A stretch of DNA of 64,000 nucleotides from NCBI GenBank assembly GCA_009664345.1, contig CP043547.1, positions 6,476,709 through 6,540,708 on the forward strand, in the 5' to 3' direction. The translations under genes were made by a program, and so were the position numbers. This document shows, piece by piece, positions 1 to 64,000 of the stretch (position 1 is its first letter; each line of letters begins with the position of its first letter). Below the pieces are notes generated by a model. The model made no database searches. It saw only the letters and a program-made list of their open reading frames with translations, and was not told where the DNA came from. The DNA is from Planctomycetales bacterium 10988 (lineage in GTDB: Bacteria > Planctomycetota > Planctomycetia > Pirellulales > Pb10988).

Positions 1-426
1 AACCCATTCCGAAGTTAACTCATGTTCCGCAACAATTAACGAATGGTATCGGCCGACCGCAAAGGTTTCCGGCAGACCTTGAAAAACGCCTAAGCCATCA
101 TGCTGAATCTCCGAGGCCCGTCCATGATAAGGTTGCTTGGCTCGCACGACGTTTCCGCCGAGGGCTTCCGCCATGATTTGATGTCCTAAACAAACGCCAA
201 GCATTGGGAGTTTCGACCCTAACTGGCGTACGATTTCAAGGGACTCAGGAGCATCCCCCGGCGTGCAAGGTCCTGGCGAAAGGACAATCGCGGCCGGATT
301 CCAATCCTGAATCGCTTCGATCGAAACGTTGTCACTCCGTACGACGAGCGTCTCTTGACCCAATAACTGAAAGTATCGAGACAAATTATGCACAAAACTA
401 TCAAAGTGATCGATCAAGAGCAGCAA
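1..426 (-). CDS. pabA: Glutamine amidotransferase of p-aminobenzoate/anthranilate synthesis (PabA/TrpG), 3' part off the window
   Basis: Class I glutamine amidotransferase that supplies ammonia to aminodeoxychorismate synthase (folate) or anthranilate synthase. The visible 142 residues begin LLLIDHFDSF and carry the oxyanion segment SPGPCTPGD and the nucleophile elbow GVCLGHQ, with its catalytic Cys. The C-terminal His/Glu (HPES region) lies beyond base 1. An in-frame stop lies a few codons upstream, and the only usable start I see is TTG at 426-424, preceded by GAGAG. It lies downstream of pabB on the same strand but separated by about 400 bases. Family members often serve both PabB and TrpE. 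The pabB neighbour favours pabA, without proving it. Confidence 0.82.
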   Translation of the reverse strand, partial: MLLLIDHFDSFVHNLSRYFQLLGQETLVVRSDNVSIEAIQDWNPAAIVLSPGPCTPGDAPESLEIVRQLGSKLPMLGVCLGHQIMAEALGGNVVRAKQPYHGRASEIQHDGLGVFQGLPETFAVGRYHSLIVAEHELTSEWV

Positions 427-831
427 CGGTATCTCTCGGTGTTTTTAGTGGCTCGGACAAAACCTTCTGATTTAAAACATAGACATTTGCGTTTGAGTGT
501 TATTGCCAGTCTTCAATCAGTTTTGTCGGAGCTTTTATTAAGCAAGAAACCATCAATACGTTGGTTCTTGCCGGTTGGTTGTCTTTCAGAAGAAAAAGTA
601 GAAACTTCTCCCCCTTCACACAAATCTGGGGTGGCAATCGGTTGGTTCGCCTCTCCCTGGCGTTGCTTGATGCAAAGAACAAAACCACGGTTGTGGGTAA
701 GAGCTTCTAATAAAAGGATAGAAGTGGCTCCGCTCTTTGCAACTTGTACGAAGTGAGTCCGTTCAACCGTGCATTGTAGCGTATACGTCACGAAATGCAG
801 AGCAGAATTTCCCGTTAAAATTGGTTTTCCT
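427..831. other. Gap between pabB and pabA with no recognisable gene
   Basis: Open frames exist on both strands here, but none has recognisable domains or a good ribosome site, and the minus-strand one overlaps the pabB 3' end out of frame. I see no terminator hairpin and no pabC-like sequence. Confidence 0.5.
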
Positions 832-2283
832 TCAGGAAAATGCCCGTAATAATCCCTCCGCTTTCTGCCAAGTTTCCTCATATTCCGCTTTTGGATTAGA
901 ATCTGCCACAATTCCCCCGCCTACCGAGGCCTGCCACCATCCGCCGGCTGCCAAAACGGTTCGAATCAGGATATTGCTATCGAAGGCATCGTCAAATCCC
1001 CAATAGGCGAGCGTGCCACAATAGGGACCTCGGGCGGTTGGCTCTAGCTCGGCGATAATTTCCATGGCTCGAATTTTCGGAGCCCCGGTGATCGAGCCTC
1101 CGGGGAACGTTGCTTTCAGAAGATCAACCGGAGACATCCCAGGTCGCAACTGAGCAATAATCGCAGAGACAAGATGTTGGACATATTCATAGGATTCGAC
1201 TTGGCAAAGTTGGGGAACTTGGAAGGTCTCCGGCTGGCAAACACGACTGAGATCATTTCGCAACAGGTCCACGATCATGACATTCTCCGAGCGGTCTTTG
1301 TCACTCAGCCGGAGTTCATCGCTACGAAAGAGGTCCGCCTCAGGTCGACCGCTACGAGCACGGGTTCCCTTAATCGGCCGTGTTTCAACTTGGCCTTGCT
1401 TCACTTGTAGAAAACGTTCCGGCGAAGCACTGATTAGTTGCGTATCTCCCCAATCGAAATAGCTGGCGAACGGCGCCGGATTTCGCTCCCTCATTTTCAG
1501 ATAGAGTTCGACCGGACTCGAATGAGCCGGATAAAGGAGTCTTTGCGAGAGATTGACCTGAAAGATATCGCCTGCATAGATGTATTCAATCGCTCGAGCG
1601 ACCGCCGCTTGATAGCCTTCGGCATCGAAATCACTCAATAAACCGGGAAATTGCTTCATCTCAAACGTCTTTGCCCACTGCCTCGGAGAAAGACGGGTGT
1701 GACCGGGTGGCCAATTCGGAGTGTGATTGAAAGAGGAAGAAGTGAGTAACTGTTTAAAAAATGTTAACCGCTCTCTCGCTCTCCACTCCCGCTCTTGGAC
1801 ATCATCCGCTGGCAGTCCTTGGGAGATAAGCCAAGCTTGATTGGTTTGGTGATCCCAGGCAAGCACGACATCATACCAAGCCGCAACGAGAGCGGGAAAA
1901 GCGAAGGCATCTTCTCTTGCCGAAGGAAGGCGTTCAAGCTGTCGAGCCAATTCATAACTCAACATGATGACCGCTCCCCCTTGGAATGGTGGAAGTTCTT
2001 CCCCTAGCGAGGTCGGTCCTTCGTGAGAAAATACATGCCCTGTTCGAAGCGATTCCATCTGCAAAGCAAGCTGATCCAGGGCTTGGTTCTCTGCCAGAGG
2101 GAGTCGCAAGACGCGAATCGGGTCCGCCATCAAAAACGAATAGCGGCCGAATTGCGGGGAGATTGCCGCACTTTCCAATAAACAACAGTAGGGCAATTTC
2201 GCGAAGCGGGGCAAGAGGTCCGCAATCTCTGGGACCGGATCGATCGGTTCGACGAGTGAAAATCGAGGAAGAACACGAGACAT
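832..2283 (-). CDS. pabB: Aminodeoxychorismate synthase component I
   Basis: Converts chorismate plus ammonia to 4-amino-4-deoxychorismate, the precursor of p-aminobenzoate for folate. The 483 residues have the anthranilate-synthase component I N-terminal fold followed by the chorismate-binding domain (about 220-480), with SASPERFL, RPIKGT, DLLRNDL, PGGSITGAPK and GGGIVADSNP. The Lys of PIKGT is the residue that separates PabB from TrpE, which has Ala there, so I favour PabB. The ATG overlaps the stop of the upstream EI24 gene (TAATG), implying translational coupling. The glutamine amidotransferase partner gene follows downstream. Confidence 0.9.
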   Translation of the reverse strand: MSRVLPRFSLVEPIDPVPEIADLLPRFAKLPYCCLLESAAISPQFGRYSFLMADPIRVLRLPLAENQALDQLALQMESLRTGHVFSHEGPTSLGEELPPFQGGAVIMLSYELARQLERLPSAREDAFAFPALVAAWYDVVLAWDHQTNQAWLISQGLPADDVQEREWRARERLTFFKQLLTSSSFNHTPNWPPGHTRLSPRQWAKTFEMKQFPGLLSDFDAEGYQAAVARAIEYIYAGDIFQVNLSQRLLYPAHSSPVELYLKMRERNPAPFASYFDWGDTQLISASPERFLQVKQGQVETRPIKGTRARSGRPEADLFRSDELRLSDKDRSENVMIVDLLRNDLSRVCQPETFQVPQLCQVESYEYVQHLVSAIIAQLRPGMSPVDLLKATFPGGSITGAPKIRAMEIIAELEPTARGPYCGTLAYWGFDDAFDSNILIRTVLAAGGWWQASVGGGIVADSNPKAEYEETWQKAEGLLRAFS

Positions 2284-3173
2284 TAGGAGGAAGACTCCAT
2301 CTCGGAGGTCTCCGGCGTGGCATTCTCTTCACTATCCGATTTCTTTGAGGCTTTCTTTTTTTGCTTCTTTCTCTTTTTCGGAGTTTCTTTGATTCCCTCA
2401 AGGTCATCGTAAAGAAGGACCGAGCCGATCACCGCACAGGTCAGCATCAGCGAGCCGACAAAAGGGATGAAGTTGAGAAAGAAGACACTCGCCCCCAAGC
2501 CGAGAAGTTGGCCGCGATAGCTTTTGGCCCATTCCTTTTTTTGCTCGTCATCGAACCCTTTGAGATTCCAAGGGAAGTCACAATACTCGGTCCCCAGAAT
2601 ATTCCAATTGAACCACAGCCCCAAGAGAATGGCAGCAATCGAACCAATCACCGGGATGAAATGCAACAGTAAGATGGTTAGATTTCCACCGATCATCCAA
2701 GCCAAACCGCGGAGATTTTGGAAAAGTTCCCCGTACCAATCATTTTCATCCAGAGGCACCATCGAGAGTCGAACGGTTTTTCCGACGTGCCGGGCGAGCG
2801 AAGTTTGAAATGAACCGCAAACCAACCAACTGACCGCCAGCCAACTCGATCCGGTTACGGCAATCGCCATCATCCCGGCAGTAATCAGCACGATGGCTTC
2901 TTTCCAATGCCAATGCCACTCCTCGGGGATTACTTGATGAATCGCAATGGCCAGGAAACTGATTCCCAACACCAAAAAGACAATCGCAAAGAGCATCAAT
3001 AACAGATGCAAGGCGATCTGGGGAATCGTGACACGCCATAAAGCCGGGTGCCGAAGGAGGTGAAAGAACCCTCGAAAGGGAGAAGCGAAACCGTGTCCGA
3101 ACCCCAACAGATAATTTCCTCGGGAGAAAAAAAGGGGAATCGGATAAAAAATCGGCAAGAATCCGGGTATCAT
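2283..3173 (-). CDS. EI24/CysZ-like membrane protein
   Basis: Integral membrane protein of the EI24 (CysZ-related) family. After a short N-terminal stretch come paired hydrophobic segments, roughly IPQIALHLLLMLFAIVFLVL, EAIVLITAGMMAIAV, LTILLLHFIPVIGSIAAILL and FFLNFIPFVGSLML. The repeated FIPxVGS turns are typical of the family. The C-terminus is a charged Lys/Ser/Glu tail, probably cytoplasmic. CysZ imports sulfate in some bacteria, but nothing here points to sulfur metabolism. The start is uncertain: I used the ATG at 3173, a TTG lies further upstream at 3215, and a TTG inside GNYLLGFG is also possible. It overlaps pabB by one base (TAATG). Confidence 0.72.
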   Translation of the reverse strand: MIPGFLPIFYPIPLFFSRGNYLLGFGHGFASPFRGFFHLLRHPALWRVTIPQIALHLLLMLFAIVFLVLGISFLAIAIHQVIPEEWHWHWKEAIVLITAGMMAIAVTGSSWLAVSWLVCGSFQTSLARHVGKTVRLSMVPLDENDWYGELFQNLRGLAWMIGGNLTILLLHFIPVIGSIAAILLGLWFNWNILGTEYCDFPWNLKGFDDEQKKEWAKSYRGQLLGLGASVFFLNFIPFVGSLMLTCAVIGSVLLYDDLEGIKETPKKRKKQKKKASKKSDSEENATPETSEMESSS

Positions 3174-3273
3174 GCACGCCCAGTAGTTGAAGAACGCTGA
3201 CGATATTCCAATCAATCAAGTTGGCAAAAGCAGGCTGGGCGAGGGGGATTTCGCACGATGGGCAACGTCAAGA

Positions 3274-4284
3274 CTAACGCGTGCGATGCACAACGAGTTG
3301 ACTTAAACGCTCCAGACGCTCCCTGGCTTCTCCGGCAGGAAAAGCGGCCAAGGCAGACTGGGCAGTCTTGGCAAATTCCATCGCCCGCTGATGGGTATAG
3401 TTTAGGGCATCCGACTGGCGGAACCAAGCCCCTAACTTGGTGCGAAGCTCGACAGGGTCTTTCTCCAATAAATAAAGAATCTCTTCACGCTGGCTTTGTT
3501 GCGAGACCTCAAGCAAGCGAATCATCGGCATCGTTAGCTTTTGCTTTTCCAAGTCCGTTCCTAATGACTTTCCTGCTTTCTCTTCTTCGCCGGTTAAGTC
3601 AAGGAGATCATCGGCAATCTGGAAGGCAATGCCTAAACTCCGACCAAATTGATCGGCGGCAGCAAGTTGTTCTTCCGATCCTTCCGAGGCCAGCACTCCC
3701 AAACGGCAGCAACAAGCACACAGCGAAGCGGTCTTCGCTTCAATGATTTTCAGATAGTCCGCTTCCTTCAATTCCAAATCGCCACGATGGTCGATCTGAC
3801 TAAGTTCTCCAGCACAGACTTCATTCGTCGCTTGTCCGATCCATTGGCAAGCTGTTGTCGTATTTAAAGTACTGACCAAATAAAAGGCTTGCGAAAAGAG
3901 ATAGTCTCCGGTGAGAACACTTGCTTCATTGTTCCAACGGGCATTGACGGTCGGAAGATGGCGGCGAACATCGGCTTCATCGAGAATATCATCGTGGACC
4001 AAAGTCGCTGTATGAATCATCTCGACGACCGCGGCAAGCAGATGATGATCTTGATGGACTTCGCCAAGACTCTTTCCGAAGAGCAATAAAAGAATGGGCC
4101 GCAAACGCTTTCCGCCAAGGTGAAAACTATGCCGGATCAGTTCGTTGACGAACGGCTGGCGGCTGCGAAGATTTTGATCGAGGATCGCCTCGGCGGCGAG
4201 CAAGTCCTGCTCAACCACATCGTAGACCTGTTGTAAGGCCGTGCGATAGTTGGGTTTGGCTAGCGTTTGGGGTAAGGAATTCAT
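3274..4284 (-). CDS. Polyprenyl diphosphate synthase (trans type)
   Basis: Condenses isopentenyl diphosphate onto an allylic diphosphate to make long all-trans isoprenoid chains, usually the side chain of menaquinone or ubiquinone. Both aspartate-rich motifs are visible: the first, VHDDILDEADVRR, and the second, QIADDLLD. Also present are the GGKRLRP substrate-binding segment and GDYLFSQAF. At about 336 residues the length matches IspB/HepT. I chose the ATG at 4284, close behind GGTGGAG, over a GTG three codons upstream. Chain length cannot be read reliably from the sequence. It heads a same-strand run with the EI24 gene, pabB and pabA. Confidence 0.88.
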   Translation of the reverse strand: MNSLPQTLAKPNYRTALQQVYDVVEQDLLAAEAILDQNLRSRQPFVNELIRHSFHLGGKRLRPILLLLFGKSLGEVHQDHHLLAAVVEMIHTATLVHDDILDEADVRRHLPTVNARWNNEASVLTGDYLFSQAFYLVSTLNTTTACQWIGQATNEVCAGELSQIDHRGDLELKEADYLKIIEAKTASLCACCCRLGVLASEGSEEQLAAADQFGRSLGIAFQIADDLLDLTGEEEKAGKSLGTDLEKQKLTMPMIRLLEVSQQSQREEILYLLEKDPVELRTKLGAWFRQSDALNYTHQRAMEFAKTAQSALAAFPAGEARERLERLSQLVVHRTR

Positions 4285-4408
4285 CTGCTCCACCGGCTAA
4301 ATTAGGTCGTTAAGGGATGTCAGGAGACGTGGCGTTCCTCACCTGGCTAGAATGGATACAAGAGTTCGCTTGAGTGGGTACACTTCAACCCTAAGTTGAT
4401 CTCTAGGC

Positions 4409-4900
4409 TCAATCCTCATGATTTTTCGTGGGCGTTCGCAAAAACGGACCACTCTTGCCCCCGGTTTTCTCTTCCAGTTGAATCGAGTGTATCACCATCG
4501 CTCGGTCGATACTTTTGCACATATCATAAATGGTAAGTGCCGCAACGGACACGGCAGTCAGGGCTTCCATCTCGACTCCGGTTCTCCCATGGACTCGCAC
4601 CGTGGCTTCGATTCGAAGTTCGCTCGTGGGAAGATCGGCAAAGGAAACCTCTACCGCATCGATCCCTAGGGGATGACAAAGAGGAATCAATTCTCCGGTC
4701 TTCTTAGTTGCCATGATTCCCGCCAAGCGGGCGACTTCCTTCACGTTTCCTTTGGCAAAGGAATCAGTTTGGATTCGCGATAAGGTTTCCGGCTGCATTT
4801 GAACGACCGCACTTGCTCGCGCCATGCGGAGCGTCGTCGGCTTTTGACTCACATCGACCATGCGACTGGCCCCTTGTTCGTCAAAATGGCTCAAATCCAT
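4409..4900 (-). CDS. moaC: Cyclic pyranopterin monophosphate synthase
   Basis: Second step of molybdenum cofactor biosynthesis: with MoaA it turns GTP into cyclic pyranopterin monophosphate. The family signatures are all present: RMVDVSQK near the N-terminus, AGIMATKKTGELIPLCHP, VHGRTGVEMEALTAVSVAALTIYDM in two adjoining stretches, and the final Gly/Lys-rich GGKSG. With the start at 4900 it is 163 residues, close to the E. coli enzyme. That ATG has AGAAGG about seven bases upstream, whereas the longer frame adds 26 residues unlike the family. No other moa gene lies in the window. Confidence 0.93.
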   Translation of the reverse strand: MDLSHFDEQGASRMVDVSQKPTTLRMARASAVVQMQPETLSRIQTDSFAKGNVKEVARLAGIMATKKTGELIPLCHPLGIDAVEVSFADLPTSELRIEATVRVHGRTGVEMEALTAVSVAALTIYDMCKSIDRAMVIHSIQLEEKTGGKSGPFLRTPTKNHED

Positions 4901-5172
4901 CGACAACCTTCTCTTTTCCTTGGCAAGAAACAGAATGCGATCCTCGGAAGAATCCCGAAAATCCTTCCCGCAGATCATCCGCCGGGTTCCAAGAGGAGTG
5001 GAAATGACATGAGGGCAAGAGGTTAGGAAATGCCCAACATATCACAACTTGAAATCTAACTGCCTATTCAAGTATCTAAGCAACCGAGTTTATTCTCGAT
5101 ACATTAACCGAAAATCTTAAAACTGATAAGGACCACCTCCGGGATTTCTTTTTGAAACCTTCGCGCATAAAT

Positions 5173-5208
5173 AAAGAAAGCCGAGGATGATGCTCCTCGG
5201 CTTTCTTT
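5173..5208 (-). terminator. Rho-independent terminator, possibly bidirectional
   Basis: Perfect 15-bp inverted repeat AAAGAAAGCCGAGGA / TCCTCGGCTTTCTTT around a 6-base loop. A- and T-rich ends give U-tracts in either direction. It lies about 120 bases past the stop of the HTH-receiver gene on the minus strand, so it probably ends that transcript. Confidence 0.85.
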
Positions 5209-5326
5209 GAGACAAGGTGGTGGGACCTTGGCTCTATATGATCCGCTCTAGTATCCTTACTATCACGGGTTGGTCTAAGGGGTCGCGAATCCGAGGCTCC
5301 ATCGCTCGGAAATGGCTATCGGCGGC

Positions 5327-5908
5327 CTAGTCGATATCCTTACGAGCCCCAATCAATGTTCGCAGTCGTTCGGCCAAAAGTGCCGTATCAAACGGCTTTT
5401 TGAACGTCTCATTGATTAAAGAACTATCGAGTGACATGCCTTGATCGTCATCGGGAAGAAGCGCGATCAAGATAATGTCAGCAAAGTCGGGGTTGCGACG
5501 CAGGTTTTGGCAAATTTGTAAAGCCTCTGTGCGTCCGATCGAAAAGTCAACGATGATGCAATCCGGGTTAAAACTCTCAGCTTGAATTCCAGCTTCGAAT
5601 CCGCTCCCCGCATTGGAAAATTTAAACGAACGACTTTCGGGAAGTTCGCGAACTAAATTTTCCTGCAAGACTTGATCTTGGCCAACGACCAAGACTTTCG
5701 CCATTGCTTCATCTTCAAGTTCACCCAAAGGCATATTGTGCTCTTTGAGGAATCGAATTAAATACTCTCGGGGTATACGACGATCTTGCGAACCCGGAAT
5801 CCGGTAGCCGTTGAGCTGGCCGGAATCGAACCACTTGCTGACCGTCCGCGGGGCCACTTTACAAATTTTGGCCACCTGCCCCGTTGTTAACACCTTTTTT
5901 CCAGGCAT
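5327..5908 (-). CDS. Excisionase/MerR-type HTH fused to an atypical receiver domain
   Basis: Putative transcription regulator of 193 residues. The N-terminal 55 residues form a winged HTH (TTGQVAKICKVAPRTVSKW, then GYRIPGSQDRRIPREYL) like MerR/excisionase DNA-binding domains. The rest is a CheY-like receiver that keeps the phosphoacceptor Asp in IIVDFS (about residue 121) and the Lys in FKKPFD. The acidic pair after strand 1 is reduced to GQD, and the switch Thr/Ser is Ala (LIALLP), so phosphorylation may be weak or absent. The ATG at 5908 sits seven bases after GGAGAG; a longer frame to 5989 lacks support. No histidine kinase is adjacent. Confidence 0.8.
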   Translation of the reverse strand: MPGKKVLTTGQVAKICKVAPRTVSKWFDSGQLNGYRIPGSQDRRIPREYLIRFLKEHNMPLGELEDEAMAKVLVVGQDQVLQENLVRELPESRSFKFSNAGSGFEAGIQAESFNPDCIIVDFSIGRTEALQICQNLRRNPDFADIILIALLPDDDQGMSLDSSLINETFKKPFDTALLAERLRTLIGARKDID

Positions 5909-6738
5909 TCCAGGCTCTCCGTAACAATCCTCTGGTAGGCTAAGGAATACGCTCGTAGGCATTGATCGCTTAATCGCCTTTGAGCCCAAGAAGCCCCAAG
6001 TTTGCGTTTTTCGGCCCGGTCCGCCGTCCTTGGTCGAACCGGCTGTAGGCGGGGGCCATTATTGGCAAACAATACAATTAGGTCGGGTCTTCTTCTGCAA
6101 TCTGCGCGTCCGTGGCGGTTGGCTCAGCTCCCTCTGTAGCCGTGCCTGTCTTGGGGTTCCATCGGCAGACGGAGCGATCAAGAAATAGGAGAAAACAAAC
6201 TTTCCTTAAAAAGGGACGGTTTGCTTTCTAACACTCTCGAAAGATTCCGCGTGGACAAGCCTTCCCATTGCTATCCACATCTATCCATAAGGTAGGGACT
6301 TCGTTGCCCATTTAGGCACTCTCAAGTCGTTTACTGGGTAGGAATCGGGAAAACGTTGCCGCGATGGTTAGGCAAGCAGTGGACAGCCTCCGGCAATGCA
6401 TTCAAATGGCTGATTCGAATACGTTGCAAGAACACTCTGTCCAACATTATCCATCGAACCATTTCTCTCAGTTCTTGAAGCCAATCAGAAACAAACGTGC
6501 AAAAAGCGCTACTCACTACGATAGATAGGACTCGAAACGGACTATTTTTAGAGATTGTAGTGATTAGGGTAACTTTAAGACGTGCCGTAACGAAATGTTC
6601 TGATTTCCCTTGATCGATTCCTGCCCAGAATTCCACGCTTGGAATGGGATCAAGATATCAAAAGCCAACTCTTCGCCGTCGAAGAATCCAAGACCACGGT
6701 GAACGCTTGGCTTTATTTTTTGAAGCGAGAATGGAAAG
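5909..6738. other. 830-base gap with no supported gene
   Basis: Contains the upstream region of the HTH-receiver gene and the downstream region of the HD gene. A 101-codon minus-strand frame (6331-6636) begins with WAGIDQGKSEH, vaguely like an IS110 transposase N-terminus, but loses any resemblance at once and has no ribosome site. I see no strong hairpin, RNA gene or repeat. Confidence 0.5.
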
Positions 6739-8106
6739 TCAACTCAAACTTCGCGTTGGAGTCTCCGAGTCCTCCGCTTCCGTAACCGTGATCGCTTGGT
6801 GAAGCAGGGCAGGTAGATCATCCATCACTCGCAAGCGACTGGCAAAATCGGGATGAGCGAAGAGTCGCACCCGTTTGACGTAATCTTCGAACTGTTCTTT
6901 CGCTAAAGCCCGCACAACCGGAGAAATCGATTCCAGCGGAATGGACTCTTTGGTTTTTGCGAAGCAGACCTCGATGCGAATCTCAACTTCTCGCTTGCGA
7001 GGCGGGGCATCGAAAAGGATGGCAAGCGGGGGGATGGTCGTTTGAAGGTGTTTACTCAATCGTTCCGCGAAAACCTCCGCACACCGAATCAGCCAAGGAT
7101 AAGGACGCCTGGCCAAAAGGCGGTAAAGCGGATCATTTTCAAAAGGACTGAATTGAGCAACCCGTTTATAGATGGCTCGCTTCGATCCAAAAATGCCATT
7201 CACCAAAGGAGCCGCCGCCGTTTTGTTACTTGCATCAAGCAAATATTGTTCAAAGCGGGCATCGGTCATTTGAAATATAGACGCAAAATCGAGCCGATCC
7301 TTTAAATCATAAACCGCCCGTTGCAACATCGCGGTTGCCGCCCGGACGCTGTGATGCCAGTAAACTTCACTAAACATCACGTAGCGAGCAAAGACCATCA
7401 ATTCCGCGGCGGTCTTTCCTTTCTCGGTGATGGCCAGTCCGTCCCCTTTTTGATTGAGACACAACGAGCCAATCAATCGCCCGGCATCAAAATTTTTCCC
7501 ATAAGGAACCCCGGCGTGCAGACTATCCCGCGAAAGATAATCCATCTTATCAATATCAATTGGCCCACTCAGCAAGCTCGCCAAGATACGGCTGAAACGA
7601 TCTTCCGGTGGATCAACAAGGAGTCCGACCACTTCATTCGGTTCGAGGTCCCACTGTTGCAAAATGACTTCGGCCAAGTCACTTTCTGCCAAAATAGAAC
7701 GCGCCATCACTTCATGTCGGGGGATTTCGGCAAGTTGCAAATCTTCCAGCGGATGGCAATACGGCCAGTGCCCCAAGTCATGCAACAACGCCGCCAGGAT
7801 AAACCGTTCGCCTTCTTTGGGGGTAATCTGTTGGGCGAAACGTTCGTCGTGCGAAAGTCTTTTCAAAAACAGCAACGCCAACCGATACACTCCGAGGCTA
7901 TGTTCAAACCGCGAATGGCAAGCGGCAGGATAGACCAACGCGACCAAACCCAGTTGGCGGATTTGCGAAAGCCGACGAAACTCGACCGAATCGATGATTG
8001 CCCGGACCCGATCGGTCAAGGGAACATCAAGTTCTGGGGGAATGCGGATCATTCCCGCCCTTTGATCCAGCCCGGCAATTTCAGGAATCTCTCGCAGTCG
8101 GCTCAC
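6739..8106 (-). CDS. HD-superfamily phosphohydrolase (dNTPase-like)
   Basis: Metal-dependent phosphohydrolase of the HD/dGTPase-like family (COG1078 type), probably acting on nucleotides. The motifs run in order: an Arg/His segment SRFEHSLGVYRLA, the HD pair in ALLHDLGHWPYCH, and the distal Asp in GPIDIDKMDYLSRDS. The remaining C-terminal half is helical. I prefer the GTG at 8106, which has GAGG eight bases upstream. A GTG at 8169 adds 21 residues but has no ribosome site and lies inside the repeated 12-mer described below. It is a single gene flanked by long gaps. Confidence 0.85.
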   Translation of the reverse strand: MSRLREIPEIAGLDQRAGMIRIPPELDVPLTDRVRAIIDSVEFRRLSQIRQLGLVALVYPAACHSRFEHSLGVYRLALLFLKRLSHDERFAQQITPKEGERFILAALLHDLGHWPYCHPLEDLQLAEIPRHEVMARSILAESDLAEVILQQWDLEPNEVVGLLVDPPEDRFSRILASLLSGPIDIDKMDYLSRDSLHAGVPYGKNFDAGRLIGSLCLNQKGDGLAITEKGKTAAELMVFARYVMFSEVYWHHSVRAATAMLQRAVYDLKDRLDFASIFQMTDARFEQYLLDASNKTAAAPLVNGIFGSKRAIYKRVAQFSPFENDPLYRLLARRPYPWLIRCAEVFAERLSKHLQTTIPPLAILFDAPPRKREVEIRIEVCFAKTKESIPLESISPVVRALAKEQFEDYVKRVRLFAHPDFASRLRVMDDLPALLHQAITVTEAEDSETPTRSLS

Positions 8107-8161
8107 GGAACAAACCTCGTTTACAGAATCGTTAGGATCGTTAGATAGGAAAGAATTTGTC

Positions 8162-8173
8162 AAAAGCACTTTT
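8162..8173 (+). repeat. Copy 1 of the 12-mer AAAAGCACTTTT
   Basis: Exact copy in the upstream region of the HD phosphohydrolase gene. Other copies are at 23205, 31132 (reverse), 43476, 54660 and 55109. Confidence 0.75.
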
Positions 8174-8416
8174 ACATTTTCACATCTTGCAACGGTTCAC
8201 CACACGCATCATTCTCACTTTGAGGCATTTCGACAAGGGGAGAACAAGATGAGTAGCGATAGAACGGCGAGTCGAATATCAATCTTCATCAAATTTTGAT
8301 GAGCCAAAGAGGAAGCGAACTCGTTCATACTCATGACGTATAGAAAAGCCAACTCATTTCTAGAAATTTCACAATTCTAAATCGTTTGGTGTAGTACTCT
8401 TCCCGCTCCATTCGTA

Positions 8417-8425
8417 TGCTATAAT
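8417..8425 (+). promoter_or_regulatory. Extended -10 promoter of the tandem kinase gene
   Basis: TGCTATAAT is a consensus -10 hexamer with the TG extension; no clear -35 is present, as is usual for extended -10 promoters. Transcription would start near 8432, placing the inverted-repeat element at 8440-8524 inside the 5' untranslated region. Confidence 0.5.
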
Positions 8426-8439
8426 TATTCTATTGTGAG

Positions 8440-8524
8440 CTAAGAGCCGATGGTCAAAACCTTTAAGAAATGTATAAATCGTTGGAATAGGTGACTTCGA
8501 TTCACTTTTGACCAGAATCTCAAA
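8440..8524 (+). repeat. Intergenic inverted-repeat element, copy 1
   Basis: Begins CTAAGAGCCGATGGTCAAAA and ends TTTTGACCAGAATCTCAAA. TGGTCAAAA (8451-8459) pairs perfectly with TTTTGACCA (8506-8514). The interior aligns with copy 2 at 14274-14361. It ends 35 bases before the kinase start codon. Confidence 0.7.
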
Positions 8525-8559
8525 TATCTTCCCCTTCTTCTCGAAAATAATCAAATTCC

Positions 8560-10665
8560 ATGAGTGCTGAGAAAGTTGATTTCCATCAAACGTTGGACCG
8601 GAGCGGTCTTATCGAGAGATCGACTCTCAAGCAATATCGGGACGAAGTGGAAAAGGCCACCAAGACAAGGCCGGCTGATCCCAAAAAATTAGCCCAACGT
8701 CTCATTGAGGATGAGCTGCTCACCGAATGGCAGTATGAATTGTTGAGAGAAGGCCGCTATGACGGCTTTTTCTTAGGCAAATATCGCCTCCTCGATCACA
8801 TCGGCAGTGGCGGGATGGGGGATGTTTATCTGGCCCAGCATCGCCGCTTGAATCGCCGTTGTGCGTTAAAAGTTCTGCCGGTTGCCCTTACCGAGAATCC
8901 ACAGCTCTTGGCTCGTTTCTATCAAGAAGCTCAAGCGACCGCCGCCTTGGATCACCCTCATATCGTGCGTGCCTATGATGTGGATGAAGAGGGCTGTGTC
9001 AATTTTCTCGTCATGGAATATGTCTGTGGAGAAGATTTGCAGCAACGTGTCCAACGCGATGGCTGGCTCGACCCTAAGGAGATCGTCAACTATCTCCGTC
9101 AGGCCGCTCTTGGCTTACAACATGCCCATGAAAAGGGAATGATTCACCGCGACATCAAGCCCAGCAATCTCTTGGTCGATGCGGAAGGCAATCTCAAGAT
9201 CCTCGATCTCGGGGTAGCTCGCTTACAAAAGTCCGAGGATGAAGCCTCGTTGACGCTGGCCGGACATGAAGAGGTTTTAGGAACGGTTGACTATTTGGCC
9301 CCGGAACAATTGCTCGATCCGCATCATGTCGATGGCCGAGCGGACCTCTATAGTCTGGGTTGCACGCTCTTCTTTCTTTTGACGGGTCGCCCGCCGTTTT
9401 TTGAAGGAACGATGGCCCAGCGGTTGATGGCCCATCAGGCGAAGGAACCCCCTTCGATTAAATCGATCCGCGAGGATGTCCCCATCGAGGTGATTGGTTT
9501 CTGTACGAGGCTGATGAGCAAAAACCCCGATGATCGCTATCAAACGGCTAACGAAGTCGCCGAGGCATTTGATGCTTATCTTTGTGGAGAACGCAAAGAT
9601 CAAAGCGGACCGACGCCGATTCGCAACGTGAAGACGACCCCGGAAGTCAGCTCGAATCTGACGGGAAGCACTCTCTTTAAAGTTCTCTCGTCTCCGGAAG
9701 AACACGCCAAGATCGTCAAGAATCTTTCCGAAGGTTCCATTACACAACAAGTCATGGCGAAATTGATTCAACAAAATGTGCTGACCAAATACCAAGTCGA
9801 AGCCCTGGTGGGGCGGACCCGTGATCCGCTGAGTATTGCTCAGTATCAAATTCGGGAACGGATCGAAAAAGGGAGACTACGCGGGCATTATCGGGCCCTG
9901 CATAAATCTTTCAATTTACCCGTTTGCTTGAAAGTGCTGCGACCCACCGGAACGAATGAGCAAATCCGGCAGAAGGTCAGTCTCTTCCAACATGAAGCCC
10001 GCATCGCCACGCAAGTCCATCACGCCCACATCTGGCGAAGCTTCGAGATTGGCCGCATGGGGAAAGTTCTCTTCCTGACGATGGAAGAGCTAAATGGTCA
10101 ATCCTTGCAAGAGTTTCTGAACGAAACGCAGGATTGGGACGTTCCGTTTCTTTGCAAATTGATCCGCCAAACGGCTCTGGGTCTTGCTTATATGCATGAA
10201 CAACAGATCGTGCATCGGGATATTCGCCCTCGAAATCTTTGGGTCACCGACCAAGGAAATGCCAAGATTATTGAGTTCTCCTCTTGTCGCGATTCGCTCC
10301 ATTATCTCGATGTCGCTCAAAACGGGGGCCAACCCGCTCCTGAAAAATTCGTGGGAAATATCGACTATGTCGCTCCAGAACAAGCGATCGATCCGGATGC
10401 CGCGACCCCGCTCAGTGATATCTATAGCCTGGGTTGCACCTTCTATCATCTGCTGACGGGCCGGGTTCCTTTTGAAGCCGGAACGCCGACCAAGAAACTT
10501 CTCATGCATGCTACCGAGCAGGCGGAAGCACCAAGTAAATTGAATCCCGCCATTCCCGCTCAGGTTGATGAGATCATTGGGTTAATGATGGCCAAGCAAC
10601 CTGAAAAGCGATGTCAAAATGCCAAGATCATCGCCAAGGCACTCGAGTCCATTCATCCAAGTTGA
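8560..10665 (+). CDS. Tandem serine/threonine kinase: active kinase plus pseudokinase
   Basis: Soluble 701-residue Hanks-type protein with no membrane segment. Residues 41-75 are an adaptor (LLTEWQYELL, GRYDGFFLGKY) also seen in the kinase at 33306. Kinase 1 (about 75-340) is complete: GSGGMG loop at 82-87, Lys104, HRDIKPSN with Asp198, DLG with Asp216, and APE at 247-249. Residues 396-433 repeat the adaptor weakly (VLTKYQVEAL). Kinase 2 (about 430-695) has lost the glycine loop (EKGRLRG) and has HRDIRPRN, and Glu572 replaces the DFG aspartate (IIEFSS), although Lys458 and APE remain. It is therefore probably a catalytically dead regulatory domain. The start codon lacks a clear ribosome site. 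Confidence 0.92.
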   Translation: MSAEKVDFHQTLDRSGLIERSTLKQYRDEVEKATKTRPADPKKLAQRLIEDELLTEWQYELLREGRYDGFFLGKYRLLDHIGSGGMGDVYLAQHRRLNRRCALKVLPVALTENPQLLARFYQEAQATAALDHPHIVRAYDVDEEGCVNFLVMEYVCGEDLQQRVQRDGWLDPKEIVNYLRQAALGLQHAHEKGMIHRDIKPSNLLVDAEGNLKILDLGVARLQKSEDEASLTLAGHEEVLGTVDYLAPEQLLDPHHVDGRADLYSLGCTLFFLLTGRPPFFEGTMAQRLMAHQAKEPPSIKSIREDVPIEVIGFCTRLMSKNPDDRYQTANEVAEAFDAYLCGERKDQSGPTPIRNVKTTPEVSSNLTGSTLFKVLSSPEEHAKIVKNLSEGSITQQVMAKLIQQNVLTKYQVEALVGRTRDPLSIAQYQIRERIEKGRLRGHYRALHKSFNLPVCLKVLRPTGTNEQIRQKVSLFQHEARIATQVHHAHIWRSFEIGRMGKVLFLTMEELNGQSLQEFLNETQDWDVPFLCKLIRQTALGLAYMHEQQIVHRDIRPRNLWVTDQGNAKIIEFSSCRDSLHYLDVAQNGGQPAPEKFVGNIDYVAPEQAIDPDAATPLSDIYSLGCTFYHLLTGRVPFEAGTPTKKLLMHATEQAEAPSKLNPAIPAQVDEIIGLMMAKQPEKRCQNAKIIAKALESIHPS

Positions 10666-10681
10666 GCCTTTGCCTAACAAA

Positions 10682-10717
10682 AAACTCCCCGCTCGGAACA
10701 CCTCCGGCAGGGAGTTT
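10682..10717 (+). terminator. Terminator after the tandem kinase gene
   Basis: Stem AAACTCCC / GGGAGTTT, with a partly paired GC-rich interior, 17 bases past the kinase stop. The U-tract is short, and the A-rich left flank suggests it may also serve the convergent Dabb gene. Confidence 0.6.
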
Positions 10718-10749
10718 ACTACTTTGTTGGGTTGTGAAAACACCGATTC

Positions 10750-11160
10750 TTATTCGGAAGTCACCGTATCGAAGACACGGACCTTGGCCCAATTCTCTTT
10801 GTTCTCTTCGATGAACTTCAAGTGATTTGCATCTTCTTGGTATCGATCGTGGGCGGCTTGATCGGTGAAGACGACGTGCAATCCAACATCCCAATCACGA
10901 TCGTTGACCGGGCGATCAAATTCTTTCGCCATGGTTCCACAAGCAAAGAAGACGACCCCTGGTTGCGGTTTAAGATATTTGACACAAGCGTCAACGAGTT
11001 CTTGCGTTTTGGCGGGGGAATTGTCTTTCAACTGGAAATAAACATCGTGGACGATCATTCCGGAAGTTTCCTTTTCTGCTGCATGATTCATGGTCCCCCA
11101 TCCCAACATTCCTCCGGCGAGAAAGATGGCGAGTAACAGGGGCAGGCGTGGTAATGGCAT
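10750..11160 (-). CDS. Exported Dabb-family (stress-responsive alpha/beta barrel) protein
   Basis: 136-residue protein. It starts with a signal peptide or anchor (LPLLLAIFLAGGMLGWG), followed by a ferredoxin-like Dabb domain: VHDVYFQLKDNSPAKTQELV, a central strand with VVFFACGTM, and DVGLHVVFTDQAAHDRYQ. Dabb domains form small dimeric barrels of mostly unknown function, and secreted versions are common in planctomycetes. The ATG at 11160 has AAGGA eight bases upstream. The longer frame to 11262 adds a charged segment before the signal peptide and is unlikely. It lies between the kinase gene and a sigma-factor locus, with no clear functional tie to either. Confidence 0.8.
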   Translation of the reverse strand: MPLPRLPLLLAIFLAGGMLGWGTMNHAAEKETSGMIVHDVYFQLKDNSPAKTQELVDACVKYLKPQPGVVFFACGTMAKEFDRPVNDRDWDVGLHVVFTDQAAHDRYQEDANHLKFIEENKENWAKVRVFDTVTSE

Positions 11161-11298
11161 CCGCTGGTTCCTTTTCAAGAAGAGAATTTCAGAGCAGGCT
11201 TTATCTTTTCGTTCACGAAGTTGAAGCAAACGATTTTCAGCAGGTGAAACTGCCACAGGCAAAATTTCGTGCTCTTGAGCGATGCGCAGGTAAATTCG

Positions 11299-13545
11299 TC
11301 ATCTCTCTGAATGTAACGCCTCGTCTGAGCTTGGCAACGGGCGCTTTAATAGCAGATTATCGAAATCTGCCGAGGCCTTCGTTACCAGCAATCCGACGCG
11401 GCCCGAGGAAGGAAGTATCTCAGACGAAACGGTTTGCTGCAACCACCAACCTACCGGCTCTGCCTCGTCACGATGCCAAATCTTTGCCAAAAGCTTGGTC
11501 TGACCCTGGATGGTTACCAAGCGAACTTTACAGCGATACCAAGTATTAAATCGAAGCTCTCCTTCAGAGATGGAATCGATGGAATAGCCCACCATGTCGG
11601 ATTCCAACGGCCTGGCGATAAAACTCCTCGAATCTTCCACTGGAGAAGTTTCATGCAAGAACCACTGCATCCCCTGGGGACGAATCGCCAAGCGAAGTTC
11701 TTGTTGCCGACTTTGAACTCTGGCAAGGAGATTCACCTGCGATTCCATGCTAAAGGTTTCAAAATTGACGAAACGGAAATCGACTAGCAACTCAACATCC
11801 CGCAGATCGGAGCTACCAAAGAGCAACTCTCCGGTCTGTAAAACTTCGCCCGCTTCGGACCAGCGTAGCCCGCGATTAAGGGGTTCATCGGCTTCTTGAA
11901 TGGGGAGAAGTTGCAAGTTCTGGTTCCAACTTTCATTTTGAACACGGGTCCAATTGCTGGGCAACGCCTGCCGATTTTCGAAACTTTCTTCTAGCACCGG
12001 TTGTAAAGAGGTCAGCGTCTCAGCGAACTTGGCATACGTCTGCCCTTCCCCAGAGAGCGTCTCCAGCGAAGCGTAAAGCTGTTGGGCTTTCTCTTCTTCC
12101 CAGAGTTCGTCTTGATAGATTTGACCGGCATGAAAAGCAAAAACTGTTTTTTGTTTTGAAATCATCTCAAAACGTTCTGCTGCTTCACGAGGCTCTCCGA
12201 CCGCGCGTTGAACACCTGCCAAGAACGTTTTCTCAAAAAGTGTTTTTTGCGAATCAGACGTTTCAAGGGAGCGAAGAGTTTGCATTGCATCGCGGTCTCG
12301 GTCAAGCTCCAACTCCGCCCAAACTTTCAAGAGTGAGCCAAGAAGTGGCGGCAGCTTTTCGATCAGTTGCAGCACTTTTTCCGGCTGATAATTGGAGATT
12401 GCGGTAAGCAACTGCTTTTCGGTGGATAGCGTTTCCGTGTCTGGGGAACCCGAAGTTGTATTGGGCTGAGGAACAATTTCGATGGATCGAGCCTGGGCGA
12501 CGGATTCCCATGGCCATCTTTTCATCGAAAGCGGTTCCGTGGCCAAAGGAAGATTTGGTTCGTTCCGCAACGCCGCGGCGTTCTTTTCCGCAAGAAAAAT
12601 GGCAATTCGTCGTTCACGCAGGGTGGCGGGTTGCCTAGTTAAATAGAGCAACAACTGGAGGTCCGCCAGCGTCTCGCTCGCTTCGGCGTCTTGCTCCCAG
12701 AGAATTTTAGCGATGGCAATCGATGTTCGACGTTCTTCAGACTGAATTTTTTGCCAACTGAGAGGCGTCTCGTTTGAAGCAGGATCGACGGGATCGATTC
12801 GTTGGTTTCTTTGCAAAAACACGATGCCCCCGACCGCCAGAAGTAAGCAGGCAGCGAGCAACCAAGGTCCGCTGGAGATGCTTCTTTTCCGTTTTCTCAC
12901 ACTTCGAGCGATGTGCTGTTGGCGGGCCGTTGGCGAAGTGGACTCTTCCGCCAGCGCGTAAGTCTCTGAATTCTGGATGGGAGTGTTCTTGAACATCGTC
13001 GATAAAAGCGGTTTCGCTGGAATCTCCTGGGGACGATCCCCCAGTTTCGCATTGTCAAAGAACCCTGGAGGCGTGGAAGAAAAGTTCTTTTGAACCGAGT
13101 TGAGTTCGTCGGAGTGTTGAAGCTTATTCCAAATCGGTTCCGATTCCTCAAGCGTTGTTTCCTCCCGAAGGTCTTCAAGTGCTTGAAGTAAGCGTTGATC
13201 CAGCTCGCTCTCGGTGAATTCTTCCTCGCCCAGTTCTTTGGCAAGTTCATCATTCTCTGGATGGATGGGAAAAGGAGGAGGAGCCTGGGGAAGGAGGGGT
13301 TCGTCGTTTGCTTCGATGTCTTCCGAATCCCTCGCTTCAAACGCTGCTAGAATCGATTCGGCGGTGGGTTGGATGCCGGAGAGAGTGGTCTCGTCCCGAA
13401 GTTGGGAGAGTAGAGAAGCCAAGCGAACGGCCTCTTCGGAATCGTCGGGCGGAGTGTCAGGCTCCTGCCGAATCACTTCCTCAAGCCGTAAGAGACGTTC
13501 CATCTCCCGCAGCAGTCGCAATTCGGAATCTTTATCAGGAACCAT
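11299..13545 (-). CDS. Large single-pass membrane protein cotranscribed with an ECF sigma factor
   Basis: About 748 residues of no named family. The first 225 are acidic and probably cytoplasmic, ending in a basic patch (VRKRKRS) before one membrane segment, GPWLLAACLLLAVGGIVFLQ. A helical region follows, rich in TPR-like Ala/Leu patterns. The last 200 residues (from FENRQALPSNW to GRVGLLVTKASADFDNLLL) resemble the beta-sandwich of DUF1080/LamG-like domains. It starts about 85 bases after the sigma-factor stop on the same strand, so it could act as the membrane anti-sigma partner, although no zinc anti-sigma motif is visible. The start is uncertain: ATG at 13545 or GTG at 13563. Confidence 0.7.
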   Translation of the reverse strand: MVPDKDSELRLLREMERLLRLEEVIRQEPDTPPDDSEEAVRLASLLSQLRDETTLSGIQPTAESILAAFEARDSEDIEANDEPLLPQAPPPFPIHPENDELAKELGEEEFTESELDQRLLQALEDLREETTLEESEPIWNKLQHSDELNSVQKNFSSTPPGFFDNAKLGDRPQEIPAKPLLSTMFKNTPIQNSETYALAEESTSPTARQQHIARSVRKRKRSISSGPWLLAACLLLAVGGIVFLQRNQRIDPVDPASNETPLSWQKIQSEERRTSIAIAKILWEQDAEASETLADLQLLLYLTRQPATLRERRIAIFLAEKNAAALRNEPNLPLATEPLSMKRWPWESVAQARSIEIVPQPNTTSGSPDTETLSTEKQLLTAISNYQPEKVLQLIEKLPPLLGSLLKVWAELELDRDRDAMQTLRSLETSDSQKTLFEKTFLAGVQRAVGEPREAAERFEMISKQKTVFAFHAGQIYQDELWEEEKAQQLYASLETLSGEGQTYAKFAETLTSLQPVLEESFENRQALPSNWTRVQNESWNQNLQLLPIQEADEPLNRGLRWSEAGEVLQTGELLFGSSDLRDVELLVDFRFVNFETFSMESQVNLLARVQSRQQELRLAIRPQGMQWFLHETSPVEDSRSFIARPLESDMVGYSIDSISEGELRFNTWYRCKVRLVTIQGQTKLLAKIWHRDEAEPVGWWLQQTVSSEILPSSGRVGLLVTKASADFDNLLLKRPLPSSDEALHSER

Positions 13546-13630
13546 GGCCGGTTCTACTCCCACTCACATAACGACATCCGAGAAGTATCTCTCTGCCGGA
13601 TTGATCACATTTCAGATCAGGAGAAAAAAG

Positions 13631-14212
13631 TTAAGTTGGACGTTTCTTCTTCGCTGCTTCCAAATCTTTCCGCTCTTGGGGCGATAGTAAGGATTTTCTT
13701 AAATAATTCAGTGCGTACTCCATGCGGCATCGTGCGGTCCCAGGACGAATCCCCATGATCTGGGCAATATCCTTGTAAGGCAGCCGCTCGTAAATCCGAA
13801 AAATAATGAGTTCACGATAGATTTCAGGCAGATTATCAATCGCAGCACGAACTCGCTCACGGTCATCGTGCTGCATGAGTGTTTCAAATGGCCCCGCTTC
13901 GCCTTCTGAAGGCTCGATTGGCAGCGGGAACGTTTGTCTTCGTTTTTGTTTCTGCAAGTGATCCCGGCACAGATTGGCGGCAATGGTATAAAGCCAAGGG
14001 CGTACCTTGTGCTGAGGATTGAAACGGTGAGCATGTCGCAAGACCTTGATAAAGGTTTCTTGCGTGATCGATTCTGCCTCACCTCGATCCCCGATCATTC
14101 GGTAACTGAAGCTCAATAACGGAGATTGGAATCGCTTGAAGAAGATTTCAAAGGCTTCCGTATCTTTATTGGCTATTTTCACCAGAAGTTGTTGATCACT
14201 TGGCGAAGACAC
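13631..14212 (-). CDS. ECF-type RNA polymerase sigma factor
   Basis: 193-residue extracytoplasmic-function sigma factor. Region 2 covers about residues 10-80 (FEIFFKRFQSPLLSFSYRMI, ITQETFIKVLRHA, VRPWLYTIAANLCRDHLQ). Region 4 covers about 115-175 (IDNLPEIYRELIIFRIYE, LPYKDIAQIMGIRPGTARCR). The start is a GTG with only a weak upstream purine stretch. The following gene on the same strand encodes a large membrane protein that may regulate it. Copy 2 of the inverted-repeat element lies about 60 bases upstream of its start. Confidence 0.92.
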   Translation of the reverse strand: MSSPSDQQLLVKIANKDTEAFEIFFKRFQSPLLSFSYRMIGDRGEAESITQETFIKVLRHAHRFNPQHKVRPWLYTIAANLCRDHLQKQKRRQTFPLPIEPSEGEAGPFETLMQHDDRERVRAAIDNLPEIYRELIIFRIYERLPYKDIAQIMGIRPGTARCRMEYALNYLRKSLLSPQERKDLEAAKKKRPT

Positions 14213-14273
14213 GGGAATCCGATCTGAACTTGACGGAGGGCAACAATGTGGAAAAGTAGTAAACTATTGATTT

Positions 14274-14361
14274 CTAAGAGCCGGTAGTCAAAGTCCGACA
14301 GAAACGGATCTATACTTGGTGAAAGTAACACCCAAATAACTTTTGACTACAAACTCTAAGA
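14274..14361 (-). repeat. Intergenic inverted-repeat element, copy 2
   Basis: The left arm begins CTAAGAGCCGGTAGTCAAA; GTAGTCAAA (14284-14292) pairs with TTTGACTAC (14342-14350). The outer CTAAGAG and CTCTAAG pair at 6 of 7 positions. Relative to copy 1, a G-C pair in the stem is replaced by A-T on both sides, a compensatory change. Confidence 0.7.
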
Positions 14362-14804
14362 AGCTTCCAGAGGGGTCTCAGCACCTTGGCTGTATCCTAA
14401 AAATCGCTTGTTTTTCAAGGCCTTTAGAAATCTCTGAAATCCTAGTTTAACATAAATCCTCATTTAATAGCATGTCTTCTGCCCGAAATTTCAGCCAAAA
14501 CCATTATTTCTCTAAGTCTTTTTCACTCGTTGATCACTCCTACGCCAGCTGACTCTTGCCTCCGTCGCAATATGCAAATATCGGAGAATGACTGTCAAAT
14601 TTACTGACCTTCTCTTCATGAGAGATATCTACTCAGCTTACTGAGGATGTGGAAAAATGTCATAAACTCTTACAAGATTTTTCTTGTTGGAAGAGCCAAT
14701 GGGAGCAGAAAACTAGAGGCATCCGTCGCGAATTGCGAAAAATCCCAAAAGTGGTTTTCGACTTAAGTACGGAATCAGAGGGGATTTAAGGAAATGATTG
14801 GTAA

Positions 14805-14833
14805 ATAAAAAAAGCCTTGTATAAAACAAGGCT
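14805..14833 (-). terminator. Terminator of the glucan phosphorylase gene
   Basis: AGCCTTGT / ACAAGGCT with a 5-base loop. On the minus strand a run of seven or more T follows, giving a classic intrinsic terminator 32 bases past the stop codon. Confidence 0.88.
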
Positions 14834-14864
14834 CTTGATAGAAAAAGAATCCGTTTTTAGTTTG

Positions 14865-17063
14865 CTAGAAAGGCATTTCGCAGCTTTTTCCGCCGGCGGC
14901 AGGGACATAGGCCCGTTGAACATAGTCCGCAACCATCCGATCGGAACTGAATCGCCAAGCAAGCGTTCCCACGGATCGCTTCATACAATTGATCCAATCT
15001 TGAGGCAAACCAAGAGAATCCCGGTCATAGAACATGGGGATCACTTCATTTTCCAACGTATCATAAAGGGCATCGGCATCGCGTTTGTCAGTAAGCTCAT
15101 CCGAGCTATGTCGGCGGCCATTGCCGATGGCAAACCCGTTGCTTCCGTCGTAGGCTTCGGCCCACCACCCATCAAGGATGGAAAGATTCAACCCACCATT
15201 GAGAACGACTTTCTGACCACTCGTTCCCGAGGCTTCCATCGGACGGCGAGGATTATTGAGCCAGACATCGACACCTTGCTCCAAGTGGCGACAAACATTG
15301 ATATCGTAATTCTCAACGAAGGCAACTTTCGAACCCAATTTGTCATGATTTCGCAGTTGGGCAATGCGTTTGATCAACTTCTTACCCGGCTCGTCGGCGG
15401 GGTGAGCCTTTCCGGAGAAGATCACTTGGACCGGACGATCTTCACAACAGAAGAGGTCAATGACTCGATCAAGATCACTAAAGACGAGATCAGCACGCTT
15501 ATAAGTTGCGAAACGTCGGGCAAAGCCGAGGGTCAAGACATCCGGATCGAACATGCGAGCCATCACATCCAGCGTTTCTTGGGATTCGCCACGTCGTTTA
15601 CATTGTTCGACCAAGCGACGCCGGACGAAGGTGAACATCAAGTTTTTCAAGGTTTGATGCGTTTCCCAAAATTCACCGGGATCGATTTCATAAACGTGTT
15701 GCCAAACTTTGGAATCCATCAAGTGGGTTTCCCATTTGGCTGGGAAATATCGCTCGAAGAGGTTTGACATTTGCGGTGCAATCCAAGAGGAGGTATGCAC
15801 CCCGTTCGTGATATGCCCGATCGGAATTTCCTCTTCGACTCGCCAAGGCCACAGTTCCGCCCACATGGCACGGCTGACATGTCCATGGAGGCTACTCACC
15901 GCATTGGCACGGCGGGAGAGCTTCAAGGCCAGGACGGTCATGCAGAACGTCTCACCATCGTTTTTAGGATCGACGCGACCCAAGGCCATGAGATCGTGCT
16001 GACTGATTCCTAGATCATCGGCTAACACGCCGAGATGTTCGTCGACCATGGCATTATCGAAGCGGTCATGCCCAGCAGGAACCGGCGTATGGGTGGTGAA
16101 GACCGTTTGCTTTGCGACATCACGCAAGGCATCTTCAAACGTCATTCCGTCTTCATGCATCAAGTTGCGGATGACTTCCAGACCGGCGAAGGCACTATGT
16201 CCTTCATTCAGGTGATAAGCTCCCGGAGAAATGCCCATGGCATTGAGGGCTTTGACGCCACCGATTCCAATCAGCAATTCTTGACGAATCCGGGTGCGGT
16301 TGTCACCACCGTAGAGTCGCGCGGTCAGTTCACGGTCTTCGGGTGAGTTCCCCTCGACATTGCTGTCAAGTAAATAAAGGTCCACACGTCCTACGCGAAT
16401 GTGCCGGACTTCGGCAAAAATCGTCCCGGTTCGCGTGACGATCTCAATCTTGACGGGGTTGCCATTGACATCGAGGGCCGGTTCGACAGGTTGTTCGTCG
16501 ATCTTTGTTTCGAAATATTCTTGGTTTTGATAACCTTCCGTATCAAGGCGTTGATTGAAATATCCTTGATAGTAGAACAACCCAACCGCCACGAGAGGAA
16601 TCCCAAGATCGCTGGCACTTTTGACATGATCGCCACTGAGAACTCCCAAACCCCCGGAGTAAATCGGCAACGATTCATGAATCCCAAACTCAGCCGAGAA
16701 GTAAGCAACCGGCTTCGCTCCAAGAGGCCCGGCGTAATTCGTCCCCCAGGTCGTGCGGGCTTCCAGATATTCATTCATCCGGCGATAAGTTTGGTTGATG
16801 CGGCTATAGAGGGTGATCTCTTGAGCCCGCGCTTCCAAGGTCTCAGGCGTGTACTCTTTCAAGAGTTTGATCGGATTTTGCCCGCTCTCCGCCCAAAGCT
16901 GGGGATTGAGATCGCGGAACAGATTGATTGCTTCAGGATTCCAACTCCACCAGAGATTATTGGCCAACGCCTGACACTTTTCATATAAGCTCTGTGCGGA
17001 GAAAGCCGCAATCTCGAGTTTGATTTTTTTGTCCGGACGCCCAATATCGGTTGTCTGGCTCAT
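14865..17063 (-). CDS. glgP: Alpha-glucan (glycogen/maltodextrin) phosphorylase
   Basis: Releases glucose-1-phosphate from alpha-1,4-glucans, using pyridoxal phosphate. At about 732 residues, with the N-terminal segment NNLWWSWNPEAINLF, it belongs to the shorter glycosyltransferase-35 branch found in Thermotoga and archaea rather than the GlgP/MalP type. Landmarks are AYFSAEFGIHESLPIYSGGL, HLNEGHSAF, HITNGVHTSSW, GFARRFATYKRADL and EASGTSGQK, whose Lys should bind pyridoxal phosphate. The start at 17063 has GAGGAAAA about eight bases upstream; the longer frame to 17129 has no such site. It is transcribed alone and ends in a strong terminator. Confidence 0.93.
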   Translation of the reverse strand: MSQTTDIGRPDKKIKLEIAAFSAQSLYEKCQALANNLWWSWNPEAINLFRDLNPQLWAESGQNPIKLLKEYTPETLEARAQEITLYSRINQTYRRMNEYLEARTTWGTNYAGPLGAKPVAYFSAEFGIHESLPIYSGGLGVLSGDHVKSASDLGIPLVAVGLFYYQGYFNQRLDTEGYQNQEYFETKIDEQPVEPALDVNGNPVKIEIVTRTGTIFAEVRHIRVGRVDLYLLDSNVEGNSPEDRELTARLYGGDNRTRIRQELLIGIGGVKALNAMGISPGAYHLNEGHSAFAGLEVIRNLMHEDGMTFEDALRDVAKQTVFTTHTPVPAGHDRFDNAMVDEHLGVLADDLGISQHDLMALGRVDPKNDGETFCMTVLALKLSRRANAVSSLHGHVSRAMWAELWPWRVEEEIPIGHITNGVHTSSWIAPQMSNLFERYFPAKWETHLMDSKVWQHVYEIDPGEFWETHQTLKNLMFTFVRRRLVEQCKRRGESQETLDVMARMFDPDVLTLGFARRFATYKRADLVFSDLDRVIDLFCCEDRPVQVIFSGKAHPADEPGKKLIKRIAQLRNHDKLGSKVAFVENYDINVCRHLEQGVDVWLNNPRRPMEASGTSGQKVVLNGGLNLSILDGWWAEAYDGSNGFAIGNGRRHSSDELTDKRDADALYDTLENEVIPMFYDRDSLGLPQDWINCMKRSVGTLAWRFSSDRMVADYVQRAYVPAAGGKSCEMPF

Positions 17064-17544
17064 AGGGATGTTTTCCTCTTGGCGAAAAGTGAGACCGATA
17101 GGAACTTCGCGAAGCGAATTTGACAACAATCACGTCCGAAGGGTTTCGAACGAGTGTCCCTGTAGCTTAGGAAACTTCCGCTGATTCTCTGAATTATAAG
17201 GAAGTTACGACGGCAAGGAACTCTGAGGATTGTAGCGAACGAAGGCATTCTTTGAATAGGCCCTCCCTCTGGTTTCCTGGACAACTTTTGAAGAATTTTT
17301 TCTTGCCCGTGGTAAAAGTTTCTTGAGCGTCACTCCTTCGAATTGCCCATCTATTTTTGGAGGTTTAGCCCTCTGGCGATTAAAAGATTCCCACCTTCTC
17401 AAAATATAAAAGTTTGTTTATTGAATCCACTTTTAAAGGCAAGAAGAGCTTGGATTCCTTGAACAGTTCTCTATATTGACTTTCAGTGATTCGTCCTCGA
17501 ATGGAACCGCATTCCACCCCCATCTTTCTTAAGGAGAGATAACT
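17064..17544. other. Divergent gap between glgP and a secreted-protein gene
   Basis: Upstream regions for both flanking genes. TTGACT near 17476 could be a -35 for the rightward gene, but no good -10 follows. I see nothing else. Confidence 0.4.
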
Positions 17545-18111
17545 ATGTACCGGTCACTCCCCCTTCGCCTCGCATTCTTTTGTTTCACGACTTTTGCGTT
17601 GCTCTCCTCTTGGAATCTCGTAGCAGCTCAAGAGAATCCGGCAGTTCCAGAAGAAGTGGAATCGACCTCGCCGGAGAAGTTGGATGCTGTCGAAATGAAA
17701 CCCGAAACGATGGATGACTCCATCTTAGAAGAAAGAGAAAAAGCCTTTCAAAAGACCATGAGCGGCGCGATCTTAACAGGTCATTTCACCGTCAAAGGAA
17801 GAGAGAACACCAATCCCAAAGCGGAAAAATATACGATCGCAAGTGTTTCGAAGCTCAGTGGAAAGCTTTGGTTGATCACCGCCCGGATTGAATATGGCGA
17901 GAAGGATATGCAAGTCCCGATTCCGATCGAAGTCGTCTGGGCGGACGACACTCCGGTGCTGACTTTGACCGATGTCACGATCCCCGGCATGGGCACCTTC
18001 ACCACGAGAGTGCTCATCTACCGCGATCATTATGCAGGTTATTGGCAACATGATGAACGGGGTGGCAATCTCTGGGGAACGATTTCTCGGCCAAAGACTT
18101 CAGAAGAGTAA
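17545..18111 (+). CDS. Secreted protein of unknown function
   Basis: 188 residues with a signal peptide (LRLAFFCFTTFALLSSW, cleavage probably after VAAQ). An acidic Pro/Glu linker follows, then a compact C-terminal domain of about 115 residues with alternating strands (TGHFTVKGREN, KLWLITARIEYG, TRVLIYRDHYAGYW). The start has a strong ribosome site, AAGGAGAG. I do not recognise a named domain; the C-terminal part looks like a beta-rich lipocalin-like or YceI-like fold, which is a guess. Its stop lies three bases from the stop of convergent rsmE. Confidence 0.78.
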   Translation: MYRSLPLRLAFFCFTTFALLSSWNLVAAQENPAVPEEVESTSPEKLDAVEMKPETMDDSILEEREKAFQKTMSGAILTGHFTVKGRENTNPKAEKYTIASVSKLSGKLWLITARIEYGEKDMQVPIPIEVVWADDTPVLTLTDVTIPGMGTFTTRVLIYRDHYAGYWQHDERGGNLWGTISRPKTSEE

Positions 18112-18114
18112 TGC

Positions 18115-18855
18115 TCATCTAGGATGCTTGAAGATTGCGGCAGCCGTTTGAATTTGAACCGCGGCGGCAACGGCTGCCGTTTCGACTCTTAAAATACGAG
18201 GGCCTAGAGAAATCGCTTGCCAACCGGCATCGAGGGCCTGCTGATATTCAGCCTCGGAAAATCCGCCTTCTGGGCCAATCGCAATGTGAAACTCTTTCTC
18301 GAAGTCGAGCTTCTTCCAATCGAGATGACTCTCGGAACCATAGGGATGAGCGAACAGGCGGGTTTGCTGAGGATTCACTTCTTGTTGAGATTCAGCAAAT
18401 TTAGGCCAAGTAACGGGTGAATGAATGGGCATCAGCCGGGTTCGTCCACACTGCTTCGAAGCCTCAATGACAAAACGTTCGAGTCGCTGCCATGCCTTGT
18501 CTGTCGGTTGGGCGACGCTTCGTTCGGTGATCAACGGGGTTAAACTCGTGACGCCGATCTCAACTGCCTTTTCAATTAAATAGCGTTGACGATCCCCTTT
18601 CGGAAGTGAAACCGCCAAGTGAATAGCCGTGGCTTCCTCACGATTCACTTCTTCAACAGAAAGCAATTTCAATTCGATCGTCTTCCCACGAATGGAAAGA
18701 ATCGCTGTCTGATATTCCTTTCCCTTTCCATCGAAGCAAACGACCGGGTCCCCAACCTTTGCCCGGAGGACGGTCGCTAAATGCTTCGCTTCCGGTCCGC
18801 TAATCGTGATGGTTTCTCCCTTCGGTTCGTCTTGCAGATAAAAACGATCGGACAT
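18115..18855 (-). CDS. rsmE: 16S rRNA (uracil-1498-N3)-methyltransferase
   Basis: Methylates N3 of U1498 in 16S rRNA, using S-adenosylmethionine. The 246 residues comprise an N-terminal PUA-like RNA-binding domain (ISGPEAKHLATVLRAKVGD) and a SPOUT knotted methyltransferase domain. The latter shows EKAVEIGV, RFVIEASKQCGRTR, the AdoMet-binding IGPEGGFS and LGPRILRVETA. Length and motifs match the family fully. GAGG precedes the ATG closely. It converges tail to tail with the secreted-protein gene. Confidence 0.93.
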   Translation of the reverse strand: MSDRFYLQDEPKGETITISGPEAKHLATVLRAKVGDPVVCFDGKGKEYQTAILSIRGKTIELKLLSVEEVNREEATAIHLAVSLPKGDRQRYLIEKAVEIGVTSLTPLITERSVAQPTDKAWQRLERFVIEASKQCGRTRLMPIHSPVTWPKFAESQQEVNPQQTRLFAHPYGSESHLDWKKLDFEKEFHIAIGPEGGFSEAEYQQALDAGWQAISLGPRILRVETAAVAAAVQIQTAAAIFKHPR

Positions 18856-18924
18856 GAAGCCTCATTTCTAAAGACATCGCAAAGGGAAAGCAAAAAATGA
18901 TTTTGGGGATTGAATCACACTGAA

Positions 18925-20436
18925 TCACGGCGATTCGGGAATTAATTCAAAGCAGGCCAACACACCTTTGCCACGACAATAGAGTAACCCATGAGAGAGC
19001 ACCGGGGCTGCCCAAGCAGGATACTTCAAGAGTCCCGGTGCCTGCACTCCAGGAAAGCGAGCCGCCCCTTCATCTTTCGGGGTAAAGACAGAAACTTCTT
19101 CATATTGCTTCGAATTGATTTTCAAAAGTCGCAAGGTTCCATATTCACCGAGGCAGACAAAATGCCCATCGACTTTCAGTAAGGAACAGCGATCGAGTCC
19201 GCCTTCACTCCATTGGACTTCCCCTGTTTCCCATTCGATACATCGCAGTTCCGCCGTAGAAGAATGCCGACCGGTGCAACCATACAGATAACCATCATGA
19301 TAGATGGGGGTGTTCCAATGAGCCTCGAAACTTTTGTTTCTCCCTTTATCTGCATCGGACCAAACAACCTCATAGCTTCCATTCTCTAAAACCCGAATCA
19401 AGGAACTTCCCGGGCCGTAAGTTTCTGAAATGAAAACCTCATTCCCGACCACGACCGGATTGCTGGCATTGACACTTTCGAGAATTCTCGCTCTCCAAGG
19501 ATATTCGAAATCAAGCTTTCCATTGCTGGGATTGAAAGCAACCAGCCCACCTCTGGCGAAAACGAAGCACCACCTTCGCTCGTGCATGGTTGCCAAGACG
19601 GGGCTCGCATAACTTGCCAGCTCTTTTGAAACGTAGTATCGCTCTTTTCCAGTCATTTTATCAAAAGCGACGATCCCGGTGCCATTGCCTTCCAAACGGC
19701 TGAAAGAAGCGTTTTCACTTCCTGGCGGACTTCCCCCGACTTGGACAAGCAGCAGGTCCCCTTCGATCACCGGCGTGCTACCAACTCCGAAGAAATTTTG
19801 GATAACGCCATAATCCTCCATGGTATTCACACGCCAAATCTCTTTCCCTTCCATGACGCTGATGCAATAGAGCATTCCCTCGGGACCGTAGAGATAAAGC
19901 CGGTCTTCATCGACCACAGGCGAGCAACGCGGGCCGCCGTCGTAACCGTATTGGTCTCGGTAATCAGTCGGATATTTAAAATCCCAAAGCTCGACGCCCG
20001 TTTCGCTTTGATAACAATGAAGCGTGATTTCTCGACCAACTCGCGAAAACAGAAAGAGACGGCCTTTGGAAGTGACCGGCGCGGAATACCCTTCGCCAGT
20101 TTCAACCTGCCACTCCAGCGGAAGTCCCGCTTCCGGCCAAGGACTAAGAATTCCTGTTTCTGTTGAAGTACTATTTTCTCTCGGACCCAAAAACTGAGAC
20201 CAATCCTCTCCGGATTTCCGGGTACGAAGGTCTTTTCGCTCCTTGATATCCGTGCTGGTTTGTGATGGCACAGCTTCATGGGCTTCGCTTTCCTTTGGAT
20301 CGAGTCCGACTTGGGCAAGTTGTGTGGAGATTTGCTCGGAAGTCTGCTGTTGAATACCTTCTTGTCCAGAGCACCCGGAAAGCAATAGAGAGGAAAAGAG
20401 TGAAAGTACACAAAGTTGAAGGGAGATGCGGTGCAT
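18925..20436 (-). CDS. Lipoprotein with PQQ-type beta-propeller
   Basis: 503 residues. The signal peptide ends in a lipobox, LLSGC (Cys22), so the mature protein should be lipid-anchored. After a low-complexity linker comes a propeller of the PQQ-binding-like/BamB-like type, with repeats such as WSQFLGPRENSTSTETG, GVELWDFKYP, GKEIWRVNT and GEVQWSEGG. The opening W-x-Q-F-L-G-P-R-x-N resembles the start of planctomycete PQQ-like repeat proteins. Such proteins usually lack quinone cofactor and dehydrogenase residues, so a binding or scaffold role is likelier than catalysis. The start has AAAAGGAAA upstream. Related proteins lie at 25524 and 43506. Confidence 0.85.
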   Translation of the reverse strand: MHRISLQLCVLSLFSSLLLSGCSGQEGIQQQTSEQISTQLAQVGLDPKESEAHEAVPSQTSTDIKERKDLRTRKSGEDWSQFLGPRENSTSTETGILSPWPEAGLPLEWQVETGEGYSAPVTSKGRLFLFSRVGREITLHCYQSETGVELWDFKYPTDYRDQYGYDGGPRCSPVVDEDRLYLYGPEGMLYCISVMEGKEIWRVNTMEDYGVIQNFFGVGSTPVIEGDLLLVQVGGSPPGSENASFSRLEGNGTGIVAFDKMTGKERYYVSKELASYASPVLATMHERRWCFVFARGGLVAFNPSNGKLDFEYPWRARILESVNASNPVVVGNEVFISETYGPGSSLIRVLENGSYEVVWSDADKGRNKSFEAHWNTPIYHDGYLYGCTGRHSSTAELRCIEWETGEVQWSEGGLDRCSLLKVDGHFVCLGEYGTLRLLKINSKQYEEVSVFTPKDEGAARFPGVQAPGLLKYPAWAAPVLSHGLLYCRGKGVLACFELIPESP

Positions 20437-20716
20437 GGAGTTTCCTTTTTGCCGATCACTACAAACGTTCTAACCCAGACACTCCACCATACCGACAATT
20501 CGGACGAACTCCAACCACTTGTCAGGAAAATGTTTAGGACCAAGATGGGTTTGCAATTTGAGCATGGGATTTTACAATAGAAGTTGTTTTTGCGTTTGCA
20601 GAGGATGAAATAGGTTAAGTGGGAGCCGGACGAAACAGCGACAAATTGAAATCGTCATGACCAGCCGATGGACCAAAGGCGAATGAGTCCCCGAAGAAGT
20701 TGTCCTTAGAAAGAAG

Positions 20717-21913
20717 ATGGAATTGAATACTCCGATAATTACGAATGAGGACGACTTTCGGGAGTTTTGCTCGGTGGCAGCTCAATCCTCGACGATCGCT
20801 TTCGATACGGAATTCGTTTCTGAACATTCTTATCGACCTGTCCTTTGCTTGGTCCAGGTTGCACTTCCCGATCAACTTTTCATTCTTGATCCCTTCGAAA
20901 TCCCTGATTTAAATCCTTTCTGGGAATTGATCGCTTCGCCGGATCGCCGCGTGATTGTGCATGCCGGCCGGGAGGAAGTGAACTTCTGCATGCATGCCAT
21001 TGATAAGCTGCCCAGCCGACTGATTGATGTGCAACTGGCCGCCGGGATGGTCGGAATGGATTATCCGGCAGGTTACAGCACCTTGGTTCAACGCTTTGTG
21101 GGGAAAACGCCTGGCAAAGGAGAAACCCGTTCCGATTGGCGACGCCGACCGCTTTCGCCTCAGCAACTTCGTTATGCCAGCGACGATGTGCGTTATTTGA
21201 TTCCTTTAGCGGATCACATTTTAAAAAGAGTCGAGGAATTAGAACGTTCGCGATGGCTTGAAATTGAAACGGAAGCTTGGTTGCAGGACGTGGCCCAATC
21301 GAAAACCCGAGAGCGATGGCGAAATGTCTCGGGAAGCGGGGGATTATCGGGTCGTTCACTGGCGATCCTGCGAGAGCTTTGGCGATGGCGCGAGTCCGAA
21401 GCAGAACGCCGGGATAGCCCTCCTCGCAGGATTATTCGCGACGATTTGATTTCCGAAATCGCGCGACGGCAACTCTCCGATCCGAAAAGACTCGGTACAT
21501 TGCGGGGGATGGATCGCTCCGATGTCAAACGCTACCTCCCCGATCTCATTCAATGCGTCGAGCATGGTCTTTCGGTTCCGCCCGAGCGAGTTCCCACCAA
21601 AATTCGCAAGGCAAAACCACCGCAGTTGACGATGCTTGGTCAGTTTCTGGCCTCCGCCGTGACGAGCATCTGCCGTGAAAAGCAAATTGCCCCAAGTCTC
21701 GTTGGCAACCCAACTGACGTGCGGGACTTCATCACCTACCGCCTAAATCCTGCTGAAAGCGAAGAGCCACCGCAGCTCTGTCGAGGATGGCGGGCGGAGT
21801 TGATCGGGTCCGTCTTGGCTGACCTGTTGGAAGGCCGCATGACGATTCGCATTGAAGACCCTCGTTCCGACCAGCCGTTGGCCTTCGAAAAAAATGACTC
21901 TGAAACAATTTAA
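20717..21913 (+). CDS. rnd: Ribonuclease D-like 3'-5' exonuclease
   Basis: 398-residue DEDDy exonuclease that trims 3' ends of tRNA precursors and other RNAs. The metal ligands are visible in AFDTEF (Asp30, Glu32), the middle Asp in RLIDVQLAAGMVG, and the final pair in YASDDVRYL with the Tyr of the y subclass. An HRDC helical domain follows, centred on LRELWRWRESEAERRDSPPR and LGTLRGMDRSDV. The C-terminal 100 residues may be a second HRDC-like domain. AGAAAGAAG precedes the ATG. It is transcribed in the same direction as the uvrA-like gene 77 bases downstream. Confidence 0.9.
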   Translation: MELNTPIITNEDDFREFCSVAAQSSTIAFDTEFVSEHSYRPVLCLVQVALPDQLFILDPFEIPDLNPFWELIASPDRRVIVHAGREEVNFCMHAIDKLPSRLIDVQLAAGMVGMDYPAGYSTLVQRFVGKTPGKGETRSDWRRRPLSPQQLRYASDDVRYLIPLADHILKRVEELERSRWLEIETEAWLQDVAQSKTRERWRNVSGSGGLSGRSLAILRELWRWRESEAERRDSPPRRIIRDDLISEIARRQLSDPKRLGTLRGMDRSDVKRYLPDLIQCVEHGLSVPPERVPTKIRKAKPPQLTMLGQFLASAVTSICREKQIAPSLVGNPTDVRDFITYRLNPAESEEPPQLCRGWRAELIGSVLADLLEGRMTIRIEDPRSDQPLAFEKNDSETI

Positions 21914-21990
21914 AAAGCGGTTTTTAGGTTGTTCATTCTTTAGTCATTGTTCGCCACTTCCCGCCGTGCCCTCCTGCTCATGAGTTTCCG

Positions 21991-24840
21991 ATGGACCGGA
22001 CCTTTGAGGAATCCTCTTCGCAACCGATTGCCTCTTCCTCGTCATTCTCCATGAAAATCCGTGGGGCGAAGACGCACAACTTGAAGAGCCTCGATCTTGA
22101 TCTTCCTCTGGGAAAGTGGATCGCCATCGTCGGACCAAGTGGTTCGGGGAAAAGTTCCCTCGCGTTCGATACGTTGCATGCGGAAGGTCAAAGGAGATAT
22201 CTCGAAAGCCAGGCGGTTTCCTCTCGGCAATGGATGCAACAACTTCCCCAAGCCGAAGTGACTTCGATCGAGAATCTCCCGCCGACCTTGGCGGTTACGC
22301 AAAAGCCGTCAGGCTATCAACCCCGCAGCATTGTTGCTTCCATTACGGAAATCTATCCGCCACTTCGCGTGCTTTTGGCTCATACTGGAATTCCCCATTG
22401 CCTGCGTTGTGGGACCGCCATCGAGCGAACGACGACTTCGCAAATGCGGGCATTTCTGCGAGGACTCCCGGAGAAAACACGCCTGATGCTCTTGGCCCCG
22501 TTGGGAACGATCAAAGATGCCGCGACTTATCAGCAACAATTGACATCCATTCGAAAAGCGGGGCTGTTACGCATTCGGCTGGATGGACAGATCTACGAAG
22601 TCGAACAGCTTTCCAATCAATTGCCTTCTTTTCTCAAGGGAAACGAAGCCTCCGTTGAAGCGGTTGTCGATCGGCTGGTGGTCCGGGATGGGGTCAACGA
22701 ACGGTTTGAAGAATCGCTCCAATTAACGCTGAAACTCGGGCAAGGTACGTTGCTCGCCCTGTGGCAAGCCCCCCCAACCTCTGACCGTTCTCATTGGGAA
22801 TCGCGGTTGATGAGCGCTCGCGATCTCTGCCCGAATTGCGGATGGCAGCAAACCCCGTTGCAGCCCAGAAACTTCAACTTTCAATCGCCGCATGGTGCCT
22901 GCCCCCGCTGCGAAGGCACCGGTTCCGTCGACGAATTGGACCCAGCGGCAATGCTCGACTCTGAGGAAAAGAGCTTAGCGTCTGGAGCGATCCCACTAAT
23001 TCTTTCAGCCACTGGAACTTGGAAGAAACGCTACCGCGAAACGATCGAGGCTTGGCTTCACGGGCATTTTCTCCAGTGGGATCAAGCTCTGAAAGAATGG
23101 CCCGAGGTCCAACAACGTAACCTCTTTGAAGGAGAACAAGGTCTCTTCGAAGGGCTCGTTACACTTGCGGAAGAAGAACGTGAGAAGACACGCTCCAAAA
23201 AACGAAAAGCACTTTTTGATTCACTTCAGGCAACTCGTCAATGTCCTGCATGCCTAGGTTCACGCTTGCGAAAGGAGTCACGCAGCGTCACGTGGCAAGG
23301 AAAGAATCTGGTCGAAATCCTCGAAATGTCGGTAGAAGAGGCAATCCAATTCTTTCAAGCTCCAGAGATTCCCGAAGATCAAAAAGAGATTAGTACGCCG
23401 CTTTTACGAGAAATCAACCATATTTTGCAGTTCCTGCAAGAGACAAGTGCAGGCTATTTGACATTAAACCGTGAAGCAGGCACCCTCAGCGGGGGGGAAC
23501 TTCAGCGGCTCAAGCTGGCCGCTCAATTAGGTTCGGAGATGGCCGGCTTCTGCTATATTCTCGACGAACCCTCGGTCGGACTTCATCCTCGCGATCGGCA
23601 GCGATTGAGTGAAACCTTGCACGCCCTGACCGCTCGCGGGAATACGCTGCTTATGGTCGAACATGATGATTTACTGATTGCGGCAAGTGAGGAAGTCGTC
23701 GAGCTGGGACCCGGCGCTGGGGAACAAGGAGGAGCGATTGTCTTTCAAGACACGACTGCCGTTTGGAAAGCAATGGAAGAAAAGGACAAAAGATCCACAC
23801 CCCTGCGATCTCGTCGTCCGGTTGATCTGCAAAAGAACCCGCTTCTGTCTTTAAAACAGGTGAACCTTCACAGCTTAAAAAATGTGGACCTGGAGGTTCC
23901 GCTCAATCGCTTGGTGGTCGTGACCGGAGTGAGTGGTTCCGGCAAGAGCACTCTCTTTCGAAAAGCGCTTTTTCCAACACTTCAAAAGTCTTTACAAAGA
24001 AAGAAAAGTGAAAACAGCCCTGGCTTTCAACTCTCGGGGCAGGAAGCTCTGCAACGAGTGATCGCTGTCGATCAATCGCCGCTTGGACGGAATGCTCGGT
24101 CTACTCCAGCAACGGCGATTGGATGTTGGGACGCGATTCGCGATCTTTTTGCTTCCTTACGAAGTTCGAAGGTGCGAGGTTTTTCTTCCTCCCGCTTCAG
24201 CTACAACGTCAAAGGTGGTCGTTGTGAAGCTTGCGAAGGCTTGGGGGAAACAAAGCTTGATTTGGCCTTTTTGCCGGATGTTTGGGAGACCTGCTCGATT
24301 TGCCAAGGCACCCGCTTCAATCGGCAAACGCTCGAAATCAAATGGAAAGAGAGATCGATCGCCGAGGTCTTAGCGATGACAGTCGATGAGGCCGCGGAGT
24401 TCTTCACCGAAATCGAAACGATTCATCAGCCCCTCGCTTTTCTACAACAAGTGGGCGTGGGCTACTTACGGTTAGGGCAATCGGCTCGTACTTTGTCTGG
24501 CGGAGAGGCTCAGCGAATCAATCTTGCTCGGGAGTTTTCGGTGTCGCTCGATCAAGCGACCCTTTATTTATTTGACGAGCCGACAACAGGATTGCAACGG
24601 AGAGAAGTCCAGAAACTGCTGGGGATTTTCGATCAATTGCTTGATCAGGGGCACAGTGTGATCGTGATCGAGCATCATGAAGAGATCATGTTGGCAGCAG
24701 ATTGGATCATCGATCTTGGTCCAGAAGGCGGGGAAAGGGGCGGACGCATTGTCGCCACGGGTCCCCCTGCGGAAATTGCCAAAGAGCCGGAAAGCGTTAC
24801 TGGGGAATATCTTCGATCACTTGGCATCAAGCTGGGCTGA
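21991..24840 (+). CDS. uvrA: UvrA-family excinuclease ABC subunit A
   Basis: 949-residue ABC ATPase that recognises DNA damage in nucleotide excision repair. Two nucleotide-binding modules are complete: Walker A GPSGSGKSS (48-56) and GVSGSGKST, signatures LSGGELQRLKLA and LSGGEAQRINLA, and Walker B ILDEPSVGLHPRD and LFDEPTTGLQ. Zinc-binding pairs appear as CPNCG...CPRCEGTG and CEACEGLG...CSICQGTR. The UvrA dimer/DNA segment SRFSYNVKGG is also present. Divergence in the first half (QKPSGYQPRSIVASITEIY) leaves open whether this is the main UvrA or a second paralogue. Start: ATG 21991, with a later Met21 possible. It converges with the next gene, leaving five bases between stops. Confidence 0.88.
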   Translation: MDRTFEESSSQPIASSSSFSMKIRGAKTHNLKSLDLDLPLGKWIAIVGPSGSGKSSLAFDTLHAEGQRRYLESQAVSSRQWMQQLPQAEVTSIENLPPTLAVTQKPSGYQPRSIVASITEIYPPLRVLLAHTGIPHCLRCGTAIERTTTSQMRAFLRGLPEKTRLMLLAPLGTIKDAATYQQQLTSIRKAGLLRIRLDGQIYEVEQLSNQLPSFLKGNEASVEAVVDRLVVRDGVNERFEESLQLTLKLGQGTLLALWQAPPTSDRSHWESRLMSARDLCPNCGWQQTPLQPRNFNFQSPHGACPRCEGTGSVDELDPAAMLDSEEKSLASGAIPLILSATGTWKKRYRETIEAWLHGHFLQWDQALKEWPEVQQRNLFEGEQGLFEGLVTLAEEEREKTRSKKRKALFDSLQATRQCPACLGSRLRKESRSVTWQGKNLVEILEMSVEEAIQFFQAPEIPEDQKEISTPLLREINHILQFLQETSAGYLTLNREAGTLSGGELQRLKLAAQLGSEMAGFCYILDEPSVGLHPRDRQRLSETLHALTARGNTLLMVEHDDLLIAASEEVVELGPGAGEQGGAIVFQDTTAVWKAMEEKDKRSTPLRSRRPVDLQKNPLLSLKQVNLHSLKNVDLEVPLNRLVVVTGVSGSGKSTLFRKALFPTLQKSLQRKKSENSPGFQLSGQEALQRVIAVDQSPLGRNARSTPATAIGCWDAIRDLFASLRSSKVRGFSSSRFSYNVKGGRCEACEGLGETKLDLAFLPDVWETCSICQGTRFNRQTLEIKWKERSIAEVLAMTVDEAAEFFTEIETIHQPLAFLQQVGVGYLRLGQSARTLSGGEAQRINLAREFSVSLDQATLYLFDEPTTGLQRREVQKLLGIFDQLLDQGHSVIVIEHHEEIMLAADWIIDLGPEGGERGGRIVATGPPAEIAKEPESVTGEYLRSLGIKLG
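23205..23216 (+). repeat. Copy 2 of the 12-mer AAAAGCACTTTT
   Basis: Lies inside the uvrA-like gene, starting at the third codon position (Arg-Lys-Ala-Leu-Phe). It is followed by TGA, as in copies 3 and 4. Confidence 0.75.
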
Positions 24841-24845
24841 ATCAA

Positions 24846-25412
24846 TCAAAACCCGGCGAGGGAGGTATGAAGTGGTGGCGAATGATGATAGACCTGATAT
24901 TCTTCCGCCTCCATTTCAGCCATCGGGAGACAGAGTTTCTCCATCAGTCGCCAACTGAAAGCCTGTAGAGCAGGAAATTCTTGACGTAAGTCCTCCTCTT
25001 CAGCAAGCGGTTCGCCCTGTTCATAGGAAACGACGCCCGACTGAACAACCACCATTCGTTGGCAATCGCCGTCTCGATACCAACTGTACCCCTCGCTGGC
25101 GGTCAGCGGCTGACTGTGAAAGGCATAAATCTCATTGTCTTGAGAAAGCTCGCTTAATGTCTGATCCACCTGAGGCGGCCAGAGTCCTTCGTCCGGCAGG
25201 GTCCCCGTGCCCATGAATGCCAAGGGATCAAACAACGTTGTCCAATCATGAACCGTGCCGACGGCAACCCCGGCAAGCAGTGGACTGATCGCTTCCTCAA
25301 AGGGCACTTCCTCCGCAGGCCGGACCTGGAAGAAACCAAGTCGCTGTAACAAAGCCTCTGCTTCGAGTCGGAGGGCCCCCTGAATTAAGATTCCGCTTGT
25401 CTGCGTTTCCAT
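24846..25412 (-). CDS. Hypothetical cytoplasmic protein
   Basis: 188 residues, rich in acidic residues and Leu, with no signal peptide or membrane segment. I do not recognise a domain. Segments such as TVHDWTTLFDPLAF and GYSWYRDGDCQRMVVVQSG suggest an alpha/beta fold like that of immunity or SMI1/ankyrin-neighbour proteins, but this is only impression. The ATG at 25412 has the best ribosome site of the region (AAAGGAGG, seven bases away); the longer frame to 25442 would start before it. Confidence 0.75.
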   Translation of the reverse strand: METQTSGILIQGALRLEAEALLQRLGFFQVRPAEEVPFEEAISPLLAGVAVGTVHDWTTLFDPLAFMGTGTLPDEGLWPPQVDQTLSELSQDNEIYAFHSQPLTASEGYSWYRDGDCQRMVVVQSGVVSYEQGEPLAEEEDLRQEFPALQAFSWRLMEKLCLPMAEMEAEEYQVYHHSPPLHTSLAGF

Positions 25413-25523
25413 TGCTAGCCTCCTTTCTGGAGTGATTCGCATTGAGTACGCACAGGAATTTTCGGCGAGTGTATTTAAAAAGTAGTTTTAGGGTTTGGTG
25501 TCGAGACTGGCTCCGAGCCTTCA

Positions 25524-26834
25524 TTACTGCTTCGACAAGTCATAGCAGATGATTTTTTCATCATTGCGTACAAAGACACAACGATGGGCATAGGCCGGAT
25601 GTGCCCAACAAACGCCCCCTCGTTGATTGAGTTGAATGGTCGTCGGTTCAATGACCTTGGTGCGGCTGATCTCTTGATATCCCTCTGGGGAAAGCTGAGC
25701 GATAATCAAATCCCCACGCTCATTGAAAAGCCAGTAGCGATCCTCTTGCTTGACGATATGAATGTTGCTCCAGCGGGCGTAAGGGGTTGCTTCCTGACTT
25801 TCCCAGATGCGTTCGCCGGTCTCCGCGGAGAGGCAACGCAATTGCCCATAACTATCGACACCGTAAATGTAATCTCCTTCAAAAACTGGCGTGGCAATGA
25901 TCGATTGCAGGGCTTCGGTGCGGCGTTCGTTCGGGCCGACGAAATGCCATTTCTCCTTGGCTTCCAACTTGTCAGGGCTTAGCTCCACCATCTTCGATCC
26001 ATCATAAAAAGAGGTGACGAAGAGCATATTTCCCGAAACAACCGGAGTTGAAATCGAAATAACCATGCGTTTGGGTGGAAAAGGAACCTTCCAGAAAACC
26101 GTTCCTTTTGCCGGATCAAGGCCCGCGATATGTTCGCCGGTCCAGCAAACCAAAACCTCTTCGCCGGCCTGCTCGATGAGAATTGGAGCGGAATAGGAAG
26201 CCTCATCGGGCATGGACCGCCAGACCTCTTCCCCGGATTTTTGATCGAACGCAACCAAACAAGACCCTTCTTGCCCGCCGATTTGAACAATGACGAGATT
26301 CTCGTAAGCGATCGGTGAGGCAGCGATTCCCCAAATCGGCATTCGAATCCCATACTCTTCGTTGAGTGGACGATGCCAAAGAACTTTGCCGGTGTCGGCG
26401 TTCAGACAAAAGAAGTCACCCATCGTGCCCAAGGCATAAGCTCGGTCTTCCACGATCAAAACACTTGCTCGCGGACCGGCTTGATAGCCGACATTTCGAT
26501 AAATGCACTCGTAGGCATGCGTCCACAGGCTCTTGCCGGTTTTGCGATCAAAGCAGTGAATGCGTTCTTCTTGCGTCGGCTCAATCAGGCGATCGGTCAC
26601 ATAAACCTTATCGCGGGCAACCGAAGGACTGCTATATCCTCCGGCGATCGGCATTTCCCACAGCGGCTTCATCGGCTTTTCTGGGAAAGCTTTGATAATT
26701 CCGGTCTCTCGCCAAACGCCATCACGTTCGGGGCCCCGCCATTGGGGCCACTCATCCGCGGTGGCGATCGTTCCTTGAAGTAATCCCAAGCAGCAACTAA
26801 GCACTAATCCTTGCCAAATCCGTTCCTGAATCAT
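25524..26834 (-). CDS. Secreted PQQ-type beta-propeller protein
   Basis: 436 residues. A signal peptide (GLVLSCCLGLLQGTIATA) leads to WPQWRGPERDGVW, the hallmark opening of planctomycete PQQ-like propeller proteins. Propeller blades recur with Trp near GKSLWTHAYE, GKVLWHRPLNEEYG, GEEVWRSMP and GERIWESQ. It probably acts outside the cytoplasm as a binding or sugar-related scaffold; no dehydrogenase catalytic residues are evident. It is similar in plan to the proteins at 18925 and 43506. The next two genes on the same strand encode an SGNH hydrolase and a sulfatase, consistent with a polysaccharide or sulfated-glycan role for the group. Confidence 0.85.
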   Translation of the reverse strand: MIQERIWQGLVLSCCLGLLQGTIATADEWPQWRGPERDGVWRETGIIKAFPEKPMKPLWEMPIAGGYSSPSVARDKVYVTDRLIEPTQEERIHCFDRKTGKSLWTHAYECIYRNVGYQAGPRASVLIVEDRAYALGTMGDFFCLNADTGKVLWHRPLNEEYGIRMPIWGIAASPIAYENLVIVQIGGQEGSCLVAFDQKSGEEVWRSMPDEASYSAPILIEQAGEEVLVCWTGEHIAGLDPAKGTVFWKVPFPPKRMVISISTPVVSGNMLFVTSFYDGSKMVELSPDKLEAKEKWHFVGPNERRTEALQSIIATPVFEGDYIYGVDSYGQLRCLSAETGERIWESQEATPYARWSNIHIVKQEDRYWLFNERGDLIIAQLSPEGYQEISRTKVIEPTTIQLNQRGGVCWAHPAYAHRCVFVRNDEKIICYDLSKQ

Positions 26835-26919
26835 GATGCTACTCTTCCCAAAATTCCAAATATTGTGAGGACGAAAAACGAAGTAAGCGAGAGGAGATTT
26901 GCAATGTGAGGACAGGTCG

Positions 26920-27612
26920 TTAATGAGCTACCGCATGGTCTGCTTCCAGCTCTTTAATTTTTTGCCGTACCAGGTTACTCCAAAGTTTGTATCCCTCCGC
27001 ATTGAGATGAAGGCCATCTTTGACGAATAGCTCAGCTCGAACTTCGCCGGATTCATCCAACATCGGGGGATAAATATTAATAAAATGCACCTTCGGATGA
27101 TCAGCCGCAAAGGCTTCGATGCCGTTGTTCGTTGCTAAGATATTGCCACGGATATCCCACCTCTTTGGGCTGGGCTTGACGGCGATCGCAATGATCTCGG
27201 TGTTGGGCAAGGTCGCATGTACTTTTGCGGCCAGATTGTGAAAGTCCTGAATCACTTGCTCAGGGGCCTTCCCTCGTGCCAAGTCATTTCCCCCGGCGAA
27301 AAAGACAATCATTCGCGGTTTATAAAGGAGGATGACTCGATCGGCAAACTCGACAGAATCAGCGATCTCCGAGCCGCCAAAACCTCGGTTGATGTAATTC
27401 TTACCTGGAAAATATTTTTCCAAGTCCCACATCCGAATACTTGAACTTCCAATAAATAAAATACTTTCCTGCGGAGGGAAGGATTTCGCATCGGCACGTT
27501 CAAAGCCCTGGATCGTCTTTTCCCAGCGATTTTCTTGGGCTGAGGTTGATTCAACCAAGAAGCAAAGACAGGCCAAGATCATCACTGGCATGCAGATTGA
27601 ATTATATTTCAT
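26920..27612 (-). CDS. Secreted SGNH/GDSL-family hydrolase
   Basis: 230 residues: a signal peptide (MILACLCFLVESTSAQ), then an SGNH esterase fold. Block I is FIGSSSIRMWD with the nucleophilic Ser, block II has the Gly in RGFGGSEI, block III is FFAGGNDLA, and block V is DGLHLNAEGY with the Asp/His pair, so the catalytic set is complete. Probable substrates are acetyl or other esters on carbohydrates. The ATG at 27612 sits eight bases after GGAG; the frame to 27651 would overlap the sulfatase stop. It lies 38 bases downstream of the sulfatase gene, probably in one operon. Confidence 0.88.
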   Translation of the reverse strand: MKYNSICMPVMILACLCFLVESTSAQENRWEKTIQGFERADAKSFPPQESILFIGSSSIRMWDLEKYFPGKNYINRGFGGSEIADSVEFADRVILLYKPRMIVFFAGGNDLARGKAPEQVIQDFHNLAAKVHATLPNTEIIAIAVKPSPKRWDIRGNILATNNGIEAFAADHPKVHFINIYPPMLDESGEVRAELFVKDGLHLNAEGYKLWSNLVRQKIKELEADHAVAH

Positions 27613-27650
27613 TAAGGATTCTCCGTCTAATGTGTTTGTTCTGTAGGCCA

Positions 27651-29069
27651 TTAATAACGATCGTTGAGAATAGGATCGTTAATCGATTGTTGCCATTTGG
27701 TTAATTGTTCTTCGAGCCTTTGATGAACTTTTTGAACTTGATCGGATTGCTTCGCATTGCGTCGGATGAGGTTCTTGGTCTCGCCGGGATCGGCTTGGAG
27801 ATCGTAAAGTTCGTCCATCATTTTTGCGTTGAATTGCTTAATCAACTTATACCGCGGTGTCCGGATCATTCGCATATAAGCCAGGCCGCCGTTGTGCAAA
27901 TCATACTGACCAAAAATGGCTTCTCGCTGAGGAATCGTGCCCTTTTCCAACAGCGGAGAGAAATCGATTCCGTGGGCTTGACAATTGTTGGGCAAAGGCA
28001 GATCAAGCATCCCCAGCACGGTGCGGAACATATCAATTTGCACGACATCTTCGGTGATCTGCATCCCAGGTTCGACACGGGCCGGCCAACGAATCGCCAG
28101 GGGAACACGCATGGAAGTATCGAACATATTGGGGCGTTTAGGGCCGTTGACACCACCGGACATCCAATTCCCATTCCCCTTTGTTTTAATGTTGTGGCGA
28201 CCTTCATTATAACCGTGATCACTCGTAAATAACACAATGGTGTTTTCGGTAAGGTCCAAGGCTTCGAGCTTATCCAAAACCCGCCCGATGTTGCGATCGA
28301 CCGAAGAAATACTGGCGTAATAGTCGATCGTCGTTCGCTTCAGCTTTTCCAGATCCATGCCTGGACCATGCGGGATTTCGGGATCGAGGTCCTTATAATG
28401 GGCCGTGTCTTCTTCGGGAACAGGACCATACGGAAGATGCGGTGCCCGAAAGTGGAGGCAAAGTGAAAACGGCTTCTTTTGATTTTCATCGAGAAAACGC
28501 AGGGCTTCATCGGTCAGCCGGTCAGGCAGCGCCCCTTCGGATTTGAAGAATTCCCCATTTCGTTGCAGTTCGGCATTCATGGGGCGAGTCCCTCCAGCGA
28601 GAAACCCCATGAAGTAATCGAAACCGAGATGTTTCGGCTGATGCGGTTCGAGTTCTCCCAGATGCCACTTGCCGATCATTCCGGTAGTATAACCATGTTG
28701 CTGAAGGACGGCTGGCCAGGTTTGCCCCTCTAGGCCCAAGCCTTCGGAAGCCTCTTGTGGAGAAATCCAATCGTTGATGCCCAGCTCCGACGGATAACGA
28801 CCCGACATATACGTTGCTCGACTTGGCGAACAGACCGGCGTTGTAACGAAGGCATTGAGGAAAAGTGCTCCTTCTTGAGCGATCCGGTCCATATTCGGAG
28901 AATGAATGTCCTTATTTCCATAGGCACCCATGGCCCACTGCCCTTGATCATCAGTTACGATGGCAATCAAGTTTGGCTTCTCCGCGGCATTCAGACTGCC
29001 ACAAAACCAAGGAAGCAATACGCTGAAGAAACCTAGAATCAAAGGGAGGAAACGTCTACGATCTTGCAT
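27651..29069 (-). CDS. Secreted arylsulfatase-type sulfatase
   Basis: 472-residue formylglycine-dependent sulfatase that removes sulfate esters, probably from sulfated polysaccharides. A signal peptide (LILGFFSVLLPWFCGSLNAA) precedes the metal-binding VTDDQGQWAMGAYGN (Asp40, Asp41). The modification motif is CSPSR (Cys80), the standard C-x-P-S-R form. GKWHLG, HFRAPHLPYGPVPEED, TSDHGYNEG and a C-terminal LYDLQADPGETKNL complete the family pattern. A formylglycine-generating enzyme must act on it; none is in the window. It heads a likely operon with the SGNH hydrolase. Confidence 0.93.
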   Translation of the reverse strand: MQDRRRFLPLILGFFSVLLPWFCGSLNAAEKPNLIAIVTDDQGQWAMGAYGNKDIHSPNMDRIAQEGALFLNAFVTTPVCSPSRATYMSGRYPSELGINDWISPQEASEGLGLEGQTWPAVLQQHGYTTGMIGKWHLGELEPHQPKHLGFDYFMGFLAGGTRPMNAELQRNGEFFKSEGALPDRLTDEALRFLDENQKKPFSLCLHFRAPHLPYGPVPEEDTAHYKDLDPEIPHGPGMDLEKLKRTTIDYYASISSVDRNIGRVLDKLEALDLTENTIVLFTSDHGYNEGRHNIKTKGNGNWMSGGVNGPKRPNMFDTSMRVPLAIRWPARVEPGMQITEDVVQIDMFRTVLGMLDLPLPNNCQAHGIDFSPLLEKGTIPQREAIFGQYDLHNGGLAYMRMIRTPRYKLIKQFNAKMMDELYDLQADPGETKNLIRRNAKQSDQVQKVHQRLEEQLTKWQQSINDPILNDRY

Positions 29070-29388
29070 ATTTAATTCTCACTCTTAAAAGGGGGCTGGG
29101 CTGAGATGTTCGAGCGCTGCTGGAGTCCATTCGAATATTATCCTTAAAATCTGTTCAATTCCCCAAGCTATCGTCATAATTCCACTCGTCAAGATTTAGA
29201 TAAATAGATTTTGATGTTTTCAGGAAGTTAACCTCCGCTATTTCGACTCTTCCTGAGAGAGTGGTAGAAATGGATGATGGGTCTTGTTATTCTGTCATTC
29301 TTAATTTTGTAAGAATAATATTTCTTCGTTTCCCGGCCGTAGGTTGGCTTCCAATCTCGGCAAGCCCCCCTGCAGAACAGGCGTTTCA
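29070..29388. promoter_or_regulatory. Divergent gap with two inverted repeats
   Basis: Between the sulfatase and aquaporin genes. TCAGGAAG (29220-29227) pairs perfectly with CTTCCTGA (29249-29256). ATTCTTA (29297-29303) pairs with TAAGAAT (29310-29316), about 80 bases before the aquaporin start. Either could be an operator or an RNA hairpin; no clear promoter is seen. Confidence 0.4.
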
Positions 29389-30051
29389 GTGAATAAATGG
29401 TTTGCGGAGTTCCTCGGTACTTTGATCCTCGTCTTTTGCGGTACCGGAGCGATTATCAGTCAGAATGTCTCAGGTGAAGTTACCCACGTAGGCATCTCGC
29501 TCACCTTTGGTTTGGTCGTGATGGCGATGGTGTATTCCTTCGGAGATATCTCCGGTGCCCATATCAACCCGGCGGTCACGATCGGTTTTTGGGTGGCTGG
29601 CCGCTTTCCATTTTCCCAGGTGATTCCCTACATTTTCATGCAGTGTCTGGGAGCGATCGCCGCTAGTGGTGTTTGGCTGTGGCTGTATCCCGATCAAAGC
29701 AGCTATGGCTCGACGCAACCGAGAGATGCTTGGTGGCAAGCCTTCGGGCTGGAACTCCTTTTGACTTGGATTCTCATGCTGGTCATTCTACGAGTTTCCT
29801 CCGGGAGCAAAGAAAAAGGGATCATGGCCGGAGCAGCCATCGGAGCAGTCGTGGCTTTGGAAGCTCTCTTTGCCGGCCCACTTTGTGGTGCATCCATGAA
29901 CCCCGCACGATCGCTGGGGCCTGCCGTAGCCGAAGGCGATTTTCAACACCTCTGGATTTATTGTGTCGCCACAACGCTGGGTGCTATCCTGGCGGTTATT
30001 ACCGATTTGCCGCAAAAAGAAGGGGCTTCAGAAAAACGCCGCAAGAAATAA
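29389..30051 (+). CDS. Aquaporin / MIP-family channel
   Basis: About 220 residues and six membrane segments, forming a passive channel for water or small neutral solutes. Both half-helix motifs are intact: SGAHINPAVT and GASMNPARS. The residue 12 before the second NPA is Ala, where water-selective AqpZ has His, which hints at a wider pore; this depends on a hand alignment. The start is uncertain: GTG at 29389 (NKWFAEFLGT, like other family starts) is preferred over TTG at 29344. The C-terminus is a short Lys/Arg tail. It is followed 87 bases later by larE. Confidence 0.9.
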   Translation: MNKWFAEFLGTLILVFCGTGAIISQNVSGEVTHVGISLTFGLVVMAMVYSFGDISGAHINPAVTIGFWVAGRFPFSQVIPYIFMQCLGAIAASGVWLWLYPDQSSYGSTQPRDAWWQAFGLELLLTWILMLVILRVSSGSKEKGIMAGAAIGAVVALEALFAGPLCGASMNPARSLGPAVAEGDFQHLWIYCVATTLGAILAVITDLPQKEGASEKRRKK

Positions 30052-30138
30052 CGCTTCGCAAAAGCCAAAAAGTGAATAGAATAGAAGGAATTAACCTCAC
30101 AACGACAATTCCTTGCCCCCGACTTTTGGCTTTCGAAG

Positions 30139-31035
30139 ATGAACAATCCTTCCCCCAGCGATTCGATTCAGGCTGACTCCCCTTCGCAGTCTGAGCAACT
30201 TTCCCCATCGTTAGTCATCAAACGCGATCAGCTTGTGGAAATGATCCGGAATGTTGAAAGTTGTGTGGTTGCCTTTTCTGGGGGAGTAGATAGTGCGGTC
30301 GTCGCGAAAGCCGCCGCCCTTGCTCTGGGAGAACAGGCGATCGCCGTCACGGCTTCGAGTGCTTCTTTGGCAGGTGGGGAGTTAGAGCAAGCGACGGAAC
30401 TCGCCCGGCAGATCGGAATTCGCCACGAAGTTCTCTATACCGAAGAGTTCGACAGCCCCGCCTATCGGCAGAATGCCAAAGACCGCTGTTATCATTGCAA
30501 AAGTGAATTGTACCGGCAGTTGGAAAATCGCCTTGATGAATACAAAGTGAAAACCATGCTGGCAGGGGCCAACGCCGATGATGTCGGGGATTATCGGCCT
30601 GGAATGCAAGCGGCCTCTGAGAGAAATGTTCGCAATCCTCTGTTGGAATGTCGCATCACGAAACAAGAGGTGCGGGACTTGGCGTTTGCTTGGAATTTAC
30701 CTGTTTGGAATAAGCCGGCGACCCCTTGCTTGAGCAGTCGCGTGGCCTATGGGTTGGAAGTGACGCCCGAGCGACTCAAACGGATTGATCAAGCTGAGCA
30801 GTATTTAAGAGAGCAAGGTTTCCCTATCGTTCGCGTGCGCTGCCACCCTGGCGAATTGGCAAGAATCGAGATTCCCGGCAAGGAACTCCCGCGTTTGTTA
30901 GAGGAAAACCTCATTCAAGAAGTCTCTCGGGAATTGAAAGCTTTGGGATTTTCCTTTGTGACGCTTGATTTGGAAGGATTCCGCTCCGGCAGTATGAATA
31001 AGATGCACTCTCTCACTTTGCCGATTCTCCAGTGA
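30139..31035 (+). CDS. larE: ATP-dependent sacrificial sulfur transferase LarE
   Basis: PP-loop ATPase that adenylates a pyridinium carboxylate and donates its own cysteine sulfur to make the nickel-pincer nucleotide cofactor of lactate racemase-type enzymes. The 298 residues include the ATP loop FSGGVDS (46-52), RCYHCKSELY, AGANADDVGDYRPG and TPCLSSRVAYG. Cys197 in that last motif aligns with the sacrificial cysteine of the Lactobacillus enzyme. larA, larB and larC are not in the window, so the cofactor genes are split or the protein has another substrate. Most of the first 25 residues are low complexity. A strong terminator follows. Confidence 0.88.
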   Translation: MNNPSPSDSIQADSPSQSEQLSPSLVIKRDQLVEMIRNVESCVVAFSGGVDSAVVAKAAALALGEQAIAVTASSASLAGGELEQATELARQIGIRHEVLYTEEFDSPAYRQNAKDRCYHCKSELYRQLENRLDEYKVKTMLAGANADDVGDYRPGMQAASERNVRNPLLECRITKQEVRDLAFAWNLPVWNKPATPCLSSRVAYGLEVTPERLKRIDQAEQYLREQGFPIVRVRCHPGELARIEIPGKELPRLLEENLIQEVSRELKALGFSFVTLDLEGFRSGSMNKMHSLTLPILQ

Positions 31036-31065
31036 ACCAGAGCGTTTTTTGAAGTACAACAAAAC

Positions 31066-31105
31066 AAGAAAGGCCGGATATCTCGATGGACATCCGGCCT
31101 TTCTT
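31066..31105. terminator. Bidirectional terminator between larE and the di-heme gene
   Basis: 14-bp perfect stem AAGAAAGGCCGGAT / ATCCGGCCTTTCTT with a 12-base loop, lying between convergent genes. Confidence 0.88.
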
Positions 31106-31131
31106 TATACGCTTGCACCTTCTGAATTTCA

Positions 31132-31143
31132 AAAAGTGCTTTT
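31132..31143 (-). repeat. Copy 3 of the 12-mer AAAAGCACTTTT
   Basis: Reads AAAAGTGCTTTT on the plus strand; on the minus strand it extends to CTAAAAGCACTTTTTGAA, the same 18 bases as at 43476. It lies between the terminator and the stop of the di-heme gene. Confidence 0.75.
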
Positions 31144-31155
31144 AGTTTTTACGCT

Positions 31156-33021
31156 TTAACCTCGGGAAGCAGACCGTTCCCAGGCTTGCAGCAGATTCGC
31201 CGGCGTTGAGCGATACGTTTGTTGAAATGCTTCAGGGAAAGGTTGTCCCGATCTCAGGGCGTTCAACATCGTCTGGAATTGGCTATTGCTTCGCATTAAT
31301 ACATCTTTTGCAAAACCATACGCAATGATTGGGCTGTCATCCAGCTTCATTTTTCCTTCCACCAAACCGACCGCATCGCTCCGTGAAAGGATCGCGGGAA
31401 TCTCCCGCTTCCAGGTGGCAAACACAGGACTTCTGCCATCGATTTTCGCGGACATCGCTCTGGCCACGCCTTGCGAGAACCACGCTGGCACATCGCCGAC
31501 ACTCTCGACATACGTCCCCGCAATCACTTCCGCAATCATTCGCTGTAACGAATCTTCCCCTTCTTCGGGAGGATCGAGGCAAGCATACGCATCAGTGACC
31601 GAGTAATCCCAATGGCTATCGATCGATCGCGGGACCTCCCGGCGTTCCACCATCTGACCGAATTCGCTGTACTGGAACCGACGTTGGAAAAGAAAGAAGG
31701 TCAATCGACCTTTGATCAAGGGGTCCGAAGAAGGATGGTTCAGCATCCCTGCCAAACGTTGATGTTGACTTTCCGCCACATCAAGGACCTCTTGTAATTG
31801 CTCCTGATTCACGTTGCCCATCACGAGGAAGTGATTATTCTCGACGCGTTCGGGCTCTGAATCGGGATTCCCCAGCCGCCAGTTTCGTTCCGCCAAGGCA
31901 ATGCGTTCCAAGGACAGGTCTTCGTGACTCATCGTTCTGGCACGATAAAGGGCCGCAACGCGAGCCACTGTCAAGTTGCGATTTTCTTGATCGTAAGGAG
32001 CCCCTTCTTGAATCCAAGTAATGAACTTTTGCATGACCGCATCCGAGAGCGGTTCTTGATTCAGAGGCATACGCTGCCCATCGGAGGCCGTCCCATTCAG
32101 CTTTTGAATGAGTAAACTTCCCTGCGGATTGCCGGGTTTGAAGAGATCCCCCGAAGCCCCACCCCGCATCATGGCGGCAAAAGTATTTACACGCAGGCCG
32201 CCATCGTTGTCAGTTCCGTGGCAATTGGTACAACGGGCTTCCAACACCGGAGCAATATCCCGAGAGAAAAGGACCTTATCATCGCTGGAAGCCTCGGCGA
32301 CTGCCATCGACGGAGTGGACATACTTCGTGGCGGAGCATTGAGGGGGTCGCGTTCACTCATGCCATCGAACTTCGCCCCTTCGTTAATCCAGGCGGCGAT
32401 CTTCGCAATTTCCGAAGCGGGAACGCGGCGGTTACCGGGTGGCATCGAACCGTCTTCCATGATCTCAACAAGATAACTGACCTGAGCCATTCCCGGATCG
32501 ATCACCGGAGCGCCGCCGATTCCATTTCTAAAGGCTTGCCAAGTCGCCATGCTGAACCCTCCCTTGCGGGCATTTCCCATATGACAACCGCCACAATGCT
32601 GGGCCAAAATGGGAGCGATCTCCCCTACAAAGGAGATGCCATCGCTAGGATTCCTGGCAGGCATGGCAGGAGTTTCGGAAGCCACTTCCATTTCGACGGG
32701 AGCATCCAAATCGATCCCACGGTTCTTAAGCTGTGTTTTGAAGAGATCGATCGAACGACCATACACATCAAGCATGGCCTTTAGTTCGTCGGAAGGCTTT
32801 CCATCTTTAATCTGTGCCAATAATGCTTCCGCATCGCGATAATATTGGGCCGCTTCTTGCATTTGTCGCTTGAGATAAGCATCTCGGGCTTGAACCAGCT
32901 TCGTCCGAAAGAGCTGAAGTTCGAGAGCCTCTTCGTTTACAAGTTGAGCCTTCCCAGGGGAAATGAGCAAAAAAATGCCCATCAGGAAGGCCCCTAAAAT
33001 CAATCGAGTTCCCATTTTCAT
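31156..33021 (-). CDS. Secreted protein with two planctomycete cytochrome-c-like domains
   Basis: 621 residues with a signal peptide (LILGAFLMGIFLLISPGKA) and a helical N-terminal region to about 110. There are two heme-attachment sites, CGGCH (143-147) and CTNCH (264-268), each in a domain like the planctomycete cytochrome c type (EIAPILAQHCGGCH, DIAPVLEARCTNCH). Candidate Met ligands are in GSMPPG and QRMPL. The last 240 residues resemble a gluzincin-like peptidase domain (peptidase MA) in which the active-site helix reads PAWFSQGVARAMSA and lacks the HExxH pair, so it is probably inactive. It may act in extracytoplasmic electron transfer or binding. Start: ATG after AGGGA. Confidence 0.82.
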   Translation of the reverse strand: MKMGTRLILGAFLMGIFLLISPGKAQLVNEEALELQLFRTKLVQARDAYLKRQMQEAAQYYRDAEALLAQIKDGKPSDELKAMLDVYGRSIDLFKTQLKNRGIDLDAPVEMEVASETPAMPARNPSDGISFVGEIAPILAQHCGGCHMGNARKGGFSMATWQAFRNGIGGAPVIDPGMAQVSYLVEIMEDGSMPPGNRRVPASEIAKIAAWINEGAKFDGMSERDPLNAPPRSMSTPSMAVAEASSDDKVLFSRDIAPVLEARCTNCHGTDNDGGLRVNTFAAMMRGGASGDLFKPGNPQGSLLIQKLNGTASDGQRMPLNQEPLSDAVMQKFITWIQEGAPYDQENRNLTVARVAALYRARTMSHEDLSLERIALAERNWRLGNPDSEPERVENNHFLVMGNVNQEQLQEVLDVAESQHQRLAGMLNHPSSDPLIKGRLTFFLFQRRFQYSEFGQMVERREVPRSIDSHWDYSVTDAYACLDPPEEGEDSLQRMIAEVIAGTYVESVGDVPAWFSQGVARAMSAKIDGRSPVFATWKREIPAILSRSDAVGLVEGKMKLDDSPIIAYGFAKDVLMRSNSQFQTMLNALRSGQPFPEAFQQTYRSTPANLLQAWERSASRG

Positions 33022-33305
33022 GAGGTGTTTTCCCTAAAGGTTCAACATCTCGCAGTTTTTCCCAAGTAGGAAGCAACTACGAAATGGATTGTCGAGGTAC
33101 ATAAAGAGAGCCGTATATTATTGAAGCGGAGCGCTACTAGTTTAACCCGAAATCCGCTGGAAGGGAAAGCAGAAACTAGGAAAAACTTAGCGGAACTCAA
33201 AAGAGGCGAGCGGTTCCTCTGCGCCGACTCAGGGGAAACCCAGTGCCGGGGCAAAGACTTGAATAGCAAGAATGAGAAGGTTTTGAGGAGGATGAGGTTC
33301 GCCAA

Positions 33306-34757
33306 CTATTCCTCTTCATCCTTGCTCGTGACCGGAGTCGGCTTCAGGGAAGAATCGGGGGAAATCTTGGTCGGGGCCGCCCCCATTTGCGAGGGCTCTT
33401 CATCGAAGATAGTATTTTCCTCTTCAGCGGCTTTTCGTTGGGAATCTTTCTTGCCCGAGATCAAGGTTTTCGAAGTGTCGAGTTGAGAGGATTTCCTCAT
33501 CCGCCGGATTCTAGTGCGATCACTGCTGACTTGGGCAGCCTCAAGGGAATCGAGAAACTGCATCAAAGGCTCGCGATTCGGCTCTTCTGCGACTTCCGGC
33601 GGGGGAGTCACTTCTTGAGTTGGCGTTGGCTTCTGCGTCTCTTTCCGCTTGGCGGGTTTTTCCAAGTGCGATCGGAACCGGAAACCTTTTTCCCGAAGCC
33701 AAAGCGAAAGCAGCTTGCTGACCTCTTCCGTGGAAGAAATCCGGTGTTGGGGTTTCTTTTCCATCATTCGATGGCAGAGCGTTGCAATCGCCGGCGGAAT
33801 GTCAGGACGGATATCCGTTAATTCTTTGGCCTTACCCGTTTGATGCTGCATCAATCGTTGGGCAATGGAACCCTCCGGGAACGGCGGATGGCCAGACAAT
33901 AGGAAATAGAAGGTGCAACCCAGGCCATAAACATCGGCAAGATGATTGACGGTATGACTATCCAAGGCTTGTTCAGGGGCCTGATAATCAGTGGTTCCCA
34001 ACATATTTTCATTATGAAGGCGAGTGAGGGAGGTTTTATCGGTCGTGATCCGTGCCAAACCCAAATCGAGAACCTTCACTTGATCACCAGGCTGACAGAC
34101 AAAAAGATTGGCAGGTTTGATATCCCGATGGACAAGATTTCGTCGATGGGCATAGGCCAATCCCTCCGCGGCTTGGCGAATGAAATTCACCGCGGGAAGC
34201 AACTCCAGAGGGCCATCTCGTTCCACCCGATGTTGAAGGTCCTCCCCTTGCACATATTCCATCACGATATAATGGGTGCCGCTCTCATTCCCAACATCAT
34301 AGGCTCGGATAATATTCGGATGGTTCAAAGAGGCGGTGACGCGGCTCTCCGCATAAAAACGGCCCAAATAAGAAGAGTCATTGACTTTGGATTGCGAGAG
34401 GACCTTGATCGCCACCTTACGATCCATCAAAGTATGCTGAGCAACATAAACACTGCTCATTCCTCCACTTCCGATTAATCCAAGGATGCGATACTTATCC
34501 AGAAAGAAGCCCTGGTGGCGACCCTCAAGCAACTTCTGATGCTGCCATGGAGTGAGCAACTTTTGATCGATCAAATATTTACTAAAGGAAGGAAGATTAA
34601 CCTCACTACGCGGCTTCCCTTGGACAAATTTTTTCACCAAACCAGGAAGCCTCGACTCTGGAATGAGTTTGCTTTTTCGGAGGTAATTGAGATAGGTTTC
34701 CAGAGTCATAAGATCAAAACTTTTAGCAAGTTTACGATTGAAAGACGAATCGCCCAT
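33306..34757 (-). CDS. Serine/threonine protein kinase with planctomycete adaptor
   Basis: 483 residues from the ATG at 34757. Residues 50-90 are the adaptor LLTPWQHQKLLEGRHQGFF, shared with the kinase at 8560. The kinase domain (about 90-355) is complete: GSGGMSSV loop, AIK with Lys118, HRDIKPAN with Asp212, DLG with Asp231 and an APE-like QAPEQ. The C-terminal 125 residues are a Pro/Glu/Lys-rich, probably disordered tail with no membrane segment, so the protein is soluble. The start is uncertain: none of the candidates (34757, 34823, 34709) has a ribosome site. It has no obvious operon partner. Confidence 0.9.
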   Translation of the reverse strand: MGDSSFNRKLAKSFDLMTLETYLNYLRKSKLIPESRLPGLVKKFVQGKPRSEVNLPSFSKYLIDQKLLTPWQHQKLLEGRHQGFFLDKYRILGLIGSGGMSSVYVAQHTLMDRKVAIKVLSQSKVNDSSYLGRFYAESRVTASLNHPNIIRAYDVGNESGTHYIVMEYVQGEDLQHRVERDGPLELLPAVNFIRQAAEGLAYAHRRNLVHRDIKPANLFVCQPGDQVKVLDLGLARITTDKTSLTRLHNENMLGTTDYQAPEQALDSHTVNHLADVYGLGCTFYFLLSGHPPFPEGSIAQRLMQHQTGKAKELTDIRPDIPPAIATLCHRMMEKKPQHRISSTEEVSKLLSLWLREKGFRFRSHLEKPAKRKETQKPTPTQEVTPPPEVAEEPNREPLMQFLDSLEAAQVSSDRTRIRRMRKSSQLDTSKTLISGKKDSQRKAAEEENTIFDEEPSQMGAAPTKISPDSSLKPTPVTSKDEEE

Positions 34758-35416
34758 AGAGAAATCTATGTGGAATTGGCTTGCGAGACCTTGTGAGATT
34801 GGCGAAACATCCAACCAGCACAAGACTGCTCCATGCCATTCCTCCCACTTGAGGAAGAGAAGAGGATTCCATTCGTATTGATTAAGTTAACTACAGCAAG
34901 AAATGATTGTCTTTTTAATCGAATAGAAGAGGATTACACCCGCTTGAAATTGCCCCGAAAGCTAAGGTAACTTCTACCCGTATCAACTATAAATTGTACC
35001 GAGCAATCAAAGAAAGGCAAACAAAACTTTGGAAGAAATTGGATTTAAGGAAAAGGTTTCTTACCTTCGGGTTAGGGACATCGACCCAAAGGAAAAAGTT
35101 GAGAAGAAAAAATTGAAAATAAAGAGAAGCGATTACGAGATGAACGCGAGAAGAGTGTGTGGTCGAAAGTAAATTAAGAGCCATTATTTACTGGGTAATT
35201 CCTGCTATGAAGAGATTTCATCACTCGCTTGCAATAGAACACCTTTAAATGACATTTTTATTATAGCAATTAAAACTGGGAATGAAATAGACTTCATCAA
35301 ATATTCACACTTTTTCTCACCGAACCTAGAATTGAATTCCTCTCTCTTTTTCTACATCTGTGAGGATCAAAGAATACGGTCGATCTATCCGTTTGAACTG
35401 TCCATGTAATTGGCCC
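34758..35416. other. Divergent AT-rich gap upstream of the leu leader
   Basis: Only short chance frames. AT content rises from about 34860. I see no RNA gene or strong hairpin here; the leuA promoter begins at 35417. Confidence 0.45.
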
Positions 35417-35446
35417 TTGACAATCAACGGAATCCATGCTTACGAT
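35417..35446 (+). promoter_or_regulatory. Sigma-70-type promoter of the leu leader and leuA
   Basis: TTGACA (35417-35422), 18-base spacer, TACGAT (35441-35446). The expected start near 35453 lies about 55 bases before the leader-peptide ATG. Confidence 0.65.
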
Positions 35447-35506
35447 TGGAACAGTGGATGAGCTTTTTTGCTTTATCCCTTCCCTCAAACAACAAATGAA
35501 CGAACA

Positions 35507-35563
35507 ATGACTTACTTGCTTACCCTCGTATTACGACTAGAGCTACTACTCACCAAACGGTGA
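35507..35563 (+). CDS. leuL: Leucine leader peptide (18 residues)
   Basis: Reads MTYLLTLVLRLELLLTKR and a TGA stop. Eight of 18 codons are Leu (TTG, CTT, CTC, TTA, CTA three times, CTC), a proportion expected only in a leader that senses charged tRNA-Leu. It ends 31 bases before an intrinsic terminator and lies upstream of leuA, the same arrangement as enterobacterial leuL. No strong ribosome site precedes the ATG (only AACGAACA), which is a weakness; a TTG 13 codons upstream is an in-frame alternative. The peptide itself should have no function; its translation does. Confidence 0.8.
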   Translation: MTYLLTLVLRLELLLTKR

Positions 35564-35629
35564 CGAGGGGAAGTTGCGTCGACTTAATAACAACAAACCC
35601 TTGTGCCAGCTTGGTTCAAGGGTTTTTTT
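35523..35629 (+). promoter_or_regulatory. Ribosome-mediated transcription attenuator of leuA
   Basis: Segment 1 CCCTCGT (35523-35529, within the Leu codons) pairs with segment 2 ACGAGGG (35563-35569). Segment 3 AAACCCTTG (35595-35603) pairs with segment 4 CAAGGGTTT (35617-35625), followed by a run of T to 35629: an intrinsic terminator. The competing 2:3 pairing also exists: AGGGG (35566-35570) with CCCTT (35598-35602), and GTTG (35573-35576) with CAAC (35591-35594). A ribosome stalled at Leu codons would mask segment 1, allow 2:3 and so permit readthrough. Confidence 0.8.
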
Positions 35630-36028
35630 GTGTCAAAAATTCCCGGATCGTTTTGGTTATTTGGGTCATAGGATAGAAAAATATCTAAGTAGAAGTGAAA
35701 GCTGCATTTCAAGACTAGGATGCGAGTGCCTCGATGTTTAAAATCGGACGTGATCGGATTATTCGAGCCAAAGTGAAAGGGCTGGGCTACCCCCGAGCCA
35801 GCCTCTTACTATCGGACCGGTCTTTTGAGCAAAGATCTCGATATGAACGGAGATTGAGCTCAATGAGCTGGATTGGACTTTGGTGTACCGTGGCTCACTT
35901 CTATTTCTTTTGACGAGTCTCTTCTTTGAGAAATGAAGGATGAACCGCACTCGGATTGTAGAAAACCCCCTCCCAGAAGCCATTTAGAGATGGTTGCGAA
36001 ACCTGTTTAGGATAGAAAGTGGAATCCG
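35630..36028 (+). other. Long untranslated stretch between attenuator and leuA
   Basis: About 400 bases with no supported gene. GGCTGG and CCAGCC (around 35780-35805) can form a hairpin. The length is unusual for a leader. A second promoter could lie here, but I cannot identify one. Confidence 0.4.
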
Positions 36029-37603
36029 ATGAATGATCCCCGAATGATCAAGATTTTCGATACGACCTTACGTGATGGAGAGCAATCTCCCGGCGCGAGT
36101 ATGAATACCCAAGAGAAATGTGAAATCGCCAAGATGCTGGTGGAATTGGGAGTCGATGTGATCGAAGCCGGCTTCCCCATCGCCTCCGAAGGTGATTTTC
36201 AAGCGGTCAAGCTCATCGCCGATTCCGTTCAAGGAGCCACGATTTGTGGACTGGCTCGTTGCCGGGACAAGGATATTGATCGAGCCGCCGAGGCTTTGAA
36301 GAACGCCGGTTCCGCTCGAATTCATGTATTTTTGGCAACCAGCGCCATCCATCGCGAATTCAAACTCCGCATGGATAAAGATGAAATCATCAAGCGAGCC
36401 GTCGCTAGCATCCAACAAGCCAAGGGTTACTTCGACGATATTGAATTCTCTCCCGAAGATGCCTCGCGAACGGAACCGGAATTCTTGTGCGATGTCGTGG
36501 AAGCGGCCATTGATGCCGGAGCGACCACGATCAATATCCCGGATACGGTCGGATATACAGTGCCCGAGAAATACGCCCAAACCGTGCATTTGCTCAAAAC
36601 AAGAGTGAAGAATATCGATCAAGCTGTCATCAGTGTTCATTGTCATGATGACTTGGGTTTGGCGGTTGCCAATAGTTTGGCGGCGGTACAAGCGGGAGCC
36701 GGCCAAATTGAATGCACCATCAATGGAATCGGGGAACGTGCCGGGAATTGTTCTCTGGAAGAAGTCGTCATGGCGATGAGAACTCGGCAAGATTATTTCA
36801 AAGTCGATACGCGTATTCAATCGAACTTGCTGGTTCGTGCAAGTCGCATGGTTTCGAACATCACCGGATTGGAAGTACAGCGAAATAAGGCGATTGTCGG
36901 AAGAAATGCCTTCGCCCATGAATCCGGAATCCACCAAGATGGCATGCTGAAGAATGCGAATACTTACGAGATTATGCGACCTGAGGATGTTGGTTTTACC
37001 CAAACGGACCTGGTTTTAGGCAAGCACAGCGGCCGGGCTGCCTTGAAAAACAGAGTTCAATCGTTGGGCTATCACCTGACTGATGATCAATTGCAGTCCG
37101 TTTTCTTACACTTCAAAACTTTGGCGGATAAGAAAAAAGAGATTTACGATTCGGACATTGCTTCGTTGATTGAACAAGTGATGCACTCGGTCGCGTCTCC
37201 GCTCTGGACCTGGGTTGGCTACACGATGAATTCGCCAGAAGGCGAGATTCCCAATAGCAAAGTCGTCATCAAACGTGGGGAAGAACAGTACGAAACCATC
37301 GTGCCAGCCAAAGATGGTCCGCTGAATGCCATCTTCTTTGCGATCGAAGAGTTGACAGAGATTCCGGTGGTCTGCAATGAATATAGAGTGCATAGCGTTT
37401 CGACGGGGAAAGATGCCCAAGCGGAATCGACCGTCGTTGTTGAACACGAAAACGAAATCTATCGCGGCCGCGGGGTTTCGACGGATACCTTGGAAGCAAG
37501 TGCGATTTCATTTTTAAATGCAATCAATCAGATCGCTTATCGAAAGGCGAATCCTCCTAAGAAAAACAAGTTGGAAACCAAGATCGCTACCAAAGCGGTC
37601 TAA
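36029..37603 (+). CDS. leuA: 2-isopropylmalate synthase
   Basis: First committed step of leucine synthesis: condenses acetyl-CoA with 2-oxoisovalerate. 524 residues, type I (bacterial long) form. The catalytic barrel opens [16 protein letters not shown] and contains [12 protein letters not shown], the metal-binding [13 protein letters not shown] and NGIGERAGN, then the linker [12 protein letters not shown] and [10 protein letters not shown]. The C-terminal 120 residues are the LeuA regulatory domain, which gives leucine feedback, so control would be double: allosteric plus attenuation through the upstream leader. Start: ATG 36029, with only GTGGA nearby. It is followed by a terminator and tRNA-Leu(UAA). 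leuB, leuC and leuD are not in the window. Confidence 0.95.
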
Positions 37604-37635
37604 TGAAGATGCTGTATTTCTAGGAAGCGTCCAAC

Positions 37636-37697
37636 GCCTCACTCTCTGGACTTTTTGAGTTACCAAGTCCTCAAAACTTCAGAGCGGTGAGGCCTTT
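37636..37697 (+). terminator. Terminator after leuA
   Basis: GCCTCACTCTCTG (37636-37648) pairs with CAGAGCGGTGAGGC (37680-37693), with one small bulge, then CTTTT. The 31-base loop holds a second, weaker hairpin. Confidence 0.75.
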
Positions 37698-37880
37698 TCC
37701 CGACCTTAAAGGAGAAAAACGAACAATCAACCAATTAGAGGATTTCTTTGATTCCTAAGAAATTCTGCTTTGAAGGAGCTACGATCCTAGGCAATTCGTC
37801 ATGGAAAGATTATCGTAGAGGTCTTCCAAAGCGGAAACGCTTCCGTTGATTGGGAATCGCAAAACTAGAACGATCACAAA

Positions 37881-37965
37881 GCCGAGGTGGTGGAATTGGC
37901 AGACACAGTGGACTTAAAATCCACTGGCCCTTAGGGCCGTGCGGGTTCAAGTCCCGCCCTCGGCA
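37881..37965 (+). tRNA. tRNA-Leu (anticodon UAA)
   Basis: 85 bases. Acceptor GCCGAGG/CCTCGGC with discriminator A. The anticodon stem GTGGA/TCCAC encloses CTTAAAA, anticodon TAA. A long class II variable arm (TGGCCCTTAGGGCCGT) and a T arm with GTTCAAGTC confirm the type. CCA is not encoded. It reads UUA and UUG, two of the codons used in the leuA leader. Confidence 0.97.
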
Positions 37966-38023
37966 CTTCTTTTTTTGGCGTCTTTCGATCGCCTGATTGC
38001 AGAACTGCAGAAACGAGCACATC

Positions 38024-38953
38024 ATGTCGGACCGGCAACTTTCTGGACAAACGCTTTCTTACTTGTCCAGTAAGTTTCGAGAAGTCGGGATACGACCCAA
38101 GACCAAATATGGTCAAAACTTCCTGATCGATTTAAATCTGCTGCGTCTTCTTTTTTCTAGTGCTCAAGTTGGACCGGATGATGTTGTTTTGGAAATCGGT
38201 GGCGGCACGGGTTCACTAACAACGATGCTAGCCGGCAAAGCGGCACATGTAATCTCTGTGGAAATTGATGATCAACTCTATCAATTGGCCCAAGAATCCT
38301 TGGCAAATCACAATAACGTCACGCTGGTCCGGCAAGATGCTTTAAAGAATAAAAATCGCGTCAGCCCTTCCATTCTGGAGCAAGTGCGGTCGCATCTGGA
38401 AGGTCACCCCGAGCGAAAATTCAAACTCGTTTCGAACCTTCCTTACAACGTCGCTACTCCGATCATCAGCAATCTTCTTACACAAGAGCCATTGCCCCAT
38501 TTAATGGTCGTAACGATTCAGCGGGAACTCGGCGAACGCATGATCGCCAAGCCTTCGACAAAAGACTACTCGGCGTTGAGTATTTGGATGCAGTGTCAAA
38601 CGGAAGTTGAGATTGTGAGAATTCTCCCTCCGTCCGCATTTTGGCCCCAGCCGAAAGTTGAATCCGCGATTGTTCGGATTACACTCGATCCAGAGAAACG
38701 GGCGGCGATCCCCGATTTAGCGAACTTCCATGAATTTGTGCGTTCGATGTTTTTTCATCGCCGCAAATTTCTTCGAAACGAACTTCTGAGCCTATATAAA
38801 AAGAAGATGTCCAAAGACGATGTGGATGACATCCTCACGACGTTGGAACATCCAGCCACGGTCCGAGCGGAAGAATTGACAATTGAGCAAATGCTTGATC
38901 TATATCAAGTTGCAGAAGCGAAAGCGGATCAACTTGCGAATTCTCAAGGATAA
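38024..38953 (+). CDS. rsmA: 16S rRNA dimethyladenosine transferase
   Basis: KsgA/RsmA dimethylates two adjacent adenines in the 3' terminal helix of 16S rRNA, a late step of small-subunit assembly. About 309 residues. The motifs in order are KYGQNFLIDLNLL, the AdoMet site VLEIGGGTGSLT, VEIDDQLY, the catalytic NLPYNVAT, and FWPQPKVESAIV. The C-terminal helical domain has MFFHRRKFLRNEL. The ATG at 38024 is preferred; a TTG at 37997 would add nine residues reaching towards the tRNA gene. Loss of this enzyme gives kasugamycin resistance in other bacteria. Confidence 0.93.
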   Translation: MSDRQLSGQTLSYLSSKFREVGIRPKTKYGQNFLIDLNLLRLLFSSAQVGPDDVVLEIGGGTGSLTTMLAGKAAHVISVEIDDQLYQLAQESLANHNNVTLVRQDALKNKNRVSPSILEQVRSHLEGHPERKFKLVSNLPYNVATPIISNLLTQEPLPHLMVVTIQRELGERMIAKPSTKDYSALSIWMQCQTEVEIVRILPPSAFWPQPKVESAIVRITLDPEKRAAIPDLANFHEFVRSMFFHRRKFLRNELLSLYKKKMSKDDVDDILTTLEHPATVRAEELTIEQMLDLYQVAEAKADQLANSQG

Positions 38954-39155
38954 TAGATTGAGGAAGCCCTTGGATTTTCACGAAGAAATCTGAGCGAACT
39001 AGCTTTCGCGGACCAACTTGGTAAACTACGCTTTTGATTGATGAATTCTGCTTGGTGTTCGCAATGCATCTGACTGGAACTCCAAGGGGATACTGCTAAC
39101 CAGTCCAACAAAACAACAACCGGTTGAATCCCTTCGAATCATTGGGAAGCCAGGA

Positions 39156-39401
39156 ATGAAATTTATTTATCTGACAGGTGAAGAGCTATTGAAAGTGATG
39201 GAAGAAGACGAATATTCCTCGTATTCTTCGGATGAATTGAAAAAGGAAGGACTAGACGAATCGACCGAAGTGCGTATTAATCCGCAAGGGGATATCGAGA
39301 TTCTCAAGACGGATGGATGGGATGTGATCGGTGGATTGCTAGGAGATTTTAGTCAACGAATCGAGCGTCGAACCGGGAAAACCTGGGCGGATGCCACTTA
39401 A
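39156..39401 (+). CDS. Small acidic hypothetical protein
   Basis: 81 residues, acidic (about 20 Glu/Asp), no signal peptide, no cysteine. The N-terminal half is helical (GEELLKVMEEDEYSSYSSDEL) and the rest forms strands (STEVRINPQGDIEIL). I do not recognise the family. CCAGGA lies just before the ATG. A possible hairpin of GACTGG and CCAGTC lies about 70 bases upstream. It is an isolated gene, between rsmA and a long gap. Confidence 0.65.
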   Translation: MKFIYLTGEELLKVMEEDEYSSYSSDELKKEGLDESTEVRINPQGDIEILKTDGWDVIGGLLGDFSQRIERRTGKTWADAT

Positions 39402-39864
39402 CCAACAAGTAGTTTGGTCGCGAGACCATCGTTAGGATACGGATCGCTGCTTCGTTTTGAATTTTGTCAGTATCCAGTCGCTCATCACTTTTCTTTTTCT
39501 CTATTGCTGAAACAATTGAGCCTAGAATTTCGTCTTTCACTTCTAGGTTTTTATGCAAATCGATTCAAGTTCTGTTAATCATTATATTCGGAAGAAAGAA
39601 GTCAAAACATCTATCGTTCTCCTGAAGTTGGCCCTTGCGAATTTGACGGAAAGTTGCCACCCTGCAATTGAGAGGGTGTGTTGGTAAAGATTATTTTTTG
39701 ATCCCAGCATCGCTATGAGTTCAATACGAAAGATGAATTGTGACAAGAGGATAAGGTCATCATTGTGGATCGAATCTCTTGTCAGTTTTTCTAAGAGCCA
39801 GTGGTCAATCAGTTAGTCGCAGACTTCTCAGAGTTGCTTGAAAATACCAAAAAGGTTGTAGTCT
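39402..39864. other. Gap upstream of the coiled-coil gene
   Basis: No gene seen. It holds a half copy of the inverted-repeat element at 39791-39808; otherwise AT-rich. Confidence 0.45.
39791..39808 (+). repeat. Half copy of the inverted-repeat element
   Basis: CTAAGAGCCAGTGGTCAA matches the left arms of the copies at 8440 and 14274 (16 of 18 against copy 1). No matching right arm follows. It lies 57 bases before the start of the coiled-coil gene. Confidence 0.6.
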
Positions 39865-42375
39865 ATGGACCTGTTCGGATGGCGGAATAAACAACCCGTA
39901 GGTGGCGGTGAGGAAGACATTGAGGAACAACTCCTCCGCATGCGGATTCGAGAGGAAGCCCTCGCTCGACGGGAAGCACAAGTTGAACAACTCTTAGGGC
40001 TCGATAGAGATCAGCTCGAACAAGTCTGGATGATGCTTGAAGAAGGAAAACTCAACGGAGATTACTCCGGGGATTATTCCAGCGGGGCGGAAGTCTCGGG
40101 CTTGAGTATCGGGGTTCAACCTGAAGAGGTCAAAGAAAAGCTTGCGGAAATCGAGCAACGTCAGCTAGACGTTGACTTGCGGGAAAAAGAAGTCTCGCAT
40201 CGCGAATCCGAACTCCAAGAGCAACAAGAAAATCTTGCCGAGATCGAGGAACAACTTCGTCAGCGTGAAGCCGACTTGCGACATCAGATAGACGAAGCTG
40301 ACTTCCAAACCCGCCAGTCGGACGAACTGAATGAACGTGAAGCCGAGATCTCCCGTGCGGCTCAAGAGCAATCGGAACGGGCGGCTGAACTCGCCGAACG
40401 TGAAGCGAAGTTGACTTCCAGCACGGAAGAACACGCCCGCCGCTTAAAAGAACTCGCCGAACGCGAAGCCGCTCTCAATCAACTCAAAGAAGAATCGCAG
40501 CAAATCGCCGCGGAAATCGAACAGAAAAAAGCCTCCCTCTCGGATATCGACACCCAATATGAAGCGAAAGCTTCCGAGCTTGAGAAGCGGGAAGGCGAAC
40601 TGGCTGCCTATTACGATTCACTTGCCGAACGTGAGCAGGAGCTTGAAGCTCAACTTTCCGAGCTACAACAAGAACAAAATCGCATCAAAAATGTTGAAGA
40701 AGACTATCAGTCTCAACAACAAAAATTGGAGCAGCATTTAGCTCAACTCCAAGCGAAAGAAGAGGAACTCGCCTCCCGTCTTGCTAGCATCAAATCCGAA
40801 GAGCAAACCCAATCGAGCCGAGAATCCGAACTCGCCGAACGGGAAGCTTCTCTTGCCAGTGAACAAGCCAAGCTTCGCCAATTGGAAGCGGAATTGGCCG
40901 AGAGAGAGATGCAAATCGGTTCTGGGGAAGCCCTCAGCGATGGGGTTATCACCGAACGTGAAAATAAACTCGCATCCGCAGCTGCCGAACATGCCAAACG
41001 GGCGGCAGAGTTGGCGGAACGCGAATCGAAAATTGCCGAACAGGCCGAACAACTGGCCAAACGCGAGTCCGAGCTTTCCGAGCAACGTGCCGAGCTGAAG
41101 TCTTTCCAAGAGGAACGCGAACAAGCCCTGGCCGAAGTTGAAAAACTCAAAGAAGAATTGGCCGATCAGCAACAGCAGTTGGAACGCCAACAACGCCAGT
41201 TGCAAGAACGGCAAGAAGCCTTTGAATCGCAATATGCCGATCTGCAACAAGAAGTTGATGAGTTCCAAGACACAAGAGACAGCTTCCAGGAACAGCAGGA
41301 ACAACTAGAACGACAACTCCAGTCGCTTTCACAACGCGAACGAAAACTCCAAACCGAACGCGAACAACACGAGCAAGTCATCAACGATCTTACCGATCGG
41401 GAAAACAATCTTGCCACGGTCTCTCAAGATCAAGCCAATCGAGAAGCGGAACTGGCCGAACGGGAGGCGAAGCTCAGTGGTCAACTTTCTCAACTGGCCG
41501 AACGGTCTGCGGAAATTGATCGCAAATCGACCGAGTTGGCGGAATTGAAGCGGCAACTTGCCAGCGAACGGTTCTTGGTTGAATCCCAATCTTCGGAAGC
41601 GGAAGCGAAAGAAAAGAGCCTGGAATCCTCGCTGAAATCTCTGAAGGCCCGCGAAACCTCGTTGTCGAATCGCGAGAAATCGCTTGTCAGTCGTGAGGAT
41701 CAACTCCGCACTCGTGAACAGCATTTGCGTCAACGAGAAGATCAGCTCCGCCAGTTCGAAGACGATCTCCGCAAACGCGAAGAGCAAGCCCGCCGTCAAA
41801 CAGCCCCTTCTCCACCACAAGGGCGAGGGATTCATGGCCAACCGCAAGGAGGGCCTCCCGGCGTCGACGCACCGGATATGGGACAACGACCTGGCCCTCC
41901 CACTCCTCCTCCAGGCGGTGCCGGTTCGATCCACGCGGCTCCAGGTTCCGGAAACAAAGAAGACCAAGTCGTTGCCAATGCTCAGAAAATGCGACGCAAT
42001 TGGAGCGAAAATGATTACGCCGAACAGCTTTCCAAGTCGTTCGTGTTAGGAACGGTTCGGCCGGAAGTGATCGCTTCTGTTTGCAAAATCCTCAGCAAGC
42101 TGGAAGGGAAACTCACCGAAGAGCATCAAGCCGAGCTCACCGAGTTGGCTGGCGGAAAAAATCTTCGCATCCTCTCGAAAGACTTACGTGAGAGCCTTGA
42201 CCCCAATCAGCACAAAGCCCGAGCCGCCCAGATGTTGAATCTCCCGGAAGGGAAAGAACCTACGGCGGGACAAGTGAAAATTGCTCGAATGGAAATGACC
42301 AAAGAGGCCTTCAAACCCTTCCACAATCCGATGCTTTGTGCCCGATTGATGGAAATCAAAAAGTCTTACAAGTAA
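39865..42375 (+). CDS. Very long coiled-coil protein with conserved-looking C-terminal domain
   Basis: 836 residues, no signal peptide or membrane segment. Residues 17-50 are Arg/Glu-rich. About 90-640 is an almost unbroken coiled coil of Glu/Gln/Leu/Arg, with repeated LAEREA-type units (AELAEREAKL, KELAEREAAL, SELAEREASL). Residues 642-704 are a Pro/Gly-rich linker. The last 130 (NAQKMRRNWS to MEIKKSYK) form a separate globular-looking domain with few Glu repeats. The plan suggests a cytoskeletal or scaffold protein with a terminal binding head. No named family is recognised; long coiled coils are often misassigned to SMC-like ATPases, but no Walker motif is present. Confidence 0.8.
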   Translation: MDLFGWRNKQPVGGGEEDIEEQLLRMRIREEALARREAQVEQLLGLDRDQLEQVWMMLEEGKLNGDYSGDYSSGAEVSGLSIGVQPEEVKEKLAEIEQRQLDVDLREKEVSHRESELQEQQENLAEIEEQLRQREADLRHQIDEADFQTRQSDELNEREAEISRAAQEQSERAAELAEREAKLTSSTEEHARRLKELAEREAALNQLKEESQQIAAEIEQKKASLSDIDTQYEAKASELEKREGELAAYYDSLAEREQELEAQLSELQQEQNRIKNVEEDYQSQQQKLEQHLAQLQAKEEELASRLASIKSEEQTQSSRESELAEREASLASEQAKLRQLEAELAEREMQIGSGEALSDGVITERENKLASAAAEHAKRAAELAERESKIAEQAEQLAKRESELSEQRAELKSFQEEREQALAEVEKLKEELADQQQQLERQQRQLQERQEAFESQYADLQQEVDEFQDTRDSFQEQQEQLERQLQSLSQRERKLQTEREQHEQVINDLTDRENNLATVSQDQANREAELAEREAKLSGQLSQLAERSAEIDRKSTELAELKRQLASERFLVESQSSEAEAKEKSLESSLKSLKARETSLSNREKSLVSREDQLRTREQHLRQREDQLRQFEDDLRKREEQARRQTAPSPPQGRGIHGQPQGGPPGVDAPDMGQRPGPPTPPPGGAGSIHAAPGSGNKEDQVVANAQKMRRNWSENDYAEQLSKSFVLGTVRPEVIASVCKILSKLEGKLTEEHQAELTELAGGKNLRILSKDLRESLDPNQHKARAAQMLNLPEGKEPTAGQVKIARMEMTKEAFKPFHNPMLCARLMEIKKSYK

Positions 42376-42396
42376 TTCCATCCCAGATATTGATAG

Positions 42397-42434
42397 AAGC
42401 ACTTCCTTCTCTCCCGAAGGAGGTGCTTTGTTTT
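42397..42434 (+). terminator. Terminator after the coiled-coil gene
   Basis: AAGCACTTCCTTC / GAAGGAGGTGCTTT with a 6-base loop (two G-U pairs), then a T-rich tail. Confidence 0.82.
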
Positions 42435-42471
42435 ATCCTCAATCCCACCCCCCCAGCGATCGTGAGCCGCT

Positions 42472-43458
42472 ATGAGTCTGCCAAAAGTCTTCGTTACCCG
42501 AAAAATTCCGACCTGTGGTCTTGAGCAGATTCAACAACATGCGGAGGTGGATGTCTGGGAACACCCGCTGCCCCCGAACCGTGAACAAGTCCTTGAGCGG
42601 ATTCAAGGTTGTCAGGGGCTACTTTGCCTGCTCACCGAACGAATCGACGCGGAGGTCATGGATGCCGCTCCTGGCTTGAAGGTCATCAGCAACTATGCGG
42701 TCGGCTTTAACAATATCGATATCGCTGCTGCGACCGAGCGAAAAATCTCTGTCGGCAATACCCCGGATGTCCTTACCGAAGCAACGGCGGACATGGCGAT
42801 CACCCTCCTGCTGGCGGCCGCTCGACAATTGGTGGCCGGCGATCAATACGTCCGGGGCAATCAGTGGAAGACTTGGGAGCCGCTAGGATTTCTCGGTCAA
42901 GACCTTCGAGGCAGAACCGTCGGCATCATGGGGCTGGGACGGATCGGCTATGCCGTTGCCGAACGACTTCACAAAGGCTGGGGATGTAAAATTCTCTATG
43001 TCCACCCCAGAGTTCATTCAGAAGCAGAAACGGAATTGCAGGCAAAGAAGGTTGAATTTTCTACATTGCTTGCGGAGAGCGATTTCCTCACGTTACACTG
43101 TCCTTTGACTGCGGACAATCAAGGTGTCTTCGACTATGAAGCGTTTTGCCAAATGAAGCCTTCCTCGGTTTTTGTGAACACCGCCCGTGGTGGCCTGGTG
43201 AAACAAGCCGACTTGGTCAAAGCCCTCAACGAGAAAAAGATCTTCGCGGCCGGACTCGATGTAACTGACCCCGAGCCGCCGGAAGAGAATGATCCTCTAT
43301 TAAAATGTTCCAATGTGGTTTTGGCCCCCCATACTGGTAGCGCCACGATTGAAAGTCGTGAGGGCATGGCCAATCTCGCAGAGGCAAACCTTCTGGCGGG
43401 GCTGAAAGGGGAACGCTTGCCACACCTGGTTAATCCGCAAGCGTTCGACGATGAATAA
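42472..43458 (+). CDS. D-2-hydroxyacid dehydrogenase (glyoxylate/hydroxypyruvate reductase-like)
   Basis: 328-residue NAD(P)-dependent enzyme reducing 2-oxoacids. The family pattern is complete: NYAVGFNNIDI, TPDVLTEATADMAITLLLA, the Rossmann loop IMGLGRIGYAV, Arg in NTARGGLV, Glu in DVTDPEPPEEND and His in LAPHTGSATIES, the last three forming the catalytic Arg-Glu-His set. Sequence flavour is nearest to glyoxylate/hydroxypyruvate reductases (GyaR/GhrB/GRHPR). Substrate and cofactor preference cannot be settled here. It is followed 47 bases later by a propeller gene with copy 4 of the 12-mer between them. Confidence 0.9.
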   Translation: MSLPKVFVTRKIPTCGLEQIQQHAEVDVWEHPLPPNREQVLERIQGCQGLLCLLTERIDAEVMDAAPGLKVISNYAVGFNNIDIAAATERKISVGNTPDVLTEATADMAITLLLAAARQLVAGDQYVRGNQWKTWEPLGFLGQDLRGRTVGIMGLGRIGYAVAERLHKGWGCKILYVHPRVHSEAETELQAKKVEFSTLLAESDFLTLHCPLTADNQGVFDYEAFCQMKPSSVFVNTARGGLVKQADLVKALNEKKIFAAGLDVTDPEPPEENDPLLKCSNVVLAPHTGSATIESREGMANLAEANLLAGLKGERLPHLVNPQAFDDE

Positions 43459-43475
43459 TTCCATTGCAATTTTCT

Positions 43476-43487
43476 AAAAGCACTTTT
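43476..43487 (+). repeat. Copy 4 of the 12-mer AAAAGCACTTTT
   Basis: Intergenic, 18 bases past the dehydrogenase stop. The extended context CTAAAAGCACTTTTTGAA is identical to the reverse copy at 31132. Confidence 0.75.
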
Positions 43488-43505
43488 TGAAGTTAGATTC
43501 CTACG

Positions 43506-44786
43506 ATGCCAAACTTTCTTCCTTCGTCACGAATTTCATCCTTCTTGCTCGGTGCTTCATTAAGTGTTCTGCTTTCTCCACTGCTCTTTGCCCAAGAGGC
43601 ATGGACCGATTTTCGAGGGCCTTCCTCCCAGGGTATCAGCACTGCAAAAGACCTGCCTCTTCAATGGAGTGAGGAAGAAAACATCCGCTGGAAGCAGGAA
43701 CTGCCTGGCCAAGGGTGGTCCACTCCGGTGATTCTCGATGGTCAGCTTTGGATGACGGCTGCCAAAGAAGAAGGCCGCGAGCTTTATGCCCTTTGTGTGG
43801 ACGAAGCGTCGGGCGACCTGATTCATGAAATCTTGGTCTTTCAGGTCGAGAATCCTGAACCCATCAATGCAACGAACTCCTATGCTTCTCCTTCTCCGGT
43901 GATCGAGCCTGGTCGGGTCTATGTTTACTTCGGAACTTATGGAGTGGCCTGCCTCGATACCGAATCGGCGGAAATTTTGTGGAGTCGCCAAGACCTGAAG
44001 CTGGACCACAAAGAAGGTCCGGGGTCTTCGCCGGTATTGTATGAAGACCGATTATTCCTCACCTGCGATGGGATGGATGTTCAATATCTGATTGCCTTGG
44101 ATAAATCGAATGGCAAGACAATTTGGAAAACGGAGCGAACGGCGGACTTCACGGATGTTTTGCCTGATCGCCGCAAAGCCTATTCAACGCCTCTTGTTGT
44201 AGAAACCGACGAGAGAACACTCGTTGTCAGTACCGGAGCCAATGGCGGATACGCCTACGATGCGGAGACCGGGGAAGAAATTTGGAAGGTGCTTTATGAT
44301 GGCTTTTCCAATGTCTCTCGCCCAGTCCACAGCGGGGACATTGTCTATCTAAACACAGGCTACTTCCGTCCACAACTCCTTGCTATTCGATTAGGGGGAA
44401 TGCAAGAAGTCACCGAATCTCATTTGGTCTGGAGTGTGCAAAAATCAGTCTCGATCAAACCTTCGATCTTGAAGGTCGAGGATTTGATTTTCATGGTCAC
44501 CGATCGAGGTGGGATTGCGACTTGCCTCGATGCCAACACCGGCGAAGTCGTTTGGATGGAACGACTCGGGGGGAATTTTTCTTCGTCTCCGATCTATGCC
44601 AATGGCTATCTCTATTTTGGGGATCAAGAAGGAACGACTTCGGTCATTCGAGCAAGTCGAGATTTCGAGGTGATTGCAGAAAATAAACTCGATGAAGGGT
44701 TAATGGCTTCGCCGGCGGTGTCTGGAGATTCCCTTTACTTGCGAACGCCGAACTATCTCTATCGCATTGAGAAAATCCAAAAGTAG
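43506..44786 (+). CDS. Secreted PQQ-type beta-propeller protein
   Basis: 426 residues with a signal peptide (SFLLGASLSVLLSPLLFAQ). It opens WTDFRGPSSQGIS, a variant of the WxxFRGPxxxG start shared with the proteins at 18925 and 25524. Blades repeat with AEILWSRQDL, GKTIWKTERT, GEEIWKVLYD and GEVVWMERL. It is probably extracytoplasmic and probably a non-enzymatic propeller. No ribosome site is evident at the chosen ATG. A terminator follows, shared with the convergent PmoA-like gene. Confidence 0.84.
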   Translation: MPNFLPSSRISSFLLGASLSVLLSPLLFAQEAWTDFRGPSSQGISTAKDLPLQWSEEENIRWKQELPGQGWSTPVILDGQLWMTAAKEEGRELYALCVDEASGDLIHEILVFQVENPEPINATNSYASPSPVIEPGRVYVYFGTYGVACLDTESAEILWSRQDLKLDHKEGPGSSPVLYEDRLFLTCDGMDVQYLIALDKSNGKTIWKTERTADFTDVLPDRRKAYSTPLVVETDERTLVVSTGANGGYAYDAETGEEIWKVLYDGFSNVSRPVHSGDIVYLNTGYFRPQLLAIRLGGMQEVTESHLVWSVQKSVSIKPSILKVEDLIFMVTDRGGIATCLDANTGEVVWMERLGGNFSSSPIYANGYLYFGDQEGTTSVIRASRDFEVIAENKLDEGLMASPAVSGDSLYLRTPNYLYRIEKIQK

Positions 44787-44810
44787 TTTTTGATTGTTTG
44801 ATAAATAAAG

Positions 44811-44846
44811 AAAACCCCAAGGAAGCACGCCTCCCTGGGGTTTTTT
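44811..44846. terminator. Bidirectional terminator
   Basis: AAAACCCCA / TGGGGTTTT, with A and T runs on the two sides, between convergent genes. Confidence 0.85.
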
Positions 44847-44871
44847 ATTGATCGAGCTAGTTGTGACGGAA

Positions 44872-46167
44872 CTATTCCGCTTCTGGTACTGCCGAAACCA
44901 AGCTAGCTTTTGGCGGAGCATTGAAATCATTTTTCAATGCCACAACTTCCGGCTTCTTCATTTCTCCTTCTTGAAGCCACACTCGATAGTTGAGTTTCAA
45001 TGGCTTTTCTTCGGTGAGATGATACTCAAAATAGGAACCAAATCGGCCATAAGGGCGTTCGCTAAAGCGGGCTTCTCGCGGATTTTTCGGATGATCAATG
45101 CGAGCGACCGAATAGCGTTGCTCCCCAAGAACAAAGGACATGACATCCCAAGGAAGATTGACAAAGTCCTCCGTTTCACCTTTCTGAGGACGTTTGCCCC
45201 AATTTTTGGTTTGTCCCATCTCCCCTTTTCCATCTGGACGAAGATAGTACGTCAGGTTCTGATTGCTATCCGCGACTTCGTTATGAGCACGGAATTGGAA
45301 GCCGGCATGTTGAGGATCGCCATCTAATTCAACATGACCAACCTTGGTTTGAAGCTTCGAAGCGAACTCAATCAAATGTCCATCGGAGACGGCATAGACG
45401 GTCATTTCCCGTTGCTCGGTCAGGAAGACTTCTCCTTCTTGCCCGTGCCAATTGATCATCACACGATGACGGCCAAGGATGGGACCGGCTTCTTCGGAAA
45501 GGGATTTTTCATGGGAAGTATAGGCCTTTCCGCGACTGTGCCAGGTATCTGCTTCCTTCTGACCTTCGGCGTAGCGAATTTTGTTGAATCCATAAAATAG
45601 CCCCCGGTGATGGGTGAACAATCCGCCGGGTCCCTTGGTGACGATACGTTCGCCAGAGGGATCGAAGACATGATGGAACACCTTATAGGTGGCTTCGCGG
45701 GTTTCGGCGGAAGAGTCGTCGAAGGTCGGGTGAATGTAGCGAAGGACCGGCTTCTCTTTATAAAGTAAGTCCGTCGCATCGTCCGCACTCTCAGCGAAAG
45801 CGAACGTAGGCCAATCGGAAGGCTCGTCAGAGAATTTCACTTCATAGGTGATGCTCTCCCCTTTGGCCAATTCGGGCAAGATGAAATGGAGTTCGTGCGA
45901 AGCCTTGGGAATTTTCTTACTGCGTTTGGCAAGCAAGCCGGGCTTAGTCAATTGACCGAGTAGCACTTGGCCGGATTCATCCACGAGGTAAACCGATTTC
46001 GCAGTTGCTTGCTCAGCCGTCGCATTGAATGGCAAACTGATGGGGCAATCTGTTCGTGAAAATTTCCCGGCATCCACGATGACGGTGATTGCTTCTTCCG
46101 CCTGCAATTGGGAGGCAAAGAGAGCGAAGCTCATGCTCAGGAAACCGAGCTGAATGATTCGTTTCAT
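44872..46167 (-). CDS. Secreted PmoA-family (DUF6807) protein
   Basis: 431 residues with a signal peptide (QLGFLSMSFALFASQLQAEE). The body matches the planctomycete family labelled 'methane oxygenase PmoA' or DUF6807, with RYIHPTFDD, HHVFDPSGERIVTKGPGG, LFTHHRGLFYGFNKI, a middle beta-rich part and GRFGSYFEYHLTEEKPL near the end. The name is historical; these soluble exported proteins are not methane monooxygenase subunits, and their function is unknown, possibly carbohydrate-related. The ATG at 46167 has AAGGA about ten bases upstream; the longer frame to 46302 precedes the signal peptide implausibly. An ECF sigma gene lies upstream. Confidence 0.85.
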   Translation of the reverse strand: MKRIIQLGFLSMSFALFASQLQAEEAITVIVDAGKFSRTDCPISLPFNATAEQATAKSVYLVDESGQVLLGQLTKPGLLAKRSKKIPKASHELHFILPELAKGESITYEVKFSDEPSDWPTFAFAESADDATDLLYKEKPVLRYIHPTFDDSSAETREATYKVFHHVFDPSGERIVTKGPGGLFTHHRGLFYGFNKIRYAEGQKEADTWHSRGKAYTSHEKSLSEEAGPILGRHRVMINWHGQEGEVFLTEQREMTVYAVSDGHLIEFASKLQTKVGHVELDGDPQHAGFQFRAHNEVADSNQNLTYYLRPDGKGEMGQTKNWGKRPQKGETEDFVNLPWDVMSFVLGEQRYSVARIDHPKNPREARFSERPYGRFGSYFEYHLTEEKPLKLNYRVWLQEGEMKKPEVVALKNDFNAPPKASLVSAVPEAE

Positions 46168-46361
46168 GCGATGTACATCCTTCAGGAATTTAATGGACAA
46201 CCCTGCGAGCTTCCCAAGAAATAGAAGGAAGTCACAGCGGGTTCTATTCAACTCCACTAGGATAATACAGCGAATTCGTCGCGGCAATCCGACGGCAACC
46301 AATCCAGGTTGCTACATGATAAGAAATGTGGTCCGCAGAGATCGGATTGGGAGAATCATTC

Positions 46362-46919
46362 CTAAGAGGCCGGATCGAGAGAACGCATTTTCTCACGAGC
46401 GCGGGAGAGCGTAGGGCCAATCGAGTTTTCGGGAATCCCCAACTCTTGAGCGATTTCGGAATAGGATTTTTGTTCCAAGTGATAAAGCCGCACGACTTCG
46501 CGTTCAGGACCGTTGAGGGTTTGCACTAAACGGGCAACTTCTTCGCGATTGCTGATTCGCTCTTCATGATTCTCTGAAGAAGTTGGTTCTGGACCCGTGG
46601 CAGGAACCCCCGCCGTGCTTCTTCGCAGAAGTTCCTTGACACAAACCCGGCGTGCCACAACGGTTAGATAGGTCGCAAGACTGCTTTGCCCGCGAAAATG
46701 CCGCAGCACGGCAAAGTCATTTTGCACAAAGGCCAGGAAAATCTCCGCGCAAAGATCATCGACATCTTCTTGGCTGAGCGTAATGGATCGCGAAGAAGAG
46801 GTATGATTGACAACATGCACAACTAGGCCGAGGAAACGATCCACAAAATCTTCCCAAGCCCCTTCCTTCCGGCCAAGGCAGCGAAGTAGAAGATTTCGAT
46901 CAATTTCAGTGAGACCCAC
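46362..46919 (-). CDS. ECF-type RNA polymerase sigma factor
   Basis: 185 residues. Region 2: WEDFVDRFLGLVVHVVNHT, QEDVDDLCAEIFLAFVQND, LATYLTVVARRVCVKELL. Region 4: LNGPEREVVRLYHLEQ, SYSEIAQELGIPENSIGPTL. The start is a GTG with GAGG eight bases upstream. No anti-sigma gene adjoins; the downstream neighbour (same strand, about 190 bases away) is the PmoA-like protein, which might be a target. It differs clearly from the ECF factor at 13631. Confidence 0.9.
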   Translation of the reverse strand: MGLTEIDRNLLLRCLGRKEGAWEDFVDRFLGLVVHVVNHTSSSRSITLSQEDVDDLCAEIFLAFVQNDFAVLRHFRGQSSLATYLTVVARRVCVKELLRRSTAGVPATGPEPTSSENHEERISNREEVARLVQTLNGPEREVVRLYHLEQKSYSEIAQELGIPENSIGPTLSRAREKMRSLDPAS

Positions 46920-47400
46920 GATACATACCTCATGCTTTACGAATAGCCCAACAGGATCGTCTCTGGCTAGCCCGCCACTAAGCGTGACAGAGTCCGAAGG
47001 CGAAAACGATCAAAATCGTTCTCTATGTTTCACTTCGAATCACTCTGAGTGCGGATAGATTTTAGAAACCATCTCCGAGGGAAGCAAGCCGAACTTGGTT
47101 GAAAAAAGAAAGTGGATCGATTGTGAATCCAAATTCCCCTCAACCAGCCGCCTTGGCGTATTTCTTTAACGATCACAAGCAGATCGAGAATTTAACCTTA
47201 TTAAGTATAGTTGAAGGAAACACAAAGGTAAAAAAGAATAGAGAATTTCTTTTCCGGGTCAACACGTCTTTTCTTATTCTGAGGCGACTGGGCAAAAGAA
47301 GGCAATTGCACAATTTGGATAAAGAATAAGCTCCTAGGCGTTCTTCCAAGAAGGAACAAACGGCACAAAACTCTTCTTCAACTACCAAATCAGTCATGCT
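46920..47400. other. Gap with no supported gene
   Basis: AT-rich in its right half. Short frames on both strands look like chance. No RNA gene or terminator recognised. Confidence 0.45.
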
Positions 47401-48036
47401 CTATTTGAGATCGACCAACCAATAGGCTTGATCGACGAAGCTCTTCCAACTCTCGTACTTTGGATTTCCCAACTTGGATGCCAGCATAGGACTCCGCTTT
47501 GGTTTAACCGGATGACGAATGAGCCGCATCCTAGCCTCATCCGGGGTTCTTCCCCCTTTGCGAACATTACAAGTCACACAGGCGCAGACAATATTTTCCC
47601 AACTCGCTTCACCACCCCGGCTTTTCGGAATAACGTGATCCAAGCTTAACTCACTGGTGGGAAAGTACTTACCACAATATTGGCAACGGTTGCGATCTCT
47701 GGCAAAGAGATTTCTCCGGTTGAATTTCACGGACTGTTTAGGAACGCGGTCATAATCGAGAAGGCGGATGATTCGAGGAACCTTCAGTTCAAAGCGAACG
47801 GATTGCACCCAATCTTCGCCAGCATCCTTAAATTCACTTTTCATCGAACTCAGCTCACACCAAGATTCGAAATCATAATTGGCGTATCGGCCTTCTTCGA
47901 CATCAATAACCTCGGCAAGGTCACGGAATAACAGGGCAAAGGCACGTTTGACATCCATGATATGAATCGCCATATAACAACGATTCAACACTAACACACT
48001 CGACGAAAGCGCGCTCGAAACGGTCGCTACGGACAT
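47401..48036 (-). CDS. HNH endonuclease
   Basis: 211 residues. The C-terminal HNH nuclease domain has a first zinc pair CQYC (118-121), the catalytic LDHVIPKSRGG (His134), WENIVCACVTCN with the second zinc pair, and RKGGRTP. The N-terminal 100 residues (VLNRCYMAIHIMDVKRAFALL) are the usual extension of the chromosomal HNH family, widespread in bacteria outside mobile elements. Its biological target is unknown; a role in DNA repair or restriction is possible. The ATG has AAGGAG five bases upstream. The gene stands alone with a strong hairpin in its leader region. Confidence 0.88.
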   Translation of the reverse strand: MSVATVSSALSSSVLVLNRCYMAIHIMDVKRAFALLFRDLAEVIDVEEGRYANYDFESWCELSSMKSEFKDAGEDWVQSVRFELKVPRIIRLLDYDRVPKQSVKFNRRNLFARDRNRCQYCGKYFPTSELSLDHVIPKSRGGEASWENIVCACVTCNVRKGGRTPDEARMRLIRHPVKPKRSPMLASKLGNPKYESWKSFVDQAYWLVDLK

Positions 48037-48211
48037 AACTACTCCTTACGTGGAAGGAAAAAGATGAAGGTCTTCGCGATCTATCAGAAAACTCCCTTCT
48101 CAAGGTGTGGCCAACCCAAGAACGGAAAAACGTTTCGCAGTGAGAGAAAATCGACTGGAAATCGTGGGGAAATCGGAAGCTTTGGAAAATAGAAGGGGAT
48201 AGCGACTCAAC

Positions 48212-48244
48212 CGCTCTGCTGGGAGTTGAAAATTCAGCAGAGCG
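48212..48244 (-). promoter_or_regulatory. 10-bp hairpin upstream of the HNH gene
   Basis: CGCTCTGCTG / CAGCAGAGCG, perfect, 13-base loop. No T-run on either side, so not an ordinary terminator. It lies 176 bases before the HNH start. Confidence 0.4.
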
Positions 48245-48306
48245 TATTAACCGTGCGATCCAAGAAGAGTGATCGACCGTGGCTTCCATCCGTCCCTAAA
48301 AGGTGA

Positions 48307-48338
48307 GGAGAACCGATCCTTGTAACCTACAGTTCTCC
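48307..48338 (-). terminator. Possible weak terminator
   Basis: GGAGAAC / GTTCTCC; on the minus strand TCACCTTTT follows. It is about 210 bases past the stop of the 48547 gene, so the assignment is tentative. Confidence 0.35.
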
Positions 48339-48546
48339 CCTAGAAATAGAAGAGAATTAACTTTGCTGTCCACCTCGTTCCCGTTGGGTGGGTGTTCGCA
48401 AGGATCACGTGGATTCGATGGTCCTATCTTAATCCAAATGAAACCAAGATGCTCTAGTGATTGAGATTTTCTGAACATTTTCACAAAAACCATATCAACA
48501 CCCTAAAGATGCTTCACGATGTTTGGAAAAAATTCGCGCGAGATGG

Positions 48547-49545
48547 TCAATTGCTCGTGGCGGGAATCGGCTCTTGCAAAGAAAGGGGGAGTAACTGCTT
48601 GTTGCCAGCCTCTGAAATATACGGATCGACTAGTTGCGGCTGCCCCATGGTGATATTGCCTTCTCCATAAACCGTCATCAGAAGCCAACGGCGATTCGCC
48701 AGAACACGGAATCCTTCCAATTCTTGGTGAGGGTTGAAGGTCCATTTCCTCACCCGGACCCCTTCCCCATCAACCCGGCCGTCGGCGATGGCTTTTTGAA
48801 GATTGATCACATCGATTTGCCAACCGATTCCTGCAATGACATTTTGCACACAATACAATTCGCTGGTGGATTCTTCCCAATGAAGATTTTGATTGAAAGG
48901 CCCCGCATTCACCCGATGGGCAATCACACCGGGGGCACTCGTTCGCTTCTCTTTTAACAATTTAGCAGGGCGATAGAGTCGGATTTCAGGGCGAATATCC
49001 CCATAATCCGCTGTCGAGATGAATCGCTTCTTTCCCAATGTGACAAACTCCGGGCGACAACCATTCACCGCGGCATCGTCTTTAATCACCGTGGCAATCG
49101 CTCGATCGAGATTCCCATCTTCAAGTGCCTGATGCCAATCAATCTGATAGATGGTTGCGACCCCTTCAAAAGTATCTCCCAGAAAGCATCCCCAGCGGTT
49201 ATCCCAAGTCAGGCCCGTTGGGTGCGTGATGATTGGCTTTCCTTCTTGTTGCAGCAGAATTTCCCGTCCTGTCGGTTTGAACTGCCTCGTATATTCTCGA
49301 ATGATCCCTACTCGCGGTGAAGCGTTGAACAGGTCGCCATAGAAATAATAATGATTGTCATGAATGCTGACCCCTTGGCCAGCACCGATCCCGGAGATGG
49401 TGAATCGCTCGCTTGCGTCGAGGATTGCATTCGCTTCCCAATCCGAATCCTGCGGCAATTCCGCCAAACTTGGAGTCGAACCAATGACGCAAAGCCCGAT
49501 GATTCCAACAACAAGACGAACGAAGAACGACCGAGAGACCATCAT
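48547..49545 (-). CDS. Secreted propeller-like protein of unknown function
   Basis: 332 residues with a signal peptide (FFVRLVVGIIGLCVIGSTPSLA). The body has recurring strand patterns (GQGVSIHDNHYYFYGD, HPTGLTWDNRWGCFLGDTF, PEFVTLGKKRFISTADYGD, TSELYCVQNVIAGIGWQIDV) that look like a six-bladed propeller of the SMP-30/gluconolactonase or NHL type. Catalytic metal ligands of that family are not evident. There are two adjacent ATGs; the second (49542) has better spacing to AGGAG. Transcribed alone. Confidence 0.75.
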   Translation of the reverse strand: MMVSRSFFVRLVVGIIGLCVIGSTPSLAELPQDSDWEANAILDASERFTISGIGAGQGVSIHDNHYYFYGDLFNASPRVGIIREYTRQFKPTGREILLQQEGKPIITHPTGLTWDNRWGCFLGDTFEGVATIYQIDWHQALEDGNLDRAIATVIKDDAAVNGCRPEFVTLGKKRFISTADYGDIRPEIRLYRPAKLLKEKRTSAPGVIAHRVNAGPFNQNLHWEESTSELYCVQNVIAGIGWQIDVINLQKAIADGRVDGEGVRVRKWTFNPHQELEGFRVLANRRWLLMTVYGEGNITMGQPQLVDPYISEAGNKQLLPLSLQEPIPATSN

Positions 49546-49839
49546 TATCTCCTAACGTATCTACACAGTAGGGTAAACTCTTTGAATTTCAGTTCCCCGA
49601 CTTTTGGCGAACCTTGAGTTTACTCCCATTGTCAGAAGCATAGATCAGGTGGCAAGTGAAAAGTCTGTAAAAAAGTGTTCGGAAAAAAAGCACCAGGCCT
49701 AGTCAACCTCGGATCAATTGCATAAACTAATTGGTCCCGTTGGTTTTGGCTGAGTCGACCGATTACGCAGATTTCGTACTGCTATTTGGTCAGGTTCTCC
49801 TTCATTTTCCCTCGATTTTGGGAAAGAAAAGAGAGCCTC
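49546..49839. other. Gap before the tRNA pair
   Basis: Nothing recognised except the tRNA promoter at its right edge. Confidence 0.4.
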
Positions 49840-49868
49840 TTGACGAAAGAAACAAAGATTGCCATACT
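49840..49868 (+). promoter_or_regulatory. Promoter of the tRNA-Val gene
   Basis: TTGACG (49840-49845), exact 17-base spacer, CATACT (49863-49868). The first tRNA base is 18 bases downstream. Confidence 0.7.
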
Positions 49869-49885
49869 ACCGAAACCAACTGTCC

Positions 49886-49959
49886 GGGCGATTAGCTCAG
49901 TTGGCTAGAGCACTAGCTCGACAAGCTAGGGGTCACAGGTTCGAGCCCTGTATCGCCCA
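49886..49959 (+). tRNA. tRNA-Val (anticodon GAC)
   Basis: 74 bases. Acceptor GGGCGAT/ATCGCCC, discriminator A. The anticodon stem CTAGC/GCTAG encloses TCGACAA (GAC). T arm ACAGG-TTCGAGC-CCTGT. CCA not encoded. Confidence 0.96.
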
Positions 49960-50075
49960 CTCGACCTTTTCTTTGAAGAGGTCGTTCTTTTTTGGAGAGG
50001 TTGCTTTTTGCATTCTCTCTTGAACGTTGTCGGTCCTCTTTCGCGAATCATTCGCCTAAGGTCGGCAATCTTCAA

Positions 50076-50148
50076 TCCCCGATAGCTCAGTTGGTAGAGC
50101 AGACGGCTGTTAACCGTCTTGTCCTAGGTTCGAGTCCTAGTCGGGGAG
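50076..50148 (+). tRNA. tRNA-Asn (anticodon GUU)
   Basis: 73 bases. Acceptor TCCCCGA/TCGGGGA, discriminator G. The anticodon stem GACGG/CCGTC encloses CTGTTAA (GTT). T arm CTAGG-TTCGAGT-CCTAG. Probably cotranscribed with tRNA-Val. Confidence 0.96.
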
Positions 50149-50188
50149 CTACAATGACAGTCTTCCGAGACTGTTCCAATTTTAAACT

Positions 50189-50220
50189 AAAAGGCCAAGG
50201 AATTTTCCTTGGCCTTTTTT
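50189..50220 (+). terminator. Terminator of the tRNA pair
   Basis: AAAAGGCCAAGG / CCTTGGCCTTTT, 6-base loop, followed by further T. Confidence 0.9.
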
Positions 50221-50317
50221 CGTTTGTACTGAATCCGTTGCTTTACCCTTTGAACTTTTATCATAATCAACCTTTGAGACTCGCCGCAGGTTTGGTCTAT
50301 TTCAAAGGTTCCAACCA

Positions 50318-50974
50318 ATGCTAAGAACGCCATCGAATGAATTTTGGATCGCCAATCGATGGGGGTCTATTTTCTATTACTTCTACCTACATTCGATTGC
50401 GATCGTTTTTCTATTGATCGGACTGTTTAATCTTCTCAATTATAAGCTGGTCGGGTTCGGAGCGGTGCTTGCCAGTCTGGCGTGGTTCTTACTCATCGGA
50501 TGGCTTTGTTGGGGAAGCATCAAAGAACGGGGAATACGCCGTTTCTTTATCGATCAATTGTGGTGTTATGCGGACCACGATTATATCCGTGCAGAACCGG
50601 AGGCTTTTCATATCGGCTTCCGTTTCTTTGAAAAACCGGTTGATTGCGATTTGATTCGGCCTAAGCAAATTATATCCATTCACTGGAGTCCAGGGCAGGC
50701 AACAGCGATGGCAATGCGAGAGATGAATGATTGGAATCTTTTCATTCGATATTTACCTGACAACCATCAACGCAAGGTAACTCGAAGCGATCCTCCTTGG
50801 GAATTACATGTCATTGAGCTAGATGTCTCCCAAGAAGAAGCGGATGCAATCGGCAAAGCTTTTATTGAATTTCTACAAAGTCATGGATTGGGACTGATTC
50901 CCGGTGAAAATGCTAGAGAGTACACCACCCAGCCCTCCTGCAAGTTAGAAGAACAGGCCGATCATCAAGTCTAG
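50318..50974 (+). CDS. Two-helix membrane protein of unknown function
   Basis: 218 residues. Two hydrophobic segments near the N-terminus (FYLHSIAIVFLLIGLFNLL and LVGFGAVLASLAWFLLIGW) form a hairpin, followed by a soluble domain of about 140 residues with strand-like stretches (WNLFIRYLPDN, ELHVIELDVS) resembling PH-like domains of bacterial membrane proteins; this is only a resemblance. AAAGG lies nine bases before the ATG. The stop lies seven bases from the TA target site of the IS630 copy, so the insertion just missed the coding region. Confidence 0.72.
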   Translation: MLRTPSNEFWIANRWGSIFYYFYLHSIAIVFLLIGLFNLLNYKLVGFGAVLASLAWFLLIGWLCWGSIKERGIRRFFIDQLWCYADHDYIRAEPEAFHIGFRFFEKPVDCDLIRPKQIISIHWSPGQATAMAMREMNDWNLFIRYLPDNHQRKVTRSDPPWELHVIELDVSQEEADAIGKAFIEFLQSHGLGLIPGENAREYTTQPSCKLEEQADHQV

Positions 50975-51064
50975 GGCTGCCTAGTGCTTCGTCAGGATTC
51001 AAAAGTGGGGTTTTCCATCTGGTGGAAAGAGAGGAAACTGCGTGGCACTCAGGGAGGAGATTCT

Positions 51065-51508
51065 ATGCAAAAGAAATACGTGGTTCGACTGTCGAAGAGT
51101 GAACGTGAACGTCTGACAGATGTCTGTAGGAAACTGAAGGGGTCCTCGCAACAAGTGAGGCGTGCTCAGATTTTGTTGAAAGCAGATGTCCGCGGTCCTA
51201 ACTGGACGGACGCCAGGATTGCCGAAGCGTTCGGCTGTCGTGTGCAGACGGTTGAGAACCTGCGGAAGCGTTTGGTCACCGAGGGATTTGAGATTGCTCT
51301 TTCCGGGAAGCCTCGCGAGTCGCCTCCGAGAAAGAAAGTTCTTGACGGAAAACAAGAAGCAAAGGTGATTGCTCTGCGATTGGGAAAGCCGCCGGAAGGC
51401 TATGCGAGCTGGTCGCTTCGCCTGCTGGCAGAACAGGTGGTAGAGCTCGGCCTGGTCGATTCGATCAGTCACGAAACCGTCCGCCAGACCCTTAAAAAAA
51501 CGGGATGA
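51065..51508 (+). CDS. IS630 transposase, N-terminal frame
   Basis: 147 residues from the ATG behind GGGAGGAG. It contains the helix-turn-helix DNA-binding part of IS630 transposases (QQVRRAQILLKAD, DARIAEAFGCRVQTVENLRKR) and ends at LKKTG and a stop. The gene reads CTT followed by seven A, so a -1 frameshift or polymerase slippage would continue into the downstream frame and yield one full transposase of about 380 residues. It overlaps the second frame by ATGA. Confidence 0.88.
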   Translation: MQKKYVVRLSKSERERLTDVCRKLKGSSQQVRRAQILLKADVRGPNWTDARIAEAFGCRVQTVENLRKRLVTEGFEIALSGKPRESPPRKKVLDGKQEAKVIALRLGKPPEGYASWSLRLLAEQVVELGLVDSISHETVRQTLKKTG

Positions 51509-52200
51509 CCCAACGCAAGGTCCAGTACTGGGTGATCCCTCCGGGTGCCGATGCCGAATTCATTGCGTCGATGGAAGAAGTGCTGGATACCTACGAAGAA
51601 CCTTACCACAGCGATTATCCGGTGCTGTGCATGGATGAACAACCCGTTCAGCTTCACCAGGAAATCCGTCGGCCGATCCCGGCCACCCGGAGACATGCTC
51701 GTCGTGTCGACTACGAATACGAACGTTGCGGAACGGCCAGCGTCTTCATGTTCACCGAACCGCTCTCAGGCTGGCGCGAAGTCCGCGTTCGCGATCGACG
51801 TACCAAAGTGGACTGGGCCATGGAAATAAAACGACTTCTGACAACACGGTATCGCTCCGCCCGAAAGGTGATCCTGGTCTGCGATCATCTGAACACGCAC
51901 ACCCAAGGAGCCTTTTACGAAACGTTTCCGGCCGAGGAAGCTCGTCGCTTGGTCAGACGGATTGAATTTCGCCGGACGCCAAAGCACGGAAGCTGGCTCA
52001 ACATTGCCGAAAACGAACTGAGCACGATGACCCGGCAGTGCGTGAGCGGTCGTCGCTTCGAATCCGTCCAGCGCCTGCGAACGGAAACCAAGGCCTGGTC
52101 CGACCCCTCCAATAAAAAACAACGCACGGTGGACTGGCAATTCCAAGTCACAGACGCCCGAATCAAACTGAAGTCGCTCTACCCAAAAAGTAAATCCTGA
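51505..52200 (+). CDS. IS630 transposase, catalytic (DDE) frame
   Basis: 231 residues. The DDE nuclease domain has VLCMDEQPVQL for the first Asp, VILVCDHLNTHT for the second and GSWLNIAENELS for the final Glu, all intact. As a separate product it lacks the DNA-binding half, so it is best read as the downstream part of a frameshifted fusion. The ATG of its first codon overlaps the stop of the upstream frame. The stop lies within the right end of the element. Confidence 0.9.
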   Translation: MTQRKVQYWVIPPGADAEFIASMEEVLDTYEEPYHSDYPVLCMDEQPVQLHQEIRRPIPATRRHARRVDYEYERCGTASVFMFTEPLSGWREVRVRDRRTKVDWAMEIKRLLTTRYRSARKVILVCDHLNTHTQGAFYETFPAEEARRLVRRIEFRRTPKHGSWLNIAENELSTMTRQCVSGRRFESVQRLRTETKAWSDPSNKKQRTVDWQFQVTDARIKLKSLYPKSKS

Positions 52201-52209
52201 CACAGCACT

Positions 52210-52381
52210 AGGTTCATATTCATCACCTTTAAAGAAATTAGACTACTTAAAAACAGGAGTCAATTATAGCCAGCGAAAATTATGGATTTTCTAGCTAGCT
52301 AAATAAAACTTTCTGCAACCTAATCATTCACTACGGATTCTTTTCGTTTCAAAGTCCTCGAACGGACAAACGCTTGAATGT
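52210..52381. other. Short gap between the IS and cas6
   Basis: AT-rich; searched by eye for CRISPR-like direct repeats, none found. Confidence 0.4.
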
Positions 52382-53305
52382 TTAGTCGCAAGGACACAAC
52401 TTGATGGTGTAAGCCCCTTGACCGAAGGTACTCCCTTTTCCAACGTGTAAATATTGACCGAAGACAAGATAAGGCCAAAGCTCTGACGGAATGTTCAACA
52501 GTGTAAAATCGCCGAGGACCCCTGAGAGTGGATGAGGCCCATTTCGACTGCTTCGCCGTTTCCAAGTGATTTGTTCCAGATCGCAATGCGTTGACTTGAC
52601 CCGATCGGTAAGTTTCCGGAGAAAAAGGAATTCTTCTCGGTCTATTCCTCCACAGAAGGCAGCGATCAAATCGCTAACGCGTTCAACAACGCGTAAGAAA
52701 AAAGTCGCTGGAGAAAATAGTTGTCTATCCTGAAGTCCTTCTTTACAGAGCATCCCCGTAATATCTGCGGGTGTGAGAAATTGAATACGACATTGGGCAT
52801 GATAAGGGAAAAAACGTATTAGCTCAGAAGCCGAAACCGCCGGGAAATAGCTGGAGGTCAATTCCCCAGAGAGACTTTCAAGCGAAACATTCTCCGTCTG
52901 CCACTGTGTCTCTTCCTTTCCTAAACGCCAGCTTCCTTGGAGGGCTTTCTCAACCCAAGCCGCCCATGCACGCGCCTCGCCGATGAGCAGAAGTCTCCAA
53001 CAAAAGGACACCCCTTGATCGATCACTTTCTCTGAAGATACTGGGTTTACCGAGATTAAATACGGTTTCGGCGTATCTCCCCGGCAACCTTGAACCGTCT
53101 CCCACATCCCTCCGTAAGCGCATGCATGTGGAAGAGAACAGCGATTCGAACAGGCAGAAACCTTCTCCCAACAAGCGATCGCTTGAAGACGTTGACCGAA
53201 TGCACCGCGTAGCATAGACCCAGGAAATTCCGGCAAATGTGTTTTTTCCCTAGCTTTCAAAGTAATACGAAAGCTGGTCCACTTTAATCGGTGCCAGTTT
53301 GCCAT
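52382..53305 (-). CDS. cas6: Orphan Cas6-family CRISPR RNA endoribonuclease
   Basis: 307 residues of the PF10040-type Cas6, which cuts precursor CRISPR RNA within repeats. The N-terminal ferredoxin-like fold has LPEFPGSMLRGAFGQRLQA, then a cysteine cluster (ACSNRCSLPHACAYG) common to this subfamily. The C-terminal part has HPLSGVLGDFTL and the glycine-rich loop YLHVGKGSTFGQGAYTI. No cas1, cas2, effector gene or repeat array lies within 50 kb to the left or 10 kb to the right. It may serve an array elsewhere, or be a remnant. The start has no strong ribosome site. It lies 174 bases from the IS630 right end. Confidence 0.85.
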   Translation of the reverse strand: MANWHRLKWTSFRITLKAREKTHLPEFPGSMLRGAFGQRLQAIACWEKVSACSNRCSLPHACAYGGMWETVQGCRGDTPKPYLISVNPVSSEKVIDQGVSFCWRLLLIGEARAWAAWVEKALQGSWRLGKEETQWQTENVSLESLSGELTSSYFPAVSASELIRFFPYHAQCRIQFLTPADITGMLCKEGLQDRQLFSPATFFLRVVERVSDLIAAFCGGIDREEFLFLRKLTDRVKSTHCDLEQITWKRRSSRNGPHPLSGVLGDFTLLNIPSELWPYLVFGQYLHVGKGSTFGQGAYTIKLCPCD

Positions 53306-53965
53306 CCGTTTTCTCCTTCAAGTATAAAGGGGGCCTCTATTCCCTATTCGAAGCTGAAACTCTCCCAATGATTTCTGGAAGCCATTTTCAAAGAAAACGG
53401 ATATTTTTCTTTGCTGTCGCTTCAAGCGCGGGAAGAGCTAGAGACCCCCTATTTCACCAAGTGAGAGGAAGGAGTGAAAGACGCATGCGATTTGAACTAT
53501 CTGAAGAGGTGCTTTTGGAAGCCCTTTTTCCGCCGTTGGATTGGAACAAAAGAGAAAAGCGGCGGTTCGAAAGAAAATTTGGTCAGCTTGCTGGGCAGTG
53601 ATAGCCTTCGCAATTGTCGCTAGCTTCAATACAATTCGCTTACAACTCATTTGCACCGAGCTAACATGGCAAGCGATCTGATGGCTAGACAGACAAGTAT
53701 CAAACTGGGCTTGATGGAACATGCAAGGCGAACAAGGAGTGGACAATTCATATAGAATATTTCGTTCTTGCCAGAAGTGATCAATTGAAATGTCAACTAG
53801 GAATTGACCGTGGGAAGATGAGGGAGGATAATGGCCACTTCATTTCACTGAGACAGTGAATGCCGGACTCACCGAGTTCCCACTCCTTGTAAAAAATAGT
53901 TCCAAAATAATAGAGAAAGATTTCCCATGTTTATGTGCTTTTGGTCACTCCACAGACATCGAAGA
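53306..53965. other. Gap between cas6 and a sulfatase gene
   Basis: A 38-codon plus-strand frame at 53485-53601 (FELSEEVLLEALFPPLDW) could be a small protein, but has no ribosome site or family. No CRISPR repeats, terminator or RNA gene recognised. Confidence 0.4.
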
Positions 53966-55459
53966 ATGAACGATTTCCTACAGAAACTAACTACACTCCC
54001 CTTTTACTTATTTATCCTTTTCCTGACACAAGTTCTCTACACACAGAAGCTTGATGCGGAGTTGGTGAAGAAGCCGAATATCATCGTGATTATGGCGGAT
54101 GACTTGGGCTATGGGGATTTGTCTTGCTATAACCCAGAGACCTTGGCGACGCCGAATTGCGATCGGTTGGCTGAGGAAGGCATGTTGTTTACTGATGCCC
54201 ATAGTCCCTCCGCGGTCTGCACGCCGACGAGGTACGCCTTGTTGACAGGTCGTTATGCCTGGAGGTCGTGGCTGAAGGATTGGGTCATTAATGAGCGAAT
54301 GCCTCTGTTGATCGATACGAAGCGGCCAACGATTGGCAGCATTTTGCAAGAAGCAGATTATACCACCGGATGTGTTGGCAAGTGGCACCTTGGTTGGGGC
54401 ACGAAGATGAATGCCTATCACAACGGCATCATGAAACCCGGTCCGCTGGAAGTGGGCTTTGATCATTTCTTTGGAGTCCCTAACAGTCACAATTCGGAAC
54501 CGGAAATGGAGGTCTTTGTTCGCGGTCGGACTATCGTTGGGCAACCGGAAGGGGTTTTGCCGGTCGATGCGGATTCCGTTAAAGAGTCCCGCCGGAGCCT
54601 GGAAGATACGGCCATCAATCTTTCAAAAGCTGCAGTGGAGTTTATTGAAGAAAATCATAAAAAGCACTTTTTCCTTTATTATCCTACAACCAATGTTCAT
54701 TTCCCCATTACTCCGAACGAGCGCTTCCAAGGTCGCAATCCCGACGATACTTACGGTGCGTTCGTGGCTGAATTCGATTGGGCAGTTGGAGAAGTCTTGG
54801 ATGCTTTAGATCGATTGGAGATCGCCGACAATACTCTCATTGTGGTGACAAGTGACAATGGGGCCAAGGAACGTTTCGGGGGAAACAATGGCCCTTGGCG
54901 AGGCGAAAAGGCAGAGATTCATGAAGCGGGACACCGTGTGCCGTTTTTGGCTCGTTGGCCAGGGAAGATTCAAGCCGGCTCGCAGGAGCAAGCCACCATT
55001 TGCCTGACGGATTTAATGCCGACGGCGGCGGCCTTGGCAGGGATCAATCTTCCGAAAAGAGCCGCACCCGATGGCTATGACCTTTCTCCCTTATTGTTCA
55101 AAGATTCAAAAAGCACTTTTCAGAGGAAGGCGACCGTGCATCATTCGATTTCAGGGATGTTTGCCATTCGTATCGGGCCTTGGAAGTTGATCGAAGGGTT
55201 GGGCTCAGGCCGAACGAAATTCAACATTACTTTGAAAGACCTCGAGCCAGTTCCGCAGATGAATCCCGAAACGGGGATGCTGGCGGATTGGAGTTTTCAG
55301 CCTGATCCGTTTCCGCAGCCCGGTCCCGGGAAGCCAGCGGGTCAGCTCTATAACCTAAAACGCGACCCCGGAGAAACCGAAAATCTGTATCAAACTCACC
55401 CTCAGATCGTGAAACGACTGCAAAAGAAGCTGGATCAAATTCGAAGCTCTGGAGATTAA
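53966..55459 (+). CDS. Secreted sulfatase with C-T-P-T-R active-site motif
   Basis: 497 residues from the ATG at 53966. A signal peptide (LPFYLFILFLTQVL) leads to the metal site IMADDLGYGDLSCYN. The formylglycine site reads AVCTPTRYALLTGRY (Cys85), with Thr where most family-1 sulfatases have Ser; the C-x-P-x-R core is intact. GKWHLGWG, TTNVHFPITPNE, TSDNGAKERFGGNNGPWRG and LYNLKRDPGETENLYQ complete the pattern. It probably desulfates polysaccharides outside the cytoplasm. An ATG at 53927 is possible but would put 13 residues ahead of the signal peptide. It contains two copies of the 12-mer. Confidence 0.92.
   Translation: MNDFLQKLTTLPFYLFILFLTQVLYTQKLDAELVKKPNIIVIMADDLGYGDLSCYNPETLATPNCDRLAEEGMLFTDAHSPSAVCTPTRYALLTGRYAWRSWLKDWVINERMPLLIDTKRPTIGSILQEADYTTGCVGKWHLGWGTKMNAYHNGIMKPGPLEVGFDHFFGVPNSHNSEPEMEVFVRGRTIVGQPEGVLPVDADSVKESRRSLEDTAINLSKAAVEFIEENHKKHFFLYYPTTNVHFPITPNERFQGRNPDDTYGAFVAEFDWAVGEVLDALDRLEIADNTLIVVTSDNGAKERFGGNNGPWRGEKAEIHEAGHRVPFLARWPGKIQAGSQEQATICLTDLMPTAAALAGINLPKRAAPDGYDLSPLLFKDSKSTFQRKATVHHSISGMFAIRIGPWKLIEGLGSGRTKFNITLKDLEPVPQMNPETGMLADWSFQPDPFPQPGPGKPAGQLYNLKRDPGETENLYQTHPQIVKRLQKKLDQIRSSGD
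54660..54671 (+). repeat. Copy 5 of the 12-mer AAAAGCACTTTT
   Basis: Inside the sulfatase gene, starting at the second codon position (His-Lys-Lys-His-Phe). Confidence 0.75.
55109..55120 (+). repeat. Copy 6 of the 12-mer AAAAGCACTTTT
   Basis: Inside the same sulfatase gene, 449 bases from copy 5, starting at the first codon position (Lys-Ser-Thr-Phe). Confidence 0.75.
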
Positions 55460-55865
55460 AGGTATCGGGGAGATTTTTGAAAGGGGACAGTTAACTCGAT
55501 CAATTGCCCCAATTTTTCATTTTCAGTTGTTCCAAAAGTAGTGTCGGAATGCCCCTTTTGTTTTTGGGGGGATTTTGCCATACTACTCTATTCTAAACGT
55601 CTTCGGATTCTCACAAACCAGCTTTGTCGAAATCGAGGCGATTTTACTGTGGCCACTTCCGGATTGGATTCCGATGGGGAAAGTCGTAAGATCGCCGCGA
55701 TGGACAGAGTGTCAATTTGATGGAAACAACTACCGCGTCGTTTTTGGGAACTGGCAATGACTGAAATAAATGCCGGCCAAGAACCGCGATGTTCCGACTT
55801 TCCCACCGAGGCTCCCGCTAGTCTCGCGATTGGCCGAATGTTTTTTTATTGGAGGAGCCTTTCCT
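55460..55865 (+). other. Gap between sulfatase and isomerase genes
   Basis: Reading frames continue through part of it but lack ribosome sites or domains. GGGG and GCCCC around 55487-55515, followed by a short T run, may be a weak terminator. Confidence 0.4.
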
Positions 55866-56825
55866 ATGTTCAAAAATCTTAGCCCTCGTGCCCTTGGATT
55901 CTCGGGCACCATTCAAAGCGAATTGATCGAATTGGCCCTGACCTATGGGTTCCGCAGCATCGACTTGGATATTGTCGATTTTAGCGAACAGGTCTCGGAT
56001 TTCGGATTGGAACATTCCAGCCGACTGATTGAAAGTGCCAAACTTCGCATTGCGAATTTCGATCTTCCGCTTGCGTTGGATGCCGAAGAAGAAGCCTATC
56101 AAAAGGATCTCGCCCGTTTGCCGCTGATGGCGAAACTTGCTCAGGACCTCAACTGCACCCGAGCCCTGGCGACGCTGCCGGCGGGTAGCGATACCTTGCC
56201 GATGAACGAAAATTTCGAGCTTCATCGCAAGCGTTTGGCCGAAGTTGGGGAGGTTCTTGCGAAACATGATGTGCAACTGGCCGTTAACTTCATCGCTTCC
56301 AAAACCGCCCGGGACAAGAAAACGCATGAATTCATTCATGATCTTGAAGCGACTTTGACTTTGCTGAAGGCCGTCGGGGCGGAAAATGTGGGGCTTCTCT
56401 TGGACACTTGGCAACTGTATGCAAGTGGCGGTTCCATGGAAGATATCAAGACGATTCCTGCCGAGATGATTATCTCCGTACAACTTGCCGACGCTCCCAA
56501 AGAGAAAGAAATCTCGGAGTTGAAAGATACCGACCGTCTTTTCCCAGGCGAAAGTGGTGTCATTGACCTGGTCGGGGCGCTTAAGATTCTCAAAGAAGTT
56601 GGCTACGAAGGTCCGGTAACTCCGAAAACCTTGCGAGAACGTATCAAAGGGCTGGGTCGCGAACAAGCCGTCAAGATCGCTGGCGAACGTTTGGGCGAAG
56701 TCTGGACTGCCGCCGGATTTGGTGGCGATGTCGTACGGCGTGCGATCTTGGATGACGAAGATTTGGCCAATTTCGAATCGGATGATTCGGAAGAATCTGA
56801 AGAAAATGTCGCTTCCGCAAAATAG
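55866..56825 (+). CDS. Sugar phosphate isomerase/epimerase-like TIM-barrel protein
   Basis: 319 residues, xylose-isomerase-like TIM barrel (AP endonuclease 2 superfamily). Barrel strands can be followed as FRSIDLDIVDF, LRIANFDLPLAL, CTRALATLPAG, VQLAVNFIA, VGLLLDTWQLYASGG and IISVQLADAP, the last containing acidic metal-site positions. The C-terminus is a Ser/Glu/Asp-rich tail. The substrate is unknown. The ATG at 55866 sits behind GGAGGAG; the frame open to 55770 has no ribosome site. It ends with a terminator, ahead of bioB. Confidence 0.83.
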   Translation: MFKNLSPRALGFSGTIQSELIELALTYGFRSIDLDIVDFSEQVSDFGLEHSSRLIESAKLRIANFDLPLALDAEEEAYQKDLARLPLMAKLAQDLNCTRALATLPAGSDTLPMNENFELHRKRLAEVGEVLAKHDVQLAVNFIASKTARDKKTHEFIHDLEATLTLLKAVGAENVGLLLDTWQLYASGGSMEDIKTIPAEMIISVQLADAPKEKEISELKDTDRLFPGESGVIDLVGALKILKEVGYEGPVTPKTLRERIKGLGREQAVKIAGERLGEVWTAAGFGGDVVRRAILDDEDLANFESDDSEESEENVASAK

Positions 56826-56898
56826 TGTGGCTTCGTCGGGTGGAGATCTTCGAACGCTTTGCTCGATGTCTTCACGTGTAAGCTCAAGTATTTAAAAC

Positions 56899-56939
56899 GC
56901 CCAAGTTCTTGCTGTTAAAGACCTTGGGCTGTTTTTTTG
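56899..56939 (+). terminator. Terminator after the isomerase-like gene
   Basis: GCCCAAG / CTTGGGC, 17-base loop, followed by TG and seven T. Confidence 0.83.
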
Positions 56940-57016
56940 TTATCGAATTAGGTTAGCTCTTAGCGATCACTCAGGAAGTTGATCGTCTTTGGCAAAGGCT
57001 TGCGAAGGATAGAACG

Positions 57017-58096
57017 ATGAATGAACCCCTTACCCCCTCGCTTCCAACTTCATGCTGTTCGGTAGACTCTGCCACGAACGCCACTCCGGACGGTTCAACA
57101 AATTGGAAGGACTTGGCCGCAAGGGTCCTGACAGGGCATGCCATCACCAAAGAAGAAGGGCTTGCAATCTTGGGTTGTCCGGATGAAGAGTTGCTTGATC
57201 TGATGTCGGCTGCCTTCAAAATCCGCCATCACCATTTTGGCAAACATGTCCAGCTTTATTTTCTGATGAATGCCAAAAGTGGTCTTTGCCCGGAAGATTG
57301 TGGCTATTGTTCGCAATCGAAAATCTCCGATGCGGAAATTCCAAAGTACAATCTTCTCAACAAACAAAAGTTGTTGGACGGGGCACGGGTCGCGGCTGAA
57401 CGCCAGTCGAAAACTTATTGCATCGTGATCTCTGCCCGAGGTCCAAGTGATCGAGAAATGCGGGCCGTAACGGAGATTGTGCCGCAAATCAAAGAGAAGT
57501 ACGACCTTAAAATCTGTGCCTGTTTGGGGCTATTGAATGACGAGCAAGCCGCCCAACTCAAAGCGTGTGGGGTTGATCGTGTGAATCATAACCTCAATAC
57601 CAGTGAGGAGTTCTATCAAACGATCTGCTCTACGCATACTTATCAAGATCGCGTGGCCACCCTTGATGCGGTTCGCGAAGCCGGCATGGAAATGTGCTCT
57701 GGTGGGATTGTCGGCATGGGGGAAAAGCCGGAAGATGTCGTGAACATGGCGTTTGAGTTACGTGACCTCGGCGTGCATTCCATCCCGGTGAATTTCCTCA
57801 ATCCGATTGAAGGAACACCGCTTTCTGAAGAAGGGAAGCTCACCCCTCGGCAGTGTTTGAAGACGCTGGCGCTCTTCCGCTTTGCAAATCCCGATCGAGA
57901 AATTCGCATCGCCGGCGGCCGGGAAATTCATCTTCGCAGCCTTCAACCGTTGGGAATGTATGCGGCAAACTCTCTCTTTGTTGGGGATTACTTGACAACG
58001 AAGGGGCAGCCACCGGAAGCCGATTACGAGATGTTGGAAGATTTGGGCTTCACCGTGCAACGGATGGAAGAAACGGTCTCCCCTTCGATGAAGTAA
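57017..58096 (+). CDS. bioB: Biotin synthase
   Basis: Radical-SAM enzyme inserting sulfur into dethiobiotin, the last step of biotin synthesis. 359 residues. The AdoMet cluster is CPEDCGYC (Cys91, 95, 98). Other signatures are SKTYCIVISARGPS, LGLLNDEQAAQLKACGVDRVNHNLNTS, GGIVGMGE, HSIPVNFLNPIEGTPL and RIAGGREIHLRSLQPLGMYAANSLFVGDYLTT; the Arg of the last region binds the second cluster. The first 30 residues are a variable Ser/Thr-rich extension. AAGGA precedes the ATG. bioC and a bioH-like gene lie 4 kb downstream; bioA, bioD and bioF are not in the window. Confidence 0.95.
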   Translation: MNEPLTPSLPTSCCSVDSATNATPDGSTNWKDLAARVLTGHAITKEEGLAILGCPDEELLDLMSAAFKIRHHHFGKHVQLYFLMNAKSGLCPEDCGYCSQSKISDAEIPKYNLLNKQKLLDGARVAAERQSKTYCIVISARGPSDREMRAVTEIVPQIKEKYDLKICACLGLLNDEQAAQLKACGVDRVNHNLNTSEEFYQTICSTHTYQDRVATLDAVREAGMEMCSGGIVGMGEKPEDVVNMAFELRDLGVHSIPVNFLNPIEGTPLSEEGKLTPRQCLKTLALFRFANPDREIRIAGGREIHLRSLQPLGMYAANSLFVGDYLTTKGQPPEADYEMLEDLGFTVQRMEETVSPSMK

Positions 58097-58118
58097 AAAA
58101 CAGAAGCTTTTAAAATCG

Positions 58119-58168
58119 AAAGCGTTGCGTTCCTAGCCTTCTCTGGTTTGGATTCGCAACGCTTTTTT
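58119..58168 (+). terminator. Terminator after bioB
   Basis: AAAGCGTTGCG / CGCAACGCTTT, 25-base loop, then T-rich. It may also stop the convergent small gene. Confidence 0.85.
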
Positions 58169-58174
58169 ATTTGT

Positions 58175-58513
58175 CTAATTCAATGAAAGTCCGTCATCCA
58201 TCCTACGACGTTGGATCGGGAAAGAGTCGGATGCTTTGGATTTGTGTTCGGTTACCAGGAGGTGAATCCAGGTTGAGGTTGCTCCTTCGCGATCGATCTC
58301 GATTTCAAATTGACGATCCACCACGGTTCCACGCAAGGTCTTCGGGGTTTGATCCACACCAGAGGTAATCCGACACACCAACTGATCGCCTACGACAGGC
58401 AAAGGGCGATTCCCCCAATCGGGATAAACGGCCTGTCCGAGCGGTTGTTGTTGTTCGTCTTGAAACTCAATGTAGACTCCTGATTCCATTGCGGTTTGGA
58501 GTTCCGTCTTCAT
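58175..58513 (-). CDS. Small hypothetical protein
   Basis: 112 residues, no signal peptide or membrane segment. The middle is beta-rich (GVYIEFQDEQQQPLGQAVYP, VVGDQLVCRITSG, TLRGTVVDRQFEIEID, TSTWIHLLVTE), like a small barrel fold. I do not recognise a family. No strong ribosome site precedes the ATG at 58513. It converges with bioB over a shared terminator region. Confidence 0.65.
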   Translation of the reverse strand: MKTELQTAMESGVYIEFQDEQQQPLGQAVYPDWGNRPLPVVGDQLVCRITSGVDQTPKTLRGTVVDRQFEIEIDREGATSTWIHLLVTEHKSKASDSFPIQRRRMDDGLSLN

Positions 58514-59101
58514 GGCCTTTAAATCTCCACTAGAGGGCCGGTTTGACCAATCCCTGGTCCAAAAAAACGTTCACGAAAGTTTAGTGACTTCTGACAGACT
58601 CGAAATACCTCGACACTCAACGAAATCATCGCGAAGGCAATTCGCTCCGACAGAGTCAGTAGAACCACGGCGTTGATCGTATGCCAACTTCATTGAGCGA
58701 AGCACCTCGACAATCTCGAATCAACCGGTGGCTATAAGGGTTGGCGGTCAATGAAAAGGGCTGCTGGATTCTGATTCAAAGGAGAAATCATCCTTACTTT
58801 GTTTTGATGAGGACTCCGACCAATACTTGGCAGAGACAAGCAACAAAACCTAATCATGGGAGAGGAAACTTTTATAAGCGTTACTTATAACACGCAAATT
58901 TTCTATTTGCAATTTCAATCCTAGAAGGTTTTATCTATCTCACCAGAGTTCGCAAGAGGGTTTTTCATATTTTCCGGAAACTTTCGATGAATCGTCAAAG
59001 AAAACACTCAAATGGGGGGATTCAAAAAAGGGTAATGATCGGGATATTTGGCCAATTGCAACCTGCCGACAACTTACGAAAAGATCGCTCGGTTCGCAAA
59101 A
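58514..59101. other. Gap with one operator-like dyad
   Basis: No gene seen. The only structure is the dyad at 58872-58890. Confidence 0.45.
58872..58890. promoter_or_regulatory. Operator-like inverted repeat TTATAAG-N5-CTTATAA
   Basis: Perfect 7-bp half-sites with 5-base spacing, typical of a dimeric repressor site. It lies 359 bases upstream of the small gene starting at 58513. The regulator is unknown. Confidence 0.4.
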
Positions 59102-59644
59102 TCAAGCCTCCTGAGGCAGCAATGCCAATTGTTCAAGCTCCAGTAAACGTTTCTTGAAGGAAAGTCCTCCAGGAGCGGTAAAGCCACCGGATGTCTTTCC
59201 CTGTCCGACTACTCGATGGCAAGGAATGATGACCGGCCACCGGTTGTTCGCCATCGCTCCGCCAACCGCTCGGGCGGCTTTGGGACTTCCGGCCAACGTG
59301 GCAAGCTTGCCGTAGGTCGTTCTTTGACCGTAAGGGATCTGACGGCAGAGATCCAGAATTTTCCTCCGAAAAGGGGGAACTTTCTCCATAGCTATAGGAA
59401 GGTCCAAAAAGGTCTGAGGTTCGCCTTGAGCGAATTTTTGCAGGCGAACCCGCCACATGGGTGCCCAGTCTTCCTCAATGAGCGTTCTGTCAAGCGTACA
59501 GTTTTCGATGGCCGACCAGGCGGCTTCCAAGGAAGCATATCCGATCACAACCCGATCAATTCCCTTCGGGTGGCCGGAAAAGCCGAACCAACCTAATTCT
59601 GTGGGAAACACAGAGCATGAATAAGTTTTCAGGTTCTTCCTCAT
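59102..59644 (-). CDS. ogt: Methylated-DNA-protein-cysteine methyltransferase
   Basis: Transfers the alkyl group from O6-alkylguanine in DNA to its own cysteine, once. 180 residues. The active-site motif is VIIPCHRVVG; the helix-turn-helix part is IPYGQRTTYGKLATLAGSP, with ARAVGGAMANN, and the Ogt-type N-terminal alpha/beta domain includes LGWFGFSGHPKG. Length fits Ogt/MGMT rather than the Ada fusion. The ATG at 59644 follows GGAAAG at five bases; a TTG four codons upstream is less likely. No ada regulator is nearby. Confidence 0.92.
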   Translation of the reverse strand: MRKNLKTYSCSVFPTELGWFGFSGHPKGIDRVVIGYASLEAAWSAIENCTLDRTLIEEDWAPMWRVRLQKFAQGEPQTFLDLPIAMEKVPPFRRKILDLCRQIPYGQRTTYGKLATLAGSPKAARAVGGAMANNRWPVIIPCHRVVGQGKTSGGFTAPGGLSFKKRLLELEQLALLPQEA

Positions 59645-59881
59645 GTTTCTTTCCAACTTCGTCTGGGCTTTCTGAAGAATCTTCTTTAAAATGATGTATT
59701 CTACGATTCAAAAAACTCGAAAGCGACTCTTTTTTGAAAAAACGTTCTAATTTTCTTATCGACATCGTCTAAACAATCGTTCATTCTATTCTTAGACCCA
59801 TGTGGAAGAGGAGATTCAAAGGTTTTCTCGCGCTTTTCGTTTCCACTTCCTTATCACGGCTCGATGCTCCGGAGGAACCCC

Positions 59882-60625
59882 ATGAACTCATTCAGTTCCT
59901 ATTGCGATGATTTTTACCTGACGATGAACCTGAGCACCGAGATGGAATTGCCTCAAAATCGTGAGACGGTCCTCACCTATTTTGAACGCGTCCAAAAGCA
60001 ATATCCCTCGATGCGGAATTTTTACTCACGAGAGAAGGGCGATTTTGTCCTCGAAGAAGATAAGGACAATGGACAATATCGCTGGACAACGATTGAATCG
60101 CGACGGATCAGTTCTGGCGTCGTCAATCCAGAATCCGAGGAAAGTGCGATCGAACAGCACCGCTTGGTCCTGGATGTTGCTCCGGCCTATCTCACGGTTA
60201 GCCCGCTGGATTGCGAAGCGTTGGACCTTCTTTATGGCTTTGATTTCAACTACCGTGGCAATCACAGTCAGCTTGTGACCGAAGCTTTGGGAATTTCCCC
60301 CTCTTTGGAAAAGCTGATTGATTTCCCCGGTGCAACAATCATCAATCATGAGCCTGGGATCACGTTGGCCTTGGATGAAGCCTGCCGGATGCAGTGCCGA
60401 CTGAGCATCGAAACCCGGACGAATGCCTATCAAATTCGAACCGGCGACTTTCCCGATGACCAGATCACCGTTTACTTTACAGCCAGACAATATGGCAGCT
60501 TGCAACCGAACGCGACCTTTGTAGATTCGCTGAATAAGCTTTACGATGTCTGTCGTGAGATGATGGACACCTTTGTCATTGCTCAGGTTCTTCAGCCTCT
60601 TGCCCAGGCGATTTCGCTCAAATAG
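59882..60625 (+). CDS. Hypothetical cytoplasmic protein
   Basis: 247 residues, no signal peptide, no membrane segment, an alpha/beta pattern (FYLTMNLSTEMEL, YLTVSPLDCEALDLLYGF, GITLALDEACRMQCRLSIETR, DDQITVYFTARQYG). I do not know the family; the composition suggests a conserved planctomycete protein. The ATG at 59882 has an excellent GGAGGA six bases upstream, so the frame's earlier start at 59864 is unlikely. It is followed 52 bases later by the aminotransferase and may share its transcript. Confidence 0.78.
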   Translation: MNSFSSYCDDFYLTMNLSTEMELPQNRETVLTYFERVQKQYPSMRNFYSREKGDFVLEEDKDNGQYRWTTIESRRISSGVVNPESEESAIEQHRLVLDVAPAYLTVSPLDCEALDLLYGFDFNYRGNHSQLVTEALGISPSLEKLIDFPGATIINHEPGITLALDEACRMQCRLSIETRTNAYQIRTGDFPDDQITVYFTARQYGSLQPNATFVDSLNKLYDVCREMMDTFVIAQVLQPLAQAISLK

Positions 60626-60677
60626 ACTCGGTAGTTTCGCTGCCAGCCCCCATCGATTCCCTCAGATCGAGTGCATT

Positions 60678-61934
60678 ATGTCGGTAACCTTTAGTGAGTT
60701 CGCCGGGAATATCTCGGTAGAAACGGCCTTCACAGTTTTGGCGGTGGCCAAGCAACTGAAGCAGTCGGGTAAAGAAGTGATTGAACTTGAGATTGGGGAC
60801 AGCCCGTTCCCTTCCACAAGTTCCGCGGTTCAGGCTGGCATCGAAGCCATTAAGGCAGGGCATACTCACTATGGTCCTTCCCAAGGACTACCGGAATTTC
60901 GACAAGCCATCGCTGACAATTATCAAAAAGAGCACGGAATCGAAATCACCCCGGCTCAGGTCGTCGTCGGCCCTGGGGCGAAGCCGTTCGAGCTCTTTTT
61001 CTGTGAAGCTTTTTTAAACCCCGGCGATGGGGTCTTAATCTTCAGTCCTTATTTTCCGACCTATCCGCCGAATATCGCCCGCCGTCAGGCCCGGATGGTT
61101 GTTTCTGATTTAAAGCAAGAAACCGCTTTTCGCCCTAACTTGGCCGAGGTGGAAGCCTTTGTGAACAACGATCCTCAGCCAAAAGCCATTTTTCTTAATA
61201 GCCCTCATAATCCCACCGGCGGGATTACTTTCGAGGAGGATTTAATCGCCATTGCCGATTTGATTCGTGGCAAGAACATCGCCGTTTTCAGCGACGAGCC
61301 TTATCAGCACATGGTTTGGCAAGGGAAACACCATACACTTTTGGCTCAGCCGGGCATGATGGATCACTGTCTGGCCGCCTATACGTTTAGCAAATCCTAT
61401 AGCATGAGTGGTTGGCGGATTGGTTACGCGATTGGTTCGCCGGAGATTGTGCGAACGATTGGCAATCTGATTAATACCTCTCTTTCCTGTGTTCCTCCGA
61501 TGATTCAACTCGCGGCCGCGGCGGCCTTGCGGGAAGATACGGAAGAACGCGATCGAGCGATGAAGGATTTTCAAGGGAAGGTTGAACTCTTGGTTCGTGA
61601 ACTCAATCAAGTTCCAGGCGTTCACTGTCTGCAACCCGGTGGAACCTTTTATGTTTTCCCTTCGGTGAAAGAAATTTGCCGCAACCTAGGAATTACCTCC
61701 CACGGGTTGGCGATGTATTTATTGGAAGCCGCCGATGAGAAGCTTGGCGTTGCCTGCCTGGGTGGGGAATGTTTTGGACAAGCTGGCCAAGGGTATTTGC
61801 GATTCAGTTGTGCCGAACCCTCCGAGCGGCTTGTGGAAGCAGTTCACTTCTTGAAAGAAGCAATCACTCGTCGTGAAAGGGTTGCATCTTACTTAGAATC
61901 CCATCCCCACTATCAACATCCCTCCCAAGACTAA
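60678..61934 (+). CDS. Class I/II pyridoxal-phosphate aminotransferase
   Basis: 418 residues, aspartate-aminotransferase fold (AAT I family, I-gamma-like). HYGPSQGLPEFRQAI, GPGAKPFELFFCEAF, NSPHNPTGG, SDEPYQHMVW, the Lys in TFSKSYSMSGWRIGY (Schiff-base lysine) and YLRFSCAEPSERL are visible. The amino donor is not predictable. It is not BioF or BioA by sequence, although bioH-like and bioC genes follow directly (10 bases downstream), making a four-gene run from 59882. The ATG at 60678 is preferred over upstream frame starts overlapping the previous gene. Confidence 0.88.
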   Translation: MSVTFSEFAGNISVETAFTVLAVAKQLKQSGKEVIELEIGDSPFPSTSSAVQAGIEAIKAGHTHYGPSQGLPEFRQAIADNYQKEHGIEITPAQVVVGPGAKPFELFFCEAFLNPGDGVLIFSPYFPTYPPNIARRQARMVVSDLKQETAFRPNLAEVEAFVNNDPQPKAIFLNSPHNPTGGITFEEDLIAIADLIRGKNIAVFSDEPYQHMVWQGKHHTLLAQPGMMDHCLAAYTFSKSYSMSGWRIGYAIGSPEIVRTIGNLINTSLSCVPPMIQLAAAAALREDTEERDRAMKDFQGKVELLVRELNQVPGVHCLQPGGTFYVFPSVKEICRNLGITSHGLAMYLLEAADEKLGVACLGGECFGQAGQGYLRFSCAEPSERLVEAVHFLKEAITRRERVASYLESHPHYQHPSQD

Positions 61935-61944
61935 CCGCACTCGC

Positions 61945-62640
61945 ATGGAATGGATTTGGAAAGCACGGGGCTTCGACCGAGTCTTGGTCCTGTTACCAGG
62001 GTGGGGCTTCGACCACCGTATCTTTACAAATCTTGATTTACCTTATAATTATCTTTTGGCTGCTGACTGGCCCAGAGAAAGTTGTCTTGAATCGTTTTCA
62101 AAGGAACTTGCCGACAAGAATTTGAAAACGTTTTCATTATTGGGATGGTCTCTTGGGGCACTTTATGCCATCGAACTTGCCAAAAATTTTCCAGAGAAAG
62201 TAGAAGTGTTAGGGCTTGCTTCCGCTCGACCAAATTATACAGAACAAGAAATTGAAACACAAAAACAACAAGCTCATGAAGATCGAACTCAAACACTGCT
62301 TCACTTTTATCGAAGATGTTTTCTTGGTCAACGTTCGAACTTTCAATGGTTTGAAAAAAAATTGTTACCAGATTACCAAGACAAGTGGACAACAGCCGAG
62401 TTATTAGAAGGTTTAAATGTACTCAAATTAAAATCAATCGATGTAGAAAATATCAACGTTCCCCTTTGTTTCTTTCAAGGAACTAAAGATATCGTTGCCC
62501 CTGCTCCAATGATTGAAGAGTATTTATTAACTTTACCAGCCGCCGAAAGAGCAAAGCATCTGATTGTTAAAAATGCCGGACATTTACCTTTTTTGAAACA
62601 AGAATTTTCTGAAGTCTGGCATTCTGCCTGGAAACAATAA
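61945..62640 (+). CDS. BioH/BioG-like pimeloyl-ACP methyl ester esterase
   Basis: 231-residue alpha/beta hydrolase. The oxyanion turn is LLPGWGFDHRIF, the nucleophile elbow LLGWSLGALYAI (Ser69), the acid probably Asp in GTKDIVAP and the His in NAGHLPF. Position directly before bioC is the usual place for the esterase that frees pimeloyl-ACP from the methyl ester BioC needs. Sequence is intermediate between BioH and BioG; the assignment rests largely on context. This gene and bioC are much more AT-rich than their neighbours. Start: ATG 61945, 10 bases after the aminotransferase stop. Confidence 0.78.
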   Translation: MEWIWKARGFDRVLVLLPGWGFDHRIFTNLDLPYNYLLAADWPRESCLESFSKELADKNLKTFSLLGWSLGALYAIELAKNFPEKVEVLGLASARPNYTEQEIETQKQQAHEDRTQTLLHFYRRCFLGQRSNFQWFEKKLLPDYQDKWTTAELLEGLNVLKLKSIDVENINVPLCFFQGTKDIVAPAPMIEEYLLTLPAAERAKHLIVKNAGHLPFLKQEFSEVWHSAWKQ

Positions 62641-62674
62641 ATAGAGGAAGACACGACTCGAGGAGAGGAGGAAC

Positions 62675-63505
62675 ATGCATTATTCTACCCCAGAACGTAA
62701 CGACCGAAATCTATCTGAAATGACCATCTCTCCCTATAAAAAACGTGTTGAGGAGGCATTCTCCCAGGCAGCTTCCACCTATGAAGATCGGGCGAAACTT
62801 CAGCAAACAATCGCTTCTAGTTTACTGACACTTCTTCAAAGTGAACTAAAAAGTACCCCGAGAACGATTCTGGAAATTGGCTGTGGCCCAGGGAATTTTA
62901 CTCGATTGTTAGCCCAACAGTATCCAAAGAGTAAGATCGAAGCGATCGACCTTTCTCCTCAAATGATTGAAGTAGCAAAAGAAAAATCACAAGACTTCTC
63001 CAATATAGAATATCGAATCGCCGATGGTGAAGACTCCCTTGCTTCTAAATTCGTTCCTTTTGATTTGATTGTTTCAGGGAATACGTTTCAATGGTTTGAA
63101 GATTTAGATGCGGCTTTTCAAAACTACCAAACTTTATTAACTGAAGAGGGAAAGCTTTTTTATTCCACCTTTGGCCCTCGAACCATGTTTGAATTGTCAG
63201 AAGTCCGTAAAGCTTTAAAGATTCAACCTTGGAAAATTCCTGCCAATTCTTTCTTTAATGATGGACAACATCAAACGTTATTGGATCAAGCATTTTCCAA
63301 TACAAAGATCAATACATGGTCAACGAAACTAACGTTCTCGACACTTCTTGAATTGTTACGCTATTTAAAATCCACCGGAACACAAGGTTCCACGCATCGA
63401 GGATTGTTAACACCCTCGCGGATACACATGATGGAAGAGTTGTATCGAGAACGTTTTGGAAAAATTGAATTGACCTACGAAGTCTATTTTTGCCGAGCTT
63501 GGTAA
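62675..63505 (+). CDS. bioC: Malonyl-ACP O-methyltransferase
   Basis: 276 residues. Methylates the free carboxyl of malonyl-ACP so that fatty-acid synthesis can extend it to pimeloyl. The Rossmann methyltransferase has the AdoMet loop ILEIGCGPGNFT (65-76), an acidic IEAIDLSPQMI and the family's VSGNTFQWFEDL. The N-terminal KKRVEEAFSQAASTYEDRA and the C-terminal LELLRYLKSTGTQGS match BioC. The start follows AGGAGGAA closely; Met16 is an alternative. It completes the early biotin pathway with the gene upstream and is AT-rich. Its stop lies 13 bases from the convergent ABC gene. Confidence 0.88.
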   Translation: MHYSTPERNDRNLSEMTISPYKKRVEEAFSQAASTYEDRAKLQQTIASSLLTLLQSELKSTPRTILEIGCGPGNFTRLLAQQYPKSKIEAIDLSPQMIEVAKEKSQDFSNIEYRIADGEDSLASKFVPFDLIVSGNTFQWFEDLDAAFQNYQTLLTEEGKLFYSTFGPRTMFELSEVRKALKIQPWKIPANSFFNDGQHQTLLDQAFSNTKINTWSTKLTFSTLLELLRYLKSTGTQGSTHRGLLTPSRIHMMEELYRERFGKIELTYEVYFCRAW

Positions 63506-63518
63506 GTGAGGATTGTTT

Positions 63519-64000
63519 TCAAGTTGCTGGGCTTCGCAGAGACGTGAGTGGGGCGATGAGCGGGGTTTGATAGACAGGATGTTTGGTTACTGTGACGGGC
63601 ACGCCATAAATTTTTTCTATTCGTTCGGCGGTTAACACTTCTTCTGGAGTGCCGACGGAGAGAATCGATTGCTCTCCTAAAAGGGCAATGCGATCCGCAC
63701 ACAATGCCGCTTGATTGAGATCGTGCATTGTTAAAATCACAATCAACTTTTCCTCACGTGCCAACTCCTGGACCATGGCCAGCATTTCGGTCTGATATTT
63801 AAGATCGAGTCCCGCGATGGGTTCATCCAAGAGCAACGCTCGGGGTTGTTGGCACAAGGCCCGAGCGAGGACGACTCGCCGCCACTCGCCTCCAGAAAGT
63901 TCGGTAATCGGGCGATCACGAAGTGGCACCAATCCGGTTCTTGTCAACACCTCTTCGACGAGTTGATGATCTTCCTTGGAATAAGGCATCAACCAGCCGC
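63519..64000 (-). CDS. ABC transporter ATP-binding protein (iron/cobalamin type), 5' part off the window
   Basis: About 160 visible C-terminal residues of an ABC ATPase for an importer, most like the FecE/BtuD/FhuC class. Signature LSGGEWRRVVLARAL, Walker B RALLLDEPIAGLD and switch His in LTMHDLNQAALCADRI are intact. The Walker A half lies beyond base 64000, since the frame is open to the edge. The C-terminal segment GTPEEVLTAERIEKIYGVPV is typical of siderophore and vitamin B12 importers. Substrate cannot be fixed. It is convergent with bioC. Confidence 0.85.
   Translation of the reverse strand, partial: GWLMPYSKEDHQLVEEVLTRTGLVPLRDRPITELSGGEWRRVVLARALCQQPRALLLDEPIAGLDLKYQTEMLAMVQELAREEKLIVILTMHDLNQAALCADRIALLGEQSILSVGTPEEVLTAERIEKIYGVPVTVTKHPVYQTPLIAPLTSLRSPAT

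Follow-up and report, generated by a model that had tools for sequence, protein, structure and literature searches.

Is the leuA gene of Planctomycetales bacterium 10988 controlled by a leader peptide that reports the supply of leucine, and is such control shared by other planctomycetes? The question was raised by a stretch of 64,000 nucleotides of its genome (contig CP043547.1, hereafter the window), in which an initial annotation, made from the letters alone, had read every part of a leucine attenuator ahead of leuA. In enterobacterial leuL, a cluster of Leu codons including the rare CUA is combined with alternative 1:2, 2:3 and 3:4 stems and a U-tailed terminator, and leuA lies downstream. 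Here, the locus was compared with its relatives and with similar leaders of other genes. Conservation, covariation and the specificity of these sister leaders supported the attenuation reading, and it is very probable that the leuA leader senses charged tRNA-Leu and controls transcription by ribosome-mediated (translation-coupled) attenuation.

Structure of the leader region upstream of leuA

The genome consisted of a single contig of 6.65 Mb, and the bacterium was the sole member of its family among the genomes compared. The gene next to the leader (36029-37603; this and all leader features lie on the + strand) was confirmed as leuA, encoding 2-isopropylmalate synthase, by NCBIfam NF002086 (743.8 bits) and TIGR00973 (706.9 bits). 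The promoter sequence noticed in the initial annotation was present at 35417-35446, with TTGACA at 35417-35422 and TACGAT at 35441-35446 separated by a spacer of 18 nt. It matched at 10 of 12 positions, and transcription from this predicted promoter would start near 35453. In relatives, the -10 elements of promoter-like sites upstream of leuA leaders were clustered about 45-75 nt before the ATG, and the -10 of strain 10988, at -66 from the leader ATG, agreed with this position.

The leader peptide frame, MTYLLTLVLRLELLLTKR, was read directly at 35507-35563, from the ATG at 35507 to the stop codon TGA at 35561-35563. It contained 18 codons including eight Leu codons (in order TTG, CTT, CTC, TTA, CTA, CTA, CTA and CTC), three of them CTA, just as had been annotated; the CTA codons were located at 35537, 35543 and 35546. 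When the upstream region of 700 nt was shuffled with dinucleotides preserved, eight Leu in 12 codons were reached in none of 500 shuffles and seven Leu in 0.6%. No Shine-Dalgarno sequence was found before the leader ATG. The weakness of the ribosome site, which had been conceded from the beginning, was thereby confirmed, but it was usual for these leaders, a Shine-Dalgarno-like motif being rare before leuA (11 of 78), cimA (0 of 23) and DAHP synthase leaders (1 of 27). Precedents for a leader peptide without a ribosome site are the leaderless trpL of S. meliloti (PMC10117765) and, according to a title cited in PMC4046766, ilvB of C. glutamicum.

Based on folding, alignment and covariation, four strands were assigned. 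Strand 1 was placed by folding within the frame (35523-35554) and comprised CCCTCGT at 35523-35529 and TCACC at 35550-35554. Strand 2, the antiterminator strand GGTGACGAGGG (35559-35569; folding and covariation), overlapped the stop codon, and strand 3, AAACCCTTGTGCCA (35595-35608; alignment and folding), was common to antiterminator and terminator. Strand 4 together with the U-tract (35612-35629; folding and covariation) made up the 3' arm of the 3:4 terminator, with T7 at 35623-35629. The terminator sequence, AAACCCTTGTGCC...GGTTCAAGGGTTTTTTT, started 31 nt beyond the leader stop, in agreement with the initial reading.

When each segment was folded separately, the 1:2 fold (35519-35575, -16.7 kcal/mol), the 2:3 fold (35558-35608, -16.5 kcal/mol) and the U-tailed 3:4 terminator (35595-35627, -16.6 kcal/mol) were of near-equal strength. 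Two of the pairings drawn previously had to be redefined in part. The 1:2 hairpin was present, but was made of CCCTCGT at 35523-35529 with ACGAGGG at 35563-35569 plus a small hairpin beside the stop, which together gave the -16.7 kcal/mol. The 2:3 pairing also existed, as GGTgACGAGGG at 35559-35569 with CCCTTGTGCC at 35598-35607, and kept the GTTG:CAAC pairs stacked within it, but the helix was longer than had been claimed and its register differed by one base. The folding z score of the leader was -2.6, and none of 200 shuffles was as stable. In equilibrium folding of 35555-35635 the terminator was still favoured, and antitermination would therefore have to depend on kinetics, as it does in classical attenuators. 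The terminator of strain 10988 was not picked up by a simple terminator scan and was revealed by folding and alignment.

Conservation and covariation of the leuA leader in Pirellulales

Of 296 genomes of the order Pirellulales, 263 yielded a leuA gene, and the upstream regions of 105 distinct relatives in the order were examined in addition to those of other planctomycetes; the named relatives of the leuA of strain 10988 were likewise Pirellulales and other planctomycetes. At least six Leu in 12 codons were found upstream of leuA in 76% of the 105 relatives, compared to 1.3% of shuffles, and no enrichment comparable to that of Leu was found there for Ser, Arg, Ala, Val, Gly, Pro, Thr or Ile. 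A leader with at least five Leu preceded leuA in 88 of 106 genomes (strain 10988 included), representing 18 of the 20 families of the order; in family f7, a recognisable leuA leader was found in none of the three genomes examined (L204, L215 and L217). CTA accounted for 24% of the Leu codons in leaders and for 1.2% of those in leuA genes. In the window, the proportion was 2.9% in six genes and three of eight in the leader.

This conservation bears on the view that the hairpin terminates a separate short transcript, that leuA has a promoter of its own further downstream, and that the Leu-rich frame arose by chance. The untranslated stretch of about 400 nt between terminator and leuA (35630-36028) would allow for such an arrangement, and a promoter-like site, a weak 8-of-12 match, was found at 36008. 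However, the promoter scan of 35630-36028 gave only this match and no good promoter, the promoter and frame were placed as in relatives, and a chance frame was excluded by the occurrence in nearly all families. We consider this explanation extremely improbable. Within an attenuator at this locus, a second promoter in the stretch between terminator and leuA could still bypass the switch.

A terminator was located no more than 110 nt past the stop in 85 of the 88 leaders (median 35 nt), compared to 1.7% of shuffles, and the distance from the end of the leader frame to leuA was about 90-670 nt in relatives. Both observations argue against an arrest peptide or a small protein as the role of the leader, and against a frame that regulates the translation of leuA and not termination. 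A Pro-stop ending, which can slow termination, was found in 37 of the 88 leaders and would suit an arrest peptide, but this ending is explained by the pairing of strand 2 (GGCCxTAGGG) with strand 3, and the peptide sequences were unconserved apart from the sensed residues. An arrest peptide or translational control is accordingly judged very unlikely.

Alignment A1, composed of 69 leaders from plus-strand or explicitly oriented loci, had the consensus GGCC-TAGGGTTCGT ... AACCCCGAGGCC ... GGCCTCGGGGTTTTTTT, in which the TAG stop usually belonged to strand 2. Strand 2 covered the end of the stop codon in most leaders (leuA, 87%; cimA, 88%). In the 69 leaders, 91.4% of cells were paired in the 3:4 helix, 76.6% in the 2:3 helix and 61.4% in the 1:2 helix (the hairpin just before the stop), with 83, 37 and 47 double-change cells respectively, compared to 27, 21 and 30 in shuffles. 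For all three helices, neither the covariation score nor the number of double-change cells was reached in any of 500 shuffles, both being counted with no correction for relatedness. Slid registers of the helices gave lower pairing and lower covariation scores, and an anchored count with whole-strand shuffles agreed with the helix counts. The excess in the 2:3 helix was the most modest of the three because half of this helix is nearly invariant. An alignment of this kind had been proposed initially as a way to check the leader, and it favoured the proposal: the Leu frame and the T-run were conserved, and the stems showed compensatory changes.

Sister leaders upstream of cimA and DAHP synthase genes

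A covariance model (R1) was built on the Leu leaders and run on the genome of strain 10988, then more widely. In this genome the leuA leader scored 35.9 bits, and the upstream region of a citramalate synthase gene (cimA, identified by TIGR00977 with 659 bits) scored 37.0 bits. Citramalate synthase performs the opening step of a route to isoleucine. The match was an Ile-rich, attenuator-like leader directly upstream of cimA (1898306-1898387, - strand). Its frame ended in MLVAISILGKIAIPYSPVWP-stop, after which came GGCCTTAGG, CCCTGAGGCC and a hairpin with a U-tail; the antiterminator and terminator sequences were shared with the Leu leader. Across 68 genomes, Ile was enriched upstream of cimA with z 16-17, four Ile in 12 codons occurring in 44% as against 1-2%; a weaker signal was detected for Val, and none for Leu (z 1-2).

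Relatives also had R1 matches upstream of the DAHP synthase gene (NF006421), where MNCAYRYGFWFSFTGPFFTGPGAGGRA is one example of a leader. At least six aromatic residues (Phe, Tyr or Trp) in 12 codons were present in 83% of 30 such leaders and in none of the shuffles (z 25). In strain 10988, an aromatic-rich leader, MERIYLTPYFFWFYFYPMMVRGVARRT, followed by a strong terminator-like hairpin and a T-run, preceded DAHP synthase at about 4401990-4402073 (- strand) as a weak R1 match of 22.9 bits. The geometry of these leaders was unlike the leuA type, with strand 2 located 15-28 nt before the stop. In most of them the -10 ended 6-7 nt before the ATG, and because of this short distance their messages are probably leaderless.

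No matching codon enrichment was found upstream of trpE, ilvB and hisG, and these genes were rejected as further members. R1 matches at bidirectional terminators (6228411, 4176039 and others in the genome of strain 10988) were discarded as false positives, since neither a fitting leader nor an amino-acid gene accompanied them. At 44763-44849 of the window, weak R1 matches were observed on both strands, probably at a bidirectional terminator.

We regarded the amino-acid specificity of the leuA, cimA and DAHP synthase leaders as the strongest evidence. The three-way match of codons and pathways, together with the negative controls, would be hard to explain by any cause other than sensing of charged tRNA. 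It also speaks against a riboswitch or T-box that binds leucine or tRNA directly and in which the frame is accidental. A 5' leader with a terminator is what such an element would have as well, but here the scaffold was constant while the sensed codons varied with the pathway, and the rare CTA codons were enriched about 20-fold. Moreover, the Rfam covariance search gave no match at the gathering threshold or, for seven loci, at E ≤ 5, T-box and amino-acid riboswitches included, and no conserved aptamer was found in alignment A1 outside the three strands. The probability of direct binding is thus minimal, and a ribosome reading the leader codons remains the preferred sensor.

Distribution outside the order and association with tRNA-Leu(UAA)

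R1 matched at least once at E ≤ 0.01 in 153 of the 198 class-level genomes and in 110 of the 294 genomes from the phylum; many of the weak matches at these levels are chance terminators. Among the class-level matches outside the order, 15 of the 20 inspected preceded genes with the start motif of leuA or cimA or the AGPC motif of DAHP synthase, and seven of the leuA-type matches had a recognisable Leu-rich frame. The LeuA of one group (f97) was 74-80% identical to that of Limnoglobus, and this group is therefore Gemmataceae or close to it. A coordinated, class-wide attenuation regulon is likely in planctomycetes, Gemmataceae included, in which one scaffold re-keyed by its leader codons would control the enzymes that open leucine (leuA), isoleucine (cimA) and, in a variant geometry, aromatic (DAHP synthase) synthesis.

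A tRNA-Leu(UAA) gene was detected by tRNA search downstream of leuA (37881-37966, + strand). Of 36 leuA loci, 12 (strain 10988 included) had a tRNA gene within the searched flanks; in each case it was tRNA-Leu(UAA), encoded downstream of leuA in the same direction. No tRNA was found at 59 cimA and DAHP synthase loci. Possibly leuA and tRNA-Leu(UAA) belong to one transcript or operon under the same switch, which might then also regulate the level of a tRNA to which it responds.

Discussion

The sequence contained a frame rich in the residue of the pathway, an intrinsic terminator between frame and gene, and mutually exclusive 2:3 and 1:2 pairings placed for control by a ribosome, which are the features expected of an attenuator. 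In the mechanism proposed, RNA polymerase would start near 35453 and a ribosome would trail it on the leader frame. When Leu-tRNA is scarce, the ribosome would stall at the CTA/CTC codons at 35537-35551 and mask strand 1, leaving strand 2 (35559-35569) available to strand 3 (35598-35607). Their pairing would block the terminator, and leuA would be transcribed. When Leu-tRNA is ample, the ribosome would reach the stop and cover strand 2, which lies on the stop codon and would be hidden by a terminating ribosome; the 3:4 helix would then form and transcription would end near 35629. If translation does not occur, 1:2 would form and also allow 3:4.

If true, the regulon needs tight coupling of transcription and translation. 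The cell plan of planctomycetes has been argued to separate these two processes, and in Gemmata they are reported as spatially separated. Classical attenuation needs ribosomes close behind RNA polymerase, and a conserved attenuator therefore makes the question of coupling in planctomycetes directly testable. One RNA scaffold would serve different sensor codons, and an RNA family absent from Rfam may supply amino-acid-responsive control elements to bacteria in which engineering is difficult. According to a 2010 survey, which itself added Firmicutes, demonstrated cases of leader-peptide attenuation had until then come from Proteobacteria and Actinobacteria alone (PMC2965389). A leader shared by 18 of the 20 families of Pirellulales, and present also in Gemmataceae, would extend the mechanism to another phylum.

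Comparison with known systems

The planctomycete leader resembled enterobacterial leuL (leuABCD; Rfam Leu_leader) in its Leu-codon leader peptide, alternative stems, U-tailed terminator and downstream leuA. It differed in that the element of strain 10988 had no match to the Leu_leader covariance model, the Shine-Dalgarno sequence was lacking, strand 2 lay on the stop codon, leuA was far downstream, and the same scaffold was also used before cimA. Alphaproteobacterial leuA leaders (L029-L082) similarly had a Leu-rich frame before leuA, often ending in LLLLxRP-stop, but in most of them the same test detected no U-tailed terminator up to about 190 nt past the stop. A run of Leu codons in a short frame before leuA is also found in the actinobacterial LEU element and leuA leaders (PMC1262725, PMC4046766). 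By its published description, however, the LEU element is a pseudoknot in which the Leu codons pair with the leuA Shine-Dalgarno sequence (PMC1262725), whereas the planctomycete leader has an intrinsic terminator and antiterminator. In the aroR-aroF of Corynebacterium glutamicum, a Phe-Tyr-Phe leader before DAHP synthase responds to Phe limitation (PMC11802643); the planctomycete DAHP synthase also lies behind an aromatic-codon leader, known from sequence and mostly containing 6-8 aromatic residues in 12 codons. No earlier report of a Leu leader in planctomycetes was found in the open-access literature, as had been suspected initially; a Rhodopirellula-1 motif is named in PMC2864571. Taking these comparisons together, with the Rhodopirellula-1 motif standing outside them, the planctomycete leaders most likely represent a known mechanism carried by a new RNA family without an Rfam match, in what appears to be a new phylum for it.
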